From Tuberibacillus sp. Marseille-P3662 (lineage in GTDB: Bacteria; Bacillota; Bacilli; Bacillales; Sporolactobacillaceae), in the NCBI RefSeq assembly GCF_900178005.1, contig NZ_FXBS01000006.1, positions 1,459,585-1,523,584 of the forward strand: a stretch of DNA of 64,000 bases. Direction: 5' to 3'. The translations under genes were made by a program, and so were the position numbers. A model generated the notes under the pieces. That model did not search any database, was not told the origin of the DNA, and saw nothing but the letters and a program-made list of their open reading frames with translations. Positions 1 to 64,000 of this stretch are shown here, piece by piece. The stretch's first letter is position 1; the number at the start of each line of letters is the position of its first letter.

Positions 1-115
1 AAATTGTTTGTATGATCCTTCGACATCATATAAGATGTTATCGATTGAAATTAAAAACGCAAGGTCGGTCATCATTGTTGATATTTCGGAAACGATATAA
101 ATGGGAGGTTCAAAC
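1..115. other. Leader of the symporter gene; no gene seen
   Basis: I see no coding sequence here. The stretch ends in a good ribosome binding site (GGGAGG, 103-108) for the symporter gene. A TTGTTG...TATAAA pair near 77-99 could be a promoter, but its spacer is only about 15 bases, so I do not claim it. Confidence 0.3.
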
Positions 116-1357
116 ATGAAAAAAATTTGGAGCAGCTATATTGAAGCTTCTTTAATATTAAAAATAACGATCGCTCTAATATTAGGCATCATTGTCGGGT
201 TGATTTTTGGTCAAGACGCAGCTGTTTTAGCGCCATTGGGTGATTTACTCATTCGCCTATTAAGATTCTTGATTATACCGTTAATCTTGTTCACTTTGAT
301 TGTCGGTATCAACCAAACGAAACCATCCAATCTAGGTAGAATGGGTGGCAAGGTATTCATCTACTATATTTTAACGTCAGCCTTGGCGTTGGTTGTCGGA
401 CTGACTGTTGCTTATCTTTTTAATCCAGGTGAAGGATTTAATCTCCAGACAGGTAATGAGGTTAATGTCCCGGATCGGCCGGGGATTGCCAGTGTCTTGT
501 TAAATATCGTTCCTGATAATATTTTTAAGGCATTTAGTGAGCTGAACTTATTAGGTATTATTTTTACAGCCATTATCTTTGGTATTGGTCTTTCCACATT
601 AAGAGCTTCAGAAAAAAACGCCGATTTGGGTGAATTTTTATTTAAAGTGATTCAAGCTTTAAATGAAATCACGTTAAAGATCATGTCTTGGATGTTGCAA
701 TATGTTCCGATTGGTATCTTTGCGATTATCGCTAAGACGGTTGGTAATCAAGGGGCTGAAACACTGGTCTCCCTCGGTAAAATGGTTGGCGTCTTGTATG
801 GCGCAATCATCATTCAGATCATTTTATATATGGTCATATTGAAAATCTTTAAAGTGAATGTCGGAAGCTTCCTTTCACAAGCACGTACACCGATGCTGAC
901 CGCTTTTGCGACGCAAAGCAGCTCAGGGACATTGCCGGTGACGCTCAATGCTGCCAAAAACCTTAATTTAACAAAGGGTCTTTACGGTTTTAGCTTGCCT
1001 CTTGGAGCAACGATCAACATGGACGGCGCCGCGATACGAATTGGCGTTTCTGCTGTCTTCGCGGCTAATGTGGTTGATGCTTCTCTTTCGATGGGAAATA
1101 TCATTGAAATCGTTATGATTGGTACGCTCGCTACGATTGGTACTGCTGGTGTTCCCGGTGCCGGACTGATTATGATCGCAACGGTTTTCCAACAAGCAGG
1201 ACTCCCGATTGAAACCGTCGCCCTGCTAAGTTCCATTGATGCCTTAGTCGGCATGGGCGCAACAATGACCAATATAACCGGTGATTTAGTCGGAACAACA
1301 GTGATCAATGAGACGGAAAAAAATAAAACTAAAACACCAGAGCCCTTGGAATCCTGA
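116..1357 (+). CDS. Dicarboxylate/amino-acid:cation symporter (DAACS family)
   Basis: A 413-residue polytopic membrane protein of the glutamate/aspartate/C4-dicarboxylate:cation symporter family, which uses Na+ or H+ gradients to import acidic substrates. Family hallmarks are visible: the serine-rich hairpin SSSGTLPVT near residue 268, NMDGAA near 300 (TM7), the glycine-rich GVPGAGL hairpin near 345 and the TM8 segment with DALVGMGATMTNITGD near 380. The length is normal. I chose the ATG at 116 because GGGAGG lies about 7 nt upstream; an in-frame ATG at 101 overlaps that site. The gene is monocistronic, with a terminator overlapping its stop. Glutamate, aspartate or dicarboxylate specificity cannot be told from sequence. 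Confidence 0.93.
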   Translation: MKKIWSSYIEASLILKITIALILGIIVGLIFGQDAAVLAPLGDLLIRLLRFLIIPLILFTLIVGINQTKPSNLGRMGGKVFIYYILTSALALVVGLTVAYLFNPGEGFNLQTGNEVNVPDRPGIASVLLNIVPDNIFKAFSELNLLGIIFTAIIFGIGLSTLRASEKNADLGEFLFKVIQALNEITLKIMSWMLQYVPIGIFAIIAKTVGNQGAETLVSLGKMVGVLYGAIIIQIILYMVILKIFKVNVGSFLSQARTPMLTAFATQSSSGTLPVTLNAAKNLNLTKGLYGFSLPLGATINMDGAAIRIGVSAVFAANVVDASLSMGNIIEIVMIGTLATIGTAGVPGAGLIMIATVFQQAGLPIETVALLSSIDALVGMGATMTNITGDLVGTTVINETEKNKTKTPEPLES

Positions 1358-1370
1358 TCCAAGGGCTTTC
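1341..1370 (+). terminator. Hairpin terminator of the symporter gene
   Basis: AGCCCTTGGA and TCCAAGGGCT form a perfect 10-bp stem around a loop that contains the symporter stop codon, followed by a short T-rich tail. It lies between two convergent genes and may act in both directions. Confidence 0.7.
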
Positions 1371-1376
1371 AGATAT

Positions 1377-2243
1377 TTATATTTTCTCACCGGCTACGTA
1401 GGTCCATCCGTCCTGTTGATAAACCTTCTTTTCTTTCATTAGCCTGCCAAGGGCCCTCTTAAAAGGGGCTTTATTCATATTAAATATTGCTTTAATGTCG
1501 TCCGGAGATGTTCGGTCGCCATAAGGCATTGAGCCGCCATGATTGACTAAATAGGAGAAGATGAGCTCGGCATCTGTGTCAATACTTTCTTGCTTGCGTG
1601 GCAGCAAAGAAACATTAACAGTGCCATCATCTTTAACCTCAATAATCCTTCCCATAACTTTTTCGCCGAGATGAGGCTCTTGTTTACGCTCACTGTGATG
1701 TATGAATCCCTTTATCCCGTCCTTTGTTATAAAAAAAGAACCGCTTGGAATCATTCGATAAATCGTTGCTGTAATATCTTGATTGAACATCTCGCTTGTA
1801 GCATCTTTTGCTAGGGTAGCGATCTCTTGTTCATCCGCTAGTTTAGCCAACAGTCTGCCCTTTTTATCAAGTTTCAGGGCACAATACAGCTCGTCCTCCA
1901 CATTGGGCCACATTGAATTGTGATCCGGTAAATCATCTAAGGATAAAAGAATATCCTTGTTAATGCCAATATCTATAAAGACACCTAGTTTTCTTTTCAC
2001 AGTGACAACAGGTAACCATTGATATGTATCAAATGTAACGTCTGGAATCGTCATTGTCGCGGCAAGACGTCCTTTCTTATCATGGTATAAAAACACTGTA
2101 ACAAAATCGCCTTCAACAATATTGTCTTCGATTTCATATTCATGAAGCAATACTTCCTCGTTATCACTTTTTAAAAAGTAACCAAATGATACTTCCCTTT
2201 CAACATAAAGCGTCCTAACAGCGCCCGCATGCAGTTCCTCCAT
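1377..2243 (-). CDS. cvfB: CvfB-type S1 RNA-binding protein (YitL family)
   Basis: A 288-residue cytoplasmic protein matching the CvfB/YitL family. It has tandem S1-like OB-fold segments (VKRKLGVFIDIGINKD near 81-96, then GSFFITKDGIKGFIHHSE near 165-183, with VMGRIIEVKDDGTVNVSLLPR following). A C-terminal winged helix ends the protein (about 225-288, with FKRALGRLMKEKKVYQQDGWTYV). In Staphylococcus aureus CvfB binds RNA and affects virulence-factor expression; its role in bacilli is poorly defined. The start is preceded by AAGGTGAG. It is convergent with the symporter gene. Confidence 0.9.
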   Translation of the reverse strand: MEELHAGAVRTLYVEREVSFGYFLKSDNEEVLLHEYEIEDNIVEGDFVTVFLYHDKKGRLAATMTIPDVTFDTYQWLPVVTVKRKLGVFIDIGINKDILLSLDDLPDHNSMWPNVEDELYCALKLDKKGRLLAKLADEQEIATLAKDATSEMFNQDITATIYRMIPSGSFFITKDGIKGFIHHSERKQEPHLGEKVMGRIIEVKDDGTVNVSLLPRKQESIDTDAELIFSYLVNHGGSMPYGDRTSPDDIKAIFNMNKAPFKRALGRLMKEKKVYQQDGWTYVAGEKI

Positions 2244-2327
2244 TCCTTGCTCACCTTCCCTTTTCTATCATTATTATAGCAAATATTGATGCACTTATTC
2301 GATATTCAATTGAAATTAAACCAAACA

Positions 2328-3005
2328 GAGGCTGGAACAAATCTAAAACAGGATACTCAGGAAGCCGAACAGTAAGATATGAAAGCAAGTTCTAAGCGTC
2401 GTCAAAATGCGTAGACGCCTGCGGGAACAGCACGAACGCCTTAGAATAAGCTTCTTTGGACTGCGACGAAGCATTTGCTTCCCTGAAAAGGCTTGAAGAT
2501 GCAGGAGCACGAACGCCTTAGAATAAGCTTCTTTGGACTGCGACGAAGCATTTTGCTTCCCTGAATAGGCTTGAAGATGCAGGAGCACGAACGCCTTAGA
2601 ATAAGCTTCTTTGGACTGCGACGAAGCATTTGCTTCCCTGAAAAGGCTTGAAGATGCAGGAGCACGAACGCCTTAGAATAAGCTTCTTTGGACTGCGACG
2701 AAGCATTTTGCTTCCCTGAAAAGGCTTGAAGATGCAGGAGCACGAACGCCTTAGAATAAGCTTCTTTGGATTGCGACGAAGCATTTTGCTTCCCTGAAAA
2801 GGCTTGAAGATGCAGGAGCACGAGCCGAAGATCCACTTGGTCAAGCGGTTTTCTTTACCAAGTTAGCTGAGGCCGTGCCCGCGGCAAGCGAAGGATTTTG
2901 ACGATGCGATGATAGGAATTGCTATTCTAAACAAATAATCCGAACTGATTATTAAACAAGTTCGGATTATTCTATAACTAATATACTTTTGTTCCATCCA
3001 GCCTC
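2328..3005. repeat. Bacillaceae GAGGCTGGAACAAA-bounded intergenic element
   Basis: The element starts with GAGGCTGGAACAAA (2328-2341) and ends with the inverted form TTTGTTCCATCCAGCCTC (2988-3005). Nested complementary arms are visible: CGTCAAAATGCG near 2399 against TTTTGACGATGCG near 2897, and TGCGGGAACAGCACG near 2420 against GTGCCCGCGG near 2874. An inner hairpin AATCCGAAC...GTTCGGATT lies near 2937-2969. GAGGCTGGGACAAA-type ends are widespread between genes in Bacillaceae and other Firmicutes. The function is unknown. It fills the gap between cvfB and the thioesterase gene, and I see no believable gene in it. Confidence 0.75.
2431..2823. repeat. 77/78-bp tandem repeat, five copies, inside the intergenic element
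   Basis: The phrase CACGAACGCCTTAGAATAAG starts at 2431, 2508, 2586, 2663 and 2741, and its first bases recur at 2819, giving five units of 77 or 78 bp. The one-base difference is GCATTTGCTT against GCATTTTGCTT. Each unit holds a small hairpin (GAAGCA/TGCTTC). The array interrupts the upper arm of the surrounding element exactly after its GCACGA. The open reading frames that run through it are repetitive artefacts. Confidence 0.9.
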
Positions 3006-3040
3006 TTATTATCACTCTTTTATTAAGCTACGTCTATACA

Positions 3041-3505
3041 TTAACGCTTTTTTATCCCTATGGTCCGCCCAGCTTCTTTGGGTAACGAATAGGTTGACTG
3101 TTCATGATTAATCTGTTGAATCTGATTTTGGATCATTTCCGGAAAAGGAGACGGACGTCCAGTATGCATATCCATGCCCATCAGCATTTGCTCGCTTGTC
3201 GCCAATTTCCCGCCACCTTCATCTGTCATCGTGAAGAATACGTGAAGACGCTTCGCATCATCGTCAAGCAGCTGCATTGTCACAAGTAAATTCTGATCCT
3301 CATGCGCTTCATCTAAGTAGCAGACATGCGTCTCTAATGTGAACATTGAGTACTGTTGTTCCGAACGAAACGTCTCATTCATACCCAAATTGTCCATCAA
3401 CTGATCAACGGCCAGACTGAACACTTGCGCATAAGCGGCATCATTCATATGACCGTTGTAATCAACCCAATCAGGACGAACGGCTGTCTTCATTAATAAT
3501 GACAT
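3041..3505 (-). CDS. cdhB: Hot-dog thioesterase of carnitine catabolism (betainyl-CoA thioesterase-like)
   Basis: A 154-residue hot-dog-fold acyl-CoA thioesterase of the 4-hydroxybenzoyl-CoA type, with the motif PDWVDYNGHMNDAAYAQVF near 11-29, where the Asp of YNGHMND is the usual catalytic region. It is the last gene of a tight minus-strand run after a BKACE-family gene and an L-carnitine-dehydrogenase-like gene. That composition matches the cdhABC set of Pseudomonas, in which this thioesterase releases glycine betaine from betainyl-CoA. AAGGAG lies 8-9 nt before the ATG. The assignment rests on context plus family; alone it would only be a thioesterase. Confidence 0.75.
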   Translation of the reverse strand: MSLLMKTAVRPDWVDYNGHMNDAAYAQVFSLAVDQLMDNLGMNETFRSEQQYSMFTLETHVCYLDEAHEDQNLLVTMQLLDDDAKRLHVFFTMTDEGGGKLATSEQMLMGMDMHTGRPSPFPEMIQNQIQQINHEQSTYSLPKEAGRTIGIKKR

Positions 3506-3522
3506 TTTTAAAATCTCCTTAA

Positions 3523-4491
3523 CTATATGCGGCCGTTCAGATTAGCAGCCGGCCAATATTTTTCAAGCAAATCGGTCAATTCGATAAGAAAATCATCTCG
3601 GCGTTGATTCAGTTCAGTCACTGAATGCCCTTGCGTCTGTTGTTCACAGCCTTCAACCACGCGCTGAGCCAGTTCATCCGTCAGCTCTGGAGCTTCGAGT
3701 TTTGTCCACGGGAGTTTCAAGGCAGGACCAAATTGTTCTAGCATGTGCCGCATGCCTTGTTCTCCCCCTGCTAAGTGTAGCGTTAGGAATGGCCCCATTA
3801 AGGCCCAGCGTAAACCAGGACCGTATACAATCGATGCATCCACTTCTTCAGTTGTAGCGACGCCGTCATTAACAATATGTAGCGCTTCACGCCAGATAGC
3901 TTCCATCAGTCTGTCTGCTACATGGCCTTCAATTTCCCGTTCAACAATAAGAGGCTTCATATGAAGTGAATCATAAAATTGTCTAGCTTTATGAATGACG
4001 TTAGAATCCGTATTTTGACCGCCAACAAGTTCAACAAGCGGGATCAAATAAACCGGGTTAAATGGATGCGCAACAATCACTCGTTCAGGGTGGTTACAAT
4101 CAGCCTGTAATGTACTTGGCATAATACCAGACGTACTGGAAGCCATGATGGCATCCGGTTTAGCAAAACGATCAATATCGGCTAAAACTTTGCGCTTTAG
4201 TGGTTCGCGCTCAGGCACATTTTCTTGGATAAAATCAGCCTGGCTAACGGCTTTCTCAAGATTTGGCTCAAAATATAGACGATCCCGTGAAGCCCCTTCA
4301 GCTAAACCTTGTTTCTCAAGAGCTGGCCATGCATGATCAATCGCTTTTCTCATACTTGATTCAGCCCCTTCGGCTGGATCTGAAGCGATCACTTCATAAC
4401 CTTGGGATAAAAATCGAGCAATCCAGCCGTTGCCGATGACCCCTGTGCCGACAACAGCTACTTGTTTAACAGTTGTTTCTTGATGTTCCAT
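3523..4491 (-). CDS. cdhA: L-carnitine dehydrogenase (3-hydroxyacyl-CoA dehydrogenase family)
   Basis: A 322-residue cytoplasmic NAD-dependent dehydrogenase. The Rossmann motif VVGTGVIGNGWIARF lies near residue 12, the ENVPER segment near 90, and the 3-hydroxyacyl-CoA dehydrogenase signature with HPFNPVYLIPLVELVGG near 140-156. In carnitine-degrading bacteria this subfamily oxidises L-carnitine to 3-dehydrocarnitine. The ATG at 4491 is preferred, with an AAAGG site upstream and a 1-nt gap after the cdhC stop, over an in-frame ATG at 4509 that has no such site. Neighbouring BKACE and thioesterase genes support carnitine rather than 3-hydroxybutyryl-CoA as substrate. Confidence 0.82.
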   Translation of the reverse strand: MEHQETTVKQVAVVGTGVIGNGWIARFLSQGYEVIASDPAEGAESSMRKAIDHAWPALEKQGLAEGASRDRLYFEPNLEKAVSQADFIQENVPEREPLKRKVLADIDRFAKPDAIMASSTSGIMPSTLQADCNHPERVIVAHPFNPVYLIPLVELVGGQNTDSNVIHKARQFYDSLHMKPLIVEREIEGHVADRLMEAIWREALHIVNDGVATTEEVDASIVYGPGLRWALMGPFLTLHLAGGEQGMRHMLEQFGPALKLPWTKLEAPELTDELAQRVVEGCEQQTQGHSVTELNQRRDDFLIELTDLLEKYWPAANLNGRI

Positions 4492-4492
4492 T

Positions 4493-5386
4493 CTATTCAG
4501 CCTTTCCATGTGGGTTTCTAAGTCCTAACTGTTCGCGTGCTTCACTCGGTGACATTGGTTTGGGTCCAAGCTTGTCAATCATTGAGACCGCTTTGTCTAC
4601 CAATTGGGCATTCGTCCCAAGCACACCTTTTTCTAGATAAAGGTTGTCTTCCAAGCCAACACGGACGTGTCCGCCAAGCAGAACCGACTGTGCAGCCATC
4701 GGCAGTTGCTGGCGCCCGATACCAAATGCTGTCCAGTGGGCATGATCCGATACCTTATTTCGCATAGTTAACATGGTTTCCGCATCGGCTTCTGCTGCCC
4801 ATGGAATACCGAGACAAAATTGGAATAATGGATCGCCGTCAATCAATCCTTCACTCTTTAACTGATTCGCAAACCGGACCTGTCCAGTGTCAAAACACTC
4901 AAGTTCCGGTTTGACACCACTTTTTTGAATGAGAGCAGCTTGCCTGCGCAGCCAATGGGTCGGACTCATGTAAATTTGTTCACCGAAATTAACACTACCG
5001 CAATCAAGCGTACAGATTTCCGGTAGTAGTTCACCAACAGGTTCGTGACGCTCTTCAGGCCGTTGAATATCAGTGCCTTCTCCAGCTGTTAAAGGATTTT
5101 CTGCGTTGGGAACCCAATCACCGCCACCGCCTGCGGTTAAATTTAAAATGACATCAGTGTCAGATTCTCGGACACGTTCAACAACTTCACGAAATAGATT
5201 CGTATCGTGGCTGAGTTTACCGGTCTTTGGATCACGAACATGAATGTGCGCAATCGCGGCCCCCGCTTTTGCTGCTTCAATAGCTGATTCAGCAATTGCC
5301 TCCGGTGTCACGGGAACATGTGGACTTTTTTCTGTTGTGTCCCCTGCCCCTGTTATCGCTGCTGTAAAGATCACTTTTTTTTGCAT
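4493..5386 (-). CDS. cdhC: Beta-keto acid cleavage enzyme (DUF849/BKACE), dehydrocarnitine type
   Basis: A 297-residue zinc-dependent BKACE-family enzyme. This family condenses a beta-keto acid with acetyl-CoA to give acetoacetate and a new acyl-CoA. Visible motifs are AITGAGDTTEKSPHVPVTPE near 8, IAHIHVRDP near 46 (metal-binding His-x-His), LNLTAGGG near 81, and HVRVGLEDNLYLEKG near 245. With CdhA and CdhB it would convert dehydrocarnitine to betainyl-CoA plus acetoacetate. The ATG at 5386 has GGAGGC 7 nt upstream; the earlier ATG at 5404 overlaps that site. It follows the GbsR-like gene by 18 nt. Confidence 0.85.
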   Translation of the reverse strand: MQKKVIFTAAITGAGDTTEKSPHVPVTPEAIAESAIEAAKAGAAIAHIHVRDPKTGKLSHDTNLFREVVERVRESDTDVILNLTAGGGGDWVPNAENPLTAGEGTDIQRPEERHEPVGELLPEICTLDCGSVNFGEQIYMSPTHWLRRQAALIQKSGVKPELECFDTGQVRFANQLKSEGLIDGDPLFQFCLGIPWAAEADAETMLTMRNKVSDHAHWTAFGIGRQQLPMAAQSVLLGGHVRVGLEDNLYLEKGVLGTNAQLVDKAVSMIDKLGPKPMSPSEAREQLGLRNPHGKAE

Positions 5387-5404
5387 ATGAATGCCTCCAT
5401 TCAA

Positions 5405-5944
5405 TCATTGATGTTTTGGTACATGTTTAAAGACCTCGCCGCTTTCAAAGAATTCAATCAGCCGACTGATCCAATCGTAATATTCAACCCAAACTTTTGT
5501 TTCTTCTAATAATTCATTAACCTTTTGCTCAACATCAGCTGTTAAGTCGTTGCTCTCATCAAGCGCTACTAAATCTTCCTTTAGTTTACGTTCAAACATT
5601 TTATTTTTATTAATCGCTTTGCGCCAATTCGTTGTGAATAGTGATATAAACGTTTGATAGTAATCCCGTTCAACATTGAACAAGTCTTTACGTACGCCTT
5701 TTTCAAACACTTTTTCCGCAATATTTAAATCAATCATTTCGCGAACGACTTGGCTCATTCTTGTCTTACTCATGCCCGTTTCCTCTGACAATTCATCTAG
5801 CGTCATGGGTTCACGGTTCATATAGATAATCCCGAGCACGCGGCCAACTGTCGTGGAAACACCGAACGTATGCATGTTATCGGCGATTTTCTCTGCAAAC
5901 TGTTTTCTAGCATGAGTCACCTTTTCTAGTGATTGATCATCCAT
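5405..5944 (-). CDS. GbsR-family repressor (MarR-like), first gene of the carnitine operon
   Basis: A 179-residue winged-helix protein of the GbsR type, the family in which B. subtilis GbsR senses choline and controls betaine synthesis and opuB. The helix-turn-helix spans about residues 45-90 (GRVLGIIYMNREPMTLDELS, then TGMSKTRMSQVVREM) and is followed by an acidic helical C-terminus. GGGGGGAAGG precedes the ATG. It is the first gene of the operon with cdhCAB and is divergent from opuC, so it probably represses both sides. Whether the ligand is carnitine, dehydrocarnitine or glycine betaine is not known. Confidence 0.85.
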   Translation of the reverse strand: MDDQSLEKVTHARKQFAEKIADNMHTFGVSTTVGRVLGIIYMNREPMTLDELSEETGMSKTRMSQVVREMIDLNIAEKVFEKGVRKDLFNVERDYYQTFISLFTTNWRKAINKNKMFERKLKEDLVALDESNDLTADVEQKVNELLEETKVWVEYYDWISRLIEFFESGEVFKHVPKHQ

Positions 5945-6263
5945 GTCCTTCCCCCCTTAGGAACCGTTTAATATAACTGAATGTAACACGTTTTAAAGAA
6001 AATCAAAAAAAAGACATTGGATAGCAAACAAAAGCAATTCCGAGCAATTTTAAGAAAGAATCGCTTTAAAATCTATAAAACAAAAAATATACGTACAAAA
6101 TATATAATTTGTTCAATTTATGCATTTTTTATTTTACAAAATGACATTTACACTAGAATACGTTAGCGAATTGCAAACGATCGAACAGTACATAGTTTTT
6201 CGCTTTAGAATATCTATTGATCTATTCATAAACCATATAAAACTACTAGGAGGTATCACTTAC
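5945..6263. promoter_or_regulatory. Divergent control region between the gbsR-cdhCAB and opuC operons
   Basis: About 320 bp of very AT-rich sequence separates the two divergent operons and must hold both promoters. Candidate but imperfect boxes for opuC are TTTACA with TAGAAT (about 6134-6160) and TTGCAA with TAGTTT (about 6171-6198). I see no convincing long palindrome, so the repressor's site cannot be placed by eye. A strong SD, AGGAGGT at 6248-6254, ends the region. Confidence 0.5.
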
Positions 6264-7406
6264 TTGCTGACTTTTGAAAATGTATCCAAAGTATATGCCG
6301 GAGATAAAAAGGCGGTTGAGCATCTATCGCTTGATGTACAAACGGGCGAGTTCATTGTTTTTATTGGACCAAGTGGGTGTGGGAAAACCACAACAATGAA
6401 AATGATCAATCGCATTATTGAACCGTCAGAAGGAAGTATTTATGTGGGCGGGGAGAATATTTTACAACAAAATGCGGTTGAATTACGGCGTTCAATCGGT
6501 TATGTCATTCAACAGATTGGTTTATTTCCACATATGACTATTAGAGATAATATCGCGCTTGTGACCAAACTATTAAAATGGCCCGAGGATAAGCGGCATG
6601 CCCGTGCTGAAGAACTATTAAAACTCGTAGATATGCCTTCAGATTACCTTAACCGCTACCCACACGAATTAAGCGGGGGACAACAACAGCGGATTGGCGT
6701 ACTACGTGCGTTAGCCGCAGACCCGCCATTAATATTAATGGATGAGCCTTTCGGTGCTCTTGACCCAATTACGAGAGATACGTTACAAGAAGAATTTAAA
6801 AAACTTCAACAAAGTCTTGGTAAGACAATCGTGTTCGTGACTCATGACATGGATGAGGCCTTAAAATTAGCCGATCGTATTGTCATTATGCGGGATGGAC
6901 AAATGGTTCAAGTGGGTACACCTGATGATATTATCCGAAACCCTGCCAATGAATTTGTAGAGGAATTTATCGGTAAAGATCGTCTCGTTCAGGCACAGCC
7001 AGATATCCGCACAGTCGGACAAATTATGAACCCTGATCCCGCTGTGATTACCGAACAACATTCATTATCGGAAGCTATCCAATACATGAAACAAAAACGC
7101 GTCGATTCTCTACTCGTAATCGATCAAGAAAACACATTGAAAGGCTTTATCGATATTGAGATCATCGATCACCATCATAGGAAAGGTCTTAATGTCGGTG
7201 ATGTGATGGATCCATCACCTTATAGCGTGGAAAAACAAGCCTTACTCCGGGATACAATCCACCGGATTTTGAAACGAGGAACGAAAAACGTTCCCGTCGT
7301 TGACACCGACCATCGTTTAGTGGGGATTGTTACTCGCGCAAGTCTTGCAGATGTGGTTTATGACTCTATCTGGGGTGAGTCAGAAGTACTCACAACCATT
7401 AGCTAA
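6264..7406 (+). CDS. opuCA: Glycine betaine/carnitine ABC transporter ATPase with CBS domains
   Basis: A 380-residue ATPase of the OpuCA/ProV family, which powers uptake of glycine betaine, carnitine and other quaternary amines. It has a Walker A GPSGCGKT near residue 35, the family Q-loop QQIGLFPH near 82, the signature LSGGQQQR near 135, and Walker [14 protein letters not shown]. Two CBS domains follow (about 250-375, beginning VGQIMNPDP), known in OpuCA-type proteins as ionic-strength or nucleotide sensors. I set the start at TTG 6264, 9 nt after AGGAGGT; upstream in-frame codons lie in non-coding-looking AT-rich DNA. It heads opuCABCD. Confidence 0.92.
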
Positions 7407-7420
7407 TAAGGAGGGATAAC

Positions 7421-8074
7421 TTGGAAGCTTTCTTTAATTTCTTAGCAAACAATGGAACACAGCTACTCCTTAAAACATGGGAGCATTTTTATATTTCGTT
7501 AACGGCCGTCGCCCTCGGCGTGTTAGTGGCAGTCCCGCTGGGCATTTTTCTAACTCGCGTGCCCAAAATTTCCGGAGCCGTCATGAGCATTGTCGGAATC
7601 ATACAAACCTTTCCGAGTCTAGCCATTTTAGCCTTTTTCATTCCGATTCTCGGCATTGGTAAAATTCCAGCAATAGTTGCCCTATTTTTCTATTCCGTTT
7701 TGCCGATATTGCGGAATACGTACACAGGTGTCAAAGATGTTGATCAAAGTCTATTAGAATCTGGCCGCGGTATGGGCATGAAAGGTTGGGAATGTATCCG
7801 TTATGTTGAAGTCCCGCTCGCTCTACCCGTGATTATGGCCGGCATTCGGGTCTCTACAGTGTATTTAATCGGGTGGGCCACGCTTGCTTCTTTCATTGGA
7901 GCTGGTGGTTTAGGTGATTATATTTTCAATGGGCTCAACTTATATCGCCCCGACTTTATCATAGCCGGCGCCGTGCCATCGACATTGTTAGCTTTGGTGA
8001 CCGATCTCCTCTTCGGTCGTCTGGAAAGCTGGCTAACGCCTAACGGAATAAAAAATACAAAAGAAGCCGCTTAG
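7421..8074 (+). CDS. opuCB: Glycine betaine/carnitine ABC transporter permease
   Basis: A 217-residue inner-membrane permease of the ProW/OpuCB family with about five or six transmembrane segments. The EAA loop is [31 protein letters not shown], near 108-138, which docks onto the ATPase. The start is TTG, 5 nt after GGAGGG, and only 14 nt separate it from opuCA, so the genes are co-transcribed. It forms the channel together with OpuCD. Confidence 0.92.
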
Positions 8075-8089
8075 AAGGGAGCCATTTTT

Positions 8090-9013
8090 GTGCTGAAAAC
8101 ATCTCGCAAAATCGTTTTATTATTCGTCGTTACCATCATATTGCTCAGCGGTTGTTCTCTTCCCGGCTTAAGCGGGCCTTCTGAGAAAACCGTAACGATT
8201 GGAACTTTAGGCACATCTGAGTCCAAGACCATTGGTAACATGATCAAGCAAATGATTGAACATAACACAGATCTGCAGGTTGAAATGGTTGGTAATCTGG
8301 GATCATCCACGGTTCAACACAAAGCCATGATGAGCGGTGATATCGATATTACTGCGACCCGATATACTGGAACTGATATCGTGGGTGCACTGAACATGGA
8401 CCCCATTACAGACCCAGAAAAGGCTCTTAAAACGGTTAAGAGAGAATTTGATCAACGCTTTAACCAGACTTGGTTTGATTCCTATGGATTCGCGAATTCG
8501 TATGCTTTTACGGTTACAAGCCAATTAGCCAAAAATAAACATTTAGAAACGGTATCAGATTTAGAAAAATATGCTTCAGATCTTAGGCTGGGTGTCGATA
8601 GTGCCTGGATCGAACGTAAGGGTGTTGGCTATGATGCATTTGTTAAGGAATACGGGTTTGAGTTTAACCGTGTTTATCCCATGCAGTTGGGTCTCGTCTA
8701 CCAAGCCGTTGCTAATGGGAAGATGGATGTCGTTTTAGCTTACACGACGGATGGGCGTATCGAAGACTTTAACCTCGTCACCTTAAAAGATAATAAGCAT
8801 TTCTTCCCACCTTATGATGCTTCACCCGTTGCTAGGAATGAAGTGCTGAAAAAACACCCTGAACTGCGTGATATCTTAAATCAATTAGCAGGCAAGATCA
8901 GTACGAAAACGATGCGCAAATTGAACTATAAAGCTGATGTCAAACTGAAGGAACCATCCATTATAGCCAAAAATTTTCTTGAAAAACATCACTACTTCAA
9001 GAACAAAGAATGA
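8090..9013 (+). CDS. opuCC: Glycine betaine/carnitine-binding lipoprotein
   Basis: A 307-residue extracellular solute-binding protein of the OpuAC/ProX class. The signal peptide ends in the lipobox LLSGC (Cys near residue 22), so it is anchored to the outer face of the membrane. The mature part begins with SEKTVTIGTLGTSESK, the usual first strand of OpuC binding proteins. The start is GTG with AGAAGGGAG about 9 nt upstream, 15 nt after opuCB. Given the neighbouring carnitine-degradation genes, carnitine is a likely substrate, but the aromatic cage cannot be judged without alignment. Confidence 0.92.
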   Translation: MLKTSRKIVLLFVVTIILLSGCSLPGLSGPSEKTVTIGTLGTSESKTIGNMIKQMIEHNTDLQVEMVGNLGSSTVQHKAMMSGDIDITATRYTGTDIVGALNMDPITDPEKALKTVKREFDQRFNQTWFDSYGFANSYAFTVTSQLAKNKHLETVSDLEKYASDLRLGVDSAWIERKGVGYDAFVKEYGFEFNRVYPMQLGLVYQAVANGKMDVVLAYTTDGRIEDFNLVTLKDNKHFFPPYDASPVARNEVLKKHPELRDILNQLAGKISTKTMRKLNYKADVKLKEPSIIAKNFLEKHHYFKNKE

Positions 9014-9027
9014 GGAGGTGACACAAA

Positions 9028-9702
9028 GTGGAAACGATTGAGCAATTAGGTACGTATTATTCACAAAATCTCGAATATGTTTGGTCACAATTTTTTCGAC
9101 ACTTTTTAATGTCAGCTTATGGTGTTTTATTTGCTGCGATTGTCGCCATTCCGGTCGGAATTTTAATTGCACGGCGCTACAAATTAAGCACTTGGGTCAT
9201 TTCCCTGACAAATATCATTCAAACCATTCCCGCATTGGCCATGTTAGCTGTTCTTATGCTTGTCTTGGGATTAGGTGCCAATACCGTTGTTGTGGGGTTA
9301 TTTCTCTATTCATTACTACCAATCCTTAAAAATACATATACTGGAATACGCAGTGTAGACAGTGCTATCCTTGAATCTGGACATGCGATGGGTATGACTA
9401 AATTTCAAGTCTTGCGGATGGTTGAATTACCGCTTGCGCTATCAGTGATTATGGCCGGTATTCGAACAGCATTTGTCATCGCCATCGGGATTGCGACGAT
9501 CGGGACATTTATCGGAGCTGGCGGTCTAGGTTCAATTATTGTCCGCGGTACCAATGCCACGAATGGTGCAGCCATTATTTTGGCGGGAGCAATTCCAACA
9601 GCTTTAATGGCAGTCATTGCCGATATTGTTTTGGGATGGATCGAACGGGTGCTCTCACCGACCAAAGGTCAATCAACCGATAAGGCAAACAAGGCAGCAT
9701 GA
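9028..9702 (+). CDS. opuCD: Glycine betaine/carnitine ABC transporter permease, second subunit
   Basis: A 224-residue permease similar in design to OpuCB. The EAA loop is ESGHAMGMTKFQVLRMVELPLALSVIMAGIR near 116-146, and the C-terminus is hydrophilic (PTKGQSTDKANKAA). The start is GTG after GGAGGTGAC, 14 nt behind opuCC. It completes an ATPase-permease-binding protein-permease order identical to the opuC operons of Bacillus. Confidence 0.92.
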   Translation: METIEQLGTYYSQNLEYVWSQFFRHFLMSAYGVLFAAIVAIPVGILIARRYKLSTWVISLTNIIQTIPALAMLAVLMLVLGLGANTVVVGLFLYSLLPILKNTYTGIRSVDSAILESGHAMGMTKFQVLRMVELPLALSVIMAGIRTAFVIAIGIATIGTFIGAGGLGSIIVRGTNATNGAAIILAGAIPTALMAVIADIVLGWIERVLSPTKGQSTDKANKAA

Positions 9703-9712
9703 TTTTACTTCC

Positions 9713-9749
9713 AGCGATCCATTCGGATGAAGCCTCCGGATGGATCGCT
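9713..9749 (+). terminator. Hairpin after opuCD
   Basis: AGCGATCCATTCGG pairs with CCGGATGGATCGCT (one G-T pair). The tail is only weakly T-rich, so it may be a partial terminator or an mRNA-stabilising hairpin that lowers expression of the hydrolase gene downstream. Confidence 0.5.
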
Positions 9750-9784
9750 TGTATCAACGATTTTAGTTCTAAGGAGATGAACAC

Positions 9785-11533
9785 ATGACAAGCTCACAAA
9801 TCCTTGTTGAGAAAAACATCCCTTGTACCATGCGAGATGGTACGATCTTATACGCAGATATTTATCGTCCGAATCACAACGGCCCCTTCCCTGTCTTGCT
9901 GACACGAATCCCCTATAATAAAGATTTACCTATGTTCTCGCATCGTTATATCGACACACACCGGCTTGTCATGAACGGCTATGTCGTCATCATTCAAGAT
10001 GTGCGCGGACGGTTTGCTTCAGATGGAGACTTTTTACCGTTTGTAAATGAAGCTGAAGATGGTTACGACACTGTAGAGTGGGCCGCTTCGCTCCCCTATT
10101 CGACCGGAAAAGTCGGGATGTTCGGCTTATCGTACTATGGTTTTACTCAATTACTCGCAGCGAGCGCACGTCCACCTCACCTAGAATGTATGGTGCCAGC
10201 GATGACATTAAATGACCAGCGCAACAGTCTTGCCTTTAACAATGGCCCTTATGAATTAGGTTTATTCGAAACCTGGACCCTTGAATCCATCGTACCTGAC
10301 CTAGTCAAACGGACCTATACTGAACCTGATACCTACAAAAAGAAAATGATGACGATGGCTGAATTTTATAATGACATCCAAAATTGGTATCCCTATGCTC
10401 CTGTCAACGAATGGCCGCCTGTTCAAGAACTCGGTGTCGCCGATTTTTTCGTTCAATCGCTAACCAAAGATTTGGATGACGATGATTGGCGTAAGACAAG
10501 CATCACCCATAAGTATGAATCGTTCGATGTTCCCGCTTATCATATTGGGGGATGGTACGATGCCTTGCTACCTTCGACGATCGACAATTTTACTGAAATG
10601 AAGAAAAACATTGAAGGCTCTCATGGTGAAAACAAACAAAAATTAATCATCGGCCCATGGGGACACGGGGATTTTGGTTCCGTCATTGGTGAACGTTCTT
10701 TCGGCATCCATGCATCCGAAGATTGGATCAACTATCATGAAGACCTTACCGACTTGCACCTGCGTTGGTTTGATTATTGGCTGAAAGGCATTGAAACACA
10801 CATTACTGACGAAGCACCGATTAAACTATTTGTCATGGGGATCAATCAATGGCGGGATGAACAGGAATGGCCGTTGGCCCGAACACAGTATATTCCATAC
10901 TACTTCCATAGCAATGGCCGAGCGAATACAAAGGATGGTGACGGGCGGCTAGCCCCGGAAGAACCTATCCATGAGCCAACCGATCACTTTTTATATGACC
11001 CGGCTGACCCTGTCCCCACCCATGGCGGTCCAACATTATATTCTGGCATACAAACAATGGGACCGCGTGACCAACGTTCGATTGAAGAAAGGACCGATGT
11101 CCTTGTCTATTCATCTGAAGGGTTAGAGAAGTCCTTGGAAGTGACCGGTCCGGTAAAAGTATATCTGTGGGCGAAAAGCGACGCCCCTGACACAGACTTC
11201 AGCGCCAAACTAATCGATGTATGTCCAGATGGAACTGCCTATCACTTGACAGAAGGGATCGTTCGTGCGAAATATCGGAATGGGTTTACGCCTGAGGAAC
11301 CACTTAGTGGAGAAGTCACCCAATATGAGATTGACCTTTGGGCAACAAGTTATGTGTTTTTACCCGATCATTGTGTCAGAGTCGAGATATCATCAAGCAG
11401 TTTTCCACGATTTGATACCAACTTGAACACCGGAGAAACAATGATTAGTAGTGATACGTTTCAGACAGCGAAGCAGACGATTTTTCATGAACAAGACTAT
11501 CCCTCCCACATTCTATTGCCGATCATTAATTAA
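9785..11533 (+). CDS. CocE/NonD-family serine hydrolase (X-Pro dipeptidyl-peptidase-like)
   Basis: A 582-residue cytoplasmic alpha/beta hydrolase. The nucleophile motif GLSYYG places Ser at 116, IGGWYD places Asp at 259 and GPWGHGDF places His at 294, spacing close to cocaine esterase CocE (Ser117/Asp259/His287). A C-terminal jelly-roll (about 400-582, with SGEVTQYEIDLWATSYVFLPDH) is typical of the family. It has its own SD (AAGGAGATG) and lies 82 nt behind opuCD on the same strand, across a hairpin. The substrate is unknown. Position suggests an ester or amide whose product feeds the carnitine/betaine pathway, but that is inference. Confidence 0.85.
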   Translation: MTSSQILVEKNIPCTMRDGTILYADIYRPNHNGPFPVLLTRIPYNKDLPMFSHRYIDTHRLVMNGYVVIIQDVRGRFASDGDFLPFVNEAEDGYDTVEWAASLPYSTGKVGMFGLSYYGFTQLLAASARPPHLECMVPAMTLNDQRNSLAFNNGPYELGLFETWTLESIVPDLVKRTYTEPDTYKKKMMTMAEFYNDIQNWYPYAPVNEWPPVQELGVADFFVQSLTKDLDDDDWRKTSITHKYESFDVPAYHIGGWYDALLPSTIDNFTEMKKNIEGSHGENKQKLIIGPWGHGDFGSVIGERSFGIHASEDWINYHEDLTDLHLRWFDYWLKGIETHITDEAPIKLFVMGINQWRDEQEWPLARTQYIPYYFHSNGRANTKDGDGRLAPEEPIHEPTDHFLYDPADPVPTHGGPTLYSGIQTMGPRDQRSIEERTDVLVYSSEGLEKSLEVTGPVKVYLWAKSDAPDTDFSAKLIDVCPDGTAYHLTEGIVRAKYRNGFTPEEPLSGEVTQYEIDLWATSYVFLPDHCVRVEISSSSFPRFDTNLNTGETMISSDTFQTAKQTIFHEQDYPSHILLPIIN

Positions 11534-11534
11534 A

Positions 11535-11589
11535 AGGGTCTGGCCCCCCACTTTACTAAAGTATTAATGCAGTGGGGGGCAGACCCCTA
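11535..11589. terminator. Bidirectional terminator between the CocE gene and yhfW
   Basis: GGGTCTGGCCCCCCACT near 11536-11552 pairs with AGTGGGGGGCAGACCC near 11571-11586 (one bulged base). It separates two convergent genes and overlaps the yhfW stop. Confidence 0.75.
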
Positions 11590-13125
11590 TAGTTTGATTT
11601 GTTGTAACGGTTGTTCCGCCGGTCCTTCGATCACTTCACCTTTGATTGAGAATCTTGAACCGTGACACGGGCAGTCCCACGTTCGGTCGCCATGGTTCCA
11701 TTCAACTTCGCAGCCCATATGGGTACACGTTGTATCGACGGTATGTAGTTCGCTGTCATGATCTTTATAGGCGCCGATTCTGCGGCCCTGATGGATGACA
11801 ACAGCACCGTCATCAACGGATAAGTCATCTAATTTCTTAGCTGCTGGCTCGAACTTCCCTTTAATTAAATGACCGGCGACATCGGCGTTTTGCTTTAAGA
11901 ATTTCTTGAGACTTGGATCTGCTTGAAAGCGTGATGGCATAAATAAATTTTTGTAGGGTGAGTCATGATCCATGACATAGTCCTTCATAAGCAAGGCTGC
12001 AGCTGTTCCACCTGTCATGCCCCACTTCCGATACCCCGTCGCGACAAGCAAATTTGGATGACGACCGGTAATCGGACCGATATATGGGATTTTATCTAGA
12101 GTCGTTAAGTCTTGTGCCGACCAGCGGTATTTGAAGTTTTTAATCCCGAGTGTCTCTTCCGCAAAGCTTTCCAGAGCCTCGTAATGTTGGATCATGTCCA
12201 CACCTTGGCCGGTTTTATGGCTTTCACCCGCTACCAAAACCATAGGTTTGCCATCAATCGTCACCGATCGCAGCGACCGTGTCGGTTGTTCTGCCGTAAT
12301 ATACATGCCATCGGGAAAATCCTTTTCGGCTTCGATGCCAATAATATAGGAGCGATTAGCTGTCAGCCGGGAAAAATAAAAACCTTTGACATCATTAAAG
12401 GGAAAATGTGAACAAGAAAGCACATAATCACCTTTGACTTCATGACCCTCTCTCGTAACTACGGTCGGTTGCTGTCCTTTGTCATCTGCATCCACCGCGG
12501 TGGTGTATTCATAGATCTGACCACCAGCTTGAGTGATTGCATGAACCAAATGGGCCAAATATTTCAGCGGATGAAACTGGGCTTGTTGCTTCATGACAAT
12601 CGCTTTTTTCATCTGAACATCAAGCGGCATTTGGCTGACAGTACCCCCATCAATACCGAGTTCGTGATAGGCCTGAGCCTCTTTATGAATTTTGTCAACA
12701 TAACGATCGGAATTTGTATAGATATACGCATCCTCTTCAGTATAATCACAATCAATATCACGATCCGTCACCGTTTGTTGGATGAAACGGAGGGCATCCA
12801 TATTCGCCTCATAATATTGCCGTGCTTTGTCTTCACCAAAGTGCTGAATGAATTCGTCATAGATTAATCCGTGCTGGGCAGTGATTTTGGCCGTTGTGTG
12901 ACCTGTGGTCCCATTTAGTATATTACTGGCTTCTAATAGAACAACCTGATAACCTTCTTTCACAAGTAAATAAGCCGCCGTAATACCAGTTATGCCGCCA
13001 CCAACGATCACAACATCAGCGTCCTGATCTTCCGTCAGTCGATCGAATGATGGTAATTGAACGGAATCACGCCAATATGGCTCAGGTGATGTTGGCATAT
13101 GATTTGAGGGTTTTGATTGACTCAA
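11587..13125 (-). CDS. yhfW: FAD-dependent oxidoreductase with C-terminal Rieske domain (YhfW family)
   Basis: A 512-residue two-domain protein. The N-terminal D-amino-acid-oxidase-type FAD domain has ADVVIVGGGITGITAAYLL near 35 and the GATGYRKWG-type FAD end near 375. A Rieske [2Fe-2S] domain at about 415-512 has the ligand motifs CTHMGC and CPCHGS. This matches B. subtilis YhfW (about 509 residues), whose substrate is unknown. I chose TTG at 13125 because GGAGG (13135-13139) is 9 nt upstream and the family N-terminus begins close to there; a much longer frame upstream has no support and would overlap a separate small ORF. Confidence 0.88.
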   Translation of the reverse strand: MSQSKPSNHMPTSPEPYWRDSVQLPSFDRLTEDQDADVVIVGGGITGITAAYLLVKEGYQVVLLEASNILNGTTGHTTAKITAQHGLIYDEFIQHFGEDKARQYYEANMDALRFIQQTVTDRDIDCDYTEEDAYIYTNSDRYVDKIHKEAQAYHELGIDGGTVSQMPLDVQMKKAIVMKQQAQFHPLKYLAHLVHAITQAGGQIYEYTTAVDADDKGQQPTVVTREGHEVKGDYVLSCSHFPFNDVKGFYFSRLTANRSYIIGIEAEKDFPDGMYITAEQPTRSLRSVTIDGKPMVLVAGESHKTGQGVDMIQHYEALESFAEETLGIKNFKYRWSAQDLTTLDKIPYIGPITGRHPNLLVATGYRKWGMTGGTAAALLMKDYVMDHDSPYKNLFMPSRFQADPSLKKFLKQNADVAGHLIKGKFEPAAKKLDDLSVDDGAVVIHQGRRIGAYKDHDSELHTVDTTCTHMGCEVEWNHGDRTWDCPCHGSRFSIKGEVIEGPAEQPLQQIKL

Positions 13126-13216
13126 GAGACCATTCCTCCAGTGTGTAGGGTTGAATTTATTTTTAATGTCTCCAATCATACCCCAATCATGTAAATTTCC
13201 GTAAATCCGAATAAAA

Positions 13217-13336
13217 TTACCTGTATTCACTCTTGCGGTCAAGCATCGCATCCTTGATCCGACGGTGTTCCCTGTAGCTCTCATAAGAGTTATGAGCCGT
13301 TTTTTTGACACGGAACCATTTTCTCATATTCATCAT
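13217..13336 (-). CDS. Small basic hypothetical protein, 39 residues
   Basis: An ATG-started 39-codon frame, MMNMRKWFRVKKTAH then NSYESYREHRRIKDAMLDRKSEYR. It is rich in Arg and Lys and highly charged, with no membrane segment. GGAAGG lies about 11 nt upstream and the stop is 91 nt before the yhfW SD, so the two may share a transcript. A TATACT box sits about 50 nt upstream of the start. I do not recognise the sequence. The codon choice looks coding, but the length makes it uncertain. Confidence 0.5.
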   Translation of the reverse strand: MMNMRKWFRVKKTAHNSYESYREHRRIKDAMLDRKSEYR

Positions 13337-13756
13337 GGATCTTCATTCCTTCCGATTAATACTGAACTATCCAAAGTATAACCGGTGAGAACCTATTTTA
13401 AATCAAGCAACGGATCGGTTTTTACTCAGCCTTTGGGATGAAAATGCCTCATCCCTAGGCCATATTGTAAACGGGCATGAAAAAAGAGCACCTTTGAAGG
13501 CGCTCCCTCACTTTTCGTTATTTATTGTTCGCTTGTAGTTGAGTTTCGGAACACTTGTTTCTCAGCGCCACTTACTCAAGATGCCTTTACTAGAGTCCTG
13601 CGTGAAAAGCAACAGCTGAAGACCCCGCAGGAAGAGGTTTTCTTCCGAGGAGACTGAAGCGTTGCCCGCGGAAAGCGAACGCCTGGAGCGGAAATCAACA
13701 GCAACGTTTAACAGAGTCATAACAAAAGATGATGACTCATTGGTTTAAATACACAA
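13337..13756. repeat. Gap with a Bacillaceae intergenic repeat (13600-13710)
   Basis: The sequence near 13600-13710 (CTGAAGACCCCGCAGGAAGAGG, then TTGCCCGCGGAAAGCGAACGCC and TGGAGCGGAAATCAACAGC) is the familiar hairpin-forming repeat scattered between genes of many Bacillus species; arms GCCCGCGG and CCCCGCAGG can pair imperfectly. No gene over 30 codons is convincing here. On the minus strand the repeat lies between two terminator hairpins. Confidence 0.65.
13481..13505 (-). terminator. Rho-independent terminator, minus strand, no obvious gene before it
   Basis: On the minus strand GAGCGCCTT-CAA-AGGTGCTC forms a stem (one G-U pair) followed by TTTTTT. The nearest upstream gene, metQ, already has its own terminator 250 bp earlier, so this one may stop read-through or a transcript of the repeat element. 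Confidence 0.65.
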
Positions 13757-13792
13757 ACAAAAAGACGGCTCCGACTGACGGAGCCGCCTTTC
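13757..13792 (-). terminator. Terminator of the metNIQ operon
   Basis: On the minus strand GGCGGCTCCG-TCAGT-CGGAGCCGTC is a strong 10-bp stem followed by TTTTT, 7 nt after the metQ stop. Confidence 0.85.
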
Positions 13793-13798
13793 ACATGA

Positions 13799-14635
13799 TT
13801 ACTTGCTGCTATTGCCGCCGACGGGCACAACAGCGCCTTTATATTCTTCTTTGATAAAGTTTTGTATCTTTTCAGAGTGCAAAACATCAACCAGCGTCTG
13901 GATAGCTTGGTTATCTTTGTCTTCCTTTTTAACGACGACAAGATTGACATAAGGTGACTCTGAATCTTCCATAACCACGGCATCTTCCGTCGGATTCAAT
14001 CCAGCATCCAAGGCATAGTTGGTATTAATGATAACTGCATCGCCTTCACCGTTTTGATAAGTCCGTGATAACATACCCGGATCGATTTTATCAAATGTGA
14101 TATTCTTCGGATTTTCAACAATATCATCGATGCGAGCTTTAACGGGATCCACATCCGGATCAAGTTTAATTAAACCGCCTTTTTGCAAAAGCATTAGCAT
14201 CCGTCCTGTATCCGCAACCGAGTTACTCATGATGATTTTGCCGCCCTTCGGAATATCCTCTAAGCTATCATATTTCTGTGAGTAAACACCCATCGGTTCA
14301 ATATGAATTTTTCCAGCGCTCACAAAGTTATAACCAAATTCCTGTTTTTGCTTTTTCAAATATGGCTGATGTTGAAAATAGTTGGCATCCAATTCGCCTT
14401 TACTTAAAAATTTATTAGGTGTTGTATAGTCTTGGAATTGCTTAATTTCAAGATCGATGCCTTTTTCTTTTAAAATCGGCTTAGCTTTTTCTAAAACCTC
14501 AGCGTGTGGCGTAGGTGTCGCACCGACAACTAATTTTGTTGGTCCATCACCGTTACCTTCCGAACTGCTTTGACCACACGCCGCTAATCCAACCGTCACA
14601 AGAACGGTTATTAATAAAAGTAACAATCTCTTCAT
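13799..14635 (-). CDS. metQ: Methionine-binding lipoprotein of the MetNIQ transporter
   Basis: A 278-residue NlpA/MetQ-family lipoprotein that delivers methionine to the MetNI importer. The signal peptide ends in LAAC (lipobox), and the mature domain begins KLVVGATPTPHAEVLEKAKP, typical of MetQ. ATG 14635 follows GGAGGG by 8 nt; a GTG at 14650 lies inside that SD region. It is the last gene of the operon controlled by the SAM riboswitch. Confidence 0.95.
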   Translation of the reverse strand: MKRLLLLLITVLVTVGLAACGQSSSEGNGDGPTKLVVGATPTPHAEVLEKAKPILKEKGIDLEIKQFQDYTTPNKFLSKGELDANYFQHQPYLKKQKQEFGYNFVSAGKIHIEPMGVYSQKYDSLEDIPKGGKIIMSNSVADTGRMLMLLQKGGLIKLDPDVDPVKARIDDIVENPKNITFDKIDPGMLSRTYQNGEGDAVIINTNYALDAGLNPTEDAVVMEDSESPYVNLVVVKKEDKDNQAIQTLVDVLHSEKIQNFIKEEYKGAVVPVGGNSSK

Positions 14636-14649
14636 TGCTTGACCCTCCA

Positions 14650-15318
14650 CTATCTTTTATCTATTTTTTTCGTTGTAATGTCGCCAATTAATTGAATGAC
14701 GAAGACGATCACTAGAATACATACCGTTGATATTAATGTCACATCATTGTGGTTCCGTTGATAGCCTTCAAGATAAGCGAGGTTACCTAGACCACCAGCT
14801 CCTACCACACCCGCCATCGCTGTATTACCAATGAGTGCAATGGCCGTTACTGTAATCCCTGAAGTCAGGGCAGGCATCGCTTCAGGCAGCAACACCTTAC
14901 GAACAATTTGCAGCTTGGTTGCGCCCATCGATTGCGCTGCTTCAATCACACCTTTGTCAATTTCCCGTAACCCTATTTCAACAAGCCGGGCATAGAAAGG
15001 GGCCGCCGCAATAATTAGAGCAGGTAAAGCTGCCTTGGCACCAAGCATGGTACCGACAAGAAAGACGGTAAACGGAATGAGTAAAATCAGTAAAATAATA
15101 AACGGAATGGATCGAAAAATGTTCACAATGGCAGCGATCATTTTATTAATGACCACATTTTCAAACAGATTGCCTTTGCTCGTCACAAATAACAATAATC
15201 CCAAAATAATACCTAAAATGAATGTTGCGGCAACGGAAATCACCGTCATAAATAGTGTCTCAAGGGTGGCTTGCCACATTTCCAGCCAATCAACATTTGG
15301 AAATAATTCATGTAACAT
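14650..15318 (-). CDS. metI: Methionine ABC transporter permease
   Basis: A 222-residue inner-membrane permease (B. subtilis MetP type) with about five transmembrane segments and the EAA loop EAAQSMGATKLQIVRKVLLPEAMPALTSGI near 125-154. ATG 15318 follows GGAGGT, which lies within the 3' end of metN; the two genes overlap by 11 nt, a sign of translational coupling. Confidence 0.95.
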   Translation of the reverse strand: MLHELFPNVDWLEMWQATLETLFMTVISVAATFILGIILGLLLFVTSKGNLFENVVINKMIAAIVNIFRSIPFIILLILLIPFTVFLVGTMLGAKAALPALIIAAAPFYARLVEIGLREIDKGVIEAAQSMGATKLQIVRKVLLPEAMPALTSGITVTAIALIGNTAMAGVVGAGGLGNLAYLEGYQRNHNDVTLISTVCILVIVFVIQLIGDITTKKIDKR

Positions 15319-16336
15319 GGCTGACCACCTCCACGTCGACATTCCGCTTGCGGCAATAGTCAATCGCCTCATTAATACCCGCTTCTTGTCCCTCTAGTTG
15401 CAAATACAAGGTTCCGTAGGCACTGCCTTGAGCTTGTGACACATTGCCTTGTAAAATATTGATGCTTATATTTGTTTCCCGGAACAACTCATTAATGAAC
15501 GGTTTGTGTGTATTCTCACCAACAAACGTCAACTTAACAATTTTTCCACCACTAAACTTCTCAGTCAGGAACTGGATGGTCTCTTCTGTGTTTTCTGCCT
15601 CAGTCACTTGCTTTACAAAGTCTTTCGTGATCGATTGTTTTGGATTTTTAAAGACATCGATCACATCACCTTGTTCCACAACCTCACCGTCTTCCATTAC
15701 CGCTACGCGATGACTAATTTTCCGGATGACATGCATCTCGTGAGTAATGATCACAACCGTTAAGCCCAATGTCTTATTGATATCGACCAATAAATCGAGA
15801 ATCGAATCTGTTGTTTTCGGATCAAGAGCCGATGTCGCTTCATCACAAAGTAACACCTGTGGATCATTAGCAAGGGCCCGCGCAATGCCAACACGTTGTT
15901 TTTGCCCCCCGCTTAACTGCGATGGGTACGCATCACCGCGACCTTCAAGACCGACAAGTTCAATCAATTCCTGAGACCGCTTTTGTCGCTTTTTCTTGGA
16001 TACACCGGCAATCTCTAAGGGGAACTCAATATTTTCCTGAACGGTACGGGACCACAAAAGGTTAAAATGTTGAAAGATCATCCCTATGTCGCGCCGAGCA
16101 TTTCGTAAATGCTTATTATTCAGTTGTGAGAGCTTTCTGTCAGCAACGGTCACAGTACCTGATGTCGGCTCTTCAAGATTATTTAACAAGCGAATTAATG
16201 TACTTTTCCCGGCACCACTATAGCCAATAATCCCGAAGATCTCACCATCGTCTATCGTTAAGCTAACGTCTTTAACAGCGTCAATCGTCCCATGGCTTGT
16301 CTGAAACGATTTGTGGAGATTCTCTAGTTGAATCAT
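15308..16336 (-). CDS. metN: Methionine ABC transporter ATPase
   Basis: A 342-residue ATPase. Walker A GYSGAGKST is near residue 38, the Q-loop IFQHFNLL near 86, the signature LSGGQKQR near 140 and Walker B VLLCDEATSALDP near 160. The C-terminal NIL domain (about 265-340) binds methionine and mediates transinhibition in known MetN proteins. ATG 16336 has AGGAGGTG 5 nt upstream. It is the first gene of metNIQ, directly behind the SAM riboswitch. Confidence 0.95.
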   Translation of the reverse strand: MIQLENLHKSFQTSHGTIDAVKDVSLTIDDGEIFGIIGYSGAGKSTLIRLLNNLEEPTSGTVTVADRKLSQLNNKHLRNARRDIGMIFQHFNLLWSRTVQENIEFPLEIAGVSKKKRQKRSQELIELVGLEGRGDAYPSQLSGGQKQRVGIARALANDPQVLLCDEATSALDPKTTDSILDLLVDINKTLGLTVVIITHEMHVIRKISHRVAVMEDGEVVEQGDVIDVFKNPKQSITKDFVKQVTEAENTEETIQFLTEKFSGGKIVKLTFVGENTHKPFINELFRETNISINILQGNVSQAQGSAYGTLYLQLEGQEAGINEAIDYCRKRNVDVEVVSHVT

Positions 16337-16363
16337 GATGCACCTCCTATATTTCCTGTAACT

Positions 16364-16396
16364 AAAAAACCTTCCCACTCAAATGAGCAGAAAGGC
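16364..16396 (-). terminator. Riboswitch-controlled terminator before metN
   Basis: On the minus strand CCTTTCTGCTCA and TGAGTGGGAAGG form a stem followed by TTTTTT. This is the expression platform of the upstream SAM aptamer: the hairpin forms when SAM is bound. Confidence 0.85.
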
Positions 16397-16420
16397 TAAC
16401 CGTTTGAAATCGAAGTCCTT

Positions 16421-16537
16421 CCTCTCATCTTCCAAAGCAGCACTTGCTTTGCAGGAATTGGCACCGTTTTAAATATAGTTACATTTAAAGGTTGCCGGGT
16501 TTCATAGGGCCAGACCCTCCACCACTCTTGATAAGAG
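16421..16537 (-). promoter_or_regulatory. SAM-I (S-box) riboswitch
   Basis: The S-box consensus reads in order on the minus strand: CTTATCAAGAGTGGTGGAGG, then CTGGCCCTATGAAACCCGGC AACC, then GGTGCCAATTCCTGC, and the closing GATGAGAGG. The K-turn, core GAAACCC and P1 strands are all present. By known mechanism, high SAM turns off the methionine importer. Confidence 0.97.
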
Positions 16538-16572
16538 ATTGATATGAATGAAGTTTTTAAAAGAATGATTGA

Positions 16573-16601
16573 ATTGTAGCATGGTGATAGGACTATGTCA
16601 A
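16573..16601 (-). promoter_or_regulatory. Sigma-A promoter of metNIQ
   Basis: A consensus TTGACA (16596-16601) and TACAAT (16573-16578) are separated by 17 bp and lie about 36 bp upstream of the aptamer's first stem. Confidence 0.88.
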
Positions 16602-16675
16602 TAAAGAAAACTTGGCTTATCGCCAAGCTTAATGACGAAACCTATTGCACTCAGTAGTCGTTTACTAAAGTTCCA

Positions 16676-17158
16676 TTATTCAGCCTTTTTCAACATGGTC
16701 ATAAATTCAAGGCCGATTGGGTTGACGAAGTGCATTCCAGCCTGAAAGCCAAGCCGTTCATAAACTTTAATCGCTCTTAAGTTAAAAGTGGCAACGGTCA
16801 AACGAAACACTTTGACTTGCGGATACATGTCTTTGGCCTGAATAAGACAATGGTGAATAAATTCACATCCGAACCCTTGACCTGTCATATCGGGTCGCAT
16901 GCCTAGACCTATATCAATGACATCCATCCGGTTCTCGTAGGCATGACATTCATAACCTCCAGGAACTTGTGCGACACGTCCGAGACAAAAAAAGCCGATC
17001 AGCCCCTCTTGCAGATCGAACACAGCATAGTAGTCGTTCTCAAGAAATTCATCGACGGCATCTTCACCAACATTATATAGACTGTATGGATCTTCATAGT
17101 GCCATTGTGATATGCGGACCGCGCTGCGCTTGTCCATCGATTGAATCTGAATATTCAT
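16676..17158 (-). CDS. GNAT-family N-acetyltransferase
   Basis: A 160-residue single-domain GNAT protein. The acetyl-CoA site GMRPDMTGQGFGCEFIH (R/Q-x-x-G-x-G/A) is near 91-107, and the C-terminal strand has YERLGFQAGMHF near 132-143. AGGAGGACAAGCG precedes the ATG. It is monocistronic, between the met leader and the thr operon terminator. The substrate cannot be told. Confidence 0.85.
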   Translation of the reverse strand: MNIQIQSMDKRSAVRISQWHYEDPYSLYNVGEDAVDEFLENDYYAVFDLQEGLIGFFCLGRVAQVPGGYECHAYENRMDVIDIGLGMRPDMTGQGFGCEFIHHCLIQAKDMYPQVKVFRLTVATFNLRAIKVYERLGFQAGMHFVNPIGLEFMTMLKKAE

Positions 17159-17231
17159 CGCTTGTCCTCCTACATCATGACCCTTCTACTATACTACTTA
17201 TCATGGACGATGTGTACATGAATAAAGTAAA

Positions 17232-17255
17232 AAATCCTCCACATCAGGAGGATTA
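17232..17255 (-). terminator. Terminator of the hom-thrC-thrB operon
   Basis: On the minus strand AATCCTCC-TGATGT-GGAGGATT is followed by a T run. The stem overlaps the thrB stop codon. Confidence 0.85.
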
Positions 17256-18170
17256 TAAACTCTTAACAGGATCCAAGGTGGCTCGCGGCTCTACATGGAC
17301 GCCTGATTGAACGATTTTAAGTTGTTCCAAATGATGATCCGGATACTGTTTTCTTAAATGGGTAACAAATCGTCCGGAAACATTCACCGGACAGAATACG
17401 AGCATCGTTGGCCCCGCCCCGCTTAGTGCTGTACCATAGGCGCCGAACGCATTGGCATCAGCCATGACTTGATCCATTTCTGGAATGAGCGCTTTCCGGT
17501 AAGGCTGATGCAAGGTGTCCTCATCCATCATCCGTCCTGCGGTTACCCAATCGCCTTGCAAAGCTGCGGCGACAAACAGATTAGCGGCTGAACTGCCTTT
17601 CACAGCTGTCGAATGCTTGAGAGTGTCAGGTAACACGCTCCTAGCTGTTTTTGTTTCTAATAGTCGTTCTGGAATGAAGGCCACTAAGTCAACATCCGAT
17701 GGCGCTATCGGAACAACCGTCGTCTCCCCTTCTAATGGTTGGTGCGCAATCACCAACCCCCCATACAAGGAAGGGGCTACATTATCAGGATGCCCTTCAA
17801 TATTTGCGGCCATATTCAGCTTCGATTGTCGATCCAAGTTCAGTCCAGCAAAGACATCTGCCACTTCAATACCAGCAACAACAGCTGCGGCGCTGCTTCC
17901 TAATCCACGGGCCGGAGGAATGTCGCTTGAGATCGTCAAAGCAAGCGGTGGCAGCGATTGTCCATATAATTTCGCAACATCCGCAGCAACCTGATAAATG
18001 AGATTGGTTTTATCAAGAGGAATCCCTTCTAGATTAGATGCGAACTGCCATTGATCCGCAATAACTGCCTCGACCGTTAAAAACCGGTTCACTGCTAATC
18101 CAATGGAATCAAAACCAGGGCCAAGATTGGACGTGCTGCCAGGGACTTTAACCACGATTCGCTCAGCCAT
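17253..18170 (-). CDS. thrB: Homoserine kinase
   Basis: A 305-residue GHMP-family kinase that phosphorylates homoserine, the penultimate step to threonine. It has [20 protein letters not shown] near the N-terminus, the GHMP ATP loop [16 protein letters not shown] near 90-105 and [14 protein letters not shown] near 260. The ATG at 18170 overlaps the thrC stop by 8 nt with GAAGGCGAG ahead of it. It is the last gene of hom-thrC-thrB. Confidence 0.95.
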
Positions 18171-19227
18171 GCGCGACACTCGCCTTCAACTGAGATTTCA
18201 AATAGTCAGCATCTCCTCGAATGATATTGCCCGATTTTTGAAAGCATTCAGAAGCTGTTGTCGGATCCTTGAGGCCATTTCCGGTCATCACAGCAACCAC
18301 TGTCGATCCTTCCGGCACCTGTCCCGCTGCCACTTGCTGCTTAATGCCAGCCAATCCAGCACAAGAAGCCGGTTCTACAAAGACCCCTTCTCGTCGAGCT
18401 AGGGTTTGATACATGTCGATAATGTCATCATCAGACACCCAGCCAATCATCCCCTCCGATTCATCCGTTGCCGCGTTTGCTAGCGTCCAACTGGCCGGAT
18501 GACCAATCCGTATCGCCGTCGCAATCGTTTCCGGTTCTTGAATCACTTGACCTTTAGCAATTGCTGCAGACCCTTCCGCTTCAAAACCGTACATTTTTGG
18601 TAAGGCAGCGCCCGCCGCTGAGTGATACTCTTTAAAACCCTGCCAATAAGCAGAAATATTTCCGGCATTACCTACTGGTATAGATAAAATATCGGGTGCA
18701 TATCCGAGCTGTTCACACACCTCAAAAGCCGCTGTTTTCTGTCCTTCTATTCGATAGGCATTAACCGAATTGACTAATTCAATCGTATCAGACGTTGCTA
18801 AGTCTTTAACAAGCGCTAGCGCGTCATCAAAGTTACCTTCAATCTCAAAGATCTCCGCGCCATACATCATTGCTTGAGACAATTTTCCGAGAGCAACCTT
18901 ACCCTTAGGAATAACAATAATTGTTCGAATCCCGGCACGTGCCCCATAAGCGGCAGCGGATGCTGAAGTATTGCCTGTCGATGCACAAATAATCGCTTCG
19001 TTGCCAGCCTCTTTCGCTTTCGCAACAGCTAACACCATTCCGCGATCCTTAAAAGATCCCGTCGGATTAGCACCTTCGTATTTTCCATATAGCTGAATCC
19101 CTAATTGCTCCGATAGATAAGGCAATGGTATCAGTGGTGTATTGCCTTCCATCAGCGACAATGCGGGTGTTTGTTCGGTTAATGGCAATGATTCTGAGTA
19201 AGCATTTAAAATCCCTTTCCAACTCAT
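18163..19227 (-). CDS. thrC: Threonine synthase
   Basis: A 354-residue PLP enzyme converting O-phosphohomoserine to threonine. The PLP-binding lysine motif is [10 protein letters not shown] near 55-64, and [20 protein letters not shown] follows near 80. The length fits the short Bacillus-type class. The ATG overlaps the hom stop as ATGA, so translation is coupled. Confidence 0.96.
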
Positions 19228-20522
19228 GATGACATCATCCCTTCGACACGATATTGACTTTTGACATCCTGAACGACATTAAGATCCTTGAGGTAGATTT
19301 CCATGTCTTCAATCGCTTGTTTACTCGTTTGATGCGTGATAACCGCAACTTCTGCCGATTGATCTTCAAGTGGTTCCTGAATGACTTTTTCTAAGCTAAT
19401 GTTTTGTTCTTTAAATAAATGGGTCAGTTCCATAAACGAACCGATTTCATCTTGAAGATGAAGCCGGAGGTAAAATTTAGATGCGCCCTCACCAGGATTG
19501 AGAATATTTTTTTCTTGCCTGCGTTTCAATGCTAGCTGTGATCCATTCAATCCTGATTTCATATTCTTGATGACTTCGGCTAAATCGGCCATTATACTTG
19601 AAGCCGTTGGCCGTTCGCCTGCCCCGGGACCGTAGAACATCGTTTCACCAACCGCATCCCCGTACACGTAAACAGCATTATACTCACCATTGACCGATGC
19701 CAGAGAATGATCTTTAGGTAAAAAAGTGGGTTCAACGCCGATTTCAATGCCGTGATCACCGCATTCAACAGTACCAATTTGCTTAATCACGTAACCCATT
19801 CTTTCCGCAAAATCAATATCACTTTCATCGATCGATTCTATGTTGGAAATTTGGACATCATCCAAATTCACGTCGACACCACAACCGAGGTGGGCTAAGA
19901 TCACCATCTTCCTCGCAGCGTCAAGACCCGAGATATCGGCATAAGGGTCAGCTTCGGCAAATCCGAGATCTTGGGCCTCTTTCAACACCTCATCAAATGG
20001 GACATGCTCAGCCGCCATTTTTGATAAGATAAAATTAGAGGTTCCATTAAGAATACCGATAATGCGATGAATGGATTCCAAAGATAAACCGTTGGTTAAA
20101 CTCCGCAGAACAGGAATCCCGCCGCCAACAGCGGCCTCATAATAAAGATTACAGTCATAAGCAGCTGCCGTTTCCTGCAACGATCCGCCGTGGACCGCCA
20201 TTAAGTCTTTATTTGCAGAAATGACGTGTTTCCGGTTCTGCAAGGCTTTTTGGATCGAACCATAAGTGTCGTCAATCCCGCCCATCACTTCTATTAAAAT
20301 ATCAATCTCGGGATCGTTGACTAATACATCAATATCTGTCGTCAACAACGCGTTATCTACCGCCACTTGCCGTTGTTTTTCACGACTTTTGATTAAAACT
20401 TTAGTGACCTTTACCTCACACCCGGCAATGGCGGCTAATTGTGACTGCCGTTCTTCAATGAGATTCCAGACCCCAGTTCCAACTGTACCTAATCCCATTA
20501 AACCAACGTTTATGGATTTCAT
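19224..20522 (-). CDS. hom: Homoserine dehydrogenase with ACT domain
   Basis: A 432-residue NAD(P)-dependent enzyme reducing aspartate semialdehyde to homoserine. The nucleotide-binding motif [13 protein letters not shown] is near residue 6, [13 protein letters not shown] near 172 and [17 protein letters not shown] near 200. A C-terminal ACT domain (about 350-430) is the usual site of threonine feedback. ATG 20522 is preceded by GGGGTGGGGAG; an in-frame ATG further upstream overlaps the promoter region. It is the first gene of the thr operon. Confidence 0.96.
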
Positions 20523-20580
20523 TCTCCCCACCCCTTTATAACGTTCATATATAGTATACATATGTTTTTATATAAGGGAC

Positions 20581-20609
20581 AGTATAACGCAATCACTTTA
20601 ACTTGACAA
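20581..20609 (-). promoter_or_regulatory. Sigma-A promoter of hom-thrCB
   Basis: TTGTCA (20604-20609) and TATACT (20581-20586) with a 17-bp spacer lie about 60 bp upstream of the hom start. I see no T-box or other riboswitch in the leader. Confidence 0.85.
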
Positions 20610-20682
20610 GGACATTTTGCAACAATTTTAAATAATCCCCCCACTTTTGACAATCGTTGATTTAACGTGTAAACGGAACAAT

Positions 20683-21115
20683 TGCGGGACAACGTACCCG
20701 TCATGGGACAGGTGCGTTCCAAGATGACTGTTTTGCGGGACAGAATTATGAATATACGGGACACTCTTGTGACTTTTCGGGACAAGTGCGGGACAACACA
20801 CCCGTCATGGGACAGGTGCGTTCCAAGATGACTGTTTTGCGGGACAGAATTATGAATATACGGGACACTCTTGTGACTTTTCGGGACAAGTGCGGGACAA
20901 CACACCCGTCATGGGACAGGTGCGTTCCAAGATGACTGTTTTGTGGGACAGAATTATGAATATACGGGACACTCTTGTGACTTTTCGGGACAAGTGCGGG
21001 ACAACGTACCTGTCATGGCACATGTGCATTCCAAGATGACTGTTTTGCGGGACAGAATTATGAATATACGGGACACTCTTGTGACTTTTCGGGACAAGTG
21101 CGCGACAACACCCAC
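20683..21115. repeat. 104-bp tandem repeat, four full copies plus a partial
   Basis: Units begin TGCGGGACAAC at 20683, 20787, 20891 and 20995, with a partial fifth at 21099. The period is exactly 104 bp with few substitutions. Each unit holds five GGGACA hexamers spaced about 16-28 bp apart. It fills the gap between the hom promoter and the convergent-side GNAT gene. Reading frames across it give repetitive, Cys/Arg-rich artefacts and are not genes. Confidence 0.92.
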
Positions 21116-21174
21116 AGATTCATGAACATCTGCCATTCTAAAAGACCGACAACACATGCTTCAATATAGGATAC

Positions 21175-21693
21175 CTACTTCAACCTTTTTCCCATAATAA
21201 CAAAAGGTTCCTCATTCGGATAAAAAGGCTCCAGAACCACGTGCCAGCCAAGCCGGTCATAAAGGGTCCGTGCACTCGTATTGTCTGTCCGAGTGGTCAA
21301 TACAGACGTTCGATGCGGCAAACCGCTCAGTAAATGCTGATGTAAATTCGTGGCGACACCATGACGGCGGTAATTACCATCAACCGCTAACTCTACAAAT
21401 TCAAAGCAATGATCCAGCCAGTCATCGGCTTGTTTAAGTGTCAAAGCTTCTTTCAGCTTGGTGTTGTAATATTGTCCGGGAAGCGATGTGTAGCCGTAGG
21501 CAAAACCTATAACGTTATTATTGATTTCTGACACAGCCACATAACCTCGAAACCCGGCGTACCCAGCATGTTTTTGGAATCTAGCACGAATGTCGTCACT
21601 TTCATCTGTTGTAAAAATAGAACAATACAATTCAACAACCGCATCAAGATGATAACCATGAACATCGAGAGGCACAATTTTAATGTTTAAAAT
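21175..21693 (-). CDS. GNAT-family N-acetyltransferase, probable ATT start
   Basis: A 172-residue GNAT protein with VDGNYRRHGVATNLHQHLL (acetyl-CoA site) near 113-131 and ARTLYDRLGW near 150. The first ordinary start codon is GTG 21675, but it has no SD and would cut off the first beta strand. ATT at 21691-21693 has AAAAGGGGA with a 7-nt spacing and gives MLNIKIVPLDVH, the expected family N-terminus; a TAA lies two codons upstream. I therefore extend the gene to 21693. Confidence 0.75.
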   Translation of the reverse strand: MLNIKIVPLDVHGYHLDAVVELYCSIFTTDESDDIRARFQKHAGYAGFRGYVAVSEINNNVIGFAYGYTSLPGQYYNTKLKEALTLKQADDWLDHCFEFVELAVDGNYRRHGVATNLHQHLLSGLPHRTSVLTTRTDNTSARTLYDRLGWHVVLEPFYPNEEPFVIMGKRLK

Positions 21694-21986
21694 ATTTTAA
21701 TCCCCTTTTTGACTATGATTTCAAGCTTCATAGGTAAGATATAACGCAACAGACCAAAATCCCCTTAAAACATGTTTGATACCATTACTTAAATAATAAG
21801 ACCGCAAATAACACTATCATTATAATGTTTCCCTAAATCTTTAAAAATTCCCTTCCATTGTTTTTATCTATCATGAAGGATTATTTTATATTGAATGCCG
21901 CTTCCATAAACATTCACATGTAAAATTGCTGGATCGATGCCTCACAAATAAAGCCCCTCTTCTTATACGAGGGGACACAAATCCAC
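21694..21986. other. AT-rich intergenic stretch with one weak hairpin
   Basis: No gene is visible. A hairpin at 21953-21976 (CCCCTC/GAGGGG) reads on the minus strand as a weak terminator followed by TTTATTTG, directly after the small minus-strand ORF at 21987-22091. Confidence 0.45.
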
Positions 21987-22091
21987 TTAGTATTGCTTGA
22001 TCGAAGTTTCAACATCATCATTGCCTGATAAAATCTCAGTGGATAATTCAATTATCGGGGTTTTATTTCCACAAAATCGTTTATATTCCAT
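21987..22091 (-). CDS. Putative 34-residue peptide
   Basis: An ATG-to-TAA frame of 34 codons, MEYKRFCGNKTPIIELS then TEILSGNDDVETSIKQY. The composition looks protein-like, and a hairpin with a T-rich tail follows the stop. There is no clear SD; a TATAAC box lies just upstream, so a leaderless mRNA is possible. It is divergent from the putP unit. I do not recognise it, and it may be chance. Confidence 0.35.
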   Translation of the reverse strand: MEYKRFCGNKTPIIELSTEILSGNDDVETSIKQY

Positions 22092-22156
22092 TTTTGTCTG
22101 TTATAATGTAAAATTGAAGATTCACTTTAAATACAAATGACGAAGGAGGTAGATGC

Positions 22157-22261
22157 ATGGAAGGCATTACAGGTGCAACTTGGTTTTGGTTCCTCGTTCC
22201 TATGGGACTAACCGTGTTCTTATCATTCGTTAGTGTTATGAAGCATAAAGAAAAAGAATAA
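22157..22261 (+). CDS. Small single-span membrane protein, symporter accessory type
   Basis: A 34-residue frame, MEGITGATWFWFLVPMG then LTVFLSFVSVMKHKEKE: one transmembrane helix and a basic C-terminal tail. AAGGAGGT sits 6 nt before the ATG, and the stop is 14 nt before the putP GTG. Short ORFs of this kind directly upstream of sodium:solute symporter genes are known as symporter small accessory proteins, so it probably associates with PutP. Confidence 0.75.
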   Translation: MEGITGATWFWFLVPMGLTVFLSFVSVMKHKEKE

Positions 22262-22275
22262 GGGGGAATCAAGAC

Positions 22276-23715
22276 GTGAATGCCGCAACATTGACAACAT
22301 TTATTATTTATCTCATCGGAATGTTAGCCATCGGCGTGATGGCCTATCGTTTAACGAACAATCTATCGGACTATGTATTAGGTGGAAGAAAACTCAATCC
22401 GGCTGTTGCAGCGCTTAGTGCAGGAGCTTCTGACATGAGCAGCTGGTTATTACTCGCCCTTCCTGGAGCCATCTATAGTAACGGAATGGGCGGTATGTGG
22501 ATCGCTGTCGGTCTTTGCGTCGGTGCCTATCTGAACTGGCAATTTGTTGCCAAACGATTGCGAACCTATACGAAGACCGCCAACGACTCAATTACAGTAC
22601 CCGACTACTTTGAAAATCGTTTCCGCGACGCGTCCAAATCATTGCGCGTGATATCAGCCATCGTCATATTATTCTTTTTTACCATATATGGTGCTTCAGG
22701 CCTTGTTGGTGGAGCGAAATTATTTAGCAGTTCATTCGGACTGGGTTATCATCAAGCTTTATGGATTGGTGCCATTGTCATCATATCCTACACATTCTTA
22801 GGCGGTTTTCTAGCCGTCAGTTGGACGGATTTTATCCAAGGTATTTTGATGCTTTTAACTTTAATCATTGTCCCGATTGTCGTCATATCAAATATCGGTG
22901 GTTGGGACAACGCTGTTCGCGAAATCAATACAATCAATCCAGAGCTCTTAAATGCCTTTACAGGAACGGCTGTTATTGCCATCATTTCCAATCTTGCTTG
23001 GGGATTGGGTTACTTTGGACAACCGCATATTATTGTTCGATTTATGGCTCTACGGTCACCTAAAGATGTCCCGAAAGCTCGATTAATCGGTATGACCTGG
23101 ATGGTGCTCGGGCTAATTGGCGCTGTTTTCACCGGACTCATTGGTTTGGCCAAATTTGCCGGTTCGCCTCTCGATGCACCGGAAACCGTTTTTATCGTTT
23201 TAATTCAGACGTTATTTAATCCGTGGGTCGCTGGCATCCTATTAGCTGCTATCTTGGCAGCGATTATGAGCACGATTGACTCACAACTGCTCGTCTCTTC
23301 AAGCGCATTGGCTGAAGACTTTTACAAAGCGATCTTTCGGAGACAGGCAAGTGATAAGGAATTGGTCTGGATTGGCCGCTTCGGTGTCCTGATTATCGCT
23401 GTTATTGCCGTTATTATTGCTTGGGACAAAAACAGTAAGGTCATTGACCTCGTCAGTTATGCTTGGGGCGGTTTCGGTTCCGCTTTTGGTCCAGTCGTCC
23501 TCCTGAGCTTATTCTGGAAACGCATGACCCGTAACGGAGCACTAGCCGGGATGGTTGTCGGAGCGATAACGGCTGTTGTTTGGAAAACAGTGATACCTTC
23601 CGATCTATACGAACTGGTACCAGGGTTCATTTTAGCGGTTCTTGCCATTTGGATTGTGAGCCTACTAGACAAGGAACCCTCGAAGGAAATCCAGGATGAA
23701 TTTAAGTCAATTTAG
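22276..23715 (+). CDS. putP: Sodium/proline symporter (SSS family)
   Basis: A 479-residue, about 13-helix Na+/solute symporter. The PutP hallmarks are GGRKLNPAVAALSAGASDMSSWLLLALPGA near 37-66 and the conserved GTTISV-region equivalent with STIDSQLLVSSSALAEDFY near 335-353. GTG start with AGGGGGAA upstream, co-transcribed with the 34-residue ORF. It imports proline as nutrient or osmolyte. Assignment to proline rather than pantothenate or another solute rests on overall similarity. Confidence 0.9.
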   Translation: MNAATLTTFIIYLIGMLAIGVMAYRLTNNLSDYVLGGRKLNPAVAALSAGASDMSSWLLLALPGAIYSNGMGGMWIAVGLCVGAYLNWQFVAKRLRTYTKTANDSITVPDYFENRFRDASKSLRVISAIVILFFFTIYGASGLVGGAKLFSSSFGLGYHQALWIGAIVIISYTFLGGFLAVSWTDFIQGILMLLTLIIVPIVVISNIGGWDNAVREINTINPELLNAFTGTAVIAIISNLAWGLGYFGQPHIIVRFMALRSPKDVPKARLIGMTWMVLGLIGAVFTGLIGLAKFAGSPLDAPETVFIVLIQTLFNPWVAGILLAAILAAIMSTIDSQLLVSSSALAEDFYKAIFRRQASDKELVWIGRFGVLIIAVIAVIIAWDKNSKVIDLVSYAWGGFGSAFGPVVLLSLFWKRMTRNGALAGMVVGAITAVVWKTVIPSDLYELVPGFILAVLAIWIVSLLDKEPSKEIQDEFKSI

Positions 23716-23750
23716 GTACCTGTTACCCTGCAATTGTGGATAACTATATT

Positions 23751-23788
23751 AAGGGACAGTCCCCCTCACTTCTGGGACTGTCCCTTTT
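23751..23788. terminator. Bidirectional terminator between putP and bceB
   Basis: AAGGGACAGTCCC and GGGACTGTCCCTT form a 13-bp stem followed by T residues on the plus strand and preceded by A residues, between two convergent genes. Confidence 0.88.
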
Positions 23789-25708
23789 CTATTGAATAAT
23801 AGCTTGTTTCAATTGACTTAAATACAACAGTCGTATAAATAAAAAATAAACCACTTGAACTAGAATAAACGCGCCTAAGACCCATATAGTTGGCCAAGTT
23901 ACGGAAAGATTAAATAGACTTTGTAACGCATTAAAAGCAAATACACTGTGAATAACAGCGACAACAATCGGAACAAAGAACAACAACGCGATTTGCGTCG
24001 TGACAATCCGATTCAACTCTTTTTCTGTCAAACCAATCCTCGAAAGTGCCCTGTATTGTTGTTTATCGCTTTCTAAGTCCATTAACAGCCGGAAATATAG
24101 GAAACTGCCTGCTGCGATGAAAAAGACCGCTCCCACTAAAATTCCGATAAACAACATCACGCTATATATTTGCACCGTCTCAGCATACTTTTGACCGCTT
24201 ACTGAGAATTTATAAGTGTTTTGGCCTGTATAAACCGAATTATCTTTATCAAGTTCGCTAGCGATACCCTCGGTTGTCTTCCAATCATCCACTTCATAGC
24301 CAATGTAGGTCGCGCCAGCGTAGTGACTTGGATGATCGGAGTCCTTCACTGAAAGGGATTGAAACACCTGATCGGGAATCACAATAACATTTGAACCAAC
24401 AGCAAACTTATAAAAAATTTGGTTCGCAGCACCCGTGATGGTTAATTGTTGATCACTTGGCTGTAACGTCACGGTTTGATGATCCCGTTTGACCAGTCCT
24501 TCTTGTTGTTCAAGTGACACCGGAATAAATTTGGCTTCGTGATCACCCAGAGTAAGCTTTGAATAACCCAACGTTTTCGCAAAACGATTATAGTCTTGCT
24601 CGGATACAAGTGTCACGTTGTGATGTGTTTGTGCACTTCTCTGTGTCTTCACGGTCAAGCTAACCTTCTTATAGGATAAATCTTTAGCCTGTATATCTTG
24701 TTCTATGACATTAAGATGTTGCTTCATCGAGTCATCGCCATCAAGTGAAACATAACTGACACCAAACGGGTATTCAACAGCCATCTTGTCATCCAATTTC
24801 GTCATTGATGCAATTGAACCAACCGCACAGAATGCGACCGTGGTGACAATCGTTACAAAGAAAAACATCCGTGCGTTGTCCTTCATTTTATAAGTCAAAT
24901 GACTTAAGGTAATCATGTGGGTTTTCTCCATATAAAAGGATCGCTTCCGTTTGAGCATACGAATCACAAATACGCTTAGCTGTGAGAACAAAAAATAGGT
25001 CGCGATAATCGTTAATGGAACAACCGTCATAATCCTGTTTTCCAACATGTAACTGCCTTTGGTTGTTACAGACAGATAATATGCGATGATAAGGGCAACA
25101 ACCGTTAAGATCGAGACAATCAAGGAGGCTCTCGGTTCTTTCTTTGGCTTTGTACTACCTTGCAGTAGATTAATAACTTTGCGTTTGCGAATCAATAGTG
25201 GCGTCAGTAATGAAATCACCAAAAATAAACCAATAAACGCACCCAATGTTAAAACAAGCGGTTGCCAAGAAAGATAAAATGGCAGGTTAATCCCCATGAC
25301 ATTAGCACCGATCATTAAGAACAATTTAGCAAAGACTAAACCAACGCCAATTCCAACAACAACCGCCGTTAAACCAATCAACATATTTTCAAAAAACACG
25401 AGACGATTCAGTTGTCCGCGCGTCATTCCATGCATCATCAACACACCGAATTCATGATGCCTTGTTTTCAAAAAGATGCCTACCGAGTAAAGGATAAATA
25501 AGAACGAAAAGACATAAATGATATATTCAGCGGCCGTCATCCCTTTTAGTGCCACAGGTCTGATCGTTCCTTCACCTATGCCTGGATGAAAAATGAACAG
25601 CGCGTAGACAAAAAATACCATAACAGAGAGGGCACTACTTAGAAAGTATGCAGCATACGTGCGTTTATTTCGGAGTACATTATTGATCGCGAAGCGCCGA
25701 AAGGTCAT
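23789..25708 (-). CDS. bceB: BceB-type ABC permease (antimicrobial peptide detoxification)
   Basis: A 639-residue permease of the FtsX/BceB type with about ten transmembrane helices and a large extracellular domain between helices 7 and 8 (about residues 315-515) that in known BceB proteins recognises peptide-lipid complexes. The start MTFRRFAINNVLRNKRTYAAYF is typical. It overlaps the bceA stop by 4 nt. With BceA it would shield lipid II-cycle intermediates from bacitracin-like peptides and also signal to the BceS kinase. The exact drug cannot be told from sequence. Confidence 0.9.
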   Translation of the reverse strand: MTFRRFAINNVLRNKRTYAAYFLSSALSVMVFFVYALFIFHPGIGEGTIRPVALKGMTAAEYIIYVFSFLFILYSVGIFLKTRHHEFGVLMMHGMTRGQLNRLVFFENMLIGLTAVVVGIGVGLVFAKLFLMIGANVMGINLPFYLSWQPLVLTLGAFIGLFLVISLLTPLLIRKRKVINLLQGSTKPKKEPRASLIVSILTVVALIIAYYLSVTTKGSYMLENRIMTVVPLTIIATYFLFSQLSVFVIRMLKRKRSFYMEKTHMITLSHLTYKMKDNARMFFFVTIVTTVAFCAVGSIASMTKLDDKMAVEYPFGVSYVSLDGDDSMKQHLNVIEQDIQAKDLSYKKVSLTVKTQRSAQTHHNVTLVSEQDYNRFAKTLGYSKLTLGDHEAKFIPVSLEQQEGLVKRDHQTVTLQPSDQQLTITGAANQIFYKFAVGSNVIVIPDQVFQSLSVKDSDHPSHYAGATYIGYEVDDWKTTEGIASELDKDNSVYTGQNTYKFSVSGQKYAETVQIYSVMLFIGILVGAVFFIAAGSFLYFRLLMDLESDKQQYRALSRIGLTEKELNRIVTTQIALLFFVPIVVAVIHSVFAFNALQSLFNLSVTWPTIWVLGAFILVQVVYFLFIRLLYLSQLKQAIIQ

Positions 25709-26451
25709 GGATGGATCTCCCCTCCTAAGAGCAACAACATGTCCAAAATCCGTTGGTGATACGTCTTCCGATTACCGCCGCGTTCAATTTCGTTATACAA
25801 TGCCCCGTCCTTAATGAAAATGACTCTGTCACAATAGCTTGCAACCTGAGGATCATGCGTGACCATCATAATGGTTGCATCATCATTCTTATTAATAGAC
25901 GTTAAATTTTCCATAACTTCCTTGGAAGATTTTGAGTCCAAATTCCCCGTTGGTTCGTCAGCCAGAAGCAGCTTAGGTGAATGAATCATTGCCCGGGCAA
26001 TAGCTGTCCGCTGTGCTTGTCCACCGGAAATCTCATAAGTTCGTTTATCTAAAATCGCCTCAATGCCCAGCCGTTGAGCCATGTGAGTGACCTTATCATT
26101 CATCTCGTTCACATCCACACCTTCAAGCGTTAAAGGTAAAACAATATTCTCTTTAACAGTCAATGTATCGAGTAAATTAAAATCTTGAAACACGAAACCC
26201 AGCTCACGTCGCCGAAATTTGGCCAAATCATTCTTTTTTAAACGATAAGGGTGCTCCTCATCAATCAGAACTTCCCCTGATGACGGCCGGTCGATCGTTG
26301 CGATCATATTAAGCAGCGTCGTTTTCCCGCTTCCAGATGGTCCCATAACCCCGACAAACTCACCTGCTTCGATATAAAAGCTGACATGATCCAACGCCTG
26401 ATTGGAAACTTGACCTTGATATACTTTCGTTAGCTGATGAACGTTCAACAT
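25705..26451 (-). CDS. bceA: BceA-type ABC ATPase
   Basis: A 248-residue MacB/LolD-type ATPase paired with BceB. Walker A is GPSGSGKTT near 38, the Q-loop FQDFNLL near 87, the signature ISGGQAQR near 140 and Walker B LLLADEPTGNLD near 160. ATG 26451 has GGAGG 8 nt upstream. A palindromic BceR-type operator ends 78 nt upstream of the start, so bceAB forms a separate induced unit behind bceRS. Confidence 0.92.
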   Translation of the reverse strand: MLNVHQLTKVYQGQVSNQALDHVSFYIEAGEFVGVMGPSGSGKTTLLNMIATIDRPSSGEVLIDEEHPYRLKKNDLAKFRRRELGFVFQDFNLLDTLTVKENIVLPLTLEGVDVNEMNDKVTHMAQRLGIEAILDKRTYEISGGQAQRTAIARAMIHSPKLLLADEPTGNLDSKSSKEVMENLTSINKNDDATIMMVTHDPQVASYCDRVIFIKDGALYNEIERGGNRKTYHQRILDMLLLLGGEIHP

Positions 26452-26528
26452 TCGTTTGTCCTCCTTCATCTTTCAATAATCAGTTTACAAGGTAAGAAAC
26501 TCGCGAACGATCGAATCAGCTTTCATGA

Positions 26529-26546
26529 CCTTACACGTTTGTAAGG
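26529..26546. promoter_or_regulatory. BceR-type operator upstream of bceAB
   Basis: CCTTACA-CGTT-TGTAAGG is a perfect inverted repeat. It fits the published BceR-like consensus TNACA-N4-TGTAA and abuts the bceS stop codon, 78 nt upstream of bceA. Confidence 0.85.
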
Positions 26547-27536
26547 TTATAATGACGCATGATGCATCAAAATCGTAACCGTCGTCCCTTGGTCAACTTC
26601 CGAAGTGAGCTTCACTTCATGATTGAGCCGGTCACAAATTTCTTCAACCATATAAAGGCCCATACCTGTCGATGCTTGGTGCCTCCGTCCATTCTCACCC
26701 GTGTAAAAGGATCGAAATACCCTTTGCTGATCTTCTTTCGGAATACCAATGCCTTCATCAATGACTTCTAAAGCAACATTATGGCTATCACTTTGATAAC
26801 CTCTTATAGTCACCTTTGTCCCTGATCCTGATGCGTACTTTACCGCATTTGTGACCAGTTGATTAAGGACAAACGGCAGCCACTTTGCGTCAGAAGCAGC
26901 CGTCAAATGCTCAGAAATTTGGATGTCAGGATAGACACGATGACGAATAAAATAGCGTTTATTGTCCGTCACAACATTCTGCGCAACAGCTCTTAGATTG
27001 ACTTTCTCAGCACGAAAATCTTGCCGAAAGTCCTCAAGTCTTGCCACATATAGCGCCATATCCAATCCTTTTGACAGTCGGTCAATTTCTGCCTGAATGT
27101 CACGGCTCCGGTCATCATCTCCCTCCTGTATAATCAGTTCAATCACAGACAAAGGCGTCTTCATTTGATGAATCCATTGATTAACAAATTGATAATAATC
27201 GCGCTGTCGATTGGTTAACTGTTCAAATTGATTTTGATAATATTGATACTGTCGCTGTAATAATTCTTTAACAGCCTGACTAAGGGCACCGCTTGTTTCA
27301 ACGTTAATCGTCTCTTCCAAGTTAGAATCATTCGCCTCAATCCGGTGATAAAATGCCCGGTTTTTTATATACCTAACACCGATAAACACCGCTAATAAAA
27401 ATAGACCTAACCCTGTTGCGTACAAGGCTAGTAAAGGTTGTTGATGGCCGCCGAGCCAATAAACAAGAAATAAGAGAAACAGTTGAACAATATTCAAAAT
27501 CACAAGAGAAACATGCTCTTTGATAAAAAGGACCAT
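26547..27536 (-). CDS. bceS: Intramembrane-sensing histidine kinase (BceS type)
   Basis: A 329-residue kinase with two closely spaced N-terminal helices (about 10-60) and almost no extracellular loop, the hallmark of intramembrane-sensing kinases that read the state of a BceAB transporter. The phosphorylated histidine lies in FVNQWIHQMKTPLSVIELI near 118-136, the N-box in LNQLVTNAVKYASG near 222 and the G-boxes in DEGIGIP and STGMGLYM. ATG 27536 follows AAGGAG and starts 1 nt after the bceR stop. Confidence 0.92.
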   Translation of the reverse strand: MVLFIKEHVSLVILNIVQLFLLFLVYWLGGHQQPLLALYATGLGLFLLAVFIGVRYIKNRAFYHRIEANDSNLEETINVETSGALSQAVKELLQRQYQYYQNQFEQLTNRQRDYYQFVNQWIHQMKTPLSVIELIIQEGDDDRSRDIQAEIDRLSKGLDMALYVARLEDFRQDFRAEKVNLRAVAQNVVTDNKRYFIRHRVYPDIQISEHLTAASDAKWLPFVLNQLVTNAVKYASGSGTKVTIRGYQSDSHNVALEVIDEGIGIPKEDQQRVFRSFYTGENGRRHQASTGMGLYMVEEICDRLNHEVKLTSEVDQGTTVTILMHHASL

Positions 27537-27537
27537 C

Positions 27538-28239
27538 TTAGCGGGCTCCTTTCCAATCTGTCGGCAGCCGGTAACCCTCACCTCTAACGGTTTCAATACC
27601 ATTCTCAATGCCTAGGTCTTTCAATTTTTTTCGCACGCGTGTCACGTTAACATTCAATGTGTTTTCATCAACAAAACTTTCATCATCCCACAGTTTTTCT
27701 AATAAAGAATCACGATTAACCACCTTAGGATACTGCTTCATCAACGCTTCCAGAAGAACGGCCTCTTTTTTAGATAAGCTAACTTCACGACCTTCATAAG
27801 TAGCTTCCATCCGCTCAGGATAAAGCGTTAATCCGGATTGTTCATGAATTCGCTCACCGCCCGCTTGCGCATATTCACCATAGGCCCGCCGTAGCTGACT
27901 ACGAATTTTCGCCATAACAACATCATAGTTAAAAGGTTTCGTGATGTAGTCATCCGCGCCGTGTTCAAGAGCCATCACCTGATCCATTTGCTCAGATCGG
28001 GCGGATATAAATAGAATCGGACACACGGATGTCTTCCGAATTTGCCGGCACCAATAATAGCCATCGAACTTTGGTAAGTTGACATCCAGTAGTACGAGCT
28101 GTGGTTCGATCCGTTCAAAAATAGCCATTACATCATTAAAGTTATCTGCTACTTCAGCCTGATAACCATATTTCTCAAGATATCCTTCTAACAGTTCTGC
28201 CAATTTAGCATCATCTTCAACAATGAGGATGGCCGTCAC
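27538..28239 (-). CDS. bceR: OmpR-family response regulator (BceR type)
   Basis: A 233-residue regulator. The receiver domain has ILIVEDD at 4-10, phosphoacceptor Asp in LVLLDVNLP near 52 and conserved Lys in DDYITKPF near 101; an OmpR winged helix occupies about 130-230 (NTLNVNVTRVRKKL). GTG 28239 is preferred, with GAGGAG 8 nt upstream; a GTG three codons earlier overlaps that SD. It likely activates bceAB, and probably the neighbouring C39 peptidase gene, through TTACA-N4-TGTAA sites. Confidence 0.92.
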   Translation of the reverse strand: MTAILIVEDDAKLAELLEGYLEKYGYQAEVADNFNDVMAIFERIEPQLVLLDVNLPKFDGYYWCRQIRKTSVCPILFISARSEQMDQVMALEHGADDYITKPFNYDVVMAKIRSQLRRAYGEYAQAGGERIHEQSGLTLYPERMEATYEGREVSLSKKEAVLLEALMKQYPKVVNRDSLLEKLWDDESFVDENTLNVNVTRVRKKLKDLGIENGIETVRGEGYRLPTDWKGAR

Positions 28240-28342
28240 ATGAAACACTCCTCTAAATTTTTCAATTCCTTTTATAGTAATAACGAATTGATGATATCGG
28301 TTTGTTCAAAGTTAACTTTTCTGATTAAAAAGAGAAATAAAA

Positions 28343-28371
28343 CATAAAAAAAGCCAGAGACACGTCCGGCT
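28343..28371 (-). terminator. Terminator after the C39-like peptidase gene
   Basis: On the minus strand AGCCGGA and TCTGGCT pair (one G-U) around a 6-nt loop, followed by seven T residues. Confidence 0.75.
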
Positions 28372-28402
28372 GTTTAAGTCCCCCTTTTTAATATAGCTTC
28401 TG

Positions 28403-29083
28403 TCATTGGTTAATAACAATCGCTTGTCTCCCCATTTGAATCCATGCCTTCTCAAAGTTGGATCGGTCCACTCTTTGATTCTTCTTCCCATAAGGATTAT
28501 TGATCCATACATACTGATCACTATAGCCCGTCATTACAACACTGTGTACGCTGAATGTGATTTTGACTTTTCCTTGAGGGGTCTGCCACGTTTGCATATT
28601 ATTAACAGGTGCAAATTGTGTGGTTGTAATCACCCAAACAGGTATACCTTGATCAATTTTTTGATAGACTTGGGATATGTTACTGCCTGTTAAGTCTTCC
28701 ACCCGATCATCCGCATACCGTCTTGCTAGTTGTACAAGCGGTCCATGATAGACCGATAATCCCGGCCCCTCCGCCATATCGCCGACAAATCCTTCATTAG
28801 GATTCCCCTTTAGCCCATTTTCATAAGTTAACGGCACCTTAGGTATTTTTTGATTCAATTCATTTTTGGTTACATGAATACCTGCGTCCTGTAAAATCAT
28901 GGCCAAACTTGAGACTTCACACCCATTGTATAGACGCGGTTCTGCCATCTGGTTGATAAGCGGAACATTAAGGGGGTCAGCTTCCGGTGTCTTTTCGGGT
29001 TGATCAACTAAAATTTTATATAATTGAATCACAAAGAGACCTACAATAACAACGATCATGATCTTAAATACAGCTTTAAACAA
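28403..29083 (-). CDS. Membrane-anchored C39-like cysteine peptidase
   Basis: A 226-residue protein with an N-terminal transmembrane anchor (about 7-25) and an extracytoplasmic C39-like (peptidase_C39_2, YvpB-like) domain. The triad candidates are visible: Cys55 in YNGCEVSSLAM, His180 in FSVHSVVMTGY and Asn196 in INNPYG. It has no ABC transporter fused, unlike bacteriocin-processing C39 proteins, so it acts as a free-standing surface enzyme. TTG start, 6 nt after GGAGGGG. It is monocistronic with its own terminator, directly upstream of bceR, and carries a BceR-like operator 83 nt ahead of its start. Confidence 0.85.
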   Translation of the reverse strand: MFKAVFKIMIVVIVGLFVIQLYKILVDQPEKTPEADPLNVPLINQMAEPRLYNGCEVSSLAMILQDAGIHVTKNELNQKIPKVPLTYENGLKGNPNEGFVGDMAEGPGLSVYHGPLVQLARRYADDRVEDLTGSNISQVYQKIDQGIPVWVITTTQFAPVNNMQTWQTPQGKVKITFSVHSVVMTGYSDQYVWINNPYGKKNQRVDRSNFEKAWIQMGRQAIVINQ

Positions 29084-29165
29084 TGAATTCCCCTCCTAGC
29101 AATCCCTTTTCATTATCAGCATAGAAGAATCCCTTTTTATAAACTATTGAAAATCATTTCAACAA

Positions 29166-29181
29166 CTTACATTGTTGTAAG
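29166..29181. promoter_or_regulatory. Second BceR-type operator, upstream of the C39-like peptidase
   Basis: CTTACA-TTGT-TGTAAG is a perfect 6+4+6 inverted repeat fitting TNACA-N4-TGTAA. It lies 83 nt from the peptidase start codon, almost the spacing seen at bceA (78 nt), and 95 nt before the divergent aldo/keto reductase. TTGAAA/TTGTTG and TATAAA boxes follow it on the minus strand. Confidence 0.7.
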
Positions 29182-29276
29182 ATCAGTGATGGCCCGACAC
29201 CAAAAAGCAAATCAATTGCAATTTTAGGAAAGCGTGTGCAATCATAAAAATACACTCTTACACTGGAGGCGATCAT

Positions 29277-30101
29277 TTGTCTAGTATACCGACAACAACA
29301 CTACATAATGGGGTCAAGATGCCGCAATTTGGCCTTGGTGTCTGGAAGATGAGCAATGATGACGAGGTGACCACCGCTGTCAAAGCAGCGCTGGATGCTG
29401 GTTATACGGCGATCGACACGGCCGCTATCTACAAAAATGAAGAAGGGGCCGGCCAAGCCATCAAAGACAGTGGAGTCCGCAGAGAGGACATTTTTCTAAC
29501 ATCTAAGGTTTGGAATGATGACCAAGGCTATGAATCAACCTTAAAAGCTTATGAGGCCAGCCTTGAACGTCTAGGTGTCAACTACTTAGATCTCTACCTT
29601 ATCCATTGGCCGGGCGTTAACAAGTACAAGGATACTTGGCGGGCCTTGGAAAAACTGTACAATGACGGCCGCGTTCGCGCCATTGGTGTCAGCAACTTTC
29701 ACATTCACCACCTAGAAGAATTGAAGAAAGATGCCACCATCAAACCAATGGTCAACCAAGTCGAGTTCCACCCATTACTTGTCCAAGAGGACCTGCGTGC
29801 TTATTGCCGAAAGCAAGACATCCAAATGGAAGCGTGGAGCCCGCTTGCTCAGGGTCAACTGTTAGACAATCCTACACTTAAGGAAATTGGCGACAAATAC
29901 GGCAAATCACCGGCACAAGTCATCATTCGCTGGGATCTTCAACACGGTGTCGTCACGATTCCGAAGTCATCAACACCTAAGCGGATTGCCCAGAACAAAG
30001 ATGTGTTTGACTTTGAATTGACAGAAGAAGAAATCAAAGCCATTGATAGCCTGAACAAAAATGAGCGCATGGGTTCCGACCCTGATGATTTTAAGTTCTA
30101 A
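29277..30101 (+). CDS. Aldo/keto reductase (YvgN/YtbE-type)
   Basis: A 274-residue NADPH-dependent aldo/keto reductase of the AKR5-like group. The catalytic tetrad is visible as Asp47 (AIDTAAIY), Tyr52, Lys77 (TSKVW) and His110 (LIHWPG); the NADPH motif [13 protein letters not shown] lies near 228. It reduces aldehydes such as methylglyoxal in known relatives. The start is TTG with GGAGGC 6 nt upstream. It is monocistronic, with a strong terminator. Confidence 0.92.
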
Positions 30102-30110
30102 TGATAGGCA

Positions 30111-30163
30111 TAAAAAAAAAGAGGCCTCCCCAAGCATGTACTTACTTGGGGGAGGCCTCTTTT
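30111..30163. terminator. Bidirectional terminator after the aldo/keto reductase
   Basis: GAGGCCTCCCCAAG and CTTGGGGGAGGCCTC form a long stem flanked by A9 and T4, between convergent genes. Confidence 0.9.
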
Positions 30164-30238
30164 CACCTTTATGACTATCCTTTTGTTCCTTAGATCCGAG
30201 TGATGCTCCTAGCGTTTTACTTTTTACCCTTTATTCTG

Positions 30239-30676
30239 TTACTCAGTACATTCAAGCAACATTGCCGAAGTCTCATCACCTTTTTCATACAACCGATGCT
30301 TGATCCAGTGAGCAAAGTCTTCGGTAACCGCAAACAGTGTCCCCCGGTTTCTCATCCGCCCAGCCTCAGTTGTTTGATAGACTTGTGTATGTTTAAATTC
30401 ATAGTAAGGAATGTCATGATTGAATTCACGGATACCTCTGACAATAATGCCTTCATCATTGAATGCCTCCTCCACTTCCGCTAATCCAACAATCCCCCGC
30501 TGCACAGACCCACTCCGGTAGCATAAAATTTTGTCACCTTCATGGACGGATTTAAAATTGCGCGGCATTTTCCGCAACGACCAAAATTGTTTCTCTTGAG
30601 TTTCCAAGATATGATGCCAACGAAAAGTAGCGGCTTGGTCAGAAGCAACCATGAACCATATTTTTTGATCGATCAT
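30239..30676 (-). CDS. EVE-domain (PUA-like) protein
   Basis: A 145-residue protein made of one EVE domain. IWFMVASDQAATFRWHHIL begins it, SLRKMPRNFKSVHEGDKILCYRSG near 53-76 is the family's binding-loop region, and GIVGLAEV follows. EVE domains belong to the PUA/YTH/SRA superfamily that reads modified bases in RNA or DNA, and often sit beside restriction or RNA-modification genes. No such partner is visible here. GAGG lies 9-10 nt before the ATG. Confidence 0.8.
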   Translation of the reverse strand: MIDQKIWFMVASDQAATFRWHHILETQEKQFWSLRKMPRNFKSVHEGDKILCYRSGSVQRGIVGLAEVEEAFNDEGIIVRGIREFNHDIPYYEFKHTQVYQTTEAGRMRNRGTLFAVTEDFAHWIKHRLYEKGDETSAMLLECTE

Positions 30677-30737
30677 GTTAACAACCTCATCTACAATATT
30701 GATTGAAATATTTTTTAATTATGAAAGCTGTAGCTAC

Positions 30738-30911
30738 TCAGTCTCTGTCGTCTCCACCGCTATCCATGTCTCTACCATTCCCGTCATCATCACCACCCAA
30801 AAAGCCGCCATGATGACCTCCACCGGCATAATGATTCCTACCACCGCGATTGAGACCTACCAAAAGAATAATGACTATGGCAATCGCAATAAAAATCCCA
30901 AAAGCCTCCAT
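30738..30911 (-). CDS. Small membrane protein with Gly/His/Asp-rich tail, 57 residues
   Basis: A 57-codon frame: MEAFGIFIAIAIVIILLVGL, one transmembrane helix, then a soluble tail rich in Gly, His and Asp (NRGGRNHYAGGGHHGGF then LGGDDDGNGRDMDSGGDDRD). GAGGTG lies 7 nt before the ATG. It sits between the EVE gene and the alpha/beta hydrolase on the same strand. The tail suggests metal or polyanion contact, but that is guesswork. I do not recognise a family. Confidence 0.7.
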   Translation of the reverse strand: MEAFGIFIAIAIVIILLVGLNRGGRNHYAGGGHHGGFLGGDDDGNGRDMDSGGDDRD

Positions 30912-30981
30912 ACAATCACCTCACAGAAATCGAAACCACTTTGGTCGATGTTCCGCTTGCACTAATTAATCCGTTTTCAAC

Positions 30982-31788
30982 CTAAAAAAGCAGCACCCGA
31001 ACTTCTTTAGCAATCACCTGCCATGCTTCCGAATTAGGATCTATCAACTTAAAATGTTCAACTGTCGGAAGCTCAATCATCTTAACCTCATCATCAAGTT
31101 CCTCTGCTTCCCGATGATAGCTCGAACTAATCCCCACTGGAACATTGATATCAAGCGCGCCATGGATAAGGACTTGTTTCACATCACCAAGCGGTAGTAA
31201 TTCCGATGGTGACGCTGCGGCATATCGCTCAGCTACATCATCTGGAGATCCGCCCATCAAGTTAGCGACAGGATCTGTTCCTGCTTGAGGGTTCCTCGCA
31301 TCACGAATACGATGCACCTCATGCATCATGCGCAAATCGTTAACTCCAGCAAGACTGATCGCTGCTTTTAAGCGAACGGGGTGATCAGCTACGTTCACTT
31401 CACTTGCTGCGGGCAAACGGTGACGCCCAGCCGTCCATAAGGCCAAATGTCCGCCTGCCGAATGGCCGATTGTAATGACTCGATTAAGGTCAAGATCATA
31501 GGTCTCTTGTAAAGTATGTAAATAATCGACTGCCTCACTCGCATCAGTGAATGTCCCTGGCCAACTGCCGCCTTCATGGCCAACGCGCCGATATTCAATT
31601 GTCCATGTCGCGATGCCACGATTTGTCAAATCATTGGCGACACCCGTCATATTATCTAAGCTGATTTCGGCTTTCCAAAAACCACCGTGAATAACAACAG
31701 CCACTGGGTGCGGACCTTCTCCCACAGGCAAGCGCAAATCGCCAAATTGGTGTTCATTTCCTCCATAATAAATGCGTTTTTTCTCCAT
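30982..31788 (-). CDS. Alpha/beta hydrolase (BD-FAE/prolyl-oligopeptidase-like)
   Basis: A 268-residue cytoplasmic serine hydrolase. The oxyanion motif VVIHGGFW lies near 31-38, the nucleophile motif ITIGHSAGGHLAL near 107-119, and the catalytic His is probably in ELPTVEHFKLID near 240-251, with Asp in HGALDINVPVG near 211. It resembles kynurenine-formamidase-like and carboxylesterase-like proteins. GGAGGGATTGGC precedes the ATG. The substrate is unknown. Confidence 0.82.
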   Translation of the reverse strand: MEKKRIYYGGNEHQFGDLRLPVGEGPHPVAVVIHGGFWKAEISLDNMTGVANDLTNRGIATWTIEYRRVGHEGGSWPGTFTDASEAVDYLHTLQETYDLDLNRVITIGHSAGGHLALWTAGRHRLPAASEVNVADHPVRLKAAISLAGVNDLRMMHEVHRIRDARNPQAGTDPVANLMGGSPDDVAERYAAASPSELLPLGDVKQVLIHGALDINVPVGISSSYHREAEELDDEVKMIELPTVEHFKLIDPNSEAWQVIAKEVRVLLF

Positions 31789-31985
31789 GCCAATCCCTCC
31801 AAAGAACCGGTAATTTTATACTGTTCGTAATTAAACCTTATCACAATCACAATAACGAAACACTATACAAAAACCTCCACACTCCCAATGGAATAATGGA
31901 AGGACAAGGAGAGTGCCCGCCCTAAAAACTGATTATGTTACAATAATATAGGACAATCAGAAAATGAGATGAAGGGGTTGGTCAC

Positions 31986-32600
31986 ATGTTTGGGAAAGTT
32001 GCATCTGACGTTCTCGGGTTAAGTGACGTTGGGAGCGTCATCAAACCGGAAGATTACGATAAAGTTGACGCTGACGATTATGTGATGCACGAAGATGGCG
32101 AGAAAATCTATTTTTTAATCAAATCAAAATCAGATGAATACTGTTTCACTAATAGAGCGCTGATTCACGTGGATGGCACGAGTGCCACTAGCAAGAAACG
32201 TGTGCTACACCGCTATGACTATCAAATCAACCATTTTTCACAAATCGCTTTGGAAACGGCCGGAACCGTCGACCTTGATGTCGAAGTGACGTTCAAAGTT
32301 GGCGAAGTTGTCCTATCCATTGATGTGCACAAAAAGTATTTAGAAGAATTAAAAGATCTATATAAAGCTTTACTCAAAATCGAAGAAATCACAAGAGATA
32401 ACAGCACCTATCTAGACTATGCTAGACAAAGTCTTGAGTTAGCATCAGCAACGTTAAGCTACAACCGCAGCACAGAGAGTAAGTTGGCGGATGAATTCCA
32501 AACTATCAATGAACACGCTTTTAGCTGGTTGTCTGAAGCTAAAGACAAATACAACCTTAAAGATTTTGGCGACGTATTTGAGCGATATATTAATAACTAG
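31986..32600 (+). CDS. yvbH: PH-domain protein of the YvbH family
   Basis: A 204-residue cytoplasmic protein. The N-terminal bacterial PH-like domain spans about 1-125, with EYCFTNRALIHVDGTSATSKKR near 51-72, and is followed by a helical oligomerisation segment. Length and layout match B. subtilis YvbH, whose function is not established. GAAGGGG precedes the ATG. It is monocistronic, with a terminator shared with yhgE. Confidence 0.85.
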   Translation: MFGKVASDVLGLSDVGSVIKPEDYDKVDADDYVMHEDGEKIYFLIKSKSDEYCFTNRALIHVDGTSATSKKRVLHRYDYQINHFSQIALETAGTVDLDVEVTFKVGEVVLSIDVHKKYLEELKDLYKALLKIEEITRDNSTYLDYARQSLELASATLSYNRSTESKLADEFQTINEHAFSWLSEAKDKYNLKDFGDVFERYINN

Positions 32601-32610
32601 CAGGGTATAC

Positions 32611-32646
32611 AAAAAACCACTAGCATTGTAATGCTAGTGGTTTTTT
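32611..32646. terminator. Bidirectional terminator between yvbH and yhgE
   Basis: CCACTAGCAT and ATGCTAGTGG form a 10-bp perfect stem flanked by A6 and T6. Confidence 0.9.
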
Positions 32647-32653
32647 ATAATGA

Positions 32654-34912
32654 TCATGACGTTGTCGCTGTGTCTGCCTCTATACTAGGATCAGCGGGTT
32701 TATGCTCTTTTTTATACCGGAACACATAAAAGCAGAGTGATAGCAACATTCCAATGATCAAGAAAGCAATCAAAGCGTACATACTGTTCACTAAAACAGA
32801 ATTATTTTTTGCTGAGATGATTGATTTAAAGCCAAGAATGGCATAACTCATCGGTATCCAAGGATTCAACTTTTGGAAAAAGGTTGGCAACATTTCTAAG
32901 GGAAAGGACCCCGCAGACGCCGTCAACTGCAAAATGAGCAATGCCATCGATACAAATCTACCAATCGACCCAAGGGCAGTATTGATGAATAATAAAATCG
33001 CAGCAAATGACCAACAGGTTAAAATCGTAAACAAAATAAAATGAATGATACTGTCTACGTGTATCCCCATAAGCAACATTAATCCATCTAAAATCACCGC
33101 TTGTAAAGCACCGACAATGAATAAAACCCCCATTTTGCCAAAAAACCAGCTAAATGAAGATCGCGCATATAAAAAGGTCGATAACGGAAATACAGAACAG
33201 AATAAAAACATCCCTACATACAAGCCTAAAGCTAGGAAATAAGGTGCGAAAGCCGGACCGTATTCAGAAACATGATGAATCGGTTCTTCGTCCAACTTCA
33301 CAGGGTCGGACATTGCATTGGAAGAACGATCGACATGAATATCTTGATCATTGACCTTTTCATTCATCTTGTTTAAACCGGATGACAAATCATTTGACCC
33401 TTGATCAAGATTATCTAAGCCATTTGATAGCTTTGAAGAGCCATGATTAAGCTGTTGGGCTCCGTTTAATAGTTTTGAAGATGATTGAGAAAGGTCCGTT
33501 GTACCATTCGTTAATTGAGCCAACCCACTCGAAAGCGCCTTGCTTCCATCAACTAATTGGTCTGCTCCCTTTTCCGAAGAATGAATACCGTCATTTAAAT
33601 CTTTCGCCCCAGTTGCTAGTTGCTTTTGGCGATCAGAAAATGTTTCAGCATTTTTAAGCAATTGTTTCTGACCCGCTTTCAATTTTCCGAGTCCTTTTAC
33701 AAGGGATTGATCTCCGGACGTGAGAGATTGAACTTCTTGTTTGATGGCCTTCGATGATGATGCCACCTCATTCTCTGACATATCAGCCTGATGGGCTGTC
33801 TGATTAACCTGAGATTGGAAATTCTCAAATTGAGAAAGCATTTGTTGTTTTTCTTTTTTAGACAAGGACTCATTATTTTTAATCATGTCTTTCATCTTTT
33901 GAACGTGCTTTGACATTTTTGAACGAATTTGATTAAAACCTTCATCCGCTTCCTTCACACTAGTAGTTAAGTGATCTACTTTCGATTTTAATTGACTGGC
34001 ATGAGTTTGTTCATTTTTGTTTTCCTGAACAACCTGATGATTGACATTCCCTGTCATGTTCAATAATTGCTGAATACCATCCTTTAATTCAATCGATTTT
34101 TCACTCGATAATTGCGTACGATCTGCAAGGTGTTGGCTTCCCTTTTCTAATTCTCCAAGTCCCTGACTAAGATCTTGGGTTCCAGCTGTCAGCTTAGACG
34201 CACTCGTCTCGGCTGACTGAATGTTTGAGGACAGTTGATTCATTCCTTGATTGAATTGCAGTGTCCCTTGTGCGAGTTGAGAGATATTCTTGTGCAAACG
34301 TTCTGTCCCCTGTTCAGCACTACTCACTCCCTGATTTAATTGCTGTCCTCCATCAGCTAGCTCTGATACGCCATTCCCGATCTGTTTTTGCGCCTTTAAT
34401 AAAGCTTTTGTATAGGAATGTGTTATATTATTAGCCACTCGTTCTTTCACTTGCTTCATCGCAGAAGTGCTAATCGTAGCCGCCGTATAGTTGAATCCTT
34501 CATTCGGAACAATCTTTAACTTAGCTTTCTTTGTATGATCTTTTAAAGCGCTCATCGCATTTTTAGAAAAATGCTCAGGAATACGTACGATCATATAGTA
34601 ATCATGATCTTTTAACCCTTTTTCAGCTTGGTCTTCACTAATAACGGACACATTTAAGTCATCGTTATCTTGTAATTGACCACTTAAATCATTACCGATC
34701 GTAATGGACTTGTCATCCATCGTTGTTCCCGTATCCTGGTTAACAACGCCTATAGGAAGTTCATCAGTTTTGCTATATGGGTCCCAATAGGACCACACAA
34801 ATAAACCAGCATATATGCAAGGTATGAGCAAGATGATACATGTAGCGATCAATAGTAACTTACGCTTGAACATTAACCGCAGTTCTTTCCTCAATGAGGT
34901 CAAGGCGCCCAT
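32654..34912 (-). CDS. yhgE: YhgE/Pip-family membrane protein
   Basis: A 752-residue protein with one N-terminal transmembrane helix (about 14-36), a long extracytoplasmic part and about five or six C-terminal helices (from about 545). The middle (about 180-520) is an alpha-helical array of leucine/glycine repeats of the form L-x-x-G-x-x-x-L, as in the phage infection protein Pip of Lactococcus and the ESX-linked YhgE/Esa proteins. The exact role is unclear; ABC-2-type exporter-like and phage-receptor roles have been described. A PadR repressor is encoded divergently with a PadR-type operator between them. Confidence 0.88.
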   Translation of the reverse strand: MGALTSLRKELRLMFKRKLLLIATCIILLIPCIYAGLFVWSYWDPYSKTDELPIGVVNQDTGTTMDDKSITIGNDLSGQLQDNDDLNVSVISEDQAEKGLKDHDYYMIVRIPEHFSKNAMSALKDHTKKAKLKIVPNEGFNYTAATISTSAMKQVKERVANNITHSYTKALLKAQKQIGNGVSELADGGQQLNQGVSSAEQGTERLHKNISQLAQGTLQFNQGMNQLSSNIQSAETSASKLTAGTQDLSQGLGELEKGSQHLADRTQLSSEKSIELKDGIQQLLNMTGNVNHQVVQENKNEQTHASQLKSKVDHLTTSVKEADEGFNQIRSKMSKHVQKMKDMIKNNESLSKKEKQQMLSQFENFQSQVNQTAHQADMSENEVASSSKAIKQEVQSLTSGDQSLVKGLGKLKAGQKQLLKNAETFSDRQKQLATGAKDLNDGIHSSEKGADQLVDGSKALSSGLAQLTNGTTDLSQSSSKLLNGAQQLNHGSSKLSNGLDNLDQGSNDLSSGLNKMNEKVNDQDIHVDRSSNAMSDPVKLDEEPIHHVSEYGPAFAPYFLALGLYVGMFLFCSVFPLSTFLYARSSFSWFFGKMGVLFIVGALQAVILDGLMLLMGIHVDSIIHFILFTILTCWSFAAILLFINTALGSIGRFVSMALLILQLTASAGSFPLEMLPTFFQKLNPWIPMSYAILGFKSIISAKNNSVLVNSMYALIAFLIIGMLLSLCFYVFRYKKEHKPADPSIEADTATTS

Positions 34913-34997
34913 TCAAATAATCCTCCTCGAGCTATTCATTTATTTATGAAACTAATCACATATGATATTACATATAATAAAAAAAATCAACGAAAAA

Positions 34998-35017
34998 ATA
35001 TGTTATAAATGACATAT
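34998..35017. promoter_or_regulatory. PadR-type operator between yhgE and padR
   Basis: ATATGT-TATAAATG-ACATAT contains ATGT-N8-ACAT, the consensus bound by PadR-family repressors. A related shorter-spaced palindrome (ATATG-N6-CATAT) lies at 34960-34975. Both are placed to control the divergent pair. Confidence 0.7.
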
Positions 35018-35091
35018 GGTAAACGAGGAGATTATATCGGAAAATCATGATATGATAGACTTATATTATGACTATTGAAAGGACGATTCTT

Positions 35092-35658
35092 ATGAACACA
35101 CTTTCATACGGCATACTCGGTATGATTCAGACAGGACCATGCAGTGGTTATGATATTATGAATAATTTAAAGCCTTTTCGGGAGGTCAAGCATAGTCAAA
35201 TTTACCGATTACTTTCTGAGCTCGAAAATGAAGCGTACGTGACCTCAAAACTCGTTGAACAATCAGGCAGACCCAATAAAAAAATCTATGACATAACAGA
35301 AAAAGGCAAGAAGGAAATTGAAGAATGGTTTTTTAAGCCGAATACACCCGCCACACTTCGTGATGAATTTGTATTAAAAGCGTATCTTATCGGATTAAAA
35401 AATTCAGAGGAAGCCAAGGAACTGTTTAGGAAAAGAATTGAACATTTAAGAAATAAGGAAAGGATATGTAAAGAGCGCTTGGAGGTCCTACAAGAGTCTT
35501 GTGAAGGTGTTCTCACAGACTTTCAATCGCTGGCATTTGGAAGGTACATACTGCTTCGGCAAGTGCTTCATCAAACTTATGGCGACATTCGCTGGTGTGA
35601 GTGGGTCATCGACCTATTAGAAAAGGACAATATCAACTTCCTTAACTATCCTTTCTAA
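35092..35658 (+). CDS. PadR-family transcriptional repressor
   Basis: A 188-residue PadR subfamily-2-like protein. The N-terminal winged helix (about 1-80) contains MNTLSYGILGMIQTGPCSGYDI and FREVKHSQIYRLLSELE; a helical dimerisation domain forms the C-terminal half. ATG 35092 follows GAAAGGA by 7 nt; an in-frame ATG at 35068 lies in the promoter region. It is divergent from yhgE and probably represses it and itself, as PadR proteins commonly do for adjacent membrane-protein genes. Confidence 0.88.
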   Translation: MNTLSYGILGMIQTGPCSGYDIMNNLKPFREVKHSQIYRLLSELENEAYVTSKLVEQSGRPNKKIYDITEKGKKEIEEWFFKPNTPATLRDEFVLKAYLIGLKNSEEAKELFRKRIEHLRNKERICKERLEVLQESCEGVLTDFQSLAFGRYILLRQVLHQTYGDIRWCEWVIDLLEKDNINFLNYPF

Positions 35659-35727
35659 TCTTTCATAGGGGGTATTTGTGACAGATGGCGAAGACGATGA
35701 ATGAACCTCTCCCTATGAAGTTTAGAG

Positions 35728-35756
35728 AGAGGGGAAGAAGGGGGAGGAGCCCCTCT
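35728..35756 (+). terminator. Weak hairpin after padR
   Basis: AGAGGGG and CCCCTCT can pair around a 15-nt purine-rich loop, followed by ATTACATTTTC. The remaining sequence to 35819 shows no gene. Confidence 0.4.
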
Positions 35757-35819
35757 ATTACATTTTCATCTTATAAATAGACGGGCTGTCTGCATAGGGA
35801 CAAATCGGTGACATTCCAC

Positions 35820-36521
35820 TTATGAGTCCTTAATATATATGTAACCGCCCTCTTTTCGACCAATAATAAGACTGGATGCGGATCCTAATTTTTCTCTTAG
35901 ACGCTTGACCAACCTTCTAACACTGCTAATTTCTATCTGCCCATCCCATATTTCTTGAGCGATGTCATCCTTGCTCAACACTATTCCCTCATGTTTTATG
36001 AACATATTGAGCAGTTGACTTTCGAGGGTGGTTAGTTGATTGTTCATGTCTTCGGTTCCTACCCACAGCTGCTTCATATTAAAAAAAACATCCAATCCGA
36101 GATAAATCAATTCCGGGTCATCACTTTCAGCTGGCATAAGAACCGAGAATAAGTCATTTTCACGTCTAACATTAGATTGGACCTTAAGCAGTGGGTCAAC
36201 CAATATATCTTTTATACCCATCTTTTTTGCCTTGCTCTTATCCTCATTAGAAGGCGTTGTCTTAATCATAAGATAGACGGAAGAATATCCACGATCGACT
36301 ATTGCTTGGCATAACTGCCAGTCATATTTTGTTGGTATGTCAGTCCCTAAAATAAAATCATCATATTCATAAAACCTGTTGTAGGCTTGATGCAAACAGG
36401 TTTTTGATAAAAGATCAACACTGGCAAATTGGGCAAAGAATCTTAAGGCAACTTCCTTCATATATCCATCGTCCGTACAGAAAAGTATGTTTATCGTATT
36501 AGCTTCCCCATTCCTACACAA
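35820..36521 (-). CDS. Receiver-like/OmpR winged-helix regulator, orphan
   Basis: A 233-residue protein. The C-terminal winged helix (about 145-232, with SQLLNMFIKHEGIVLSKDDI and SVRRLVKRLREKLG) is of the OmpR type. The N-terminal 115 residues look like a receiver fold, but the acidic pocket is poorly kept: an IDILFCTDD-like first strand (NILFCTDDG) and a possible Asp in FILGTD near 60. No kinase is adjacent. It overlaps the upstream methyltransferase by 8 nt, so they are one unit. The start TTG 36521 is uncertain, because GGGGG is unusually close to it. Confidence 0.7.
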   Translation of the reverse strand: MCRNGEANTINILFCTDDGYMKEVALRFFAQFASVDLLSKTCLHQAYNRFYEYDDFILGTDIPTKYDWQLCQAIVDRGYSSVYLMIKTTPSNEDKSKAKKMGIKDILVDPLLKVQSNVRRENDLFSVLMPAESDDPELIYLGLDVFFNMKQLWVGTEDMNNQLTTLESQLLNMFIKHEGIVLSKDDIAQEIWDGQIEISSVRRLVKRLREKLGSASSLIIGRKEGGYIYIKDS

Positions 36522-38013
36522 CCCCCTTTATATAATAAGATGGAAGCTGAATGGTACGCTCGTTCAGCGAATACCGGGCACAGATTTTTTCACCTTTCTC
36601 TAATAAACGTTGAATCAGTTCATTACGAGCCTTCATAGGCATGAATTCTAACTCCTGTTGAAAAAAGCCGACACCATGAATCATAAACTGGACAACCGTT
36701 TGTGGATCAGGGAATACCCACGAGAGATTAACTGTTTGATGACTTATATGCTTCAGACCATACTCTCTAAATAATTGTGTTAAGTCTTCGATCCGATGAA
36801 GATATATCTGCAGCTTCGATTGAGACGTTTTTTGTTCAGATAACAAAAAAATGTCCTCAAACCATTCCCGAAAGAAAGGTTGGTTAAGATCAAATTCTAA
36901 AGGCCCAGCCAGCCCAACAAATCCTTCCGGACGTGCCACTCTAATCATCTCTTTTAAGGCTTGATCATTATCTGTAAAGTGGAAGAATCCCGCTCCAAGT
37001 ACACCGTCAAACTCTTGATCATTAAATGGAATTCTCTCTGCAGAAGCCGCTTCAAAGGTCACATTCTTATGATCGAGCTGATTGAGTTTATCTTCTGCCC
37101 GACTGAGCATTCCCGCTGAAGGATCAGTGGCCGTGAGCCATCCATTTTTCCCGACCTTTTCAGCAAGCTTAGCATCAAAGGTGAGCGAACCGGAACCACA
37201 ACCCAATTCTAGGATATCCATACCTTCTGAGATATCTATATAATCTAGAAACTCTTTTCTGAATTGAATGTCATTCGGAAACATGACATTGGATATATGT
37301 TCCCAATCACTGAGTTGATCAAATTGAGAAATATAAGTCATTTTCATGCGGTGATCAATATACTTTGAATCAACGAGCATTCGATATTCCGTATTCATTC
37401 TATTGCGACCTTTTTGCGTTAACTGTACGCAGCGTTTTTCTTCTACTTCTATGATTTCCAGAAACCCTAAGGCCAGCTCGATAAACAATTCTTTTTCTAA
37501 CGAATGGGATACCCAAGATCGGTGGTTTTTCCCTGCAATAAAATCTTTTTCTGTCATCGTTCCATAATAGGAAATAGCTTGATGGTTTTCAAAACCGACG
37601 ATGACAAGATAACACCATATTAAATCTGCTAATCCATACTTTTTAACAAATGATTTCACATCATTCATGGCCATCTCAGCAATTTCATGATGAATGGCGA
37701 GACGCCCTTCCATATCATAAGAAACATAAATAGCCGTCCCAATAAAAAAATCAAAAATACAAGAATAGACAATATCATCAAAGATAGGGACCGTTCCAAA
37801 AAGCCGGAATCGATCATCTGTCTCCGAATCATTCAAATGCCAGTTGTAATAAAGGTCTAAAATCCCTTTCGTTTCCAGATCGAATGTGTGAATGATTTCG
37901 TCTGGAAAATCATTTTCTATCGCTCCATTAATATGAGGATTGATCATGAGTTTTGCTTCACCAAGTTTATGCAGGCTGACTTTCATATACTCAATGTCAT
38001 CCAAACGATTCAT
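36514..38013 (-). CDS. SAM-dependent methyltransferase with long N-terminal region
   Basis: A 499-residue protein. The C-terminal class I methyltransferase domain (about 255-400) shows motif I DILELGCGSGSLTFD, an acidic motif II in LTATDPSAGML and FDGVLGAGFFHFTD at motif IV. The first 240 residues are unfamiliar; near 200 a winged-helix-like stretch (FLEIIEVEEKRCVQLTQKGRNRM) is seen. ATG 38013 follows GGAGGGG; an upstream in-frame ATG lacks a site. It is coupled to the winged-helix regulator downstream. The substrate (protein, small molecule or RNA) is unknown. Confidence 0.75.
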   Translation of the reverse strand: MNRLDDIEYMKVSLHKLGEAKLMINPHINGAIENDFPDEIIHTFDLETKGILDLYYNWHLNDSETDDRFRLFGTVPIFDDIVYSCIFDFFIGTAIYVSYDMEGRLAIHHEIAEMAMNDVKSFVKKYGLADLIWCYLVIVGFENHQAISYYGTMTEKDFIAGKNHRSWVSHSLEKELFIELALGFLEIIEVEEKRCVQLTQKGRNRMNTEYRMLVDSKYIDHRMKMTYISQFDQLSDWEHISNVMFPNDIQFRKEFLDYIDISEGMDILELGCGSGSLTFDAKLAEKVGKNGWLTATDPSAGMLSRAEDKLNQLDHKNVTFEAASAERIPFNDQEFDGVLGAGFFHFTDNDQALKEMIRVARPEGFVGLAGPLEFDLNQPFFREWFEDIFLLSEQKTSQSKLQIYLHRIEDLTQLFREYGLKHISHQTVNLSWVFPDPQTVVQFMIHGVGFFQQELEFMPMKARNELIQRLLEKGEKICARYSLNERTIQLPSYYIKGVV

Positions 38014-38052
38014 TATAACCCCTCCTAAAGCCTCCATGATTCAAGTCTATTT

Positions 38053-38382
38053 TTAACTTATTGGCGTGCCATTCGGGACTTGGGCATCTGGTTGTAATAG
38101 AACGACATCTGCTTCATCAGGGGTGCCTCCAAGGACAAGCACCTCTGATTTAAAACCCGCGATCCGACGCGATGGAAAATTGACGATTGCGATCACTTGT
38201 CGCCCCTCTAGTTGTTCAGGCGTATACCGCTTCGTGATTTGAGCGCTGGATGATTTCTCGCCGAGGTCCCCAAAATCTATTTGCAATTTGATGGCCGGTT
38301 GACGGGCTTCCAGAAATGGTTCAGCCTTTACAATTGTACCCACGCGCATATCTAGTTTTGAAAAATCATCTATGGTCGCCAT
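38053..38382 (-). CDS. csaA: CsaA, tRNA-binding-domain chaperone-like protein
   Basis: A 109-residue OB-fold protein of the CsaA family, which in B. subtilis has chaperone-like activity towards secreted proteins. Signature segments are DFSKLDMRVGTIVKAEPFLEA near 6-26 and SSAQITKRYTPEQLEGRQVIAIVNFPSRRIAGFKSEVLVLG near 45-85. Full length. It has its own SD (GGGGAGGGGA) and is followed on the strand by the methyltransferase gene 39 nt later. Confidence 0.95.
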   Translation of the reverse strand: MATIDDFSKLDMRVGTIVKAEPFLEARQPAIKLQIDFGDLGEKSSSAQITKRYTPEQLEGRQVIAIVNFPSRRIAGFKSEVLVLGGTPDEADVVLLQPDAQVPNGTPIS

Positions 38383-38424
38383 TTTATCCCCTCCCCCTTA
38401 TTTAACACTCATCGTTTGGCTTCC

Positions 38425-39177
38425 CTAGTGTTTGACCCAGTATTGAGTACAGTCTTGACTGCGATCAATAAAACCGTATTCAATCAAGTATCTTCGAATC
38501 GTAGCAAAGTCACTATAGAAATTCCGAATGACTTCATTAATTTCCTTTTCAGTGTAAGTCTTAGATGCATCAAACTTTTTGAAAATGTACTGTAAAACAA
38601 TGATTTTACGTTTTTCCTTGCTCGGGAACTGTATTAGTTCGCCAGTTTTATCGTCAATATACGTCTTTAAGACTTTTTGTTTTTCTTGTTCAGTAATGGC
38701 AAATCGTTCATCAACCATTGTTGCCCCCCTGTGGATATCAATTAAAGTTTCTTTGTCTTGCGCCTCATCTTTCAGTAAACCCATCATTGCTAAAAACACA
38801 CGTGATTGTTTTTCTTTTTCTTTTAACTTAAAACGGTGGTTACGAATGGTCGATGGGCTGGCTCCAAGTTTTGCTGCAATATCACGATCACTCAAACCCT
38901 CCCGAAAATAAGCAATGAGGGCTTGTTGGTGTTCGGTTAAACTTGTGTATTGTTTATTCATCCCTAAAAAATAGTCAAGCATGGAATCATGCTCATGCTC
39001 AATGTGATGTCTGACTGCCTTCTCTGCATCGTACAACATATCTCCACTGGGATAGATGACACCTTTAATATAAGACTGATTACAGATTAAGCAGTTATAT
39101 GCTTCATGGATGGGGTCATAAACAAATCCTTGCTGTAGTTCTTCGATGGTTGCTTGCCAAAACCGTTTATCATCCAT
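38425..39177 (-). CDS. DUF2087/LuxR-like DNA-binding regulator with N-terminal CxxC...HxxxH
   Basis: A 250-residue cytoplasmic protein. An N-terminal zinc-finger-like segment has CLIC near 29-32 and HHIEHEH near 58-64. A LuxR-like helix-turn-helix follows at about 78-125 (LSDRDIAAKLGASPSTIRNHRFKLKEK), and a C-terminal DUF2087 domain at about 175-250 (IQFPSKEKRKIIVL, then FYSDFATIRRYLIEYGFIDR). DUF2087 is common in Bacillus regulators; its ligand is unknown. ATG 39177 has GAGGTGTG upstream. Confidence 0.85.
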   Translation of the reverse strand: MDDKRFWQATIEELQQGFVYDPIHEAYNCLICNQSYIKGVIYPSGDMLYDAEKAVRHHIEHEHDSMLDYFLGMNKQYTSLTEHQQALIAYFREGLSDRDIAAKLGASPSTIRNHRFKLKEKEKQSRVFLAMMGLLKDEAQDKETLIDIHRGATMVDERFAITEQEKQKVLKTYIDDKTGELIQFPSKEKRKIIVLQYIFKKFDASKTYTEKEINEVIRNFYSDFATIRRYLIEYGFIDRSQDCTQYWVKH

Positions 39178-39398
39178 AACCAAACACACCTCAAATATGT
39201 TTATCATTTTATAAACATTATATTAATATGTCTACAAATAGTCAACACCCGTATTTGAGTCAATATTACGTCATTCATTCTTAGCCAAATTGATGGGTGA
39301 TTTTGATTGACAACTTCTATTATATTTAATAATTTCTATATGAACTAAATAAAATATTTTCATCATAATCATTAGATTGATTATAAAGGAGACAACAC

Positions 39399-40055
39399 AT
39401 GGATGTTTCAAAAACCGCCCTTGTCCTGATTGATTTACAAAAGGAAAGTGATTTTGGTATAGAGGGGGCCAGCCAAGCTATTAATCATTCAAAATATCTG
39501 ATTCAAACATGCCGGGATATCGGTATACCGATCATTTATACACGCCAACTCAACCGATCTAACCAGATAGGTTTATCCAATGGCGAGCCAATTAAAGATG
39601 ACGGCACGCCCGTTTATTATTCGACGGATACAACGAATGTTGAGATATTTGATGAAATTGCTCCAGAGGGTCATGATATTGTGATTGACAAATACCGTTG
39701 GAGTGGTTTCTTTCAAACCCCTCTAGACTCGACATTAAAAAGTATGGGGATCAAGCATGTCATTATGGGAGGATTCGTTACAGACGGGTGTTTGATGACC
39801 TCTGTCTTTGACGCTTATTTCCGTGACTATCAAGTGAATCTCGTCAAAGATATTTGTGCGACATCCAATGAAGGGGCACACATGGCCTCCATCATGATTA
39901 TGGCCAATTGGATTTATGACATGACGATTTATCAGTCTTCTGAACTTATCAAAAAACTGAGAGGTGAGGATTATCGGGTATGGGAATCGCCAGGACCTGA
40001 TTCATTACAATTCACACCTGAAAATATGCGCGACGTTTTTCATACCACTGATTGA
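39399..40055 (+). CDS. Isochorismatase-family cysteine hydrolase
   Basis: A 218-residue cytoplasmic hydrolase. The catalytic triad candidates are Asp12 (LVLIDLQ), a Lys in DKYRWSGF near 106 and Cys in FVTDGCLMTS near 134, with the conserved cis-peptide region before the Cys. Relatives hydrolyse isochorismate, nicotinamide or N-carbamoyl compounds; the substrate here cannot be told. AAAGGAGAC precedes the ATG. It is divergent from the DUF2087 regulator, which could control it. Confidence 0.87.
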   Translation: MDVSKTALVLIDLQKESDFGIEGASQAINHSKYLIQTCRDIGIPIIYTRQLNRSNQIGLSNGEPIKDDGTPVYYSTDTTNVEIFDEIAPEGHDIVIDKYRWSGFFQTPLDSTLKSMGIKHVIMGGFVTDGCLMTSVFDAYFRDYQVNLVKDICATSNEGAHMASIMIMANWIYDMTIYQSSELIKKLRGEDYRVWESPGPDSLQFTPENMRDVFHTTD

Positions 40056-40063
40056 AACAAAAT

Positions 40064-40190
40064 GAGGACAAAAGTATATAGTCACAGAATCATCCGAACT
40101 TGTTGATTAATCAGTTCGGATGATGTGTTGAAAGGAGTCATTCCTGTCATCGCTTCGTCAAAATCCTTCGCTTTCCACAGGAGTCTAAGT
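40064..40190. repeat. Truncated second copy of the GAGGCTGG-type element
   Basis: The reverse complement of this stretch runs GCGAAGGATTTTGACGAAGC, then the hairpin ATCCGAACTGATTAATCAACAAGTTCGGAT, then TATATACTTTTGTCCTCATTTT. It matches the right half of the 2328-3005 element nearly base for base (GCGAAGGATTTTGACGATGC; ATCCGAACTGATTATTAAACAAGTTCGGAT). The left half is missing, and the orientation is opposite. Confidence 0.7.
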
Positions 40191-40212
40191 CTGTATATAA
40201 TCTCGCAGTATC

Positions 40213-41346
40213 CTATGGTTGTAGCACGACTTTGACACTGTCCTCTTGTCTCTTATTAAAAATATCGTATCCGTGACTGGCCTCATCTAACGACAACTTG
40301 TGCGTCACGATGCCCTTCGGATCAAATTCATTGTTTTTAATCATATTATATATTTTGGGCATATAGTGGACGACTGGGGCCTGCCCCATCTTAAGTGTCA
40401 CGTTTCTTGCGAAAAATGGTCCTAATGGGAAAAAGTTATACAGACTGCCATACACACCCGTTAGGTGCACAGTGCCAAACTTGCGCACGGCTTTGGTTGC
40501 GATTTGGATCGCACCAAGTGTACCTCCTTGAAGTTTCAAGTTTTGTTCAACGGTTTCCAGCGGTGATTTTTTACCATCCATACCGACGCAGTCAATCACT
40601 TGGTCGGCGCCGCCTTTAGTGATTTCCTTAATATGCTCACCCATGTCCATATACTGATCAAAATTGAACGCTTCGACGTTATTCATAGCTTTGGCTTTTT
40701 GCAACCGGTATTCATAATGATCAACAGCGATGACCCGTTCCGCGCCCTTCGTCCAAGCGAACTTCTGGGCCATTAACCCAATTGGGCCGCAACCGAGAAC
40801 GACAACGGTATCCCCTTCTTTGACCCCTGCATGGTCAACACTCCAATAGGCGGTCGGTAGCACATCCGAAAGAAACAGCAAGTCGTCATCTTCCATACCA
40901 CTGTCCTGCGGCACCACAAATGGTGTGAAATTGCCGTATGGAACGCGGAGATATTCGGCCTGTCCGCCCGGAAAGTCACCATATTTTTCTGAATATCCGA
41001 AATAACCACCAGAATCATAATGCGGATTACTATGATCACACTGGCTTTCCATCCCATGGTTACAGTAAAAACAAGAACCGCATGCAACATTGAATGGAAT
41101 GACAACGCGGTCTCCCTTCTTCACTCTTTTAACATCTGGTCCTACCTCTTCAACGATGCCCATGGGTTCGTGGCCGATAATATAACCCTTCGGCAGCGGA
41201 AAATTCCCTAAATAGAGATGCAGATCCGATCCACAAATCGCAGTACTCGAAATACGAACAATGATATCTTCATTATCCTGAATATCGGGATTGGCAACCT
41301 TCTTAACTTGAATGTCTCTTTTCCCTTGATACGTGACGGCTTTCAT
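40213..41346 (-). CDS. adhB: Zinc-dependent alcohol dehydrogenase (AdhB type)
   Basis: A 377-residue medium-chain dehydrogenase of the glutathione-independent formaldehyde-dehydrogenase-like group, matching B. subtilis AdhB in length. Catalytic zinc ligands are Cys38 (TAICGSDLH) and the His of GHEPMG. The structural-zinc quartet is [15 protein letters not shown] near 89-103, and the NAD motif [12 protein letters not shown] lies near 183. AGGAGGTTCG precedes the ATG. The substrate is an unidentified alcohol or aldehyde. Monocistronic. Confidence 0.9.
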
Positions 41347-41431
41347 ATGCGAACCTCCTAGTCGATACTACTAAAAGGTTAATCATTGTCCAATGAAAAT
41401 ATACGCCACCAAATAGAATATCTAATGTTGA

Positions 41432-42160
41432 TCAAATCGTTTTTCTACGAAAATAAACCAGTCCCCCAATTAAGAACACTAAAAAGCTCCCGCCAATAGT
41501 GACGACCAGTGTTTCAACAGGGACATAAAAAGCACCATAGGTCCCTTCCGTTTGCGGCATCATCGTTAAGAACGGCTGCGCCCACGGATACCAGGGACCG
41601 AAATCTTCAGAGTTTGCAATCAACATATTTGGCAAGGTCAAGATAACATTTAAAGCTAAGGGGGCCGCAAAACTCGCCCATGCTGTCGATACCCATAGTT
41701 GTAACGCAGCCAACGGCAGACAGGCTAACCAACCGCCAAGGATACTTTTCAGCGCCATATCTATAGGAAAGGGATCCGTATACCCTTGAGTCCACCCGAT
41801 GTCTAACCAGCCAAGCAAAAATAGGAACTGCGTGATTACCAGTATTGACGCAACAATTACCCCTTTTGAAAGATAAATTTTCCATCTAGGGGCGGGTAGA
41901 GCCACTAATTGCTTCCATCCACCGTTCTGATGTTCGTACCGACAGACGAACGCCGATAAAACCCCAGTTAATAATGGTAGAAATAGAACAGCGTGAAGTT
42001 GAATCATCATAGACATCGGATTGAGCCAAGCATTGTTAGCCATATCCATATGACTCGTAAAACCTATAAGTGTTGCCAAAGCTGGACTAATAAACGCAAG
42101 TAATCCTATTTTCGATTTCCTTAATTTTATACCTTCAGATCGCAGTAAATTCCATAGCAT
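41432..42160 (-). CDS. ABC-2-type permease, LanG/LanE-like
   Basis: A 242-residue six-helix permease, third gene of an ATPase-permease-permease set. It contains the ABC-2 segment RYEHQNGGWKQLVALPAPRWKIYLSK near 70-95, seen also in its neighbour and typical of lantibiotic-immunity (NisEG/SpaEG) and bacitracin-resistance permeases. It starts 1 nt after the preceding stop. It probably exports or repels a membrane-active peptide. Confidence 0.83.
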   Translation of the reverse strand: MLWNLLRSEGIKLRKSKIGLLAFISPALATLIGFTSHMDMANNAWLNPMSMMIQLHAVLFLPLLTGVLSAFVCRYEHQNGGWKQLVALPAPRWKIYLSKGVIVASILVITQFLFLLGWLDIGWTQGYTDPFPIDMALKSILGGWLACLPLAALQLWVSTAWASFAAPLALNVILTLPNMLIANSEDFGPWYPWAQPFLTMMPQTEGTYGAFYVPVETLVVTIGGSFLVFLIGGLVYFRRKTI

Positions 42161-42161
42161 G

Positions 42162-42869
42162 TTATGTCACATCCCGTTTTGTAAAATCAATCATGCCAAT
42201 CAAGAAAATGATTATGCCCGTCATACCGCCAATGATTGCGTACCATGCGACAGCGTGTTCACTTTGGAGCAGCGGCCATTTCCAGAGTACCCAATCAGGC
42301 ATATCGGCTGTATACATAGAAAAAATCGCTCCCAAAATCCCAATAGATAGCGCAAGCGCTTGATTCTTGAACGTAATGGCTAACCATAGTTGAAAGGCTA
42401 ATAGCGGCAGTGCAGCCAATAGTGGCATGAAACTCATTTTTAGAAGATCAATCACCGAGAATGTCCAACCGAAGTCTAAAATGATGCCTAAGATGATTGA
42501 TCCCAAAAATAACAATAGGCAAGAAACCAGTAACATCAGGACTGTCACAAAAAATTTTGCACCATAAATGACTGATCTTTGAACCGGAAGGGCTAATAAC
42601 TGCTTCCATGAATTTTGGTGGTGTTCAATGTTCGCGATCATGGACGTGACAATAGCGATACCGAGTAAAAGCGTAACTGGAACAAGGTTCTGGATATTAC
42701 CGATTAATCCTTGCCAATCGTTGCTGTATAGATTTAACAAATAGTCATAGCGAAGACCGTAATTAACGCCTTGTAAAGCTATGACACCAAATGGACCAAG
42801 AAAGATCAAGAACCAGATCCATTTCCGTTTCATCTTCAGCATGTCAGCTTGGAACATGCGCAGCATCAT
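42162..42869 (-). CDS. ABC-2-type permease, LanE/LanG-like
   Basis: A 235-residue six-helix permease paralogous to its neighbour, with the shared motif NIEHHQNSWKQLLALPVQRSVIYGAK near 72-97. Its ATG lies in an ATGA overlap with the ATPase stop, so expression is coupled. Heteromeric permease pairs of this type form LanFEG immunity exporters. Confidence 0.83.
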   Translation of the reverse strand: MMLRMFQADMLKMKRKWIWFLIFLGPFGVIALQGVNYGLRYDYLLNLYSNDWQGLIGNIQNLVPVTLLLGIAIVTSMIANIEHHQNSWKQLLALPVQRSVIYGAKFFVTVLMLLVSCLLLFLGSIILGIILDFGWTFSVIDLLKMSFMPLLAALPLLAFQLWLAITFKNQALALSIGILGAIFSMYTADMPDWVLWKWPLLQSEHAVAWYAIIGGMTGIIIFLIGMIDFTKRDVT

Positions 42870-43780
42870 AGACTGTTCGCCTCCTTTGTAATATCAAGGA
42901 AGATATCTTCAAGCGACATTTTTTGTTCTTCAACACGGTAGATCGAAAATTGTTTGGCCGCCAAATGCGAAACAATTTGAGCGACTAATTGATCATCAGT
43001 CGAATCCAATAAGACTCGCCCGTCTTCATAGTCAGCTGTATAGCCTTGGGATAATAATGACTGCCATGCTTTCTCACCATGATCGACAGCAAGGGATATT
43101 TGACTGGACGCCTTTTTGCGAAGAACATCAATCGAATCTTGGAATATCAGCGATCCGTTCGTGATAATGCCAACCTTAGTCGCCATATGATCGATTTCAC
43201 TCAGTAAATGACTAGATACAATAACAGATATACCGAACTGCTCGGGCATACGTTTAATCAGTTCACGGATTTCTTGAATACCTGATGGATCAAGCCCATT
43301 GGTCGGTTCATCCAAAATCAACAATTCGGGATTCCCAAGCAAGGATGCTGCAATCCCAAGCCGCTGCTTCATGCCTAAAGAAAAGCCTTTGACAGGACGA
43401 TTGGCGTCCTTTGATAAACGGACGATCTTTAATACCTCATCGATTCTTGACTTTGGAACGCCATATATCTGTCTTAAAGCTTCTAAATTCTCTTTCGCTG
43501 TCAGATGACCATAATAGGATGGCGATTCAACTAATGATCCCACTTGACCTAAAATATTAACTTTCTCCTCTTTTAAATCTTGACCAAAGATATGGATGGA
43601 ACCTGATGATGGACGCATGAGTCCTAATAACATCCGGATCGTCGTTGTTTTCCCAGCACCATTCGGACCAAGAAAACCATAAATTTCACCCTTTTCTATT
43701 TCAAGATTGACGTTATTCACGGCCCGTTGTCCGCCTAATTTTTTCGTTAATTGATTCGTTCTGACAATCCATTCACTCAC
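42866..43780 (-). CDS. LanF/BcrA-type ABC ATPase with E-loop
   Basis: A 304-residue ATPase. Walker A GPNGAGKTT is near 38, the signature FSLGMKQRLG near 130 and Walker B LLILDEPTNGLDP near 152. In place of the usual glutamine the Q-loop reads SLVESPSYY, the E-loop diagnostic of lantibiotic self-protection (LanF) and related ATPases. GTG 43780 has GAGG 8 nt upstream. It is the first gene of the exporter operon, separated from the two-component genes by a terminator, so it has its own promoter. Confidence 0.88.
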   Translation of the reverse strand: MSEWIVRTNQLTKKLGGQRAVNNVNLEIEKGEIYGFLGPNGAGKTTTIRMLLGLMRPSSGSIHIFGQDLKEEKVNILGQVGSLVESPSYYGHLTAKENLEALRQIYGVPKSRIDEVLKIVRLSKDANRPVKGFSLGMKQRLGIAASLLGNPELLILDEPTNGLDPSGIQEIRELIKRMPEQFGISVIVSSHLLSEIDHMATKVGIITNGSLIFQDSIDVLRKKASSQISLAVDHGEKAWQSLLSQGYTADYEDGRVLLDSTDDQLVAQIVSHLAAKQFSIYRVEEQKMSLEDIFLDITKEANSL

Positions 43781-43851
43781 TCTTATCACCTCATCTTCAA
43801 TCCTAACGAGCGGAGGTTAAATATAAGGTAAGGTGACGTTTAAATTTTGTT

Positions 43852-43888
43852 TAAAAAAACAGCCTCTGAACGTTACTCAGAGGCTGCC
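43852..43888 (-). terminator. Terminator after the exporter-linked histidine kinase
   Basis: On the minus strand AGCCTCTGA and TCAGAGGCT form a 9-bp stem followed by GTTTTTTT. It overlaps the kinase stop codon and divides the regulator and exporter transcripts. Confidence 0.85.
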
Positions 43889-45237
43889 CGTTTTGATAGT
43901 GTCATTGTCGTGCCATTTTCGTCCGACTCAATGGTCCAAGTTAATCCCATTTCTTTAAGCATAAGCGAAACAATTGAAAGTCCGATGCCCACACCTTCTT
44001 CATCAGATTCATTACTGAGGCCTGTCCCCTTGTCTTCAATAACCAGCTGCAGTCCATCCTGAGTTTCTTTGGCTTGAAGGCCAAGGTACTTCCCATCAGA
44101 AGCATGTCGGAGAATATTTTGCAAAAGATTGTCCAAGATTCGCTCGAGCCATTGTGGATCAGCATACCAGTGAATTGCGTTCTCGGGCAGGTTAACATTA
44201 ACCTCTACGCCTTCATTCTCAAAGACGGGATACCAAGTCGCAATAGCTGAGCGGACAATACGAATGACATCAACATTTTCGGGATGATAGGGATATTTTC
44301 CGGCGGAAAGCAGCGTATAGGACAGTAAATTGTCGATTAACTGTCCTAAATAACTGATTTTATGATCGATCAAATCGAGTGATTCATGAGCTTCATCCGA
44401 TATATCTTCTTTTTTCAAAGCATAAGCATGACCACGAATCGTCGTTAACGGTGTCCTCAAGTCATGAGATAAATTAGCGATCAGCTGGCGGCGCAATTGT
44501 TCTTCTTCTTGCTCCCTAGCCCGACTATCTTCTAACTCATCCGTCATCCGATTGAAGGAGGCCTCCAGATCTCCGATTTCGTCTTTTTTGTAAATGGTCA
44601 CATGCTCTGGAATGCCGTTCTCTTTCCGCTTGTCCATCGCTTGTTTGAGATGAAGCAGACGTTTCCGTATCCGGTTAAAGAATAGCCAAGATAAAAAGAT
44701 AAATACAATCAGAACAACCGCAAAACTAGCCAAAAACACATACTGAAGGTTATGTGGTGAATCATTAAGAAACCGGCGCGGCAGTTGAAATACCACAAAG
44801 CCGTTGTCAGACTTTCCTCCTATAAAGGCAACGATCGTAAAGGGATCAGCATCATAACCCCTGCTGCCTTTCATAAAATCAGCCATATATGATGCCGACC
44901 AGTGATCCGGGATAGCCTTTTGCTTTGGCAGTTGTAATTGCGTATCACCACCCGAATTCACCCAGAATATCGATGCATCGGCATACTTATCTTTAAGCTC
45001 GTGTAACCTTTGATTAATCTGTCTAGACGTGGCTCCTGATAGTTTCTCCGCTTCCTGATGCCACATGTCTTCGAGTTCATTGCCATTCGGATAATCTTCC
45101 TCTTTTTGTACTTCATTCGCCGCCCAAATTGGAGAGTAAGCGATGAACGAGATCAACGGATAGGCAAATGGAATAAGAAAAACAGCGATACAAATGATGA
45201 ATAAATACTTGGCTAACAACGATTTTCTAAATTTCAT
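43873..45237 (-). CDS. Sensor histidine kinase linked to the LanFEG-like exporter
   Basis: A 454-residue membrane kinase. TM1 is at about 8-32, an extracellular sensor of about 130 residues follows, TM2 is at about 168-190 and a HAMP domain follows. The phosphoacceptor lies in ANLSHDLRTPLTTIRGHA near 253-270, the N-box in LERILDNLLQNILRHA near 356 and the G-boxes in EDKGTGL and GVGIGLSIV. Start ATG overlaps the response-regulator stop by 4 nt. The extracellular domain differs from BceS, so it probably senses a ligand directly. Confidence 0.9.
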   Translation of the reverse strand: MKFRKSLLAKYLFIICIAVFLIPFAYPLISFIAYSPIWAANEVQKEEDYPNGNELEDMWHQEAEKLSGATSRQINQRLHELKDKYADASIFWVNSGGDTQLQLPKQKAIPDHWSASYMADFMKGSRGYDADPFTIVAFIGGKSDNGFVVFQLPRRFLNDSPHNLQYVFLASFAVVLIVFIFLSWLFFNRIRKRLLHLKQAMDKRKENGIPEHVTIYKKDEIGDLEASFNRMTDELEDSRAREQEEEQLRRQLIANLSHDLRTPLTTIRGHAYALKKEDISDEAHESLDLIDHKISYLGQLIDNLLSYTLLSAGKYPYHPENVDVIRIVRSAIATWYPVFENEGVEVNVNLPENAIHWYADPQWLERILDNLLQNILRHASDGKYLGLQAKETQDGLQLVIEDKGTGLSNESDEEGVGIGLSIVSLMLKEMGLTWTIESDENGTTMTLSKRAASE

Positions 45238-45905
45238 GTCTTCACCCGGTAGCCCAGCCCGCGGATGGTTTCAATAATCTTAGGATGCGTTGGGTCTTTT
45301 TCAAGTTTCTCCCGTAAATAACGGATATGCACCATCAATGTCTTATCTCCTTCAATAAACGATTCACCCCAGACACCTTCAAAAATCTGCTCTTTGGTCA
45401 AAATTTGATTCGGATGCCGTAATAAGAATTGAAAAATGTGATACTGTTTACCTGTTAAAATAATTTCCTCACCCGTTTCGCGGCTCTCAATTCGATTATG
45501 AGTGGGATAAATCAGCAAGTGCCCCAGCTCATAATTTTCCGGTTCCTGTTTTTGAAACCGCCTTAATAAAACTTCAATGCGTGCCGCCAATTCTTCCGGA
45601 TGAAAGGGCTTCGTTAAGTAATCATCGGCGAAGTCTAACCCCTGAAGTTTATCATCAACAGACGTCCGCGCCGACAATATAAGAACGGGGATATCAGGTT
45701 CCTCTGTCTTCAACCGTCTCCCGACTGAAAAACCATCAAGCCCTGGAAGCATCACATCAAGAATCACGATATCTGAGGCGTTAACGGCCTTTTCCGCACC
45801 GTCACCTGATAAATGCCACGTCACTTGATAGCCACGCTCTTCCAGATCACGCTTCACCCAACTGCCGATGTCTTGATCGTCTTCTATGTATAAAATCCTT
45901 TGCAT
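45234..45905 (-). CDS. OmpR-family response regulator linked to the exporter
   Basis: A 223-residue regulator. The receiver has ILYIEDD at the start, phosphoacceptor Asp in DIVILDVMLPG near 53 and Lys in DDYLTKPF near 100; the winged helix covers about 128-222 (TLMVHIRYLREKL, GLGYRV). It is the first gene of the two-gene regulator operon and the natural activator of the neighbouring exporter operon. Confidence 0.92.
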   Translation of the reverse strand: MQRILYIEDDQDIGSWVKRDLEERGYQVTWHLSGDGAEKAVNASDIVILDVMLPGLDGFSVGRRLKTEEPDIPVLILSARTSVDDKLQGLDFADDYLTKPFHPEELAARIEVLLRRFQKQEPENYELGHLLIYPTHNRIESRETGEEIILTGKQYHIFQFLLRHPNQILTKEQIFEGVWGESFIEGDKTLMVHIRYLREKLEKDPTHPKIIETIRGLGYRVKT

Positions 45906-46007
45906 ACAACCACAACCATTTTTAATTGAATGATAAAAAACTCTTTATAAGTATAACATCTATTCAGTGATCCGATATTTCTTATTCATCCTTCTCACAT
46001 ATCAAAC

Positions 46008-46041
46008 AAAAAAAAAGCTATCGACATGGGGGCCGATAGCT
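46008..46041 (-). terminator. Terminator of the ykhA-hypothetical unit
   Basis: On the minus strand AGCTATCG and CGATAGCT form a stem followed by nine T residues. Confidence 0.88.
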
Positions 46042-46046
46042 TATCT

Positions 46047-46409
46047 TCAACTGACACCTTTTAAAGAATCCGGGGTATTTCCGAGCGCCAGTAAACTGAG
46101 GTTCTCATACCCAATATGCTTGTAATTGCTGAAAATTTGTTTGATCACTTCAGCTTCGTCTTGTTCCTTCACGTTCATGACTTCCGATTCATAGAGGCGG
46201 ACAACCGATTCTTTAACAAATCGGGGAGAGGCTTCGCCGGGCTCCTCTCCCATAAACAAGCGCCCCATGTACTCATATTTCAATTGAAGCTGTCGAGTCA
46301 AACTAATCATGTGCAGCAATTGACTAAAAACATCAGGTTGTTTTGCTTTAAGTTGATTGAGGGCATTTTCAGCGTTCTTTAACGCTTCAAGACTTGATAA
46401 TACAATCAT
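46047..46409 (-). CDS. Conserved-looking hypothetical protein, 120 residues
   Basis: A 120-residue, mostly helical cytoplasmic protein (LEALKNAENALNQLKAKQ, then a helix around QLLHMISLTRQLQLKYEYMG) with a short loop EEPGEASPRF in the middle. I do not recognise the family. ATG 46409 has GAGGAG 9 nt upstream; a GTG one codon earlier is also possible. It lies 15 nt after ykhA and shares its terminator, so the two are co-transcribed. Confidence 0.7.
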   Translation of the reverse strand: MIVLSSLEALKNAENALNQLKAKQPDVFSQLLHMISLTRQLQLKYEYMGRLFMGEEPGEASPRFVKESVVRLYESEVMNVKEQDEAEVIKQIFSNYKHIGYENLSLLALGNTPDSLKGVS

Positions 46410-46424
46410 CACAAGTGACTCCTC

Positions 46425-46973
46425 TTATCGATTTAATGTACCAGTAATAGATGGATCTTGATCCCATGGTTTTTTCAAGGTAATGGATTCAGCTAGTTCC
46501 TTGCTTTTCTTTTTCCTTTCTTTGCGACGCTCCGCGCGTTCATGTCCGGATTCATATAATATCTGCTCTTCTTCTGTTTCCGGCAATACTTCTGGAACTT
46601 CTATCGGTTTTTTGTTTTCATCTAGAGCGACAAACGTTAGAAAAGCGGTCGCTGCGATTCGCCGTTCCCCTGAAATCATGTTTTCAGCGATCACTTTACA
46701 AAAAATCTCCATCGAACTCTTGCCAGTATAAGAAACAAAGGATTCTACGCATACTGAGTCCGATTGATCAATGGCACATAAAAAATCTATAGAATCGGTT
46801 GAAGCCGTCACACATTCTTTGGCACGAGAATGACGTCTTGCTGATAGCGTGGCACTATCATCCAATTTTTTCATTAAAACGCCGCCAAACAGCGTATTAT
46901 AATTATTGAGATCACCAATTAATACTTGACTTGTGTTGACAATTCGACTGAATCGAGCTGGTTTTTTTTCCAA
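46425..46973 (-). CDS. ykhA: Acyl-CoA thioesterase (YkhA, hot-dog fold)
   Basis: A 182-residue acyl-CoA hydrolase of the YciA/YkhA type. The hot-dog helix is NTLFGGVLMKKLDDSATLSARRHSR near 26-50 and the DSIDFLCAIDQSDSV strand follows. The C-terminus is basic and charged (HERAERRKERKKKSKE). TTG start with AAAGGGTCC upstream. It probably hydrolyses medium or long acyl-CoAs; the physiological role is not fixed. Confidence 0.88.
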   Translation of the reverse strand: MEKKPARFSRIVNTSQVLIGDLNNYNTLFGGVLMKKLDDSATLSARRHSRAKECVTASTDSIDFLCAIDQSDSVCVESFVSYTGKSSMEIFCKVIAENMISGERRIAATAFLTFVALDENKKPIEVPEVLPETEEEQILYESGHERAERRKERKKKSKELAESITLKKPWDQDPSITGTLNR

Positions 46974-47199
46974 TTTACAGGACCCTTTCCGTACTAAAAT
47001 ATCTACTCATATATAACTAAAAAATTTACCTACATCAATAATGTTAAATCGCGCAGTACCTTGCAGGAATTAGTTTACTCCTGAAAACGCAAACAGGTTA
47101 AATGATGATATTTCATGCATTGTATAGACAACATCAATGATAGGGTTTCCATTGATGAACATTTGTTATACGAAAAGAACCTTTCAAAATGGAAAGCAC

Positions 47200-47233
47200 A
47201 AAAAAAGCCGATTGTTATGTTAAACAGTCGGCT
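47200..47233 (-). terminator. Terminator of the LysR-family gene
   Basis: On the minus strand AGCCGACTGTT and AACAATCGGCT form an 11-bp stem (one G-U) followed by seven T residues. Confidence 0.85.
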
Positions 47234-47239
47234 ATCTAC

Positions 47240-48127
47240 TCAATATTTGTCCTGTAAAGCTTCTTTCATAAAATGTAACCATTCTTTCGTTGCATACGAT
47301 AAGTAACGATCTTTGCGCCATATCACACCAAGATGCCAGTCGATTATAGGGTCTACAATAGCGATGGTTTTAACGTGACCATTCAGTTCTCGACAAATGC
47401 TTTCAGGCAAAAGAGTCACGCCAAGTTTGGATCCGACCATTTCGCCAATAAAATCCCACTGGGAACTTTCAGACATAATTTGCGGCTCAAACCCTGCCCT
47501 ATGGCATGCATCAATCATTCGATCATGGAGGACAAAATCGTCATGGAATAATATAAATGGCTCATGTCTCACATCACTTAATCGTATCGTTTCTTTCTGA
47601 GCCAATGGATGTTCTGGATGGATCACTAATTTCAAGTCTTCTTCAACAAAGGAAAATGTATTCAAGATATCGTCATGAGTTGGCAAAACGACGACGCCAA
47701 TATCCAGGTTACCGGCAGCCACATCTTCTTCAATCTTCTTTGAGCCGTCTTCGACCAACTGAATGGTAATCTCCGGGTACTGCTCACGAAAGCGACCAAT
47801 AATACTTGGAAAAAATCGGGAACCAATCATGGGAGGGAGTCCCATACTAATGTGGCCTTTCTTAAGATCTAAAAGGTCATTGAGTTCGATTTCTAAATTT
47901 TTAAAGGCTTTATTAATCACTTGTGCCTGTTCCAAAACCACCTGACCCGCATCCGTTAAGACAATCTTTCGCCCTTCACGTTCAAACAATGTCACGCCGA
48001 GTTCACTTTCGAGATTCTTAATCATTTTGCTGATGGTCGGCTGCGTCACAAACAAATGCTCAGCTGCCCGTGTGAAACTGTTAAATCGGCTAACTTCGAT
48101 AAAATATTGCAGATGTCTAATATCCAA
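47240..48127 (-). CDS. LysR-family regulator (CidR/YwbI-like)
   Basis: A 295-residue regulator. The N-terminal winged helix (1-60) is MDIRHLQYFIEVSRFNSFTR then AAEHLFVTQPTISKMIKNLE; the effector domain follows (about 90-290, VGSKLGVTLLPESI near 230). It looks closest to CidR-type regulators, which normally sit divergent from cidAB/lrgAB holin-like genes and respond to acetate. No such genes are present here, so its target is elsewhere or different. Monocistronic. Confidence 0.83.
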   Translation of the reverse strand: MDIRHLQYFIEVSRFNSFTRAAEHLFVTQPTISKMIKNLESELGVTLFEREGRKIVLTDAGQVVLEQAQVINKAFKNLEIELNDLLDLKKGHISMGLPPMIGSRFFPSIIGRFREQYPEITIQLVEDGSKKIEEDVAAGNLDIGVVVLPTHDDILNTFSFVEEDLKLVIHPEHPLAQKETIRLSDVRHEPFILFHDDFVLHDRMIDACHRAGFEPQIMSESSQWDFIGEMVGSKLGVTLLPESICRELNGHVKTIAIVDPIIDWHLGVIWRKDRYLSYATKEWLHFMKEALQDKY

Positions 48128-48329
48128 ATTTACACCTTACTCTTCCCAATATAGTTAATGTATCCCTATTATCTATTGTAACGATTTTCAATGGCGTATG
48201 CTAATCTAACCTTCGCCTCAAGTATTCCCCATTAATGAATAACGGCGGTAAAAACGCTTGAAACATTTGGACAGTCCCCATAATCCCTGTAACCATGTTG
48301 GTTTACGACTAGACACAATCGTGTATAAC

Positions 48330-48362
48330 AAAAAATGGGCCTGCTCCTAATGGAACAGACCC
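48330..48362 (-). terminator. Terminator of asnO
   Basis: On the minus strand GGGTCTGTTCC-ATTA-GGAGCAGGCCC (G-U pairs) is followed by ATTTTTTG. Confidence 0.8.
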
Positions 48363-48370
48363 TTTCTTTA

Positions 48371-50191
48371 TTATACTAACTTAACTTCATAATGCCGCAT
48401 CCATTCGTTGACTTGAATGAGATAGTCGCAGAGTCTTGCCTGCGTTTGTCCGTCGATCTCTGCGTTATCTTGCAATAGCGAGCGCACGGTTGCCTCATCA
48501 ATCAATGTCTTAATCGGAGATTGATGATCATCTAAGATAGTCAACAACCATGTCTTGACACCGTTTAGATACTCAGGACTTTGGTTAAATGGATAGGCAC
48601 TCTTCTTACGCGTCCGAACCTCTTCGTTCATCAGACCGGTTAACGATCGCCGTAGAAGACCCTTTTCCATATGATCCATGGATTTCACTTCCCATGGCAC
48701 ATTCCAAAGATACTCAACCAAGCGATAATCACAAAACGGCACCCGTACTTCAAAACCGTTTGCCATACTCATACGATCCTTACGATCAAGCATGAACGGC
48801 AAGAAACGCGTTAAGTTGAGGTAAGACATTTCGCGACGTCGTGCATCTAACGAGTTCTCGCCCTCTAATTTCGGCACTTCGGCAAGCGCCTCTTCATAAC
48901 GCTGCTTGATATAGCTATCAGGGTTAATCGCATCGATCCATTCTTGTTTAAGCAGACGTGTACGGCCGCTGGACTGAAGGGCCCAAGGGAACGTGTCCGC
49001 TTCTAAAAATTTGTCTTGATAGAACCATGGATAACCACCAAAGACTTCATCAGCTGATTCACCAGATAACGACACCGTTGCATCCTGCGACATCCGATCG
49101 AAGAGGAGATACAGCGATGTTTCCATCTCACCCAAGCCTGGTAAGTCTCTGGCATACATCTGGGCGAGCAAATTGTCGACGAGCTCTGGCGCATCCAAAA
49201 TAAGTTCACTATGGCGAGTCCCAACATCTTCAGACATTTTATGGATCCATGGTGTATCCCGTCCAACATGCATTAGGTCTTCCTGGAAATCTTGTTCACT
49301 GTTTTTGAAATCCAGTGAATAAGTATCTAGCGTTTTGCCTTCCTCTTTAAAGGCATTCCCAGCGATTGACGTTAGCGCACTAGAATCTAATCCTCCGGAC
49401 AACATCGAAGCAACCGGTTTATCCGCAACAAGCTGACGATGAACGGTATCAAGTAATAGCTCGCGAACTCGCTCGACAGCTTCATCTGCTGAATCAGTAA
49501 ATGGCTGGCTATTCAATTTCCAATATTGACGGACTTGTAGACCGTTTTGGTTTAAAATTAAGCAGTGCCCGGCCCGAAGTTCATGAATATCTCTAAACAC
49601 AGCATGACCTGGTGTGCGCATCGGATTCAAAGCAAAGATTTCAGCAAGTCCGTCTTTGTCAACGACCGCTTCAACCTCTGGATGGGTTAACAGGGCTTTA
49701 ATTTCAGACCCAAATAAGAAACGGCCATCCTTCCAATGATAGAATAAAGGTTTAACACCAAGATGATCCCGTGCCATAAATAATTGCTGACGTTTGTCAT
49801 CCCAAAGACCAAAGGCAAAAATGCCGTTAAGATGTTGGACACAGTCCTCACGCCATTCTAGATAAGCATGTAAAAGGACCTCCGTATCCGATGTCGATTG
49901 AAACGTATGACCTTTTGCTTCTAACTGTTCCTTAAGTTCACGATAATTATAGATTTCCCCATTATACGAGAGCACAAGTTTTTCTTCGCCTTCTTGAAAG
50001 ACCATGGGCTGCTTGCCGCCATCTGGATCAATCACAATTAAACGCCGATGGGCCATCGCGGCATGACTTGATAACCAAAACCCTTCTTCATCAGGGCCGC
50101 GGTGCGCGATGCTGTCTGCCATCTCTTTTAAAATCCCTTTTTCTTGGGTGAGATTTCGTGTAAAATCAATCCATCCAGTAATGCCACACAT
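48371..50191 (-). CDS. asnO: Asparagine synthetase, glutamine-hydrolysing (AsnO/YisO type)
   Basis: A 606-residue enzyme. The N-terminal glutaminase domain begins MCGITGWIDF, with Cys2 as nucleophile once Met is removed, and contains HRRLIVIDP and SYNGEIYNYRELKEQL. The synthetase domain has the PP-loop SMLSGGLDSSALTS near 258-271 and SGESADEVFGGYPWF near 375. ATG 50191 is chosen because Cys must follow Met; GGAGATG lies upstream. Of the three B. subtilis paralogues the length best fits AsnO (sporulation-linked). Monocistronic. Confidence 0.9.
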   Translation of the reverse strand: MCGITGWIDFTRNLTQEKGILKEMADSIAHRGPDEEGFWLSSHAAMAHRRLIVIDPDGGKQPMVFQEGEEKLVLSYNGEIYNYRELKEQLEAKGHTFQSTSDTEVLLHAYLEWREDCVQHLNGIFAFGLWDDKRQQLFMARDHLGVKPLFYHWKDGRFLFGSEIKALLTHPEVEAVVDKDGLAEIFALNPMRTPGHAVFRDIHELRAGHCLILNQNGLQVRQYWKLNSQPFTDSADEAVERVRELLLDTVHRQLVADKPVASMLSGGLDSSALTSIAGNAFKEEGKTLDTYSLDFKNSEQDFQEDLMHVGRDTPWIHKMSEDVGTRHSELILDAPELVDNLLAQMYARDLPGLGEMETSLYLLFDRMSQDATVSLSGESADEVFGGYPWFYQDKFLEADTFPWALQSSGRTRLLKQEWIDAINPDSYIKQRYEEALAEVPKLEGENSLDARRREMSYLNLTRFLPFMLDRKDRMSMANGFEVRVPFCDYRLVEYLWNVPWEVKSMDHMEKGLLRRSLTGLMNEEVRTRKKSAYPFNQSPEYLNGVKTWLLTILDDHQSPIKTLIDEATVRSLLQDNAEIDGQTQARLCDYLIQVNEWMRHYEVKLV

Positions 50192-50203
50192 TGATTTCAT
50201 CTC

Positions 50204-50236
50204 CTAAGTTGTTTTGAGCATTGGAAAAGCGTACAC
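50204..50236 (-). other. Possible 10-codon leader peptide before asnO
   Basis: AGGAGG (50246-50251) stands 9 nt before a GTG that opens MYAFPMLKTT. Its TAG stop lies inside the asnO SD (TAGGAG). The peptide has no Asn codon, so classical asparagine attenuation is not suggested. It could couple translation to asnO, or be chance. Confidence 0.3.
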
Positions 50237-50271
50237 CCTTATTGTCCTCCTACTAAATCCCAAAACTCAAT

Positions 50272-50302
50272 CAAAAAACCTAGCCTTGAGCAAAAACAAG
50301 GC
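50272..50302 (-). terminator. Terminator after lhgO
   Basis: On the minus strand GCCTTG-TTTTTGCT-CAAGGC is followed by TAGGTTTTTTG; the 6-bp stem makes it moderate. The rest of 50303-50476 shows no gene. Confidence 0.6.
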
Positions 50303-50476
50303 GATGTTCCCAGGTAAAATAGCCCTTGACATTTTTTGATACAACTTGATATAGGAAATGAGCATTAATAGTTAGCAAAAATCCCAATAAAACCAGAATT
50401 CTGAGTATCAGACATAACTTAAGGCTGTTTTCTAAAAGACTGATGCTTTTGCGCAAAATTTACGAAAACAGCTGAT

Positions 50477-51676
50477 TTAAACACTTATGCGTCTTTCAAC
50501 ATCATCGACAATCTTTTGTCCAATTTCAATCGATGCTGTGGCTGCTGGTGATGGCGCATTACATACATGGATCGCTCGTTCAGTCGGAATGATCGCAAAG
50601 TCATCTAATAACTGCCCCGCCTCTCCCAACGCCTGCGCGCGGACCCCGGCTTCTGCAGGTTGAATATCATCTTCGTTAATATCGGGAATGAATCGTTGCA
50701 CCTCTTTGACAAATGCGTGCTTATTATAAGATCGAAACATTTCTTTCAAGCCTTCAGACATATTCTTGGCGGCCAATTTTAAAAATCCTGGATATGTCAT
50801 GGTTTCCATAAAATCTTTGGCATGAAAGTCCGTTTTCTTGTATCCTTCTCGTTTAAAACTCAGCACCGCATTCGGACCAATGAGCACCCTTCCATCCATC
50901 ATTTTCGTGAAATGAACGCCAAGGAAAGGAAAGTCAGGATTGGGAACGGGATAAACAAGGCTATGAACGAGATGGCGCTTATCCGGTTTCAGTTCATAAT
51001 ACTCCCCGCGAAACGGGACGATTTTCATATCCGTTTTCACGTTAGCCATCGCCGCAACCCGATCACTGAGTAAACCACCACAATTAATCATAAAACGGCT
51101 ATAAAACTTGCCGTTATTCGTTTGAAGTTCGATGTGATCATTCCCAGTGACCACATTCTTTACCTCAGTATTCACGGCAATGTTTCCGCCCTTTTTTTGA
51201 ATCATCTCCGCAAAAACTTCGGAAACTTGACGATAATCCACAATCCCCGTGCTTGGCACACGGATCGCCGCAATCCCATTTACGTGTGGTTCGATGTCAT
51301 TTAAAGTATCAACGGAAATTTTCTCAACCGCCAGTTGATTTTGCCGCCCTCTATTATAAAGATTCTCAAGTAAGGGACGTTCATCCTCACTAGTGGCAAC
51401 GATCACTTTACCACAGACATCATGTTCAATCCCATGTTCTTTACAAAAGGCTACCATTTGTTGATTACCGGTGCGGGCCAATTCAGCTTTTAGACTCCCC
51501 GGTTTATAATAAATACCCGAGTGAATCACACCGCTGTTTCTACCTGTCTGATGTAATGATAATTCGGGTTCTTTTTCTACGAGCAAGATTGATGCATCTG
51601 GGTGCCGCTGGCTGAGTGCCATGCCAACGGAAAGACCAACAATACCGCCTCCAATAATCGCGTAGTCGTACATCAT
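50477..51676 (-). CDS. lhgO: L-2-hydroxyglutarate oxidase (FAD-dependent)
   Basis: A 399-residue flavoprotein of the LhgO family, which oxidises L-2-hydroxyglutarate to 2-oxoglutarate and passes electrons to the membrane quinone pool or O2. The FAD motif YAIIGGGIVGLSVGMALSQR is at 4-23. LVEKEPELSLHQTGRNSGVIHSGIYYKPGSLKAELAR near 32-68 is the family signature, and the C-terminus has HVCNAPSPAATASIEIG. ATG after GGAGAAATCGT; a second ATG follows at once. It lies 34 nt behind a noncanonical Nramp-like transporter gene and a GntR regulator. Confidence 0.88.
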   Translation of the reverse strand: MMYDYAIIGGGIVGLSVGMALSQRHPDASILLVEKEPELSLHQTGRNSGVIHSGIYYKPGSLKAELARTGNQQMVAFCKEHGIEHDVCGKVIVATSEDERPLLENLYNRGRQNQLAVEKISVDTLNDIEPHVNGIAAIRVPSTGIVDYRQVSEVFAEMIQKKGGNIAVNTEVKNVVTGNDHIELQTNNGKFYSRFMINCGGLLSDRVAAMANVKTDMKIVPFRGEYYELKPDKRHLVHSLVYPVPNPDFPFLGVHFTKMMDGRVLIGPNAVLSFKREGYKKTDFHAKDFMETMTYPGFLKLAAKNMSEGLKEMFRSYNKHAFVKEVQRFIPDINEDDIQPAEAGVRAQALGEAGQLLDDFAIIPTERAIHVCNAPSPAATASIEIGQKIVDDVERRISV

Positions 51677-51710
51677 ACGATTTCTCCTTTCTTTTATATG
51701 TGCCTTCGGT

Positions 51711-52988
51711 TTAGATCATATCTACGAGTTTCATAACCCCAAGATAGGTGAATAATAGGACACAACCTGCTAAAACGATATTTGTGATCCAGCCGTTCTT
51801 AAGCCTTTGCTCAACCCGTTTTGAGTTTAATAGCCAGAGTAACGTCACGGCCAGAAACGGCATAAATACAGCGCCGAGTGCTCCATAAAGAATCACGATC
51901 GCGACAGGTTTGCCAAAGAATAGCAGCAGCATAGGTGGAAAGGTCAACCAACCCAAATATAAACGATACGCCGGATCTTTTTCAGAGACGGGTTTGTCAG
52001 ATTGATGCGTCTTCCTACGTATGATGCGGACAAAGTCGGCAAAGAGATAAGGTACGCCGTTCCAGACACCTAATAATGAGGAAAAAGCAGCTGACCAAGC
52101 ACCGATTAAAAACAACCATTTGGCGAAACTTCCAAATTGGTCATTGAACATTGTAGAAAGCGTCACAAGACCTTCTTCGCCGTTAATTTCAATGCCCGTT
52201 CCATAAAGGAATTCAGCCCCGACAATTAACAAAGATAATGTAAAAATAGCAGTTACAGTATAGGCAACTGAAGCATCCACTCTCATCATGGATACCCATG
52301 ATTTGCCCTGCCATTGCTTTTCTTTCAGCCAGTAACCATACGATGCCATTGTGATCGTGCCGCCGACACCACCCAGTAAGCCCATCACAAGTAAGAACGA
52401 CCCATCTCCCATTCGAGGGGCTAAGCCACTCAAAATTGTGCCAAGATCAGGAAGCAGCATGACGGCTGAGCCGACAACCGTGATGAACATCACACCGATC
52501 AATACCATCATCACACGTTCGAACACACCGTACCGTCCCATCCAGACGAGGATAAAACCAACAATGGCGTGGATGACAGCCCATGCCCATAGCGGTAGGA
52601 TCGGAAACATGGTTGTCATCATCAATGCACAGGTTGATGTTGCCGCCGCTCCATAACTGAATCCCCATATAATTGTATAAATACCGAAATAACCTAGGGC
52701 CCAGCGTCCAAGCGACCGCCAACCCTCAAGAATCGTTTTTCCAGTGGCTAAATGCCACCGACCCATCCCTTCCGTTAAGAAAAATTTAAGAATCGCGCCA
52801 ATGATCAGTGCCCAGACTAGTGTTGTGCCAAAAGCAGCACCGGCAACTAGGGCTGCAACCAAATCACCTGTCCCCACACCCGTCGCTGCCGTGACAAAGC
52901 CTGGCCCAACCCTTTTTAACTTTTGGCCAAACGTGGACGGTGGTGTAGCTACTACCTTCTGCTGCTCAGTACTTAATTCCGTGTTCAT
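51711..52988 (-). CDS. Noncanonical Nramp-like transporter lacking the metal-binding motifs
   Basis: A 425-residue, about 11-helix protein with the Nramp/LeuT-type outline (GPGFVTAATGVGTGDLVAALVAGAAFG near 28-54). In real Nramp metal transporters TM1 carries DPGN and TM6 carries MPH. Here the aligned positions read GTGD (39-42) and TMA (213-215), so the metal-binding Asp, Asn and Met are all absent. It is therefore unlikely to move Mn2+ or Fe2+. Its placement between a GntR/FCD regulator and lhgO suggests an organic acid. ATG 52988 follows AAGGAGG by 7 nt. Confidence 0.8.
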   Translation of the reverse strand: MNTELSTEQQKVVATPPSTFGQKLKRVGPGFVTAATGVGTGDLVAALVAGAAFGTTLVWALIIGAILKFFLTEGMGRWHLATGKTILEGWRSLGRWALGYFGIYTIIWGFSYGAAATSTCALMMTTMFPILPLWAWAVIHAIVGFILVWMGRYGVFERVMMVLIGVMFITVVGSAVMLLPDLGTILSGLAPRMGDGSFLLVMGLLGGVGGTITMASYGYWLKEKQWQGKSWVSMMRVDASVAYTVTAIFTLSLLIVGAEFLYGTGIEINGEEGLVTLSTMFNDQFGSFAKWLFLIGAWSAAFSSLLGVWNGVPYLFADFVRIIRRKTHQSDKPVSEKDPAYRLYLGWLTFPPMLLLFFGKPVAIVILYGALGAVFMPFLAVTLLWLLNSKRVEQRLKNGWITNIVLAGCVLLFTYLGVMKLVDMI

Positions 52989-53064
52989 TGAGACAACCTC
53001 CTTAAAAGCGCCTTGACGCATAGTGATTAACCGCTTACATAAATCATAAAAATAAAATACTGCT

Positions 53065-53760
53065 TTACAAATATCTTTGTTTCACCTTTTGTAAATGATC
53101 CCACATCGCTTCTCTCGCTAATTGAGAATGACCGTCCTTAATCGCTTCATAAATGTTCCGGTGCTCTTCCAAAATAGAATGGCTCTTTCCCGGACGCTTT
53201 AATGTGTTAGCCCGGCTTTTTTCCAAACCCACCATAAGTTGATCAGAGACCATATTCATAACCTTAGCGATCGTCCGATTTTGTGCGGCTTTCGCAATAC
53301 TCATATGAAAAGCCAAATCTTCGTCAGCAGCAAGTCTTTGTTCCAAAACGGCTTTCTCTAAGTCACTGAACGCATGGTACAGCCTTTCAAGGTCATCACG
53401 ACTCCCTCTAAGGGCGGCGTAATAAGCGCATTCCCCCTCTAATGCCTGACGTAATTCCATCAATTCAACAATGTCAACGGAAGGCCCTTGAATCACAGCA
53501 TTCAGTTTCTCCAAAATGTCGTCAATGGGGGCTTTCAGTAAGAAGACACCACTTCCTTGCTTGATTTCAACGACTCCGGCCGATTCTAAGACACTGAATG
53601 CCTCTTTAACCGACGTTCGCGAAACTGAAATCGTCTCCGCTAATGTTCTTTCTGAAGGCAGTTTCTCACCCGGAAGAATCTCCTTCTCCTTAATCGCTGC
53701 TTTAATTTGTTTAACAATATCTTGGTACATGCGTGGCTTTTTTACAGGTGCCCATTTCAT
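53065..53760 (-). CDS. GntR-family regulator, FadR/FCD subfamily
   Basis: A 231-residue regulator with an N-terminal winged helix (about 8-75, LPGEKLPSERTLAETISVSRTSVKEAFSVLE) and a C-terminal FCD ligand domain (about 95-225). FCD metal/ligand residues are probable in DEDLAFHMSIAKAA near 145-158 and EEHRNIYEAI near 200. FCD regulators usually sense organic acids such as lactate, glycolate or gluconate. It is the first gene of a run with the Nramp-like gene (76 nt later) and lhgO. ATG 53760 is the likely start. Confidence 0.88.
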   Translation of the reverse strand: MKWAPVKKPRMYQDIVKQIKAAIKEKEILPGEKLPSERTLAETISVSRTSVKEAFSVLESAGVVEIKQGSGVFLLKAPIDDILEKLNAVIQGPSVDIVELMELRQALEGECAYYAALRGSRDDLERLYHAFSDLEKAVLEQRLAADEDLAFHMSIAKAAQNRTIAKVMNMVSDQLMVGLEKSRANTLKRPGKSHSILEEHRNIYEAIKDGHSQLAREAMWDHLQKVKQRYL

Positions 53761-54149
53761 CAGCCTCCCACCTTTCAAATATGAAGTGGCTAAGTGGTTG
53801 GTCCAGTATACGACAAAACAATTGTAAGCGCAACTATTTTTCAGATATTTATATTATGTGGCAATATGGTAAAAAGTGAAAAAACGCCGTTTCTACGTGT
53901 CGGTTTAAAATAAAGTTTGATCAAAATTGTGCCTATAAAACCTGACTTAGTAAAAAGGTAAAAGCCTGTTTTTGAAAAAAATTGGTCAAAACAGGCCCTT
54001 AAAAAAACTCCCCGTTAATGGAACATCAGAAATAGGCCTTTTTGTAGTCAAGACCAAAAACCCCCTTTGTTTAATGACCACTTGTGTCCACGTCCCTTTA
54101 TGGAAGCATCATTGATCAACTAAAGCGCTCGTAGTGAAATAGACATTAC
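53761..54149. other. Control and intergenic region upstream of the GntR gene
   Basis: It holds the promoter of the GntR-Nramp-like-lhgO unit at its left edge. Further right is a hairpin GCCTGTTTT...AAAACAGGC (about 53967-54000), and at 54000-54030 a degenerate GGCCCTT...GTTAATGGAA motif repeated elsewhere in the island. I see no gene. Confidence 0.5.
53805..53833 (-). promoter_or_regulatory. Probable sigma-A promoter of the GntR-Nramp-like-lhgO unit
   Basis: TTGCGC (53828-53833) and TATACT (53805-53810) with a 17-bp spacer lie 45 bp upstream of the GntR start. GGACCAACCA directly downstream may belong to a GntR operator, but no clean palindrome is visible. Confidence 0.65.
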
Positions 54150-54374
54150 CTAGTCTTTGTTCATTTTTTCATGCCTTTGTTTGTGATTTAGATCTATCAC
54201 AAGATCTCCAACACCCATTGCAATAAATCCATTCAGCAAAGCGAAAAATGGAATGGTTAAATCTCCATTACTATTTGCAAAAGGGATCATAATGAATACA
54301 ACTATACTAAATAAAATAAAAGCAATTCCTAATACATATAAGATTCGACCAACAAACAATTTTATCCACTCCAC
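54150..54374 (-). CDS. Small two-helix membrane protein, 74 residues
   Basis: A 74-residue protein with two transmembrane helices (about 10-32 and 40-60) and a basic tail (NHKQRHEKMNKD). I do not recognise it. The ATG (54374) has AGGGAAAGA upstream. It stands alone in an AT-rich accessory stretch. Confidence 0.6.
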   Translation of the reverse strand: MEWIKLFVGRILYVLGIAFILFSIVVFIMIPFANSNGDLTIPFFALLNGFIAMGVGDLVIDLNHKQRHEKMNKD

Positions 54375-54608
54375 ATAATTTCTTTCCCTATTCCGTTAGT
54401 TTAAGTAAATCTTTTCATAAATCCTCATTCTATATTACTACAAACATCCATTTAATCACTTAAGAGTTACTCCATAATCTGGCCCGATTAACCAGTAATG
54501 GACACACTTTTGTTCCTCCTAATAAGCACCCTTTAATGGAATACTGATAAGCTTAAGTTATTGGTTAAAGATAGGAATGCTAGTACGAAGTTAACTCTGA
54601 ATTCTTAT
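54375..54608. other. AT-rich intergenic stretch with degenerate island repeats
   Basis: No gene is visible. Two short motifs occur, CTGGCCCGATTAACCAGTAATGG near 54480 and CACCCTTTAATGGAATACTGAT near 54527; they resemble sequences at 54000, 56025, 57650 and 58205. Confidence 0.4.
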
Positions 54609-55838
54609 TTACGTTTTATATTTATAAACTTTATTCCTCTCTAATACTTGACAACCATTATCTTTAAAAGTTTTTAGCATAGGTTTATTATTCTTGCTAG
54701 TACACCCAATGTAGAAGAATGCACAAAATTTATTCTTTAATATTTCCAATGCTTGTCTGTGAATTGGTTTACTTTTCCCTTTACATCATTGACTCGGAAT
54801 TAATCCAAAGTAAAATAATCGACCTTCTTCTTGAGTTCCTGGTTCAATATGGGGCATCGCAACCCCAATTGGGAATTCTCCTTCATACACAACTAAACAA
54901 GAATCTTTATAAGATTGACCTAATTCAAATTTTACACTCTTCATTTGTTCATCAATATTTAAAGAAGAAGGTGAATTTAAAGAAACATTCATTGAATGTG
55001 CCCATATCCTTTTAAATTCTTCAATAGAAAGTTCATTCAAAGATTTGAACGTAAATGAAGATTTCTTATTATGTGATTTATCACTTAAACTATGGAACAC
55101 TTTTACTATTTCATCATGTAATTGTAATCCTTTGTCCATAAGATATTGCTCGACTTCTTGAGGGAACTTATCACTTACTAAGATATTTAAATTACCCATT
55201 TTTTTAAAACTTGGGTCTGAAAGAACGTGAGATATAAGGTCCAAAAACTCCTCAGTAGTTAATTCCTTTGTATCCTCAATGGTTACAAAGTTTTTTCCTT
55301 TAACAATCTTTACTCTTCCGTAAAGGTCTAGTCTGTCTGAAACTCTTTTATAATCTGCCGAAGACAAAATCCCCTCAATAAAATCTGCTTTCTCTTTACG
55401 GTAATCATCCATGTCTTTCCCTTGATACTTCCGTTTCAATTGATTATAGAGGTCAATGTATTCAGGATTCTCTTTGAAATATTGCGTAACTTTCCAAAAG
55501 TTATCAACGACCGAAGATTTAACAGTTAGCTGAATACCAAGTGGAAGAATTTCATCTTCCTTTTCAAATGCACAAAAGAATGAAGTTTGATCACTACCTT
55601 TATTTATGTCGTAATGTTCCATTAGAAATGCTCTTGCTTGGCTGAATGCCTCTTGGGTCACACGTATTTGAATATCAACATCACCTTTGGTTAAAGAACC
55701 TTCAACAGCAGTGCTTCCAACGTGATAAACCTGAGATTCTGGCAAATTACTTTTTATAAATTTAAAGTGTTTCCCAAACACTTCTTGTGCTTTTTCTCTA
55801 TATTCCTCTTCAGAAGCAAACATAACTGGTTCTTCCAT
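54609..55838 (-). pseudogene. GrpB-family nucleotidyltransferase-like/GNAT fusion with in-frame stop
   Basis: The N-terminal 170 residues are a GrpB/UPF0157 domain (YHVGSTAVEGSLTKGDVDIQI near 38-58, the nucleotidyltransferase-like G-S...D-x-D). Residues 175 onward resemble a GNAT acetyltransferase. The frame stops with TGA at 54786 in the middle of the acetyl-CoA motif (YFGLIPSQ-stop-CKGKSKPIHRQALEILKN). The same frame then continues for 58 codons with good GNAT sequence (FYIGCTSKNNKPMLKTFKDNGCQVLERNKVYK) to TAA at 54609. A single nonsense change in a 409-codon gene, or a sequencing error, explains this. The open part is 54786-55838. Confidence 0.75.
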
Positions 55839-56193
55839 TAAATGAGCCCCCTGAGTTTAAATATATAATTGTTTTAAATAGCTACTCAGGAATTACATCG
55901 GTACCTATCCATTTCTAATGTAATTTTGGCATGCACTTACTCATTTGTTTAAAATAAATCTCCTAATTTAACTATTACATTCTTTCGATTTGGTGAGTTA
56001 AAAAACCTTCCTTTACTCCAAAAACTGGCCCTTATACACGATATTGGCGCTATTTCTTATTAGAGAATACCAGCTAATAAGAGGTCAACCCTTAAGGCTA
56101 AAAAAGTTCTTAAGAACATGATACAATAAAATAAGGAACGACAAATAGCCCTCCAATTTGGAAGGCGTTGGAAATATTCGTTTTCATGACTCT
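55839..56193. other. Intergenic region holding the 3' end of the IS110 element
   Basis: No gene is seen. Near 56107-56133 are the palindrome GTTCTTAAGAAC and a TACAAT box on the plus strand. A hairpin GCCCTCCAA-TT-TGGAAGGC (56148-56166), with TATTTG after it on the minus strand, probably ends the transposase transcript. The element's right boundary lies in this stretch, but IS110 elements lack inverted repeats and it cannot be fixed by eye. Confidence 0.45.
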
Positions 56194-57393
56194 TTAGGCC
56201 TCTACAAAGGCTTCTTTTCGCTTAAGCATGTAAAAAATCCAATGAATCAGTTTATTCATACAGGCTCCCATCACGACTTTATGGGGTTTGCCCTCGTCTC
56301 GCTTGTTTTGATAGAAAGCGATGAGCTTTGTATTTCGAGATTTACGCAAGCCGCATAATACAGCAGTATACAAGGCTTGACGCAGCTTACTGGAACCGCG
56401 TTTGGTCATGCGGTTTTGCGTAGCTTTGAATTTTCCTGATTCATGGACCCTGGGGTCAATCCCTGAAAAAGCAACTAACTTCTTCGGATGATGAAATCGA
56501 TCAATTCCCCCGATCTCAGACAAAATTGTGGCTGCAATCTTGTCTCCGATGCCTGGAATGGATCGAATCAAATCATAGTCATCCACTTCTTTTGCCTGAG
56601 CATCTATCTCCTCTTTCAAGGTGGATAGGTGTTCTTGGTATTCAAGCAGCAGTTTAATGTACATTTTTAGACTAATGACAGGACTTTGATAGAGCGCTTG
56701 CTGGAATGGATCCCGAAGAGCTGCTTCTTGTAATTGTTCTGCCTTTTGCACAGCCCATGTATAGGATCGCGTATGGCAATGGGCTTTAATGCCCTTGGCT
56801 AATTCATCAATGTCTGCAGCTAACACGGTTGCCGGTGTAGGAAAGTCCAGAAGCTGTTGCAGTGAGACTGTTGAATAAATCGATCCAAATACTTTTTTGT
56901 ATTCAGGGAATAGTTGATCCAGCACCGTTTGGAATTTCAGCTTGACTTCTACATAAGAATCAGTGAGCGCATCATGTTGCCTTGTTAAGTGGCGCAGATT
57001 TAAAATCTGAACGCTCTTTTTCCGAAAAGGCACCAAATCTTCCTTATAGTACAACTCGCATAAGTGAGCAGCATCTACCGCATCTGTTTTGACCTTTCTC
57101 ATGCCCGTTTGCTTAGCCCCAAAGGAGACAATCGGGTTGACAAGAAAATAAACCATTTGGTTTCGTTCCAGAAACTGAACCACCGGTTCATGATAATGTC
57201 CGGTTGACTCCAGGATGACGGTCGGATACTTACCACTTGCTTGCTCAACTTCCTGATAGAAGGTATAAAACTTTTCCAATCCTTGAATGTTGTGCTTAAA
57301 CTTGAAGCTCTTTTTGTAGGGTTTCTTTCTTCGTAAATAGGCTTGGACCTGGCTTTCTTCCTTTGCCACATCCAGACCTATAACAGGATTCAT
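56194..57393 (-). CDS. IS110-family transposase (DEDD recombinase)
   Basis: A 399-residue, apparently intact IS110-group transposase. The N-terminal RuvC-like DEDD domain shows Asp8 (IGLDVAKEE), Glu62 (ILESTGHYHE), Asp104 and Asp107 (VKTDAVDAAH). A coiled region follows, and the C-terminal Transposase_20 domain has SIPGIGDKIAATILSEIGGIDRF near 273 with the serine-bearing region (LVAFSGIDPRVHESGKF, KRGSSKLRQALYTAVL). Known relatives insert without duplications, guided by a bridge RNA encoded in the noncoding end. The 5' noncoding stretch here fits that. Confidence 0.93.
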   Translation of the reverse strand: MNPVIGLDVAKEESQVQAYLRRKKPYKKSFKFKHNIQGLEKFYTFYQEVEQASGKYPTVILESTGHYHEPVVQFLERNQMVYFLVNPIVSFGAKQTGMRKVKTDAVDAAHLCELYYKEDLVPFRKKSVQILNLRHLTRQHDALTDSYVEVKLKFQTVLDQLFPEYKKVFGSIYSTVSLQQLLDFPTPATVLAADIDELAKGIKAHCHTRSYTWAVQKAEQLQEAALRDPFQQALYQSPVISLKMYIKLLLEYQEHLSTLKEEIDAQAKEVDDYDLIRSIPGIGDKIAATILSEIGGIDRFHHPKKLVAFSGIDPRVHESGKFKATQNRMTKRGSSKLRQALYTAVLCGLRKSRNTKLIAFYQNKRDEGKPHKVVMGACMNKLIHWIFYMLKRKEAFVEA

Positions 57394-57608
57394 ACGTCGA
57401 TCACTTCCCTTTCAGAATATTTACCGGTAACCTCTATCTCTCCTACAGTGTCATATCTTCGCTTGTTATACGAGATCATCTGAAAATGTCCCAACCAGCC
57501 TCACCCATGTTTCTGTAAGTAGAGGGGGAACAGTTTTCTGGACGGGATCAATCAAGTCCCACGCGCCCGTTCGTTCTCCTCCGGCTACCCCTATTAAACC
57601 ATTAAAAT
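57394..57608 (-). ncRNA. Putative bridge RNA region of the IS110 element
   Basis: About 215 bp of non-coding, GC-richer, structured sequence lies directly 5' of the transposase, the position of the bridge RNA in IS110-group elements such as IS621. On the minus strand it begins near GGTTTAATAGGGGTAGCCGG and contains paired segments such as GGGACTTGATTGATCCCG (hairpin GGGA/TCCC) and GGTTACCGGTAAATA. Exact ends and the target and donor loops cannot be assigned by eye. Confidence 0.55.
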
Positions 57609-57637
57609 GGTCAATCAGAAATAAATTCTGATTGACC
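57609..57637 (-). terminator. Hairpin terminator after the NTF2-like gene
   Basis: GGTCAATCAGAA and TTCTGATTGACC form a perfect 12-bp stem with a 5-nt loop, followed on the minus strand by ATTTTAATGG, 49 nt after the stop of the NTF2-like gene. It also marks the outer limit of the IS110 noncoding end. Confidence 0.65.
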
Positions 57638-57685
57638 TCATAATACGAAGCGCCCGTTTAATGAAGAGTGCTATGTATATTTTTA

Positions 57686-58105
57686 TTAGTACTTTGTAGG
57701 ATCATCAGTGTTAAAACCATTTTCAACGTATTCTCGGATCTTTTTCCACTCATCTTTTTCCTTCCGAAATGTCTCTGTAAACAACAACTTCGAGCTTGTC
57801 ATTTCACCATCAACTTCAAAACTCACCCAAAAAATTGCAACACCTTCATTTTGCTTATTTACATCAACCATAATATCTTGAAAATACCATTTCGGGTCTC
57901 TTCCTTCGTACATTTCATAAGCTTGCTTCCAACCCTCTTTTGCATTTTCATAGCCCCAATCCCCTACCTCTGCTTCTGGTCCTGCCCATCTAACCATTAA
58001 TTCGCTCGACGAATGACTCGCCATTCTAGCTGCGTCTTTACTGTTCCAAGACTCTCGATACTGAATCAAAAAGTTTTTGAAGTCATCCAATAAAGTGTTT
58101 GACAT
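57686..58105 (-). CDS. NTF2-like (SnoaL/DUF4440-type) protein
   Basis: A 139-residue single-domain protein with the NTF2/ketosteroid-isomerase-like cone-fold pattern: an N-terminal helix FKNFLIQYRESWNSKDAARMASHSSSEL, then strands with WYFQDIMVDVNKQNEGVAIFWVSFEVDG and KLLFTETFRKEKDEWKKIRE. It is similar to stand-alone SnoaL-like proteins of unknown function. GGAGGC lies 9-10 nt before the ATG. No enzyme partner is adjacent. Confidence 0.72.
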   Translation of the reverse strand: MSNTLLDDFKNFLIQYRESWNSKDAARMASHSSSELMVRWAGPEAEVGDWGYENAKEGWKQAYEMYEGRDPKWYFQDIMVDVNKQNEGVAIFWVSFEVDGEMTSSKLLFTETFRKEKDEWKKIREYVENGFNTDDPTKY

Positions 58106-58223
58106 AACTTCTAGCCTCCTACAAATCCCTTGATAGGTAACATTTCAATAAAAATCAGCAAACACCTTTTTGCAATCTCCGTTTTTTATAAAGAACAACA
58201 TATTTCTTCCGCAAACTGGCCCT

Positions 58224-58580
58224 TTAATTGAATAATGATATTGCAATTACTTCAAAAATTACCGAACATACTAATATGAATATTGATTGTATGCAAATAA
58301 GGCATTTTACTACATTATTATCTGTTATATCGGCAATACTTTTTGCAGTCTTAAAATTTATTGGCACAAAGTATAAAGAAAACAGAAGTCCTCCTGAAAA
58401 TGACATACATAAATGAACAAGTAATGAGTTAGTGGTTGAATTCTCAACTATACCTCCAATGATAAAAAAGGGAACACCAGCCCATATAAAAAAGGTTGGA
58501 ATTAACAAAACCAATGCCATTATTACTAACATAAAGTTCTTTTTGAGCGCCTTTAAATAACTATGATCGTAAACATTCAT
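58224..58580 (-). CDS. Small membrane protein, 118 residues, about four helices
   Basis: A 118-residue protein with about four hydrophobic segments (MLVIMALVLLIPTFFIWAG, then FFIIGGIV, LLVHLCMSFSGGLLFSLYFV and LICIQSIFILVCSVIFEVIAI). GAAAGGGG lies about 9 nt before ATG 58580. A longer in-frame reading back to 58730 overlaps the GNAT gene and has no SD. I do not recognise a family. Confidence 0.6.
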   Translation of the reverse strand: MNVYDHSYLKALKKNFMLVIMALVLLIPTFFIWAGVPFFIIGGIVENSTTNSLLVHLCMSFSGGLLFSLYFVPINFKTAKSIADITDNNVVKCLICIQSIFILVCSVIFEVIAISLFN

Positions 58581-58663
58581 CGTTGAAACCCCTTTTCTTT
58601 CTTCTAAAATGAGCATTGATATTGCAAAATCGCCTCCCAGAGTTCTATAAATGGCATATTTAC

Positions 58664-59263
58664 TCACTTCCTTATTGACGTTGGGTAACCGAATGAACCA
58701 TTGTTCAAGCGTATTTTTGCGTAGAGGCAATCATCTCTGATGGCGCCCGCTGGATCGATGAAGTTGTTTATAAGGACTGCCTCCAAGTGGTACCCACAGC
58801 GCTCCGCAACAACCCTACAACTAGCACTATTTCTAGTGTCACAACGTATTTCGATGCGATTGGCGTGAAGATTCTTAAAAGCAAATTGAGTCACTCCATC
58901 CACAGCTTCACTCATAAATCCCTGTCTAGCAGCAGATCGCCTAATCCAGTAACCAACTTCAAAGCGGCGCACTTGCCAATCTGCCCTTACCAGGCTGCAA
59001 GTACCTATGAACACTCCATAAAGTTTATCTAATATGTAAAAAGTGAAGGCGTCACGCAATAAAAAATTCGCTCGATGTTTACGAGCATTGGCTTCAGTCT
59101 CTTCGGTTTCTGGAATATGGTCAGCCCATTGCATCCACTCATGAAGACATTCAAAAGACTCTCTTATCGCCTCATTAACCATTGCTCCATCGCCATTCTG
59201 AGGGGCCCGCAATAAAAGTCTTTCGGTTTCAAACTGTTCTGGTATATCAAGAAGAATTGGAAT
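58664..59263 (-). CDS. GNAT (RimJ/RimL-type) acetyltransferase, probable ATT start
   Basis: A 199-residue N-acetyltransferase. The acetyl-CoA motif is IRRSAARQGFMSEAV near 107-121, and the C-terminal strand has RNSASCRVVAERCGYHLEAVL. The first ordinary start (TTG 59212) would remove the conserved N-terminal ETERLLLRAP strand. The frame instead extends to ATT 59261-59263, where AGAGG (59271-59275) stands 7 nt upstream and a TAG lies two codons further up. The resulting N-terminus MPILLDIPEQFETERLLLRA is typical of the family. Confidence 0.75.
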   Translation of the reverse strand: MPILLDIPEQFETERLLLRAPQNGDGAMVNEAIRESFECLHEWMQWADHIPETEETEANARKHRANFLLRDAFTFYILDKLYGVFIGTCSLVRADWQVRRFEVGYWIRRSAARQGFMSEAVDGVTQFAFKNLHANRIEIRCDTRNSASCRVVAERCGYHLEAVLINNFIDPAGAIRDDCLYAKIRLNNGSFGYPTSIRK

Positions 59264-59293
59264 GGTCTAACCTCTTAACCTCTCATTGTTCAT

Positions 59294-59326
59294 TAAAAAA
59301 TCCCAATCCGTGATGGATTTGGGATT
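59294..59326 (-). terminator. Terminator of argGH
   Basis: On the minus strand AATCCCAAATCC-ATCAC-GGATTGGGATT (one bulge) is followed by TTTTAATG, 12 nt after the argH stop. Confidence 0.85.
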
Positions 59327-59337
59327 CATATGGTCTT

Positions 59338-60711
59338 TTATTGTAATGCAGCTTTCGCCTGCTGCAGCTGTTCTTCGACTTGTTCAAATCCGGTTCCGCC
59401 TTGGCTATGGCGGGCGCTGACAACATGCTCAGGACGAAGGATATCATAAATGTCTTCTTCAAATAAAGCGCTAAAACCTGTGTATTCGTCCATATTTAAA
59501 TCTAATAAATATTTGCCTTGTTCAATCGCGTAGATCACGATTTTGCCGATGATGTCATGCGCTTCACGGAACGGCATGCCTTTGGTCGCGAGATAATCGG
59601 CAATGTCCGTAGCGTTGGAATAATCTTGAGTGACGGCTTGGCGCATGTGAGCTGTCTTGACGGTCATCGTTTCAATCATTGGTGCCAGCATACTTAATGA
59701 CGCATCCAAAGTGCGGACAGTATCAAACATGCCTTCTTTATCTTCTTGCATATCTTTGTTGTAAGCGAGCGGCAAACCTTTTAAGACTGTTAGCAGTCCT
59801 ACTAGGTTGCCGTTGACGCGTCCGGTCTTTGCTCGCAATAACTCAGGGACGTCGGGATTTTTCTTCTGCGGCATGATGCTCGATCCCGTACTGAAGGAAT
59901 CATCGAGTTCGATAAATTGAAACTCCTGGCTCCCCCAAATAATGAGTTCTTCGGATAGACGCGAGATATGCGTCATGAGAATGGAAGCATCTGATAAAAA
60001 TTCTAGAATAAAATCACGGTCACTCACAGCGTCCATACTATTCGGGTAAACAAAGTCAAAATCAAGCAATTCGGCAACACGTTCTCGGTTAATCGGAAAC
60101 GTCGTCCCTGCGAGTGCGCCTGCGCCTAACGGTAAACCGTTGACCCGTTTCTGGCTGTCTTTTAGACGTTCTTTGTCTCTCTGAAACATCCAAAAATAGG
60201 CTAATAGATGATGCGCGAATGAGACGGGTTGGGCGCGTTGTAAATGCGTATAACCCGGGAGAATCGTTTCCACATTCGCTTGGGCTTGTTCATACAGAGC
60301 CTCTTGAACTTGGGTGAGTAATGCCAAGATGGCTTGTATCTTGTCACGCAAATACAAGTGCATATCGGTCGCCACTTGATCATTACGGCTGCGGCCGGTA
60401 TGGAGCTTGCCACCGACCGCGCCGATCTCCTCGATCAACAGTTTTTCCACGTTCATATGAATGTCTTCATGTTCCACTGAGAATTCAACTTGACCCTGCA
60501 CTATTTTATCCTGAATCGTCTTAAGACCCGTTTGAATCTGCTCGGCCTCTTCCATGGTAATGATGCCGCATTCCCCGAGCATCTGTGCATGAGCAAGGCT
60601 GCCTCTAATGTCTTCGTTTGCCAACTGTTGATCAAATCCAATGGAGGCTGTTTCTTGTTCAACGATTGTGTTCGTCTCTTTTGTAAAACGGCCGCCCCAT
60701 AGTTTACTCAT
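59338..60711 (-). CDS. argH: Argininosuccinate lyase
   Basis: A 457-residue enzyme of the fumarase/aspartase superfamily that splits argininosuccinate into arginine and fumarate. It begins [14 protein letters not shown]. The substrate motifs are [20 protein letters not shown] near 105 and the family signature [15 protein letters not shown] near 276-290. The ATG at 60711 lies in an 8-nt overlap with the argG stop, with AGGGGG ahead; an upstream frame of 80 more codons is only antisense-free noise within argG. Confidence 0.96.
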
Positions 60712-61927
60712 CATGGGCCCCCTGTTTTGCACCTTTTTTATGAACCTCTGAATAGACTTTGGTTGGCAATCCCCATAGTTTAATAAAACCGACGGCTGCG
60801 TTGTGATCAAACGCATCACCTTTGTTATAGGTCGACAATTGTTCATTGTACAGGCTGTTGTCAGACTGGCGACCAACAACCACATGGGTACTTTTGTGCA
60901 ACTTAACGCGTACTGTGCCGGAGACGACTTGCTGCGTTTCTTCAATAAATGCGTCCAAAGCATTTCTTAATGGCGAATACCAAAGGCCATCATAGATAGT
61001 TTTGGCTAATTGTTGGTCAATCGTTGTCTTAAATTGGGACACATCACGTGTTAAAGTTAGGAATTCCAATTCTTTATGAGCGTTAATTAAAATGAGAGCG
61101 GCCGGATTTTCGTAGACTTCACGTGATTTAATCCCGACCAAACGATTTTCGACGTGATCGATACGGCCTACGCCGTGCGTACCGCCCAATTCATTCAGTT
61201 GTTCAATCATAGCCGCAAATGGCAATGTCTGACCGTTCAAGGCAACAGGTGCCCCTTTATCAAAAGTGATGTCGATATATTCCGCTTCATCCGGCGTTAA
61301 CTCGATAGGATTCGTCCAGTCGTAGGCCGCTTCTGGCGCTTCAGCCCATGGATCTTCTAGAACACCGGCTTCACACGCACGTCCCCAAATGTTGGCATCA
61401 ATGGAAAACGGATTATCGAGATCGACCGGAATCGGAATGCCTTTCTCTTCCGCATAAGCGATCTCTTCATCTCTTGTCATCCCCCATTCACGGACAGGCG
61501 CAAGCACTTCTAACTCAGGGTTGAGCGCTTGAACAGAGACCTCAAAACGGACTTGATCATTGCCTTTCCCGGTACACCCATGTGCAACAGCCACCGCCCC
61601 TTCTTGCTCAGCGACATCAACGAGCAATTTGGCAATCAGTGGTCGTGACAATGCTGATGAAATTGGATATTTACCTTCATATAACGTGTTGGCTTTGAGA
61701 GCTGGTAAAAGATAATCATCAGCCAGCATGTCTTTGGCATCAATAGTGATCGATTTAATCGCGCCGACATCAAGCGCTTTTTGTTTAATAGTCTCCAAAT
61801 CTTTACCTTCACCAACATCTAGACCCAATGCGATCACATCGTACCCATACTTTTCTTGAATCCATTTGACCGACACCGAAGTATCCAATCCGCCGGAATA
61901 CGCTAGAACGACTTTATCTTTTGCCAT
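60704..61927 (-). CDS. argG: Argininosuccinate synthase
   Basis: A 407-residue ATP-dependent ligase joining citrulline and aspartate. The PP-loop [17 protein letters not shown] is at 6-22, [16 protein letters not shown] near 117 and [15 protein letters not shown] near 177. GGGAGTGG precedes the ATG. It heads the argG-argH pair, separated from argF upstream by a 155-bp repeat-bearing gap. Confidence 0.96.
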
Positions 61928-61974
61928 TTGTAATCCACTCCCTTTTTATGATCATTGTGATAATTTATCTTTAG

Positions 61975-62075
61975 TTGCGGAACTTTTGCCTTAACTTGCT
62001 GAACTTCCACCTTATCTTGCGGAACTTCTGGCTCAACTTGCTGAACTTCCACCTCATCTTGCGGAACTCTACCGA
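61975..62075. repeat. 21-bp-period tandem repeat between argF and argG
   Basis: Alternating 21-bp units run TTGCGGAACTT(C/T)TG(G/C)C... and TTGCTGAACTTCCACCT(T/C)ATC. TTGCGG begins at 61975, 62017 and 62059, giving an exact 42-bp super-period and about five half-units. The reading frame through it (FCLNLLNFHLILRNF-like) is an artefact. No ArgR box or terminator is obvious in the rest of the gap. Confidence 0.85.
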
Positions 62076-62082
62076 ACACCGT

Positions 62083-63042
62083 TCACATCACATTTTTCAG
62101 AATCGCTTTTTGCGCGTGCAAGCGATTTTCCGCCTCATCGAATACAAAGGAATGGGCTCCATCAATAATCTCTGTTGTGACTTCTTCACCGCGATGTGCC
62201 GGCAAGCAATGGAGAAACATATAATCATCGTTCGCATGTTGACAGAGTGCTTCGTTCACTTGATAGTTAGCAAATGTCTTAAGACGCTCCGCTTGCTCGG
62301 CTTCCTGCCCCATGCTTGCGAAGACATCAGTGACAACGACATCCGCCTGTTCGACCGCTGCTTGTGGTGATTCTGTTATAGCAATTTGACTCCCTGTCGC
62401 TTGGCCAATGTTCCTAGCATTGTTTAGAATGTCATCCTGCGGCCCAAAGCCCTTAGGCGACGCCACTGAAATGTGCATGCCTACACTGGCTGCGCCTTCC
62501 AAGAGGGAATGACACATATTGTTGTGACCGTCACCGATGAAAGCCATTTTAAGACCCGCCAAGGAACCTTTTTGCTCGTAGATCGTCAAAAGATCGGCCA
62601 ATACTTGAGTCGGATGATGCTCATCCGTGAGACCGTTAATGATCGGAACATCTGCGTGTTTGGCTAAGGTCTCCACGGATTCATGAGCATAAGTTCGAAC
62701 CATAATACCATCTATATAACGTGACAGGACTTTAGCCGTATCTTCAATCGATTCTCCGCGACCCAATTGGATATCGTTAGAGCTAAGAAAAATCGCATCA
62801 CCGCCAAGCTGCTTCATCCCTACCTCAAACGAGACTCTTGTTCGCGTCGACGATTTTTCAAAAATCATGCCCAGCATTTTCCCTTGCAAGTAGGGATGGG
62901 TGCCACCATTTTTTTGCTGCTGTTTTAACGCCTGTGCTTGATCAAGTAAATCCACAATGGCATCCGGCTGCCAGTCTGATAGGGTGATAAAATCCTTACC
63001 TTTTAACTGAGATGGATTCGTTTGTGTGTGTTGGCTGATCAT
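62083..63042 (-). CDS. argF: Ornithine carbamoyltransferase
   Basis: A 319-residue anabolic-type OTCase making citrulline. The carbamoyl-phosphate motif SSTRTRVSFEVG is near 65, HPTQVLADL near 143 and HCLPAHRGEEVT near 276. ATG 63042 follows AGGAGG by 7 nt and lies 47 nt inside the 3' end of carB, so the two are translationally coupled. Confidence 0.96.
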   Translation of the reverse strand: MISQHTQTNPSQLKGKDFITLSDWQPDAIVDLLDQAQALKQQQKNGGTHPYLQGKMLGMIFEKSSTRTRVSFEVGMKQLGGDAIFLSSNDIQLGRGESIEDTAKVLSRYIDGIMVRTYAHESVETLAKHADVPIINGLTDEHHPTQVLADLLTIYEQKGSLAGLKMAFIGDGHNNMCHSLLEGAASVGMHISVASPKGFGPQDDILNNARNIGQATGSQIAITESPQAAVEQADVVVTDVFASMGQEAEQAERLKTFANYQVNEALCQHANDDYMFLHCLPAHRGEEVTTEIIDGAHSFVFDEAENRLHAQKAILKNVM

Positions 63043-64000
63043 GCGATTCACCCTCCTGTGTACAATTTTCATCTAGTGATAACTTCCGATACCCGGCAAG
63101 CGGTAAAACGGGTGATGGATACTGATTGTTAAGTGTCATCGCCGTTTTAAATGTGTCCAAGGACGTAAACAATGGCACCTGATAACGCACGGCTAATTCT
63201 CTTAAATGAAAGCCAAACGTGGTTTTATTACGACCTTGTGTCGGTGTATTTAACACGGCAGCAATCTGACCGTCAGCCAGCCATGTTTTTAAAACCGATA
63301 ATTCATCAAGAATGGCCGAAACTGTCACATCATGATTTTGTAAAGAGGCCGCTGTTTCCTGTGTTGCCGCGATCTGAAAACCGCGGGATTGTAAAGACTT
63401 GGCTATTTCAACTCCGGCGACTTTCTCCTGTTCTGATAACGACATCAGAATCGTCGCTTGTGCTTCCGTTGATTGAAGAGGGCTGTCGCCGTCTAAAAAT
63501 AAAGCTTTTGATAAAGCATCATGAAGCGTTTGCCCCATTCCCAGTCGTTCACCCGTTGATTTCATTTCCGGACCTACGACATGATCCACATTCTTCAACT
63601 TATGCGTTGAGAACACCGGCGCCTTAACCGAATAAAAATGAGGCGGCTTTAATAATTCTGTTCCTAAATGCTGCTCGGTCAGCGGTATGCCAAGTTGAAC
63701 AGCGACAGCGGCTTCAACCATACCGACACCTGTGACTTTGCTGACAATAGGCACCGTTCGGGATGACCGAGGATTAACCTCAAGGACATACACCGTATCA
63801 TCTAAGACAACAAATTGAATATTCATGAGTCCGCGAATATTTAAGGCCTGACAAATGCGCTTAGTATCATTAACTAACGTTGTTTTAACATTTTCTGATA
63901 GTGAGATCGGCGGGAATACCGCGACACTATCACCGGAGTGAACGCCCGCTTTTTCAACATGTTCAAAGATGCCTGGAATGACGATTGTCTCGCCATCACT
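62996..64000 (-). CDS. carB: Carbamoyl-phosphate synthase large subunit, arginine-type (3' part)
   Basis: The gene runs off the right edge; the last 334 codons are seen. The frame at the edge reads SDGETIVIPGIFEHVEKAG then VHSGDSVAVFPP, the second ATP-grasp domain, with VLEVNPRSSRTVPIVSKVTG following. The MGS-type allosteric domain occupies the last ~140 residues (ILMSLSEQEKVAGVEIAKSL then NTPTQGRNKTTFGFHLRELAVRY). Direct coupling to argF marks it as the arginine-pathway paralogue (carB of carAB-argF) rather than pyrAB. A short hydrophilic tail rich in Glu, His and Thr ends the protein. Confidence 0.93.
   Translation of the reverse strand, partial: SDGETIVIPGIFEHVEKAGVHSGDSVAVFPPISLSENVKTTLVNDTKRICQALNIRGLMNIQFVVLDDTVYVLEVNPRSSRTVPIVSKVTGVGMVEAAVAVQLGIPLTEQHLGTELLKPPHFYSVKAPVFSTHKLKNVDHVVGPEMKSTGERLGMGQTLHDALSKALFLDGDSPLQSTEAQATILMSLSEQEKVAGVEIAKSLQSRGFQIAATQETAASLQNHDVTVSAILDELSVLKTWLADGQIAAVLNTPTQGRNKTTFGFHLRELAVRYQVPLFTSLDTFKTAMTLNNQYPSPVLPLAGYRKLSLDENCTQEGESHDQPTHTNESISVKR

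Follow-up and report, generated by a model that had tools for sequence, protein, structure and literature searches.

The window analyzed here, a 64,000-nucleotide stretch of the Tuberibacillus sp. Marseille-P3662 genome, carries genes for an OmpR-type response regulator, a histidine kinase, an ATP-binding protein and an FtsX-type permease together in one locus (Table 1). These four genes also occur together in relatives, and a BceR-type operator lies directly 5' of bceA, which identifies the locus as a BceRSAB-type module. The best segments of the bceR product are 56–69% identical to BceR from the bce loci of 40 relatives. The genome encodes a single BceB-like protein (bceB) and a single close BceR; it also encodes other OmpR-type regulators, the next response regulators being at most 39% identical. 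The sequence and the aligned relatives suggest that ATG 26451 is a likelier start for bceA than the listed ORF start. The BceRSAB system of Bacillus subtilis has the order bceR-bceS-operator-bceA-bceB with a TNACAN4TGTAA site before bceA. The window locus matches it in both respects but differs in having a second BceR-type promoter, placed before a peptidase gene upstream of bceRS.

Table 1. Genes and regulatory features of the bce locus (positions in the window)
Feature	Position	Strand	Basis or remark
bceB, FtsX-type permease	23789-25708	-	ORF list, domain match
bceA, ATP-binding protein	25705-26469	-	ORF list, domain match; ORF start 26469
-10 hexamer TAAACT, bceA promoter (likely)	26482-26487	-	ties for best with GATTAT, six bases further along
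Second element, bceA promoter	26507-26525	-	TGAAA + CGATCGT; spacer 5 nt
Main BceR-type operator, bceA promoter	26529-26546	.	CCTTACA-N4-TGTAAGG; sequence match, matrix
bceS, histidine kinase ORF	26547-27608	-	ORF list, domain match; probable ATG 27536 (reading of sequence)
bceR, OmpR-type response regulator	27538-28248	-	ORF list, domain match
Terminator-like hairpin between C39 and bceR	28352-28371	-	T run
C39-like (Peptidase_C39_2) predicted membrane-anchored peptidase	28403-29083	-	226 aa, TTG start
-10 hexamer TATGCT, C39 promoter (possible)	29118-29123	-	position matches TAAACT of bceA
Second element, C39 promoter	29143-29161	-	TGAAA (29161-29157) + CAATAGT (29149-29143); spacer 5 nt from main site
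Main BceR-type operator, C39 promoter	29166-29181	.	CTTACA-N4-TGTAAG; sequence match, matrix
Aldo/keto reductase gene, divergent	29277-30101	+	intergenic region common with C39 operator

The peptidase gene, whose TTG start at 29083 is preceded by AGGAGGGG, encodes a C39-like protein matching PF13529 (E=2.8e-37), and PF13529 and PF03412 were its sole Pfam matches. Membership in Peptidase_C39_2 is indicated by a domain above the cut-off, Cys/His active-site-type residues and a papain-like fold. The catalytic-type residues Q45, C55 and H180 do not vary across an alignment of 19 C39 proteins, namely the window protein and 18 relatives at least 50% identical and shorter than 300 aa (19 of 56 named, with L060 left out). 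A hydrophobic N-terminal segment spans residues 8–26, and a membrane anchor is predicted from sequence. The AlphaFold2 model (pLDDT 89.6) resembles PDB 3ERV, a C39-like peptidase of Bacillus anthracis with the same fold and family (44% identity, TMt 0.89), which its PDB title calls 'putative'. No function for this clade was found in the open-licence literature searched.

Two BceR-type palindromes, CCTTACACGTTTGTAAGG before bceA and CTTACATTGTTGTAAG before the C39 gene, lie where the original prediction had placed them, with both downstream genes on the minus strand, as are bceR, bceS and bceB. The predicted distance of about 78 nt to bceA agrees if translation starts at ATG 26451. In both operators the arms are perfectly palindromic, while the central 4 bases are not. 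The original prediction had noticed no third copy of the motif, and matches to TNACAN4TGTAA in the window were indeed confined to these two sites (4 strand matches, against a shuffle mean of 0.68; at least 4 were reached in 2 of 100 shuffles). The whole genome holds 28 strand matches to this 14-mer. The palindromic form TTACAN4TGTAA occurs at three genomic sites, before bceA, before C39 and between genes read as topA and xerC; the last, which is without the flanking C/G, was set aside as a further BceR target. The extended 16-mer CTTACAN4TGTAAG has exactly two sites in the 3,675,915-base genome, before bceA and before C39; from base composition alone, 0.35 sites would be expected per genome and 1.9e-5 within the 200 nt ahead of a particular gene. 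One-mismatch 16-mers, found at three places, were judged to be chance matches; two lie within long open frames and one between genes read as aroC and trpD.

In 37 bceA promoters of other genomes, a further element (TGAAA…CRATNGT) lies at a fixed distance from the main site. The C39 promoter contains both the main site and this element, at the spacing of this genome's own bceA promoter. A main-site, linker, second-site model of BceR promoters was reportedly proposed by Fang and co-workers in 2016. By simple scoring of the C39 promoter, GATAAT, six bases past TATGCT, scores higher as a -10 hexamer. The composite promoter is oriented away from the aldo/keto reductase gene. Neither the second element in the two promoters, the hairpin between C39 and bceR, nor the location of the C39 operator in a divergent region that also serves the aldo/keto reductase gene had featured in the original prediction.

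Across the order (397 genomes), the composite pattern matched 44 times, exactly two of these in this genome, while a reversed control gave no match; the design of the pattern took the C39 promoter into account. Of the 42 matches outside this genome, 41 precede bceA and one precedes a DUF1093 gene. The spacer is 5 nt in both promoters of this genome and 6 nt in all 42 others, although a 5-nt spacer is not unique, as the PAP2 promoters of two other loci (L137 and L141) also fit best at 5 nt. A matrix trained without this genome, and so independent of the C39 promoter, scored the bceA promoter at 46.8 and the C39 promoter at 41.8; apart from these two promoters, the highest score among 1.62 million positions was 13.0. 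Because of these scores, the sequence makes direct BceR control of the C39 gene very likely. Its assignment to the BceRS regulon in the original prediction is strongly supported by the composite promoter, together with the presence of one BceB and one close BceR. Since the C39 promoter has the same complete switch as that of bceA, a single peptide sensor probably induces the peptidase and the bceAB transporter genes jointly.

To place this arrangement in context, C39 relatives and bce loci were compared across other genomes; same-genus genomes were not among the samples searched. None of 59 loci with C39 relatives (flanks up to 7 kb, some much shorter, e.g., 3 kb in total for L054) adjoined bceRSAB, and none gave a BceB match; several contained distant regulator, kinase or ATPase matches at 23–34% identity (e.g., L055, L064, L082, L091 and L096). 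Conversely, no C39 gene was found near any of 40 other bce loci of 11–16 kb, so Bce modules are kept without it. Some other bce loci carry weaker additional palindromes (e.g., L153). The original prediction had named absence of the site from orthologous loci as a refuting result, and the 29 C39 orthologues examined in other genomes of the order indeed all lack a BceR-type site (3 genomes overlap with the 59-locus set). No bce genes were found in the approximately 1.5 kb flanks of the same 29 orthologues either, so that the C39–bce link is shown to be a local feature of this genome, not a mistaken one. Within the samples searched, no second genome shows the arrangement.

The position upstream of bceRS is occupied by other genes elsewhere. 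In 3 of the 40 bce loci, a PAP2-family (PAP2 phosphatase) gene sits there behind a BceR-type site. Within the order, the composite pattern marks bceA almost exclusively (41 of 42), but this fails in the class, where it was listed at 60 places: two in this genome, four in the order and 54 in other orders, 45 of which were inspected. Thirteen of these 45 precede a sigma-factor-like gene that is followed, on the same strand and within 0.7 kb, by bceR, and 14 precede sigma-factor-like genes with no bceR in the short flank (L224 among them doubtful). Four places lie before bceA, four before other genes, and 10 have no frame of at least 60 aa within 400 nt. Pfam served to check the sigma-factor family for three proteins (L242, L232 and L268), the remainder being assigned by sequence likeness. 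Names used for relatives are YvpB, BcrC and YxeA.

The closest known parallel is the nsr operon of Streptococcus agalactiae. There, a membrane-anchored protease, NSR, cuts nisin, NsrFP is a BceAB-type transporter, NsrRK is the two-component system, and both protease and pump confer nisin resistance (PMC4773095, PMC5786555, PMC8003753). The nsr operon resembles the window locus in that a membrane-anchored protease (predicted anchor here) accompanies a two-component system and a transporter of the Bce type. It differs in that NSR is an S41 (tail-specific) serine protease, whereas the window enzyme is a putative peptidase of papain-like, C39 fold without an S41 match, and in that the window gene has its own BceR-type promoter. 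The original prediction had considered combined removal and cleavage undescribed, which does not hold, as nsr already pairs the two under a Bce-type system. No C39-type enzyme in peptide resistance under Bce control, and no paper joining BceR, C39, peptidase and bacitracin, was found in the open-licence literature searched. In Lacticaseibacillus paracasei, the PsdR/ApsR regulons have a site, AnnTTACnAnnnnGTnAG, related to the window operators; ApsR-regulated promoters there include those of mprF and dltA, which, unlike the window gene, do not encode peptidases (PMC10858260).

On balance, we favor, with moderate confidence, a model in which the BceRS/BceAB module controls both bceAB and a recruited, outward-facing C39-like peptidase gene, whose product most likely cuts the same or a related peptide. 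The BceAB–BceS complex would detect a cell-wall-active peptide antibiotic; phosphorylated BceR would bind the main palindrome and then the second element adjoining the promoter, turning on both bceAB and C39. BceAB would free the lipid target, and the peptidase would most likely cut and thereby inactivate that peptide, or one related to it, at the membrane surface, in a role like that of NSR in the nsr operon. Promoter architecture, the single Bce module, and the hydrophobic segment with catalytic-type residues give this model its sequence support; binding, induction, topology, substrate and contribution to resistance are what we infer, and cleavage of the inducing peptide itself is plausible. 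Points that count against the model are the restriction of the arrangement to one genome, the design of the composite pattern with knowledge of the C39 promoter, the 5-nt spacer also fitting two PAP2 promoters, the better-scoring GATAAT, the wall-binding domains of some relatives and, in other orders, the placing of the pattern mostly before genes other than bceA. More tentatively, and with somewhat less confidence than the model as a whole, we suggest that the C39 gene was recruited behind a full BceR-type promoter for extracellular peptide-antibiotic inactivation, NSR-like but by an unrelated protease class, and that the position immediately upstream of bceRS is a plug-in slot where a BceR-type promoter would drive interchangeable accessory genes (for a C39 peptidase, a BcrC-like phosphatase or a sigma-factor-like protein).

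The strongest competitor, which we regard as unlikely though worth weighing, holds that C39 is a genuine BceR target that acts on the cell wall or surface proteins, in repair or remodelling after antibiotic damage. A wall function is allowed for C39 because, among seven relatives scanned, two carry wall-binding domains (PG_binding_1 in L061, 61% identical; CW_binding_2 in L093, 42%); a pseudomurein endoisopeptidase is among the fold neighbors, at low similarity, and the PAP2-family gene in the same slot also fits. However, nothing beyond the C39 domain and the hydrophobic segment was recognized in the window protein, a Pfam scan found no wall-binding domain in it, and the literature searched yielded no clade member with a known wall substrate.

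It is improbable that the promoter serves mainly positive autoregulation, with read-through from C39 into bceRS raising the sensor level and the peptidase a passenger. In favor of this, bceRS immediately follows C39 in the same orientation, and the PAP2 or sigma-factor-like genes of relatives are likewise found behind a BceR-type promoter ahead of bceRS. Against it stands the terminator-like hairpin, with its T run, in the gap between C39 and bceR, although the scanned stretch has three such hairpins where shuffles give 2.0, which makes this one weak evidence on its own; the peptidase also retains its hydrophobic segment and catalytic-type residues. Still less probable is that C39 adjusts signaling, for example by shutting the response down through trimming of the inducing peptide or of the BceB extracellular domain: co-regulation and the predicted outward-facing topology are compatible with this, but the literature searched offered no such case and the 40 other bce loci have no C39 gene close by. 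That the palindrome before C39 is a chance match or the site of another regulator, as its absence from the 29 orthologues and the further OmpR-type regulators might suggest, is hardly credible given the full composite promoter, the spacer equal to that of the genome's own bceA and the rarity of the 16-mer.

If the favored model is true, a second protease class would join peptide-antibiotic defence under Bce control, and C39-like surface peptidases, for which the literature searched gave no function, would gain a testable one. The composite promoter signature would be usable for finding further Bce targets, and an exchangeable slot upstream of bceRS would offer a simple route to new peptide-resistance genes.

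Direct inspection of the sequence confirmed both palindromes on which the original prediction was built, one in the bceA promoter and one in the promoter of the C39-like peptidase gene (C39). A whole-genome pattern search recovered exactly two copies of CTTACAN4TGTAAG in the 3,675,915-base genome, lying 2.6 kb apart; from base composition, 0.35 copies would be expected genome-wide, and 1.9e-5 in a 200-nt stretch preceding any one given gene. The gene order is C39, bceR, bceS, bceA, bceB, with all five on the minus strand, and Pfam matches identified the C39 product as PF13529 (2.8e-37) and the bceRSAB products as response regulator, kinase, ATPase and FtsX permease. Transcribed divergently from C39 is an aldo/keto reductase gene, and BceR might act on it as well. 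The coordinates of these and other features are collected in the table.

Features of the window and of other loci (G000, the window's own genome; offsets relative to the main site's first base)
Feature	Locus	Coordinates	Details
Main site, bceA promoter	window	26529-26546	TGAAAG +19, CGATCGT +31, TAAACT +57
Main site, C39 promoter	window	29166-29181	TGAAAT +19, CAATAGT +31, TATGCT +57
C39 gene	window	28403-29083 (-)	TTG start
Common regulatory region, C39 and aldo/keto reductase gene	window	29181-29277	
Third genomic palindrome, TTACAN4TGTAA	L009	2945-2958 (G000:C6:1238944-1238957)	between putative topA and xerC
Second PF13529 (C39-like) gene	L223	G000:C4:485174-485764	47% identical; beside putative ABC transporter gene
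PAP2-family gene	L137	9768-10322	composite score 16.3+7.7; best spacer 5 nt
PAP2-family gene	L141	5674-6273	composite score 26.4+19.5; best spacer 5 nt
PAP2-family gene	L143	8878-9558 (later start assumed)	composite score 19.9+5.3
DUF1093 gene	L216	1029-1505	behind composite BceR-type promoter; no bce match in the 6 kb covered
Putative penicillin-binding transglycosylase gene	L265	3056-4041	composite pattern upstream
MFS transporter gene	L160	2665-4178	downstream of bceB; main site without second element

To place these sites in their wider context, 40 bce loci were taken from the higher-ranking matches (not strictly the top 40) in 299 genomes of the order Bacillales searched with BceS. A TTACA-type palindrome lay directly 5' of a bceA in all 40; in 39 this bceA was paired with the locus's query-matching BceS, and in the remaining one (L150) it was another bceA of the locus. 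Three loci (L165-L167) carry TGTCA instead of TGTAA in one arm. Because it precedes a bceA in every locus, the palindrome is, as judged from sequence, an operator conserved across bce modules of this class. Alignment of the bceA promoters from the 40 loci revealed two further conserved blocks, TGAAAG/TGTAAG at +20 and a CGATRGT-like block at +32. The TGWAA block stands at a 6-nt spacer from the main site in 37 of the 41 sites of these loci and is absent there in four. In 35 of those 37, the hexamer at +58 or +59 is the best -10-like match or ties for it. BceR promoters are modeled as a main site, a linker and a second site, and the conserved blocks agree with this arrangement. In the C39 promoter, GATAAT at +63 is a better -10 match than TATGCT at +57.

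A composite pattern was then assembled from the conserved blocks and loosened enough to take in the C39 promoter. Across 397 genomes of the order, it matched at 44 places in 42 genomes; its reversed control matched nowhere. Two matches are those of the window, both with a 5-nt spacer, whereas the other 42 all have 6 nt; 41 of these 42 lie directly 5' of bceA and one precedes a DUF1093 (YxeA-like) gene. A matrix was trained on the 37 promoters, all from other genomes, so that tuning would be avoided. The matrix scan took in the window and 56 C39-bearing loci, each on both strands (1,623,456 positions), the pattern scan the whole genome. The bceA promoter scored 46.8 and the C39 promoter 41.8, with the next best position at 13.0. 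The main site of C39 scored 25.7 against a training mean of 24.8. Its second element scored 16.1, below the training average of 20.8 but inside the training range, whose lowest value is 6.7; with the best of four spacers taken, the probability of this element at a random position is 1.7e-5.

The genome encodes one BceB-like protein, one BceS-like kinase at E<=1e-30 (seven of 18 candidates scored) and one BceR, the next response regulators being at most 39% identical; this single BceR thus most likely controls both window promoters. We consider direct control of C39 by BceR highly probable.

The place of C39 directly upstream of bceRS is occupied in three of the 40 loci (L137, L141, L143) by a PAP2-family gene, which we take to be BcrC-like, with a second main site before it. 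The 5-nt spacer of the window's two promoters is also the best fit for two of these PAP2 promoters (L137, L141); in L143 the longest PAP2 frame reads through the main site. In other orders, the composite pattern preceded bceA at four of 45 places examined and a sigma-factor-like gene, with bceR on the same strand no more than 0.7 kb downstream, at 13 (L240-L249, L268-L270; two of the 13 genes Pfam-checked). Across the class as a whole, genes other than bceA also stand behind the pattern. Further sigma-factor-like genes lie behind it in L227-L233, L235-L239 and L250, where bceR is absent from the short flank.

The operator was not found before C39 in related genomes: among 397 genomes of the order, C39 matches at E<=1e-60 turned up in 31, window genome included, and none of 29 loci (30 fetched minus the window's own) has the site, with up to two mismatches, in the 600 nt before the match. 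Nor was it found, at the same tolerance, in the 160 nt before the chosen start of any of the 25 closest C39 relatives by identity. No bceRSAB was seen beside 59 C39 relatives within the flanks available, and none of the 40 bce loci holds a C39 match at E<=1e-5. Among the genomes sampled, only this one shows the C39-bce link. The gene may be an acquisition, since its best matches in the other 25 genomes from the host family have E-values of only 6.7e-45 to 8.3e-55.

The 226-residue C39 protein has a hydrophobic segment at residues 8-26 followed by the C39-like domain; no lipobox was seen on reading the sequence. All 19 aligned C39 proteins carry Q45, C55 and H180, and position 196 is Asn or Asp. 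The predicted structure (pLDDT 89.6) matches PDB 3ERV (44% identity, TMt 0.89) and weakly matches papain-like enzymes, including pseudomurein endoisopeptidase and the peptidase domains of ComA and PCAT1. A domain scan of seven relatives found PG_binding_1 in L061 and CW_binding_2 in L093, so a wall-directed function is probable for some members of the family.

Pairing of removal with cleavage had been proposed as an undescribed defence. It is not new, because the literature on the nsr operon already describes it: the membrane-anchored S41 protease NSR strips nisin of its last six residues, NsrFP serves as a BceAB-type transporter, and NsrRK controls both (PMC4773095, PMC5786555, PMC8003753). 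Two further sources describe ApsR-regulated dlt and mprF promoters (PMC10858260) and, upstream of dlt, a putative BceR box (PMC7438565). What does seem new, judged against the literature searched, is the class of peptidase and the promoter it stands behind. Given BceR control, we rate cleavage of the antibiotic as the role of C39 at somewhat better than even.
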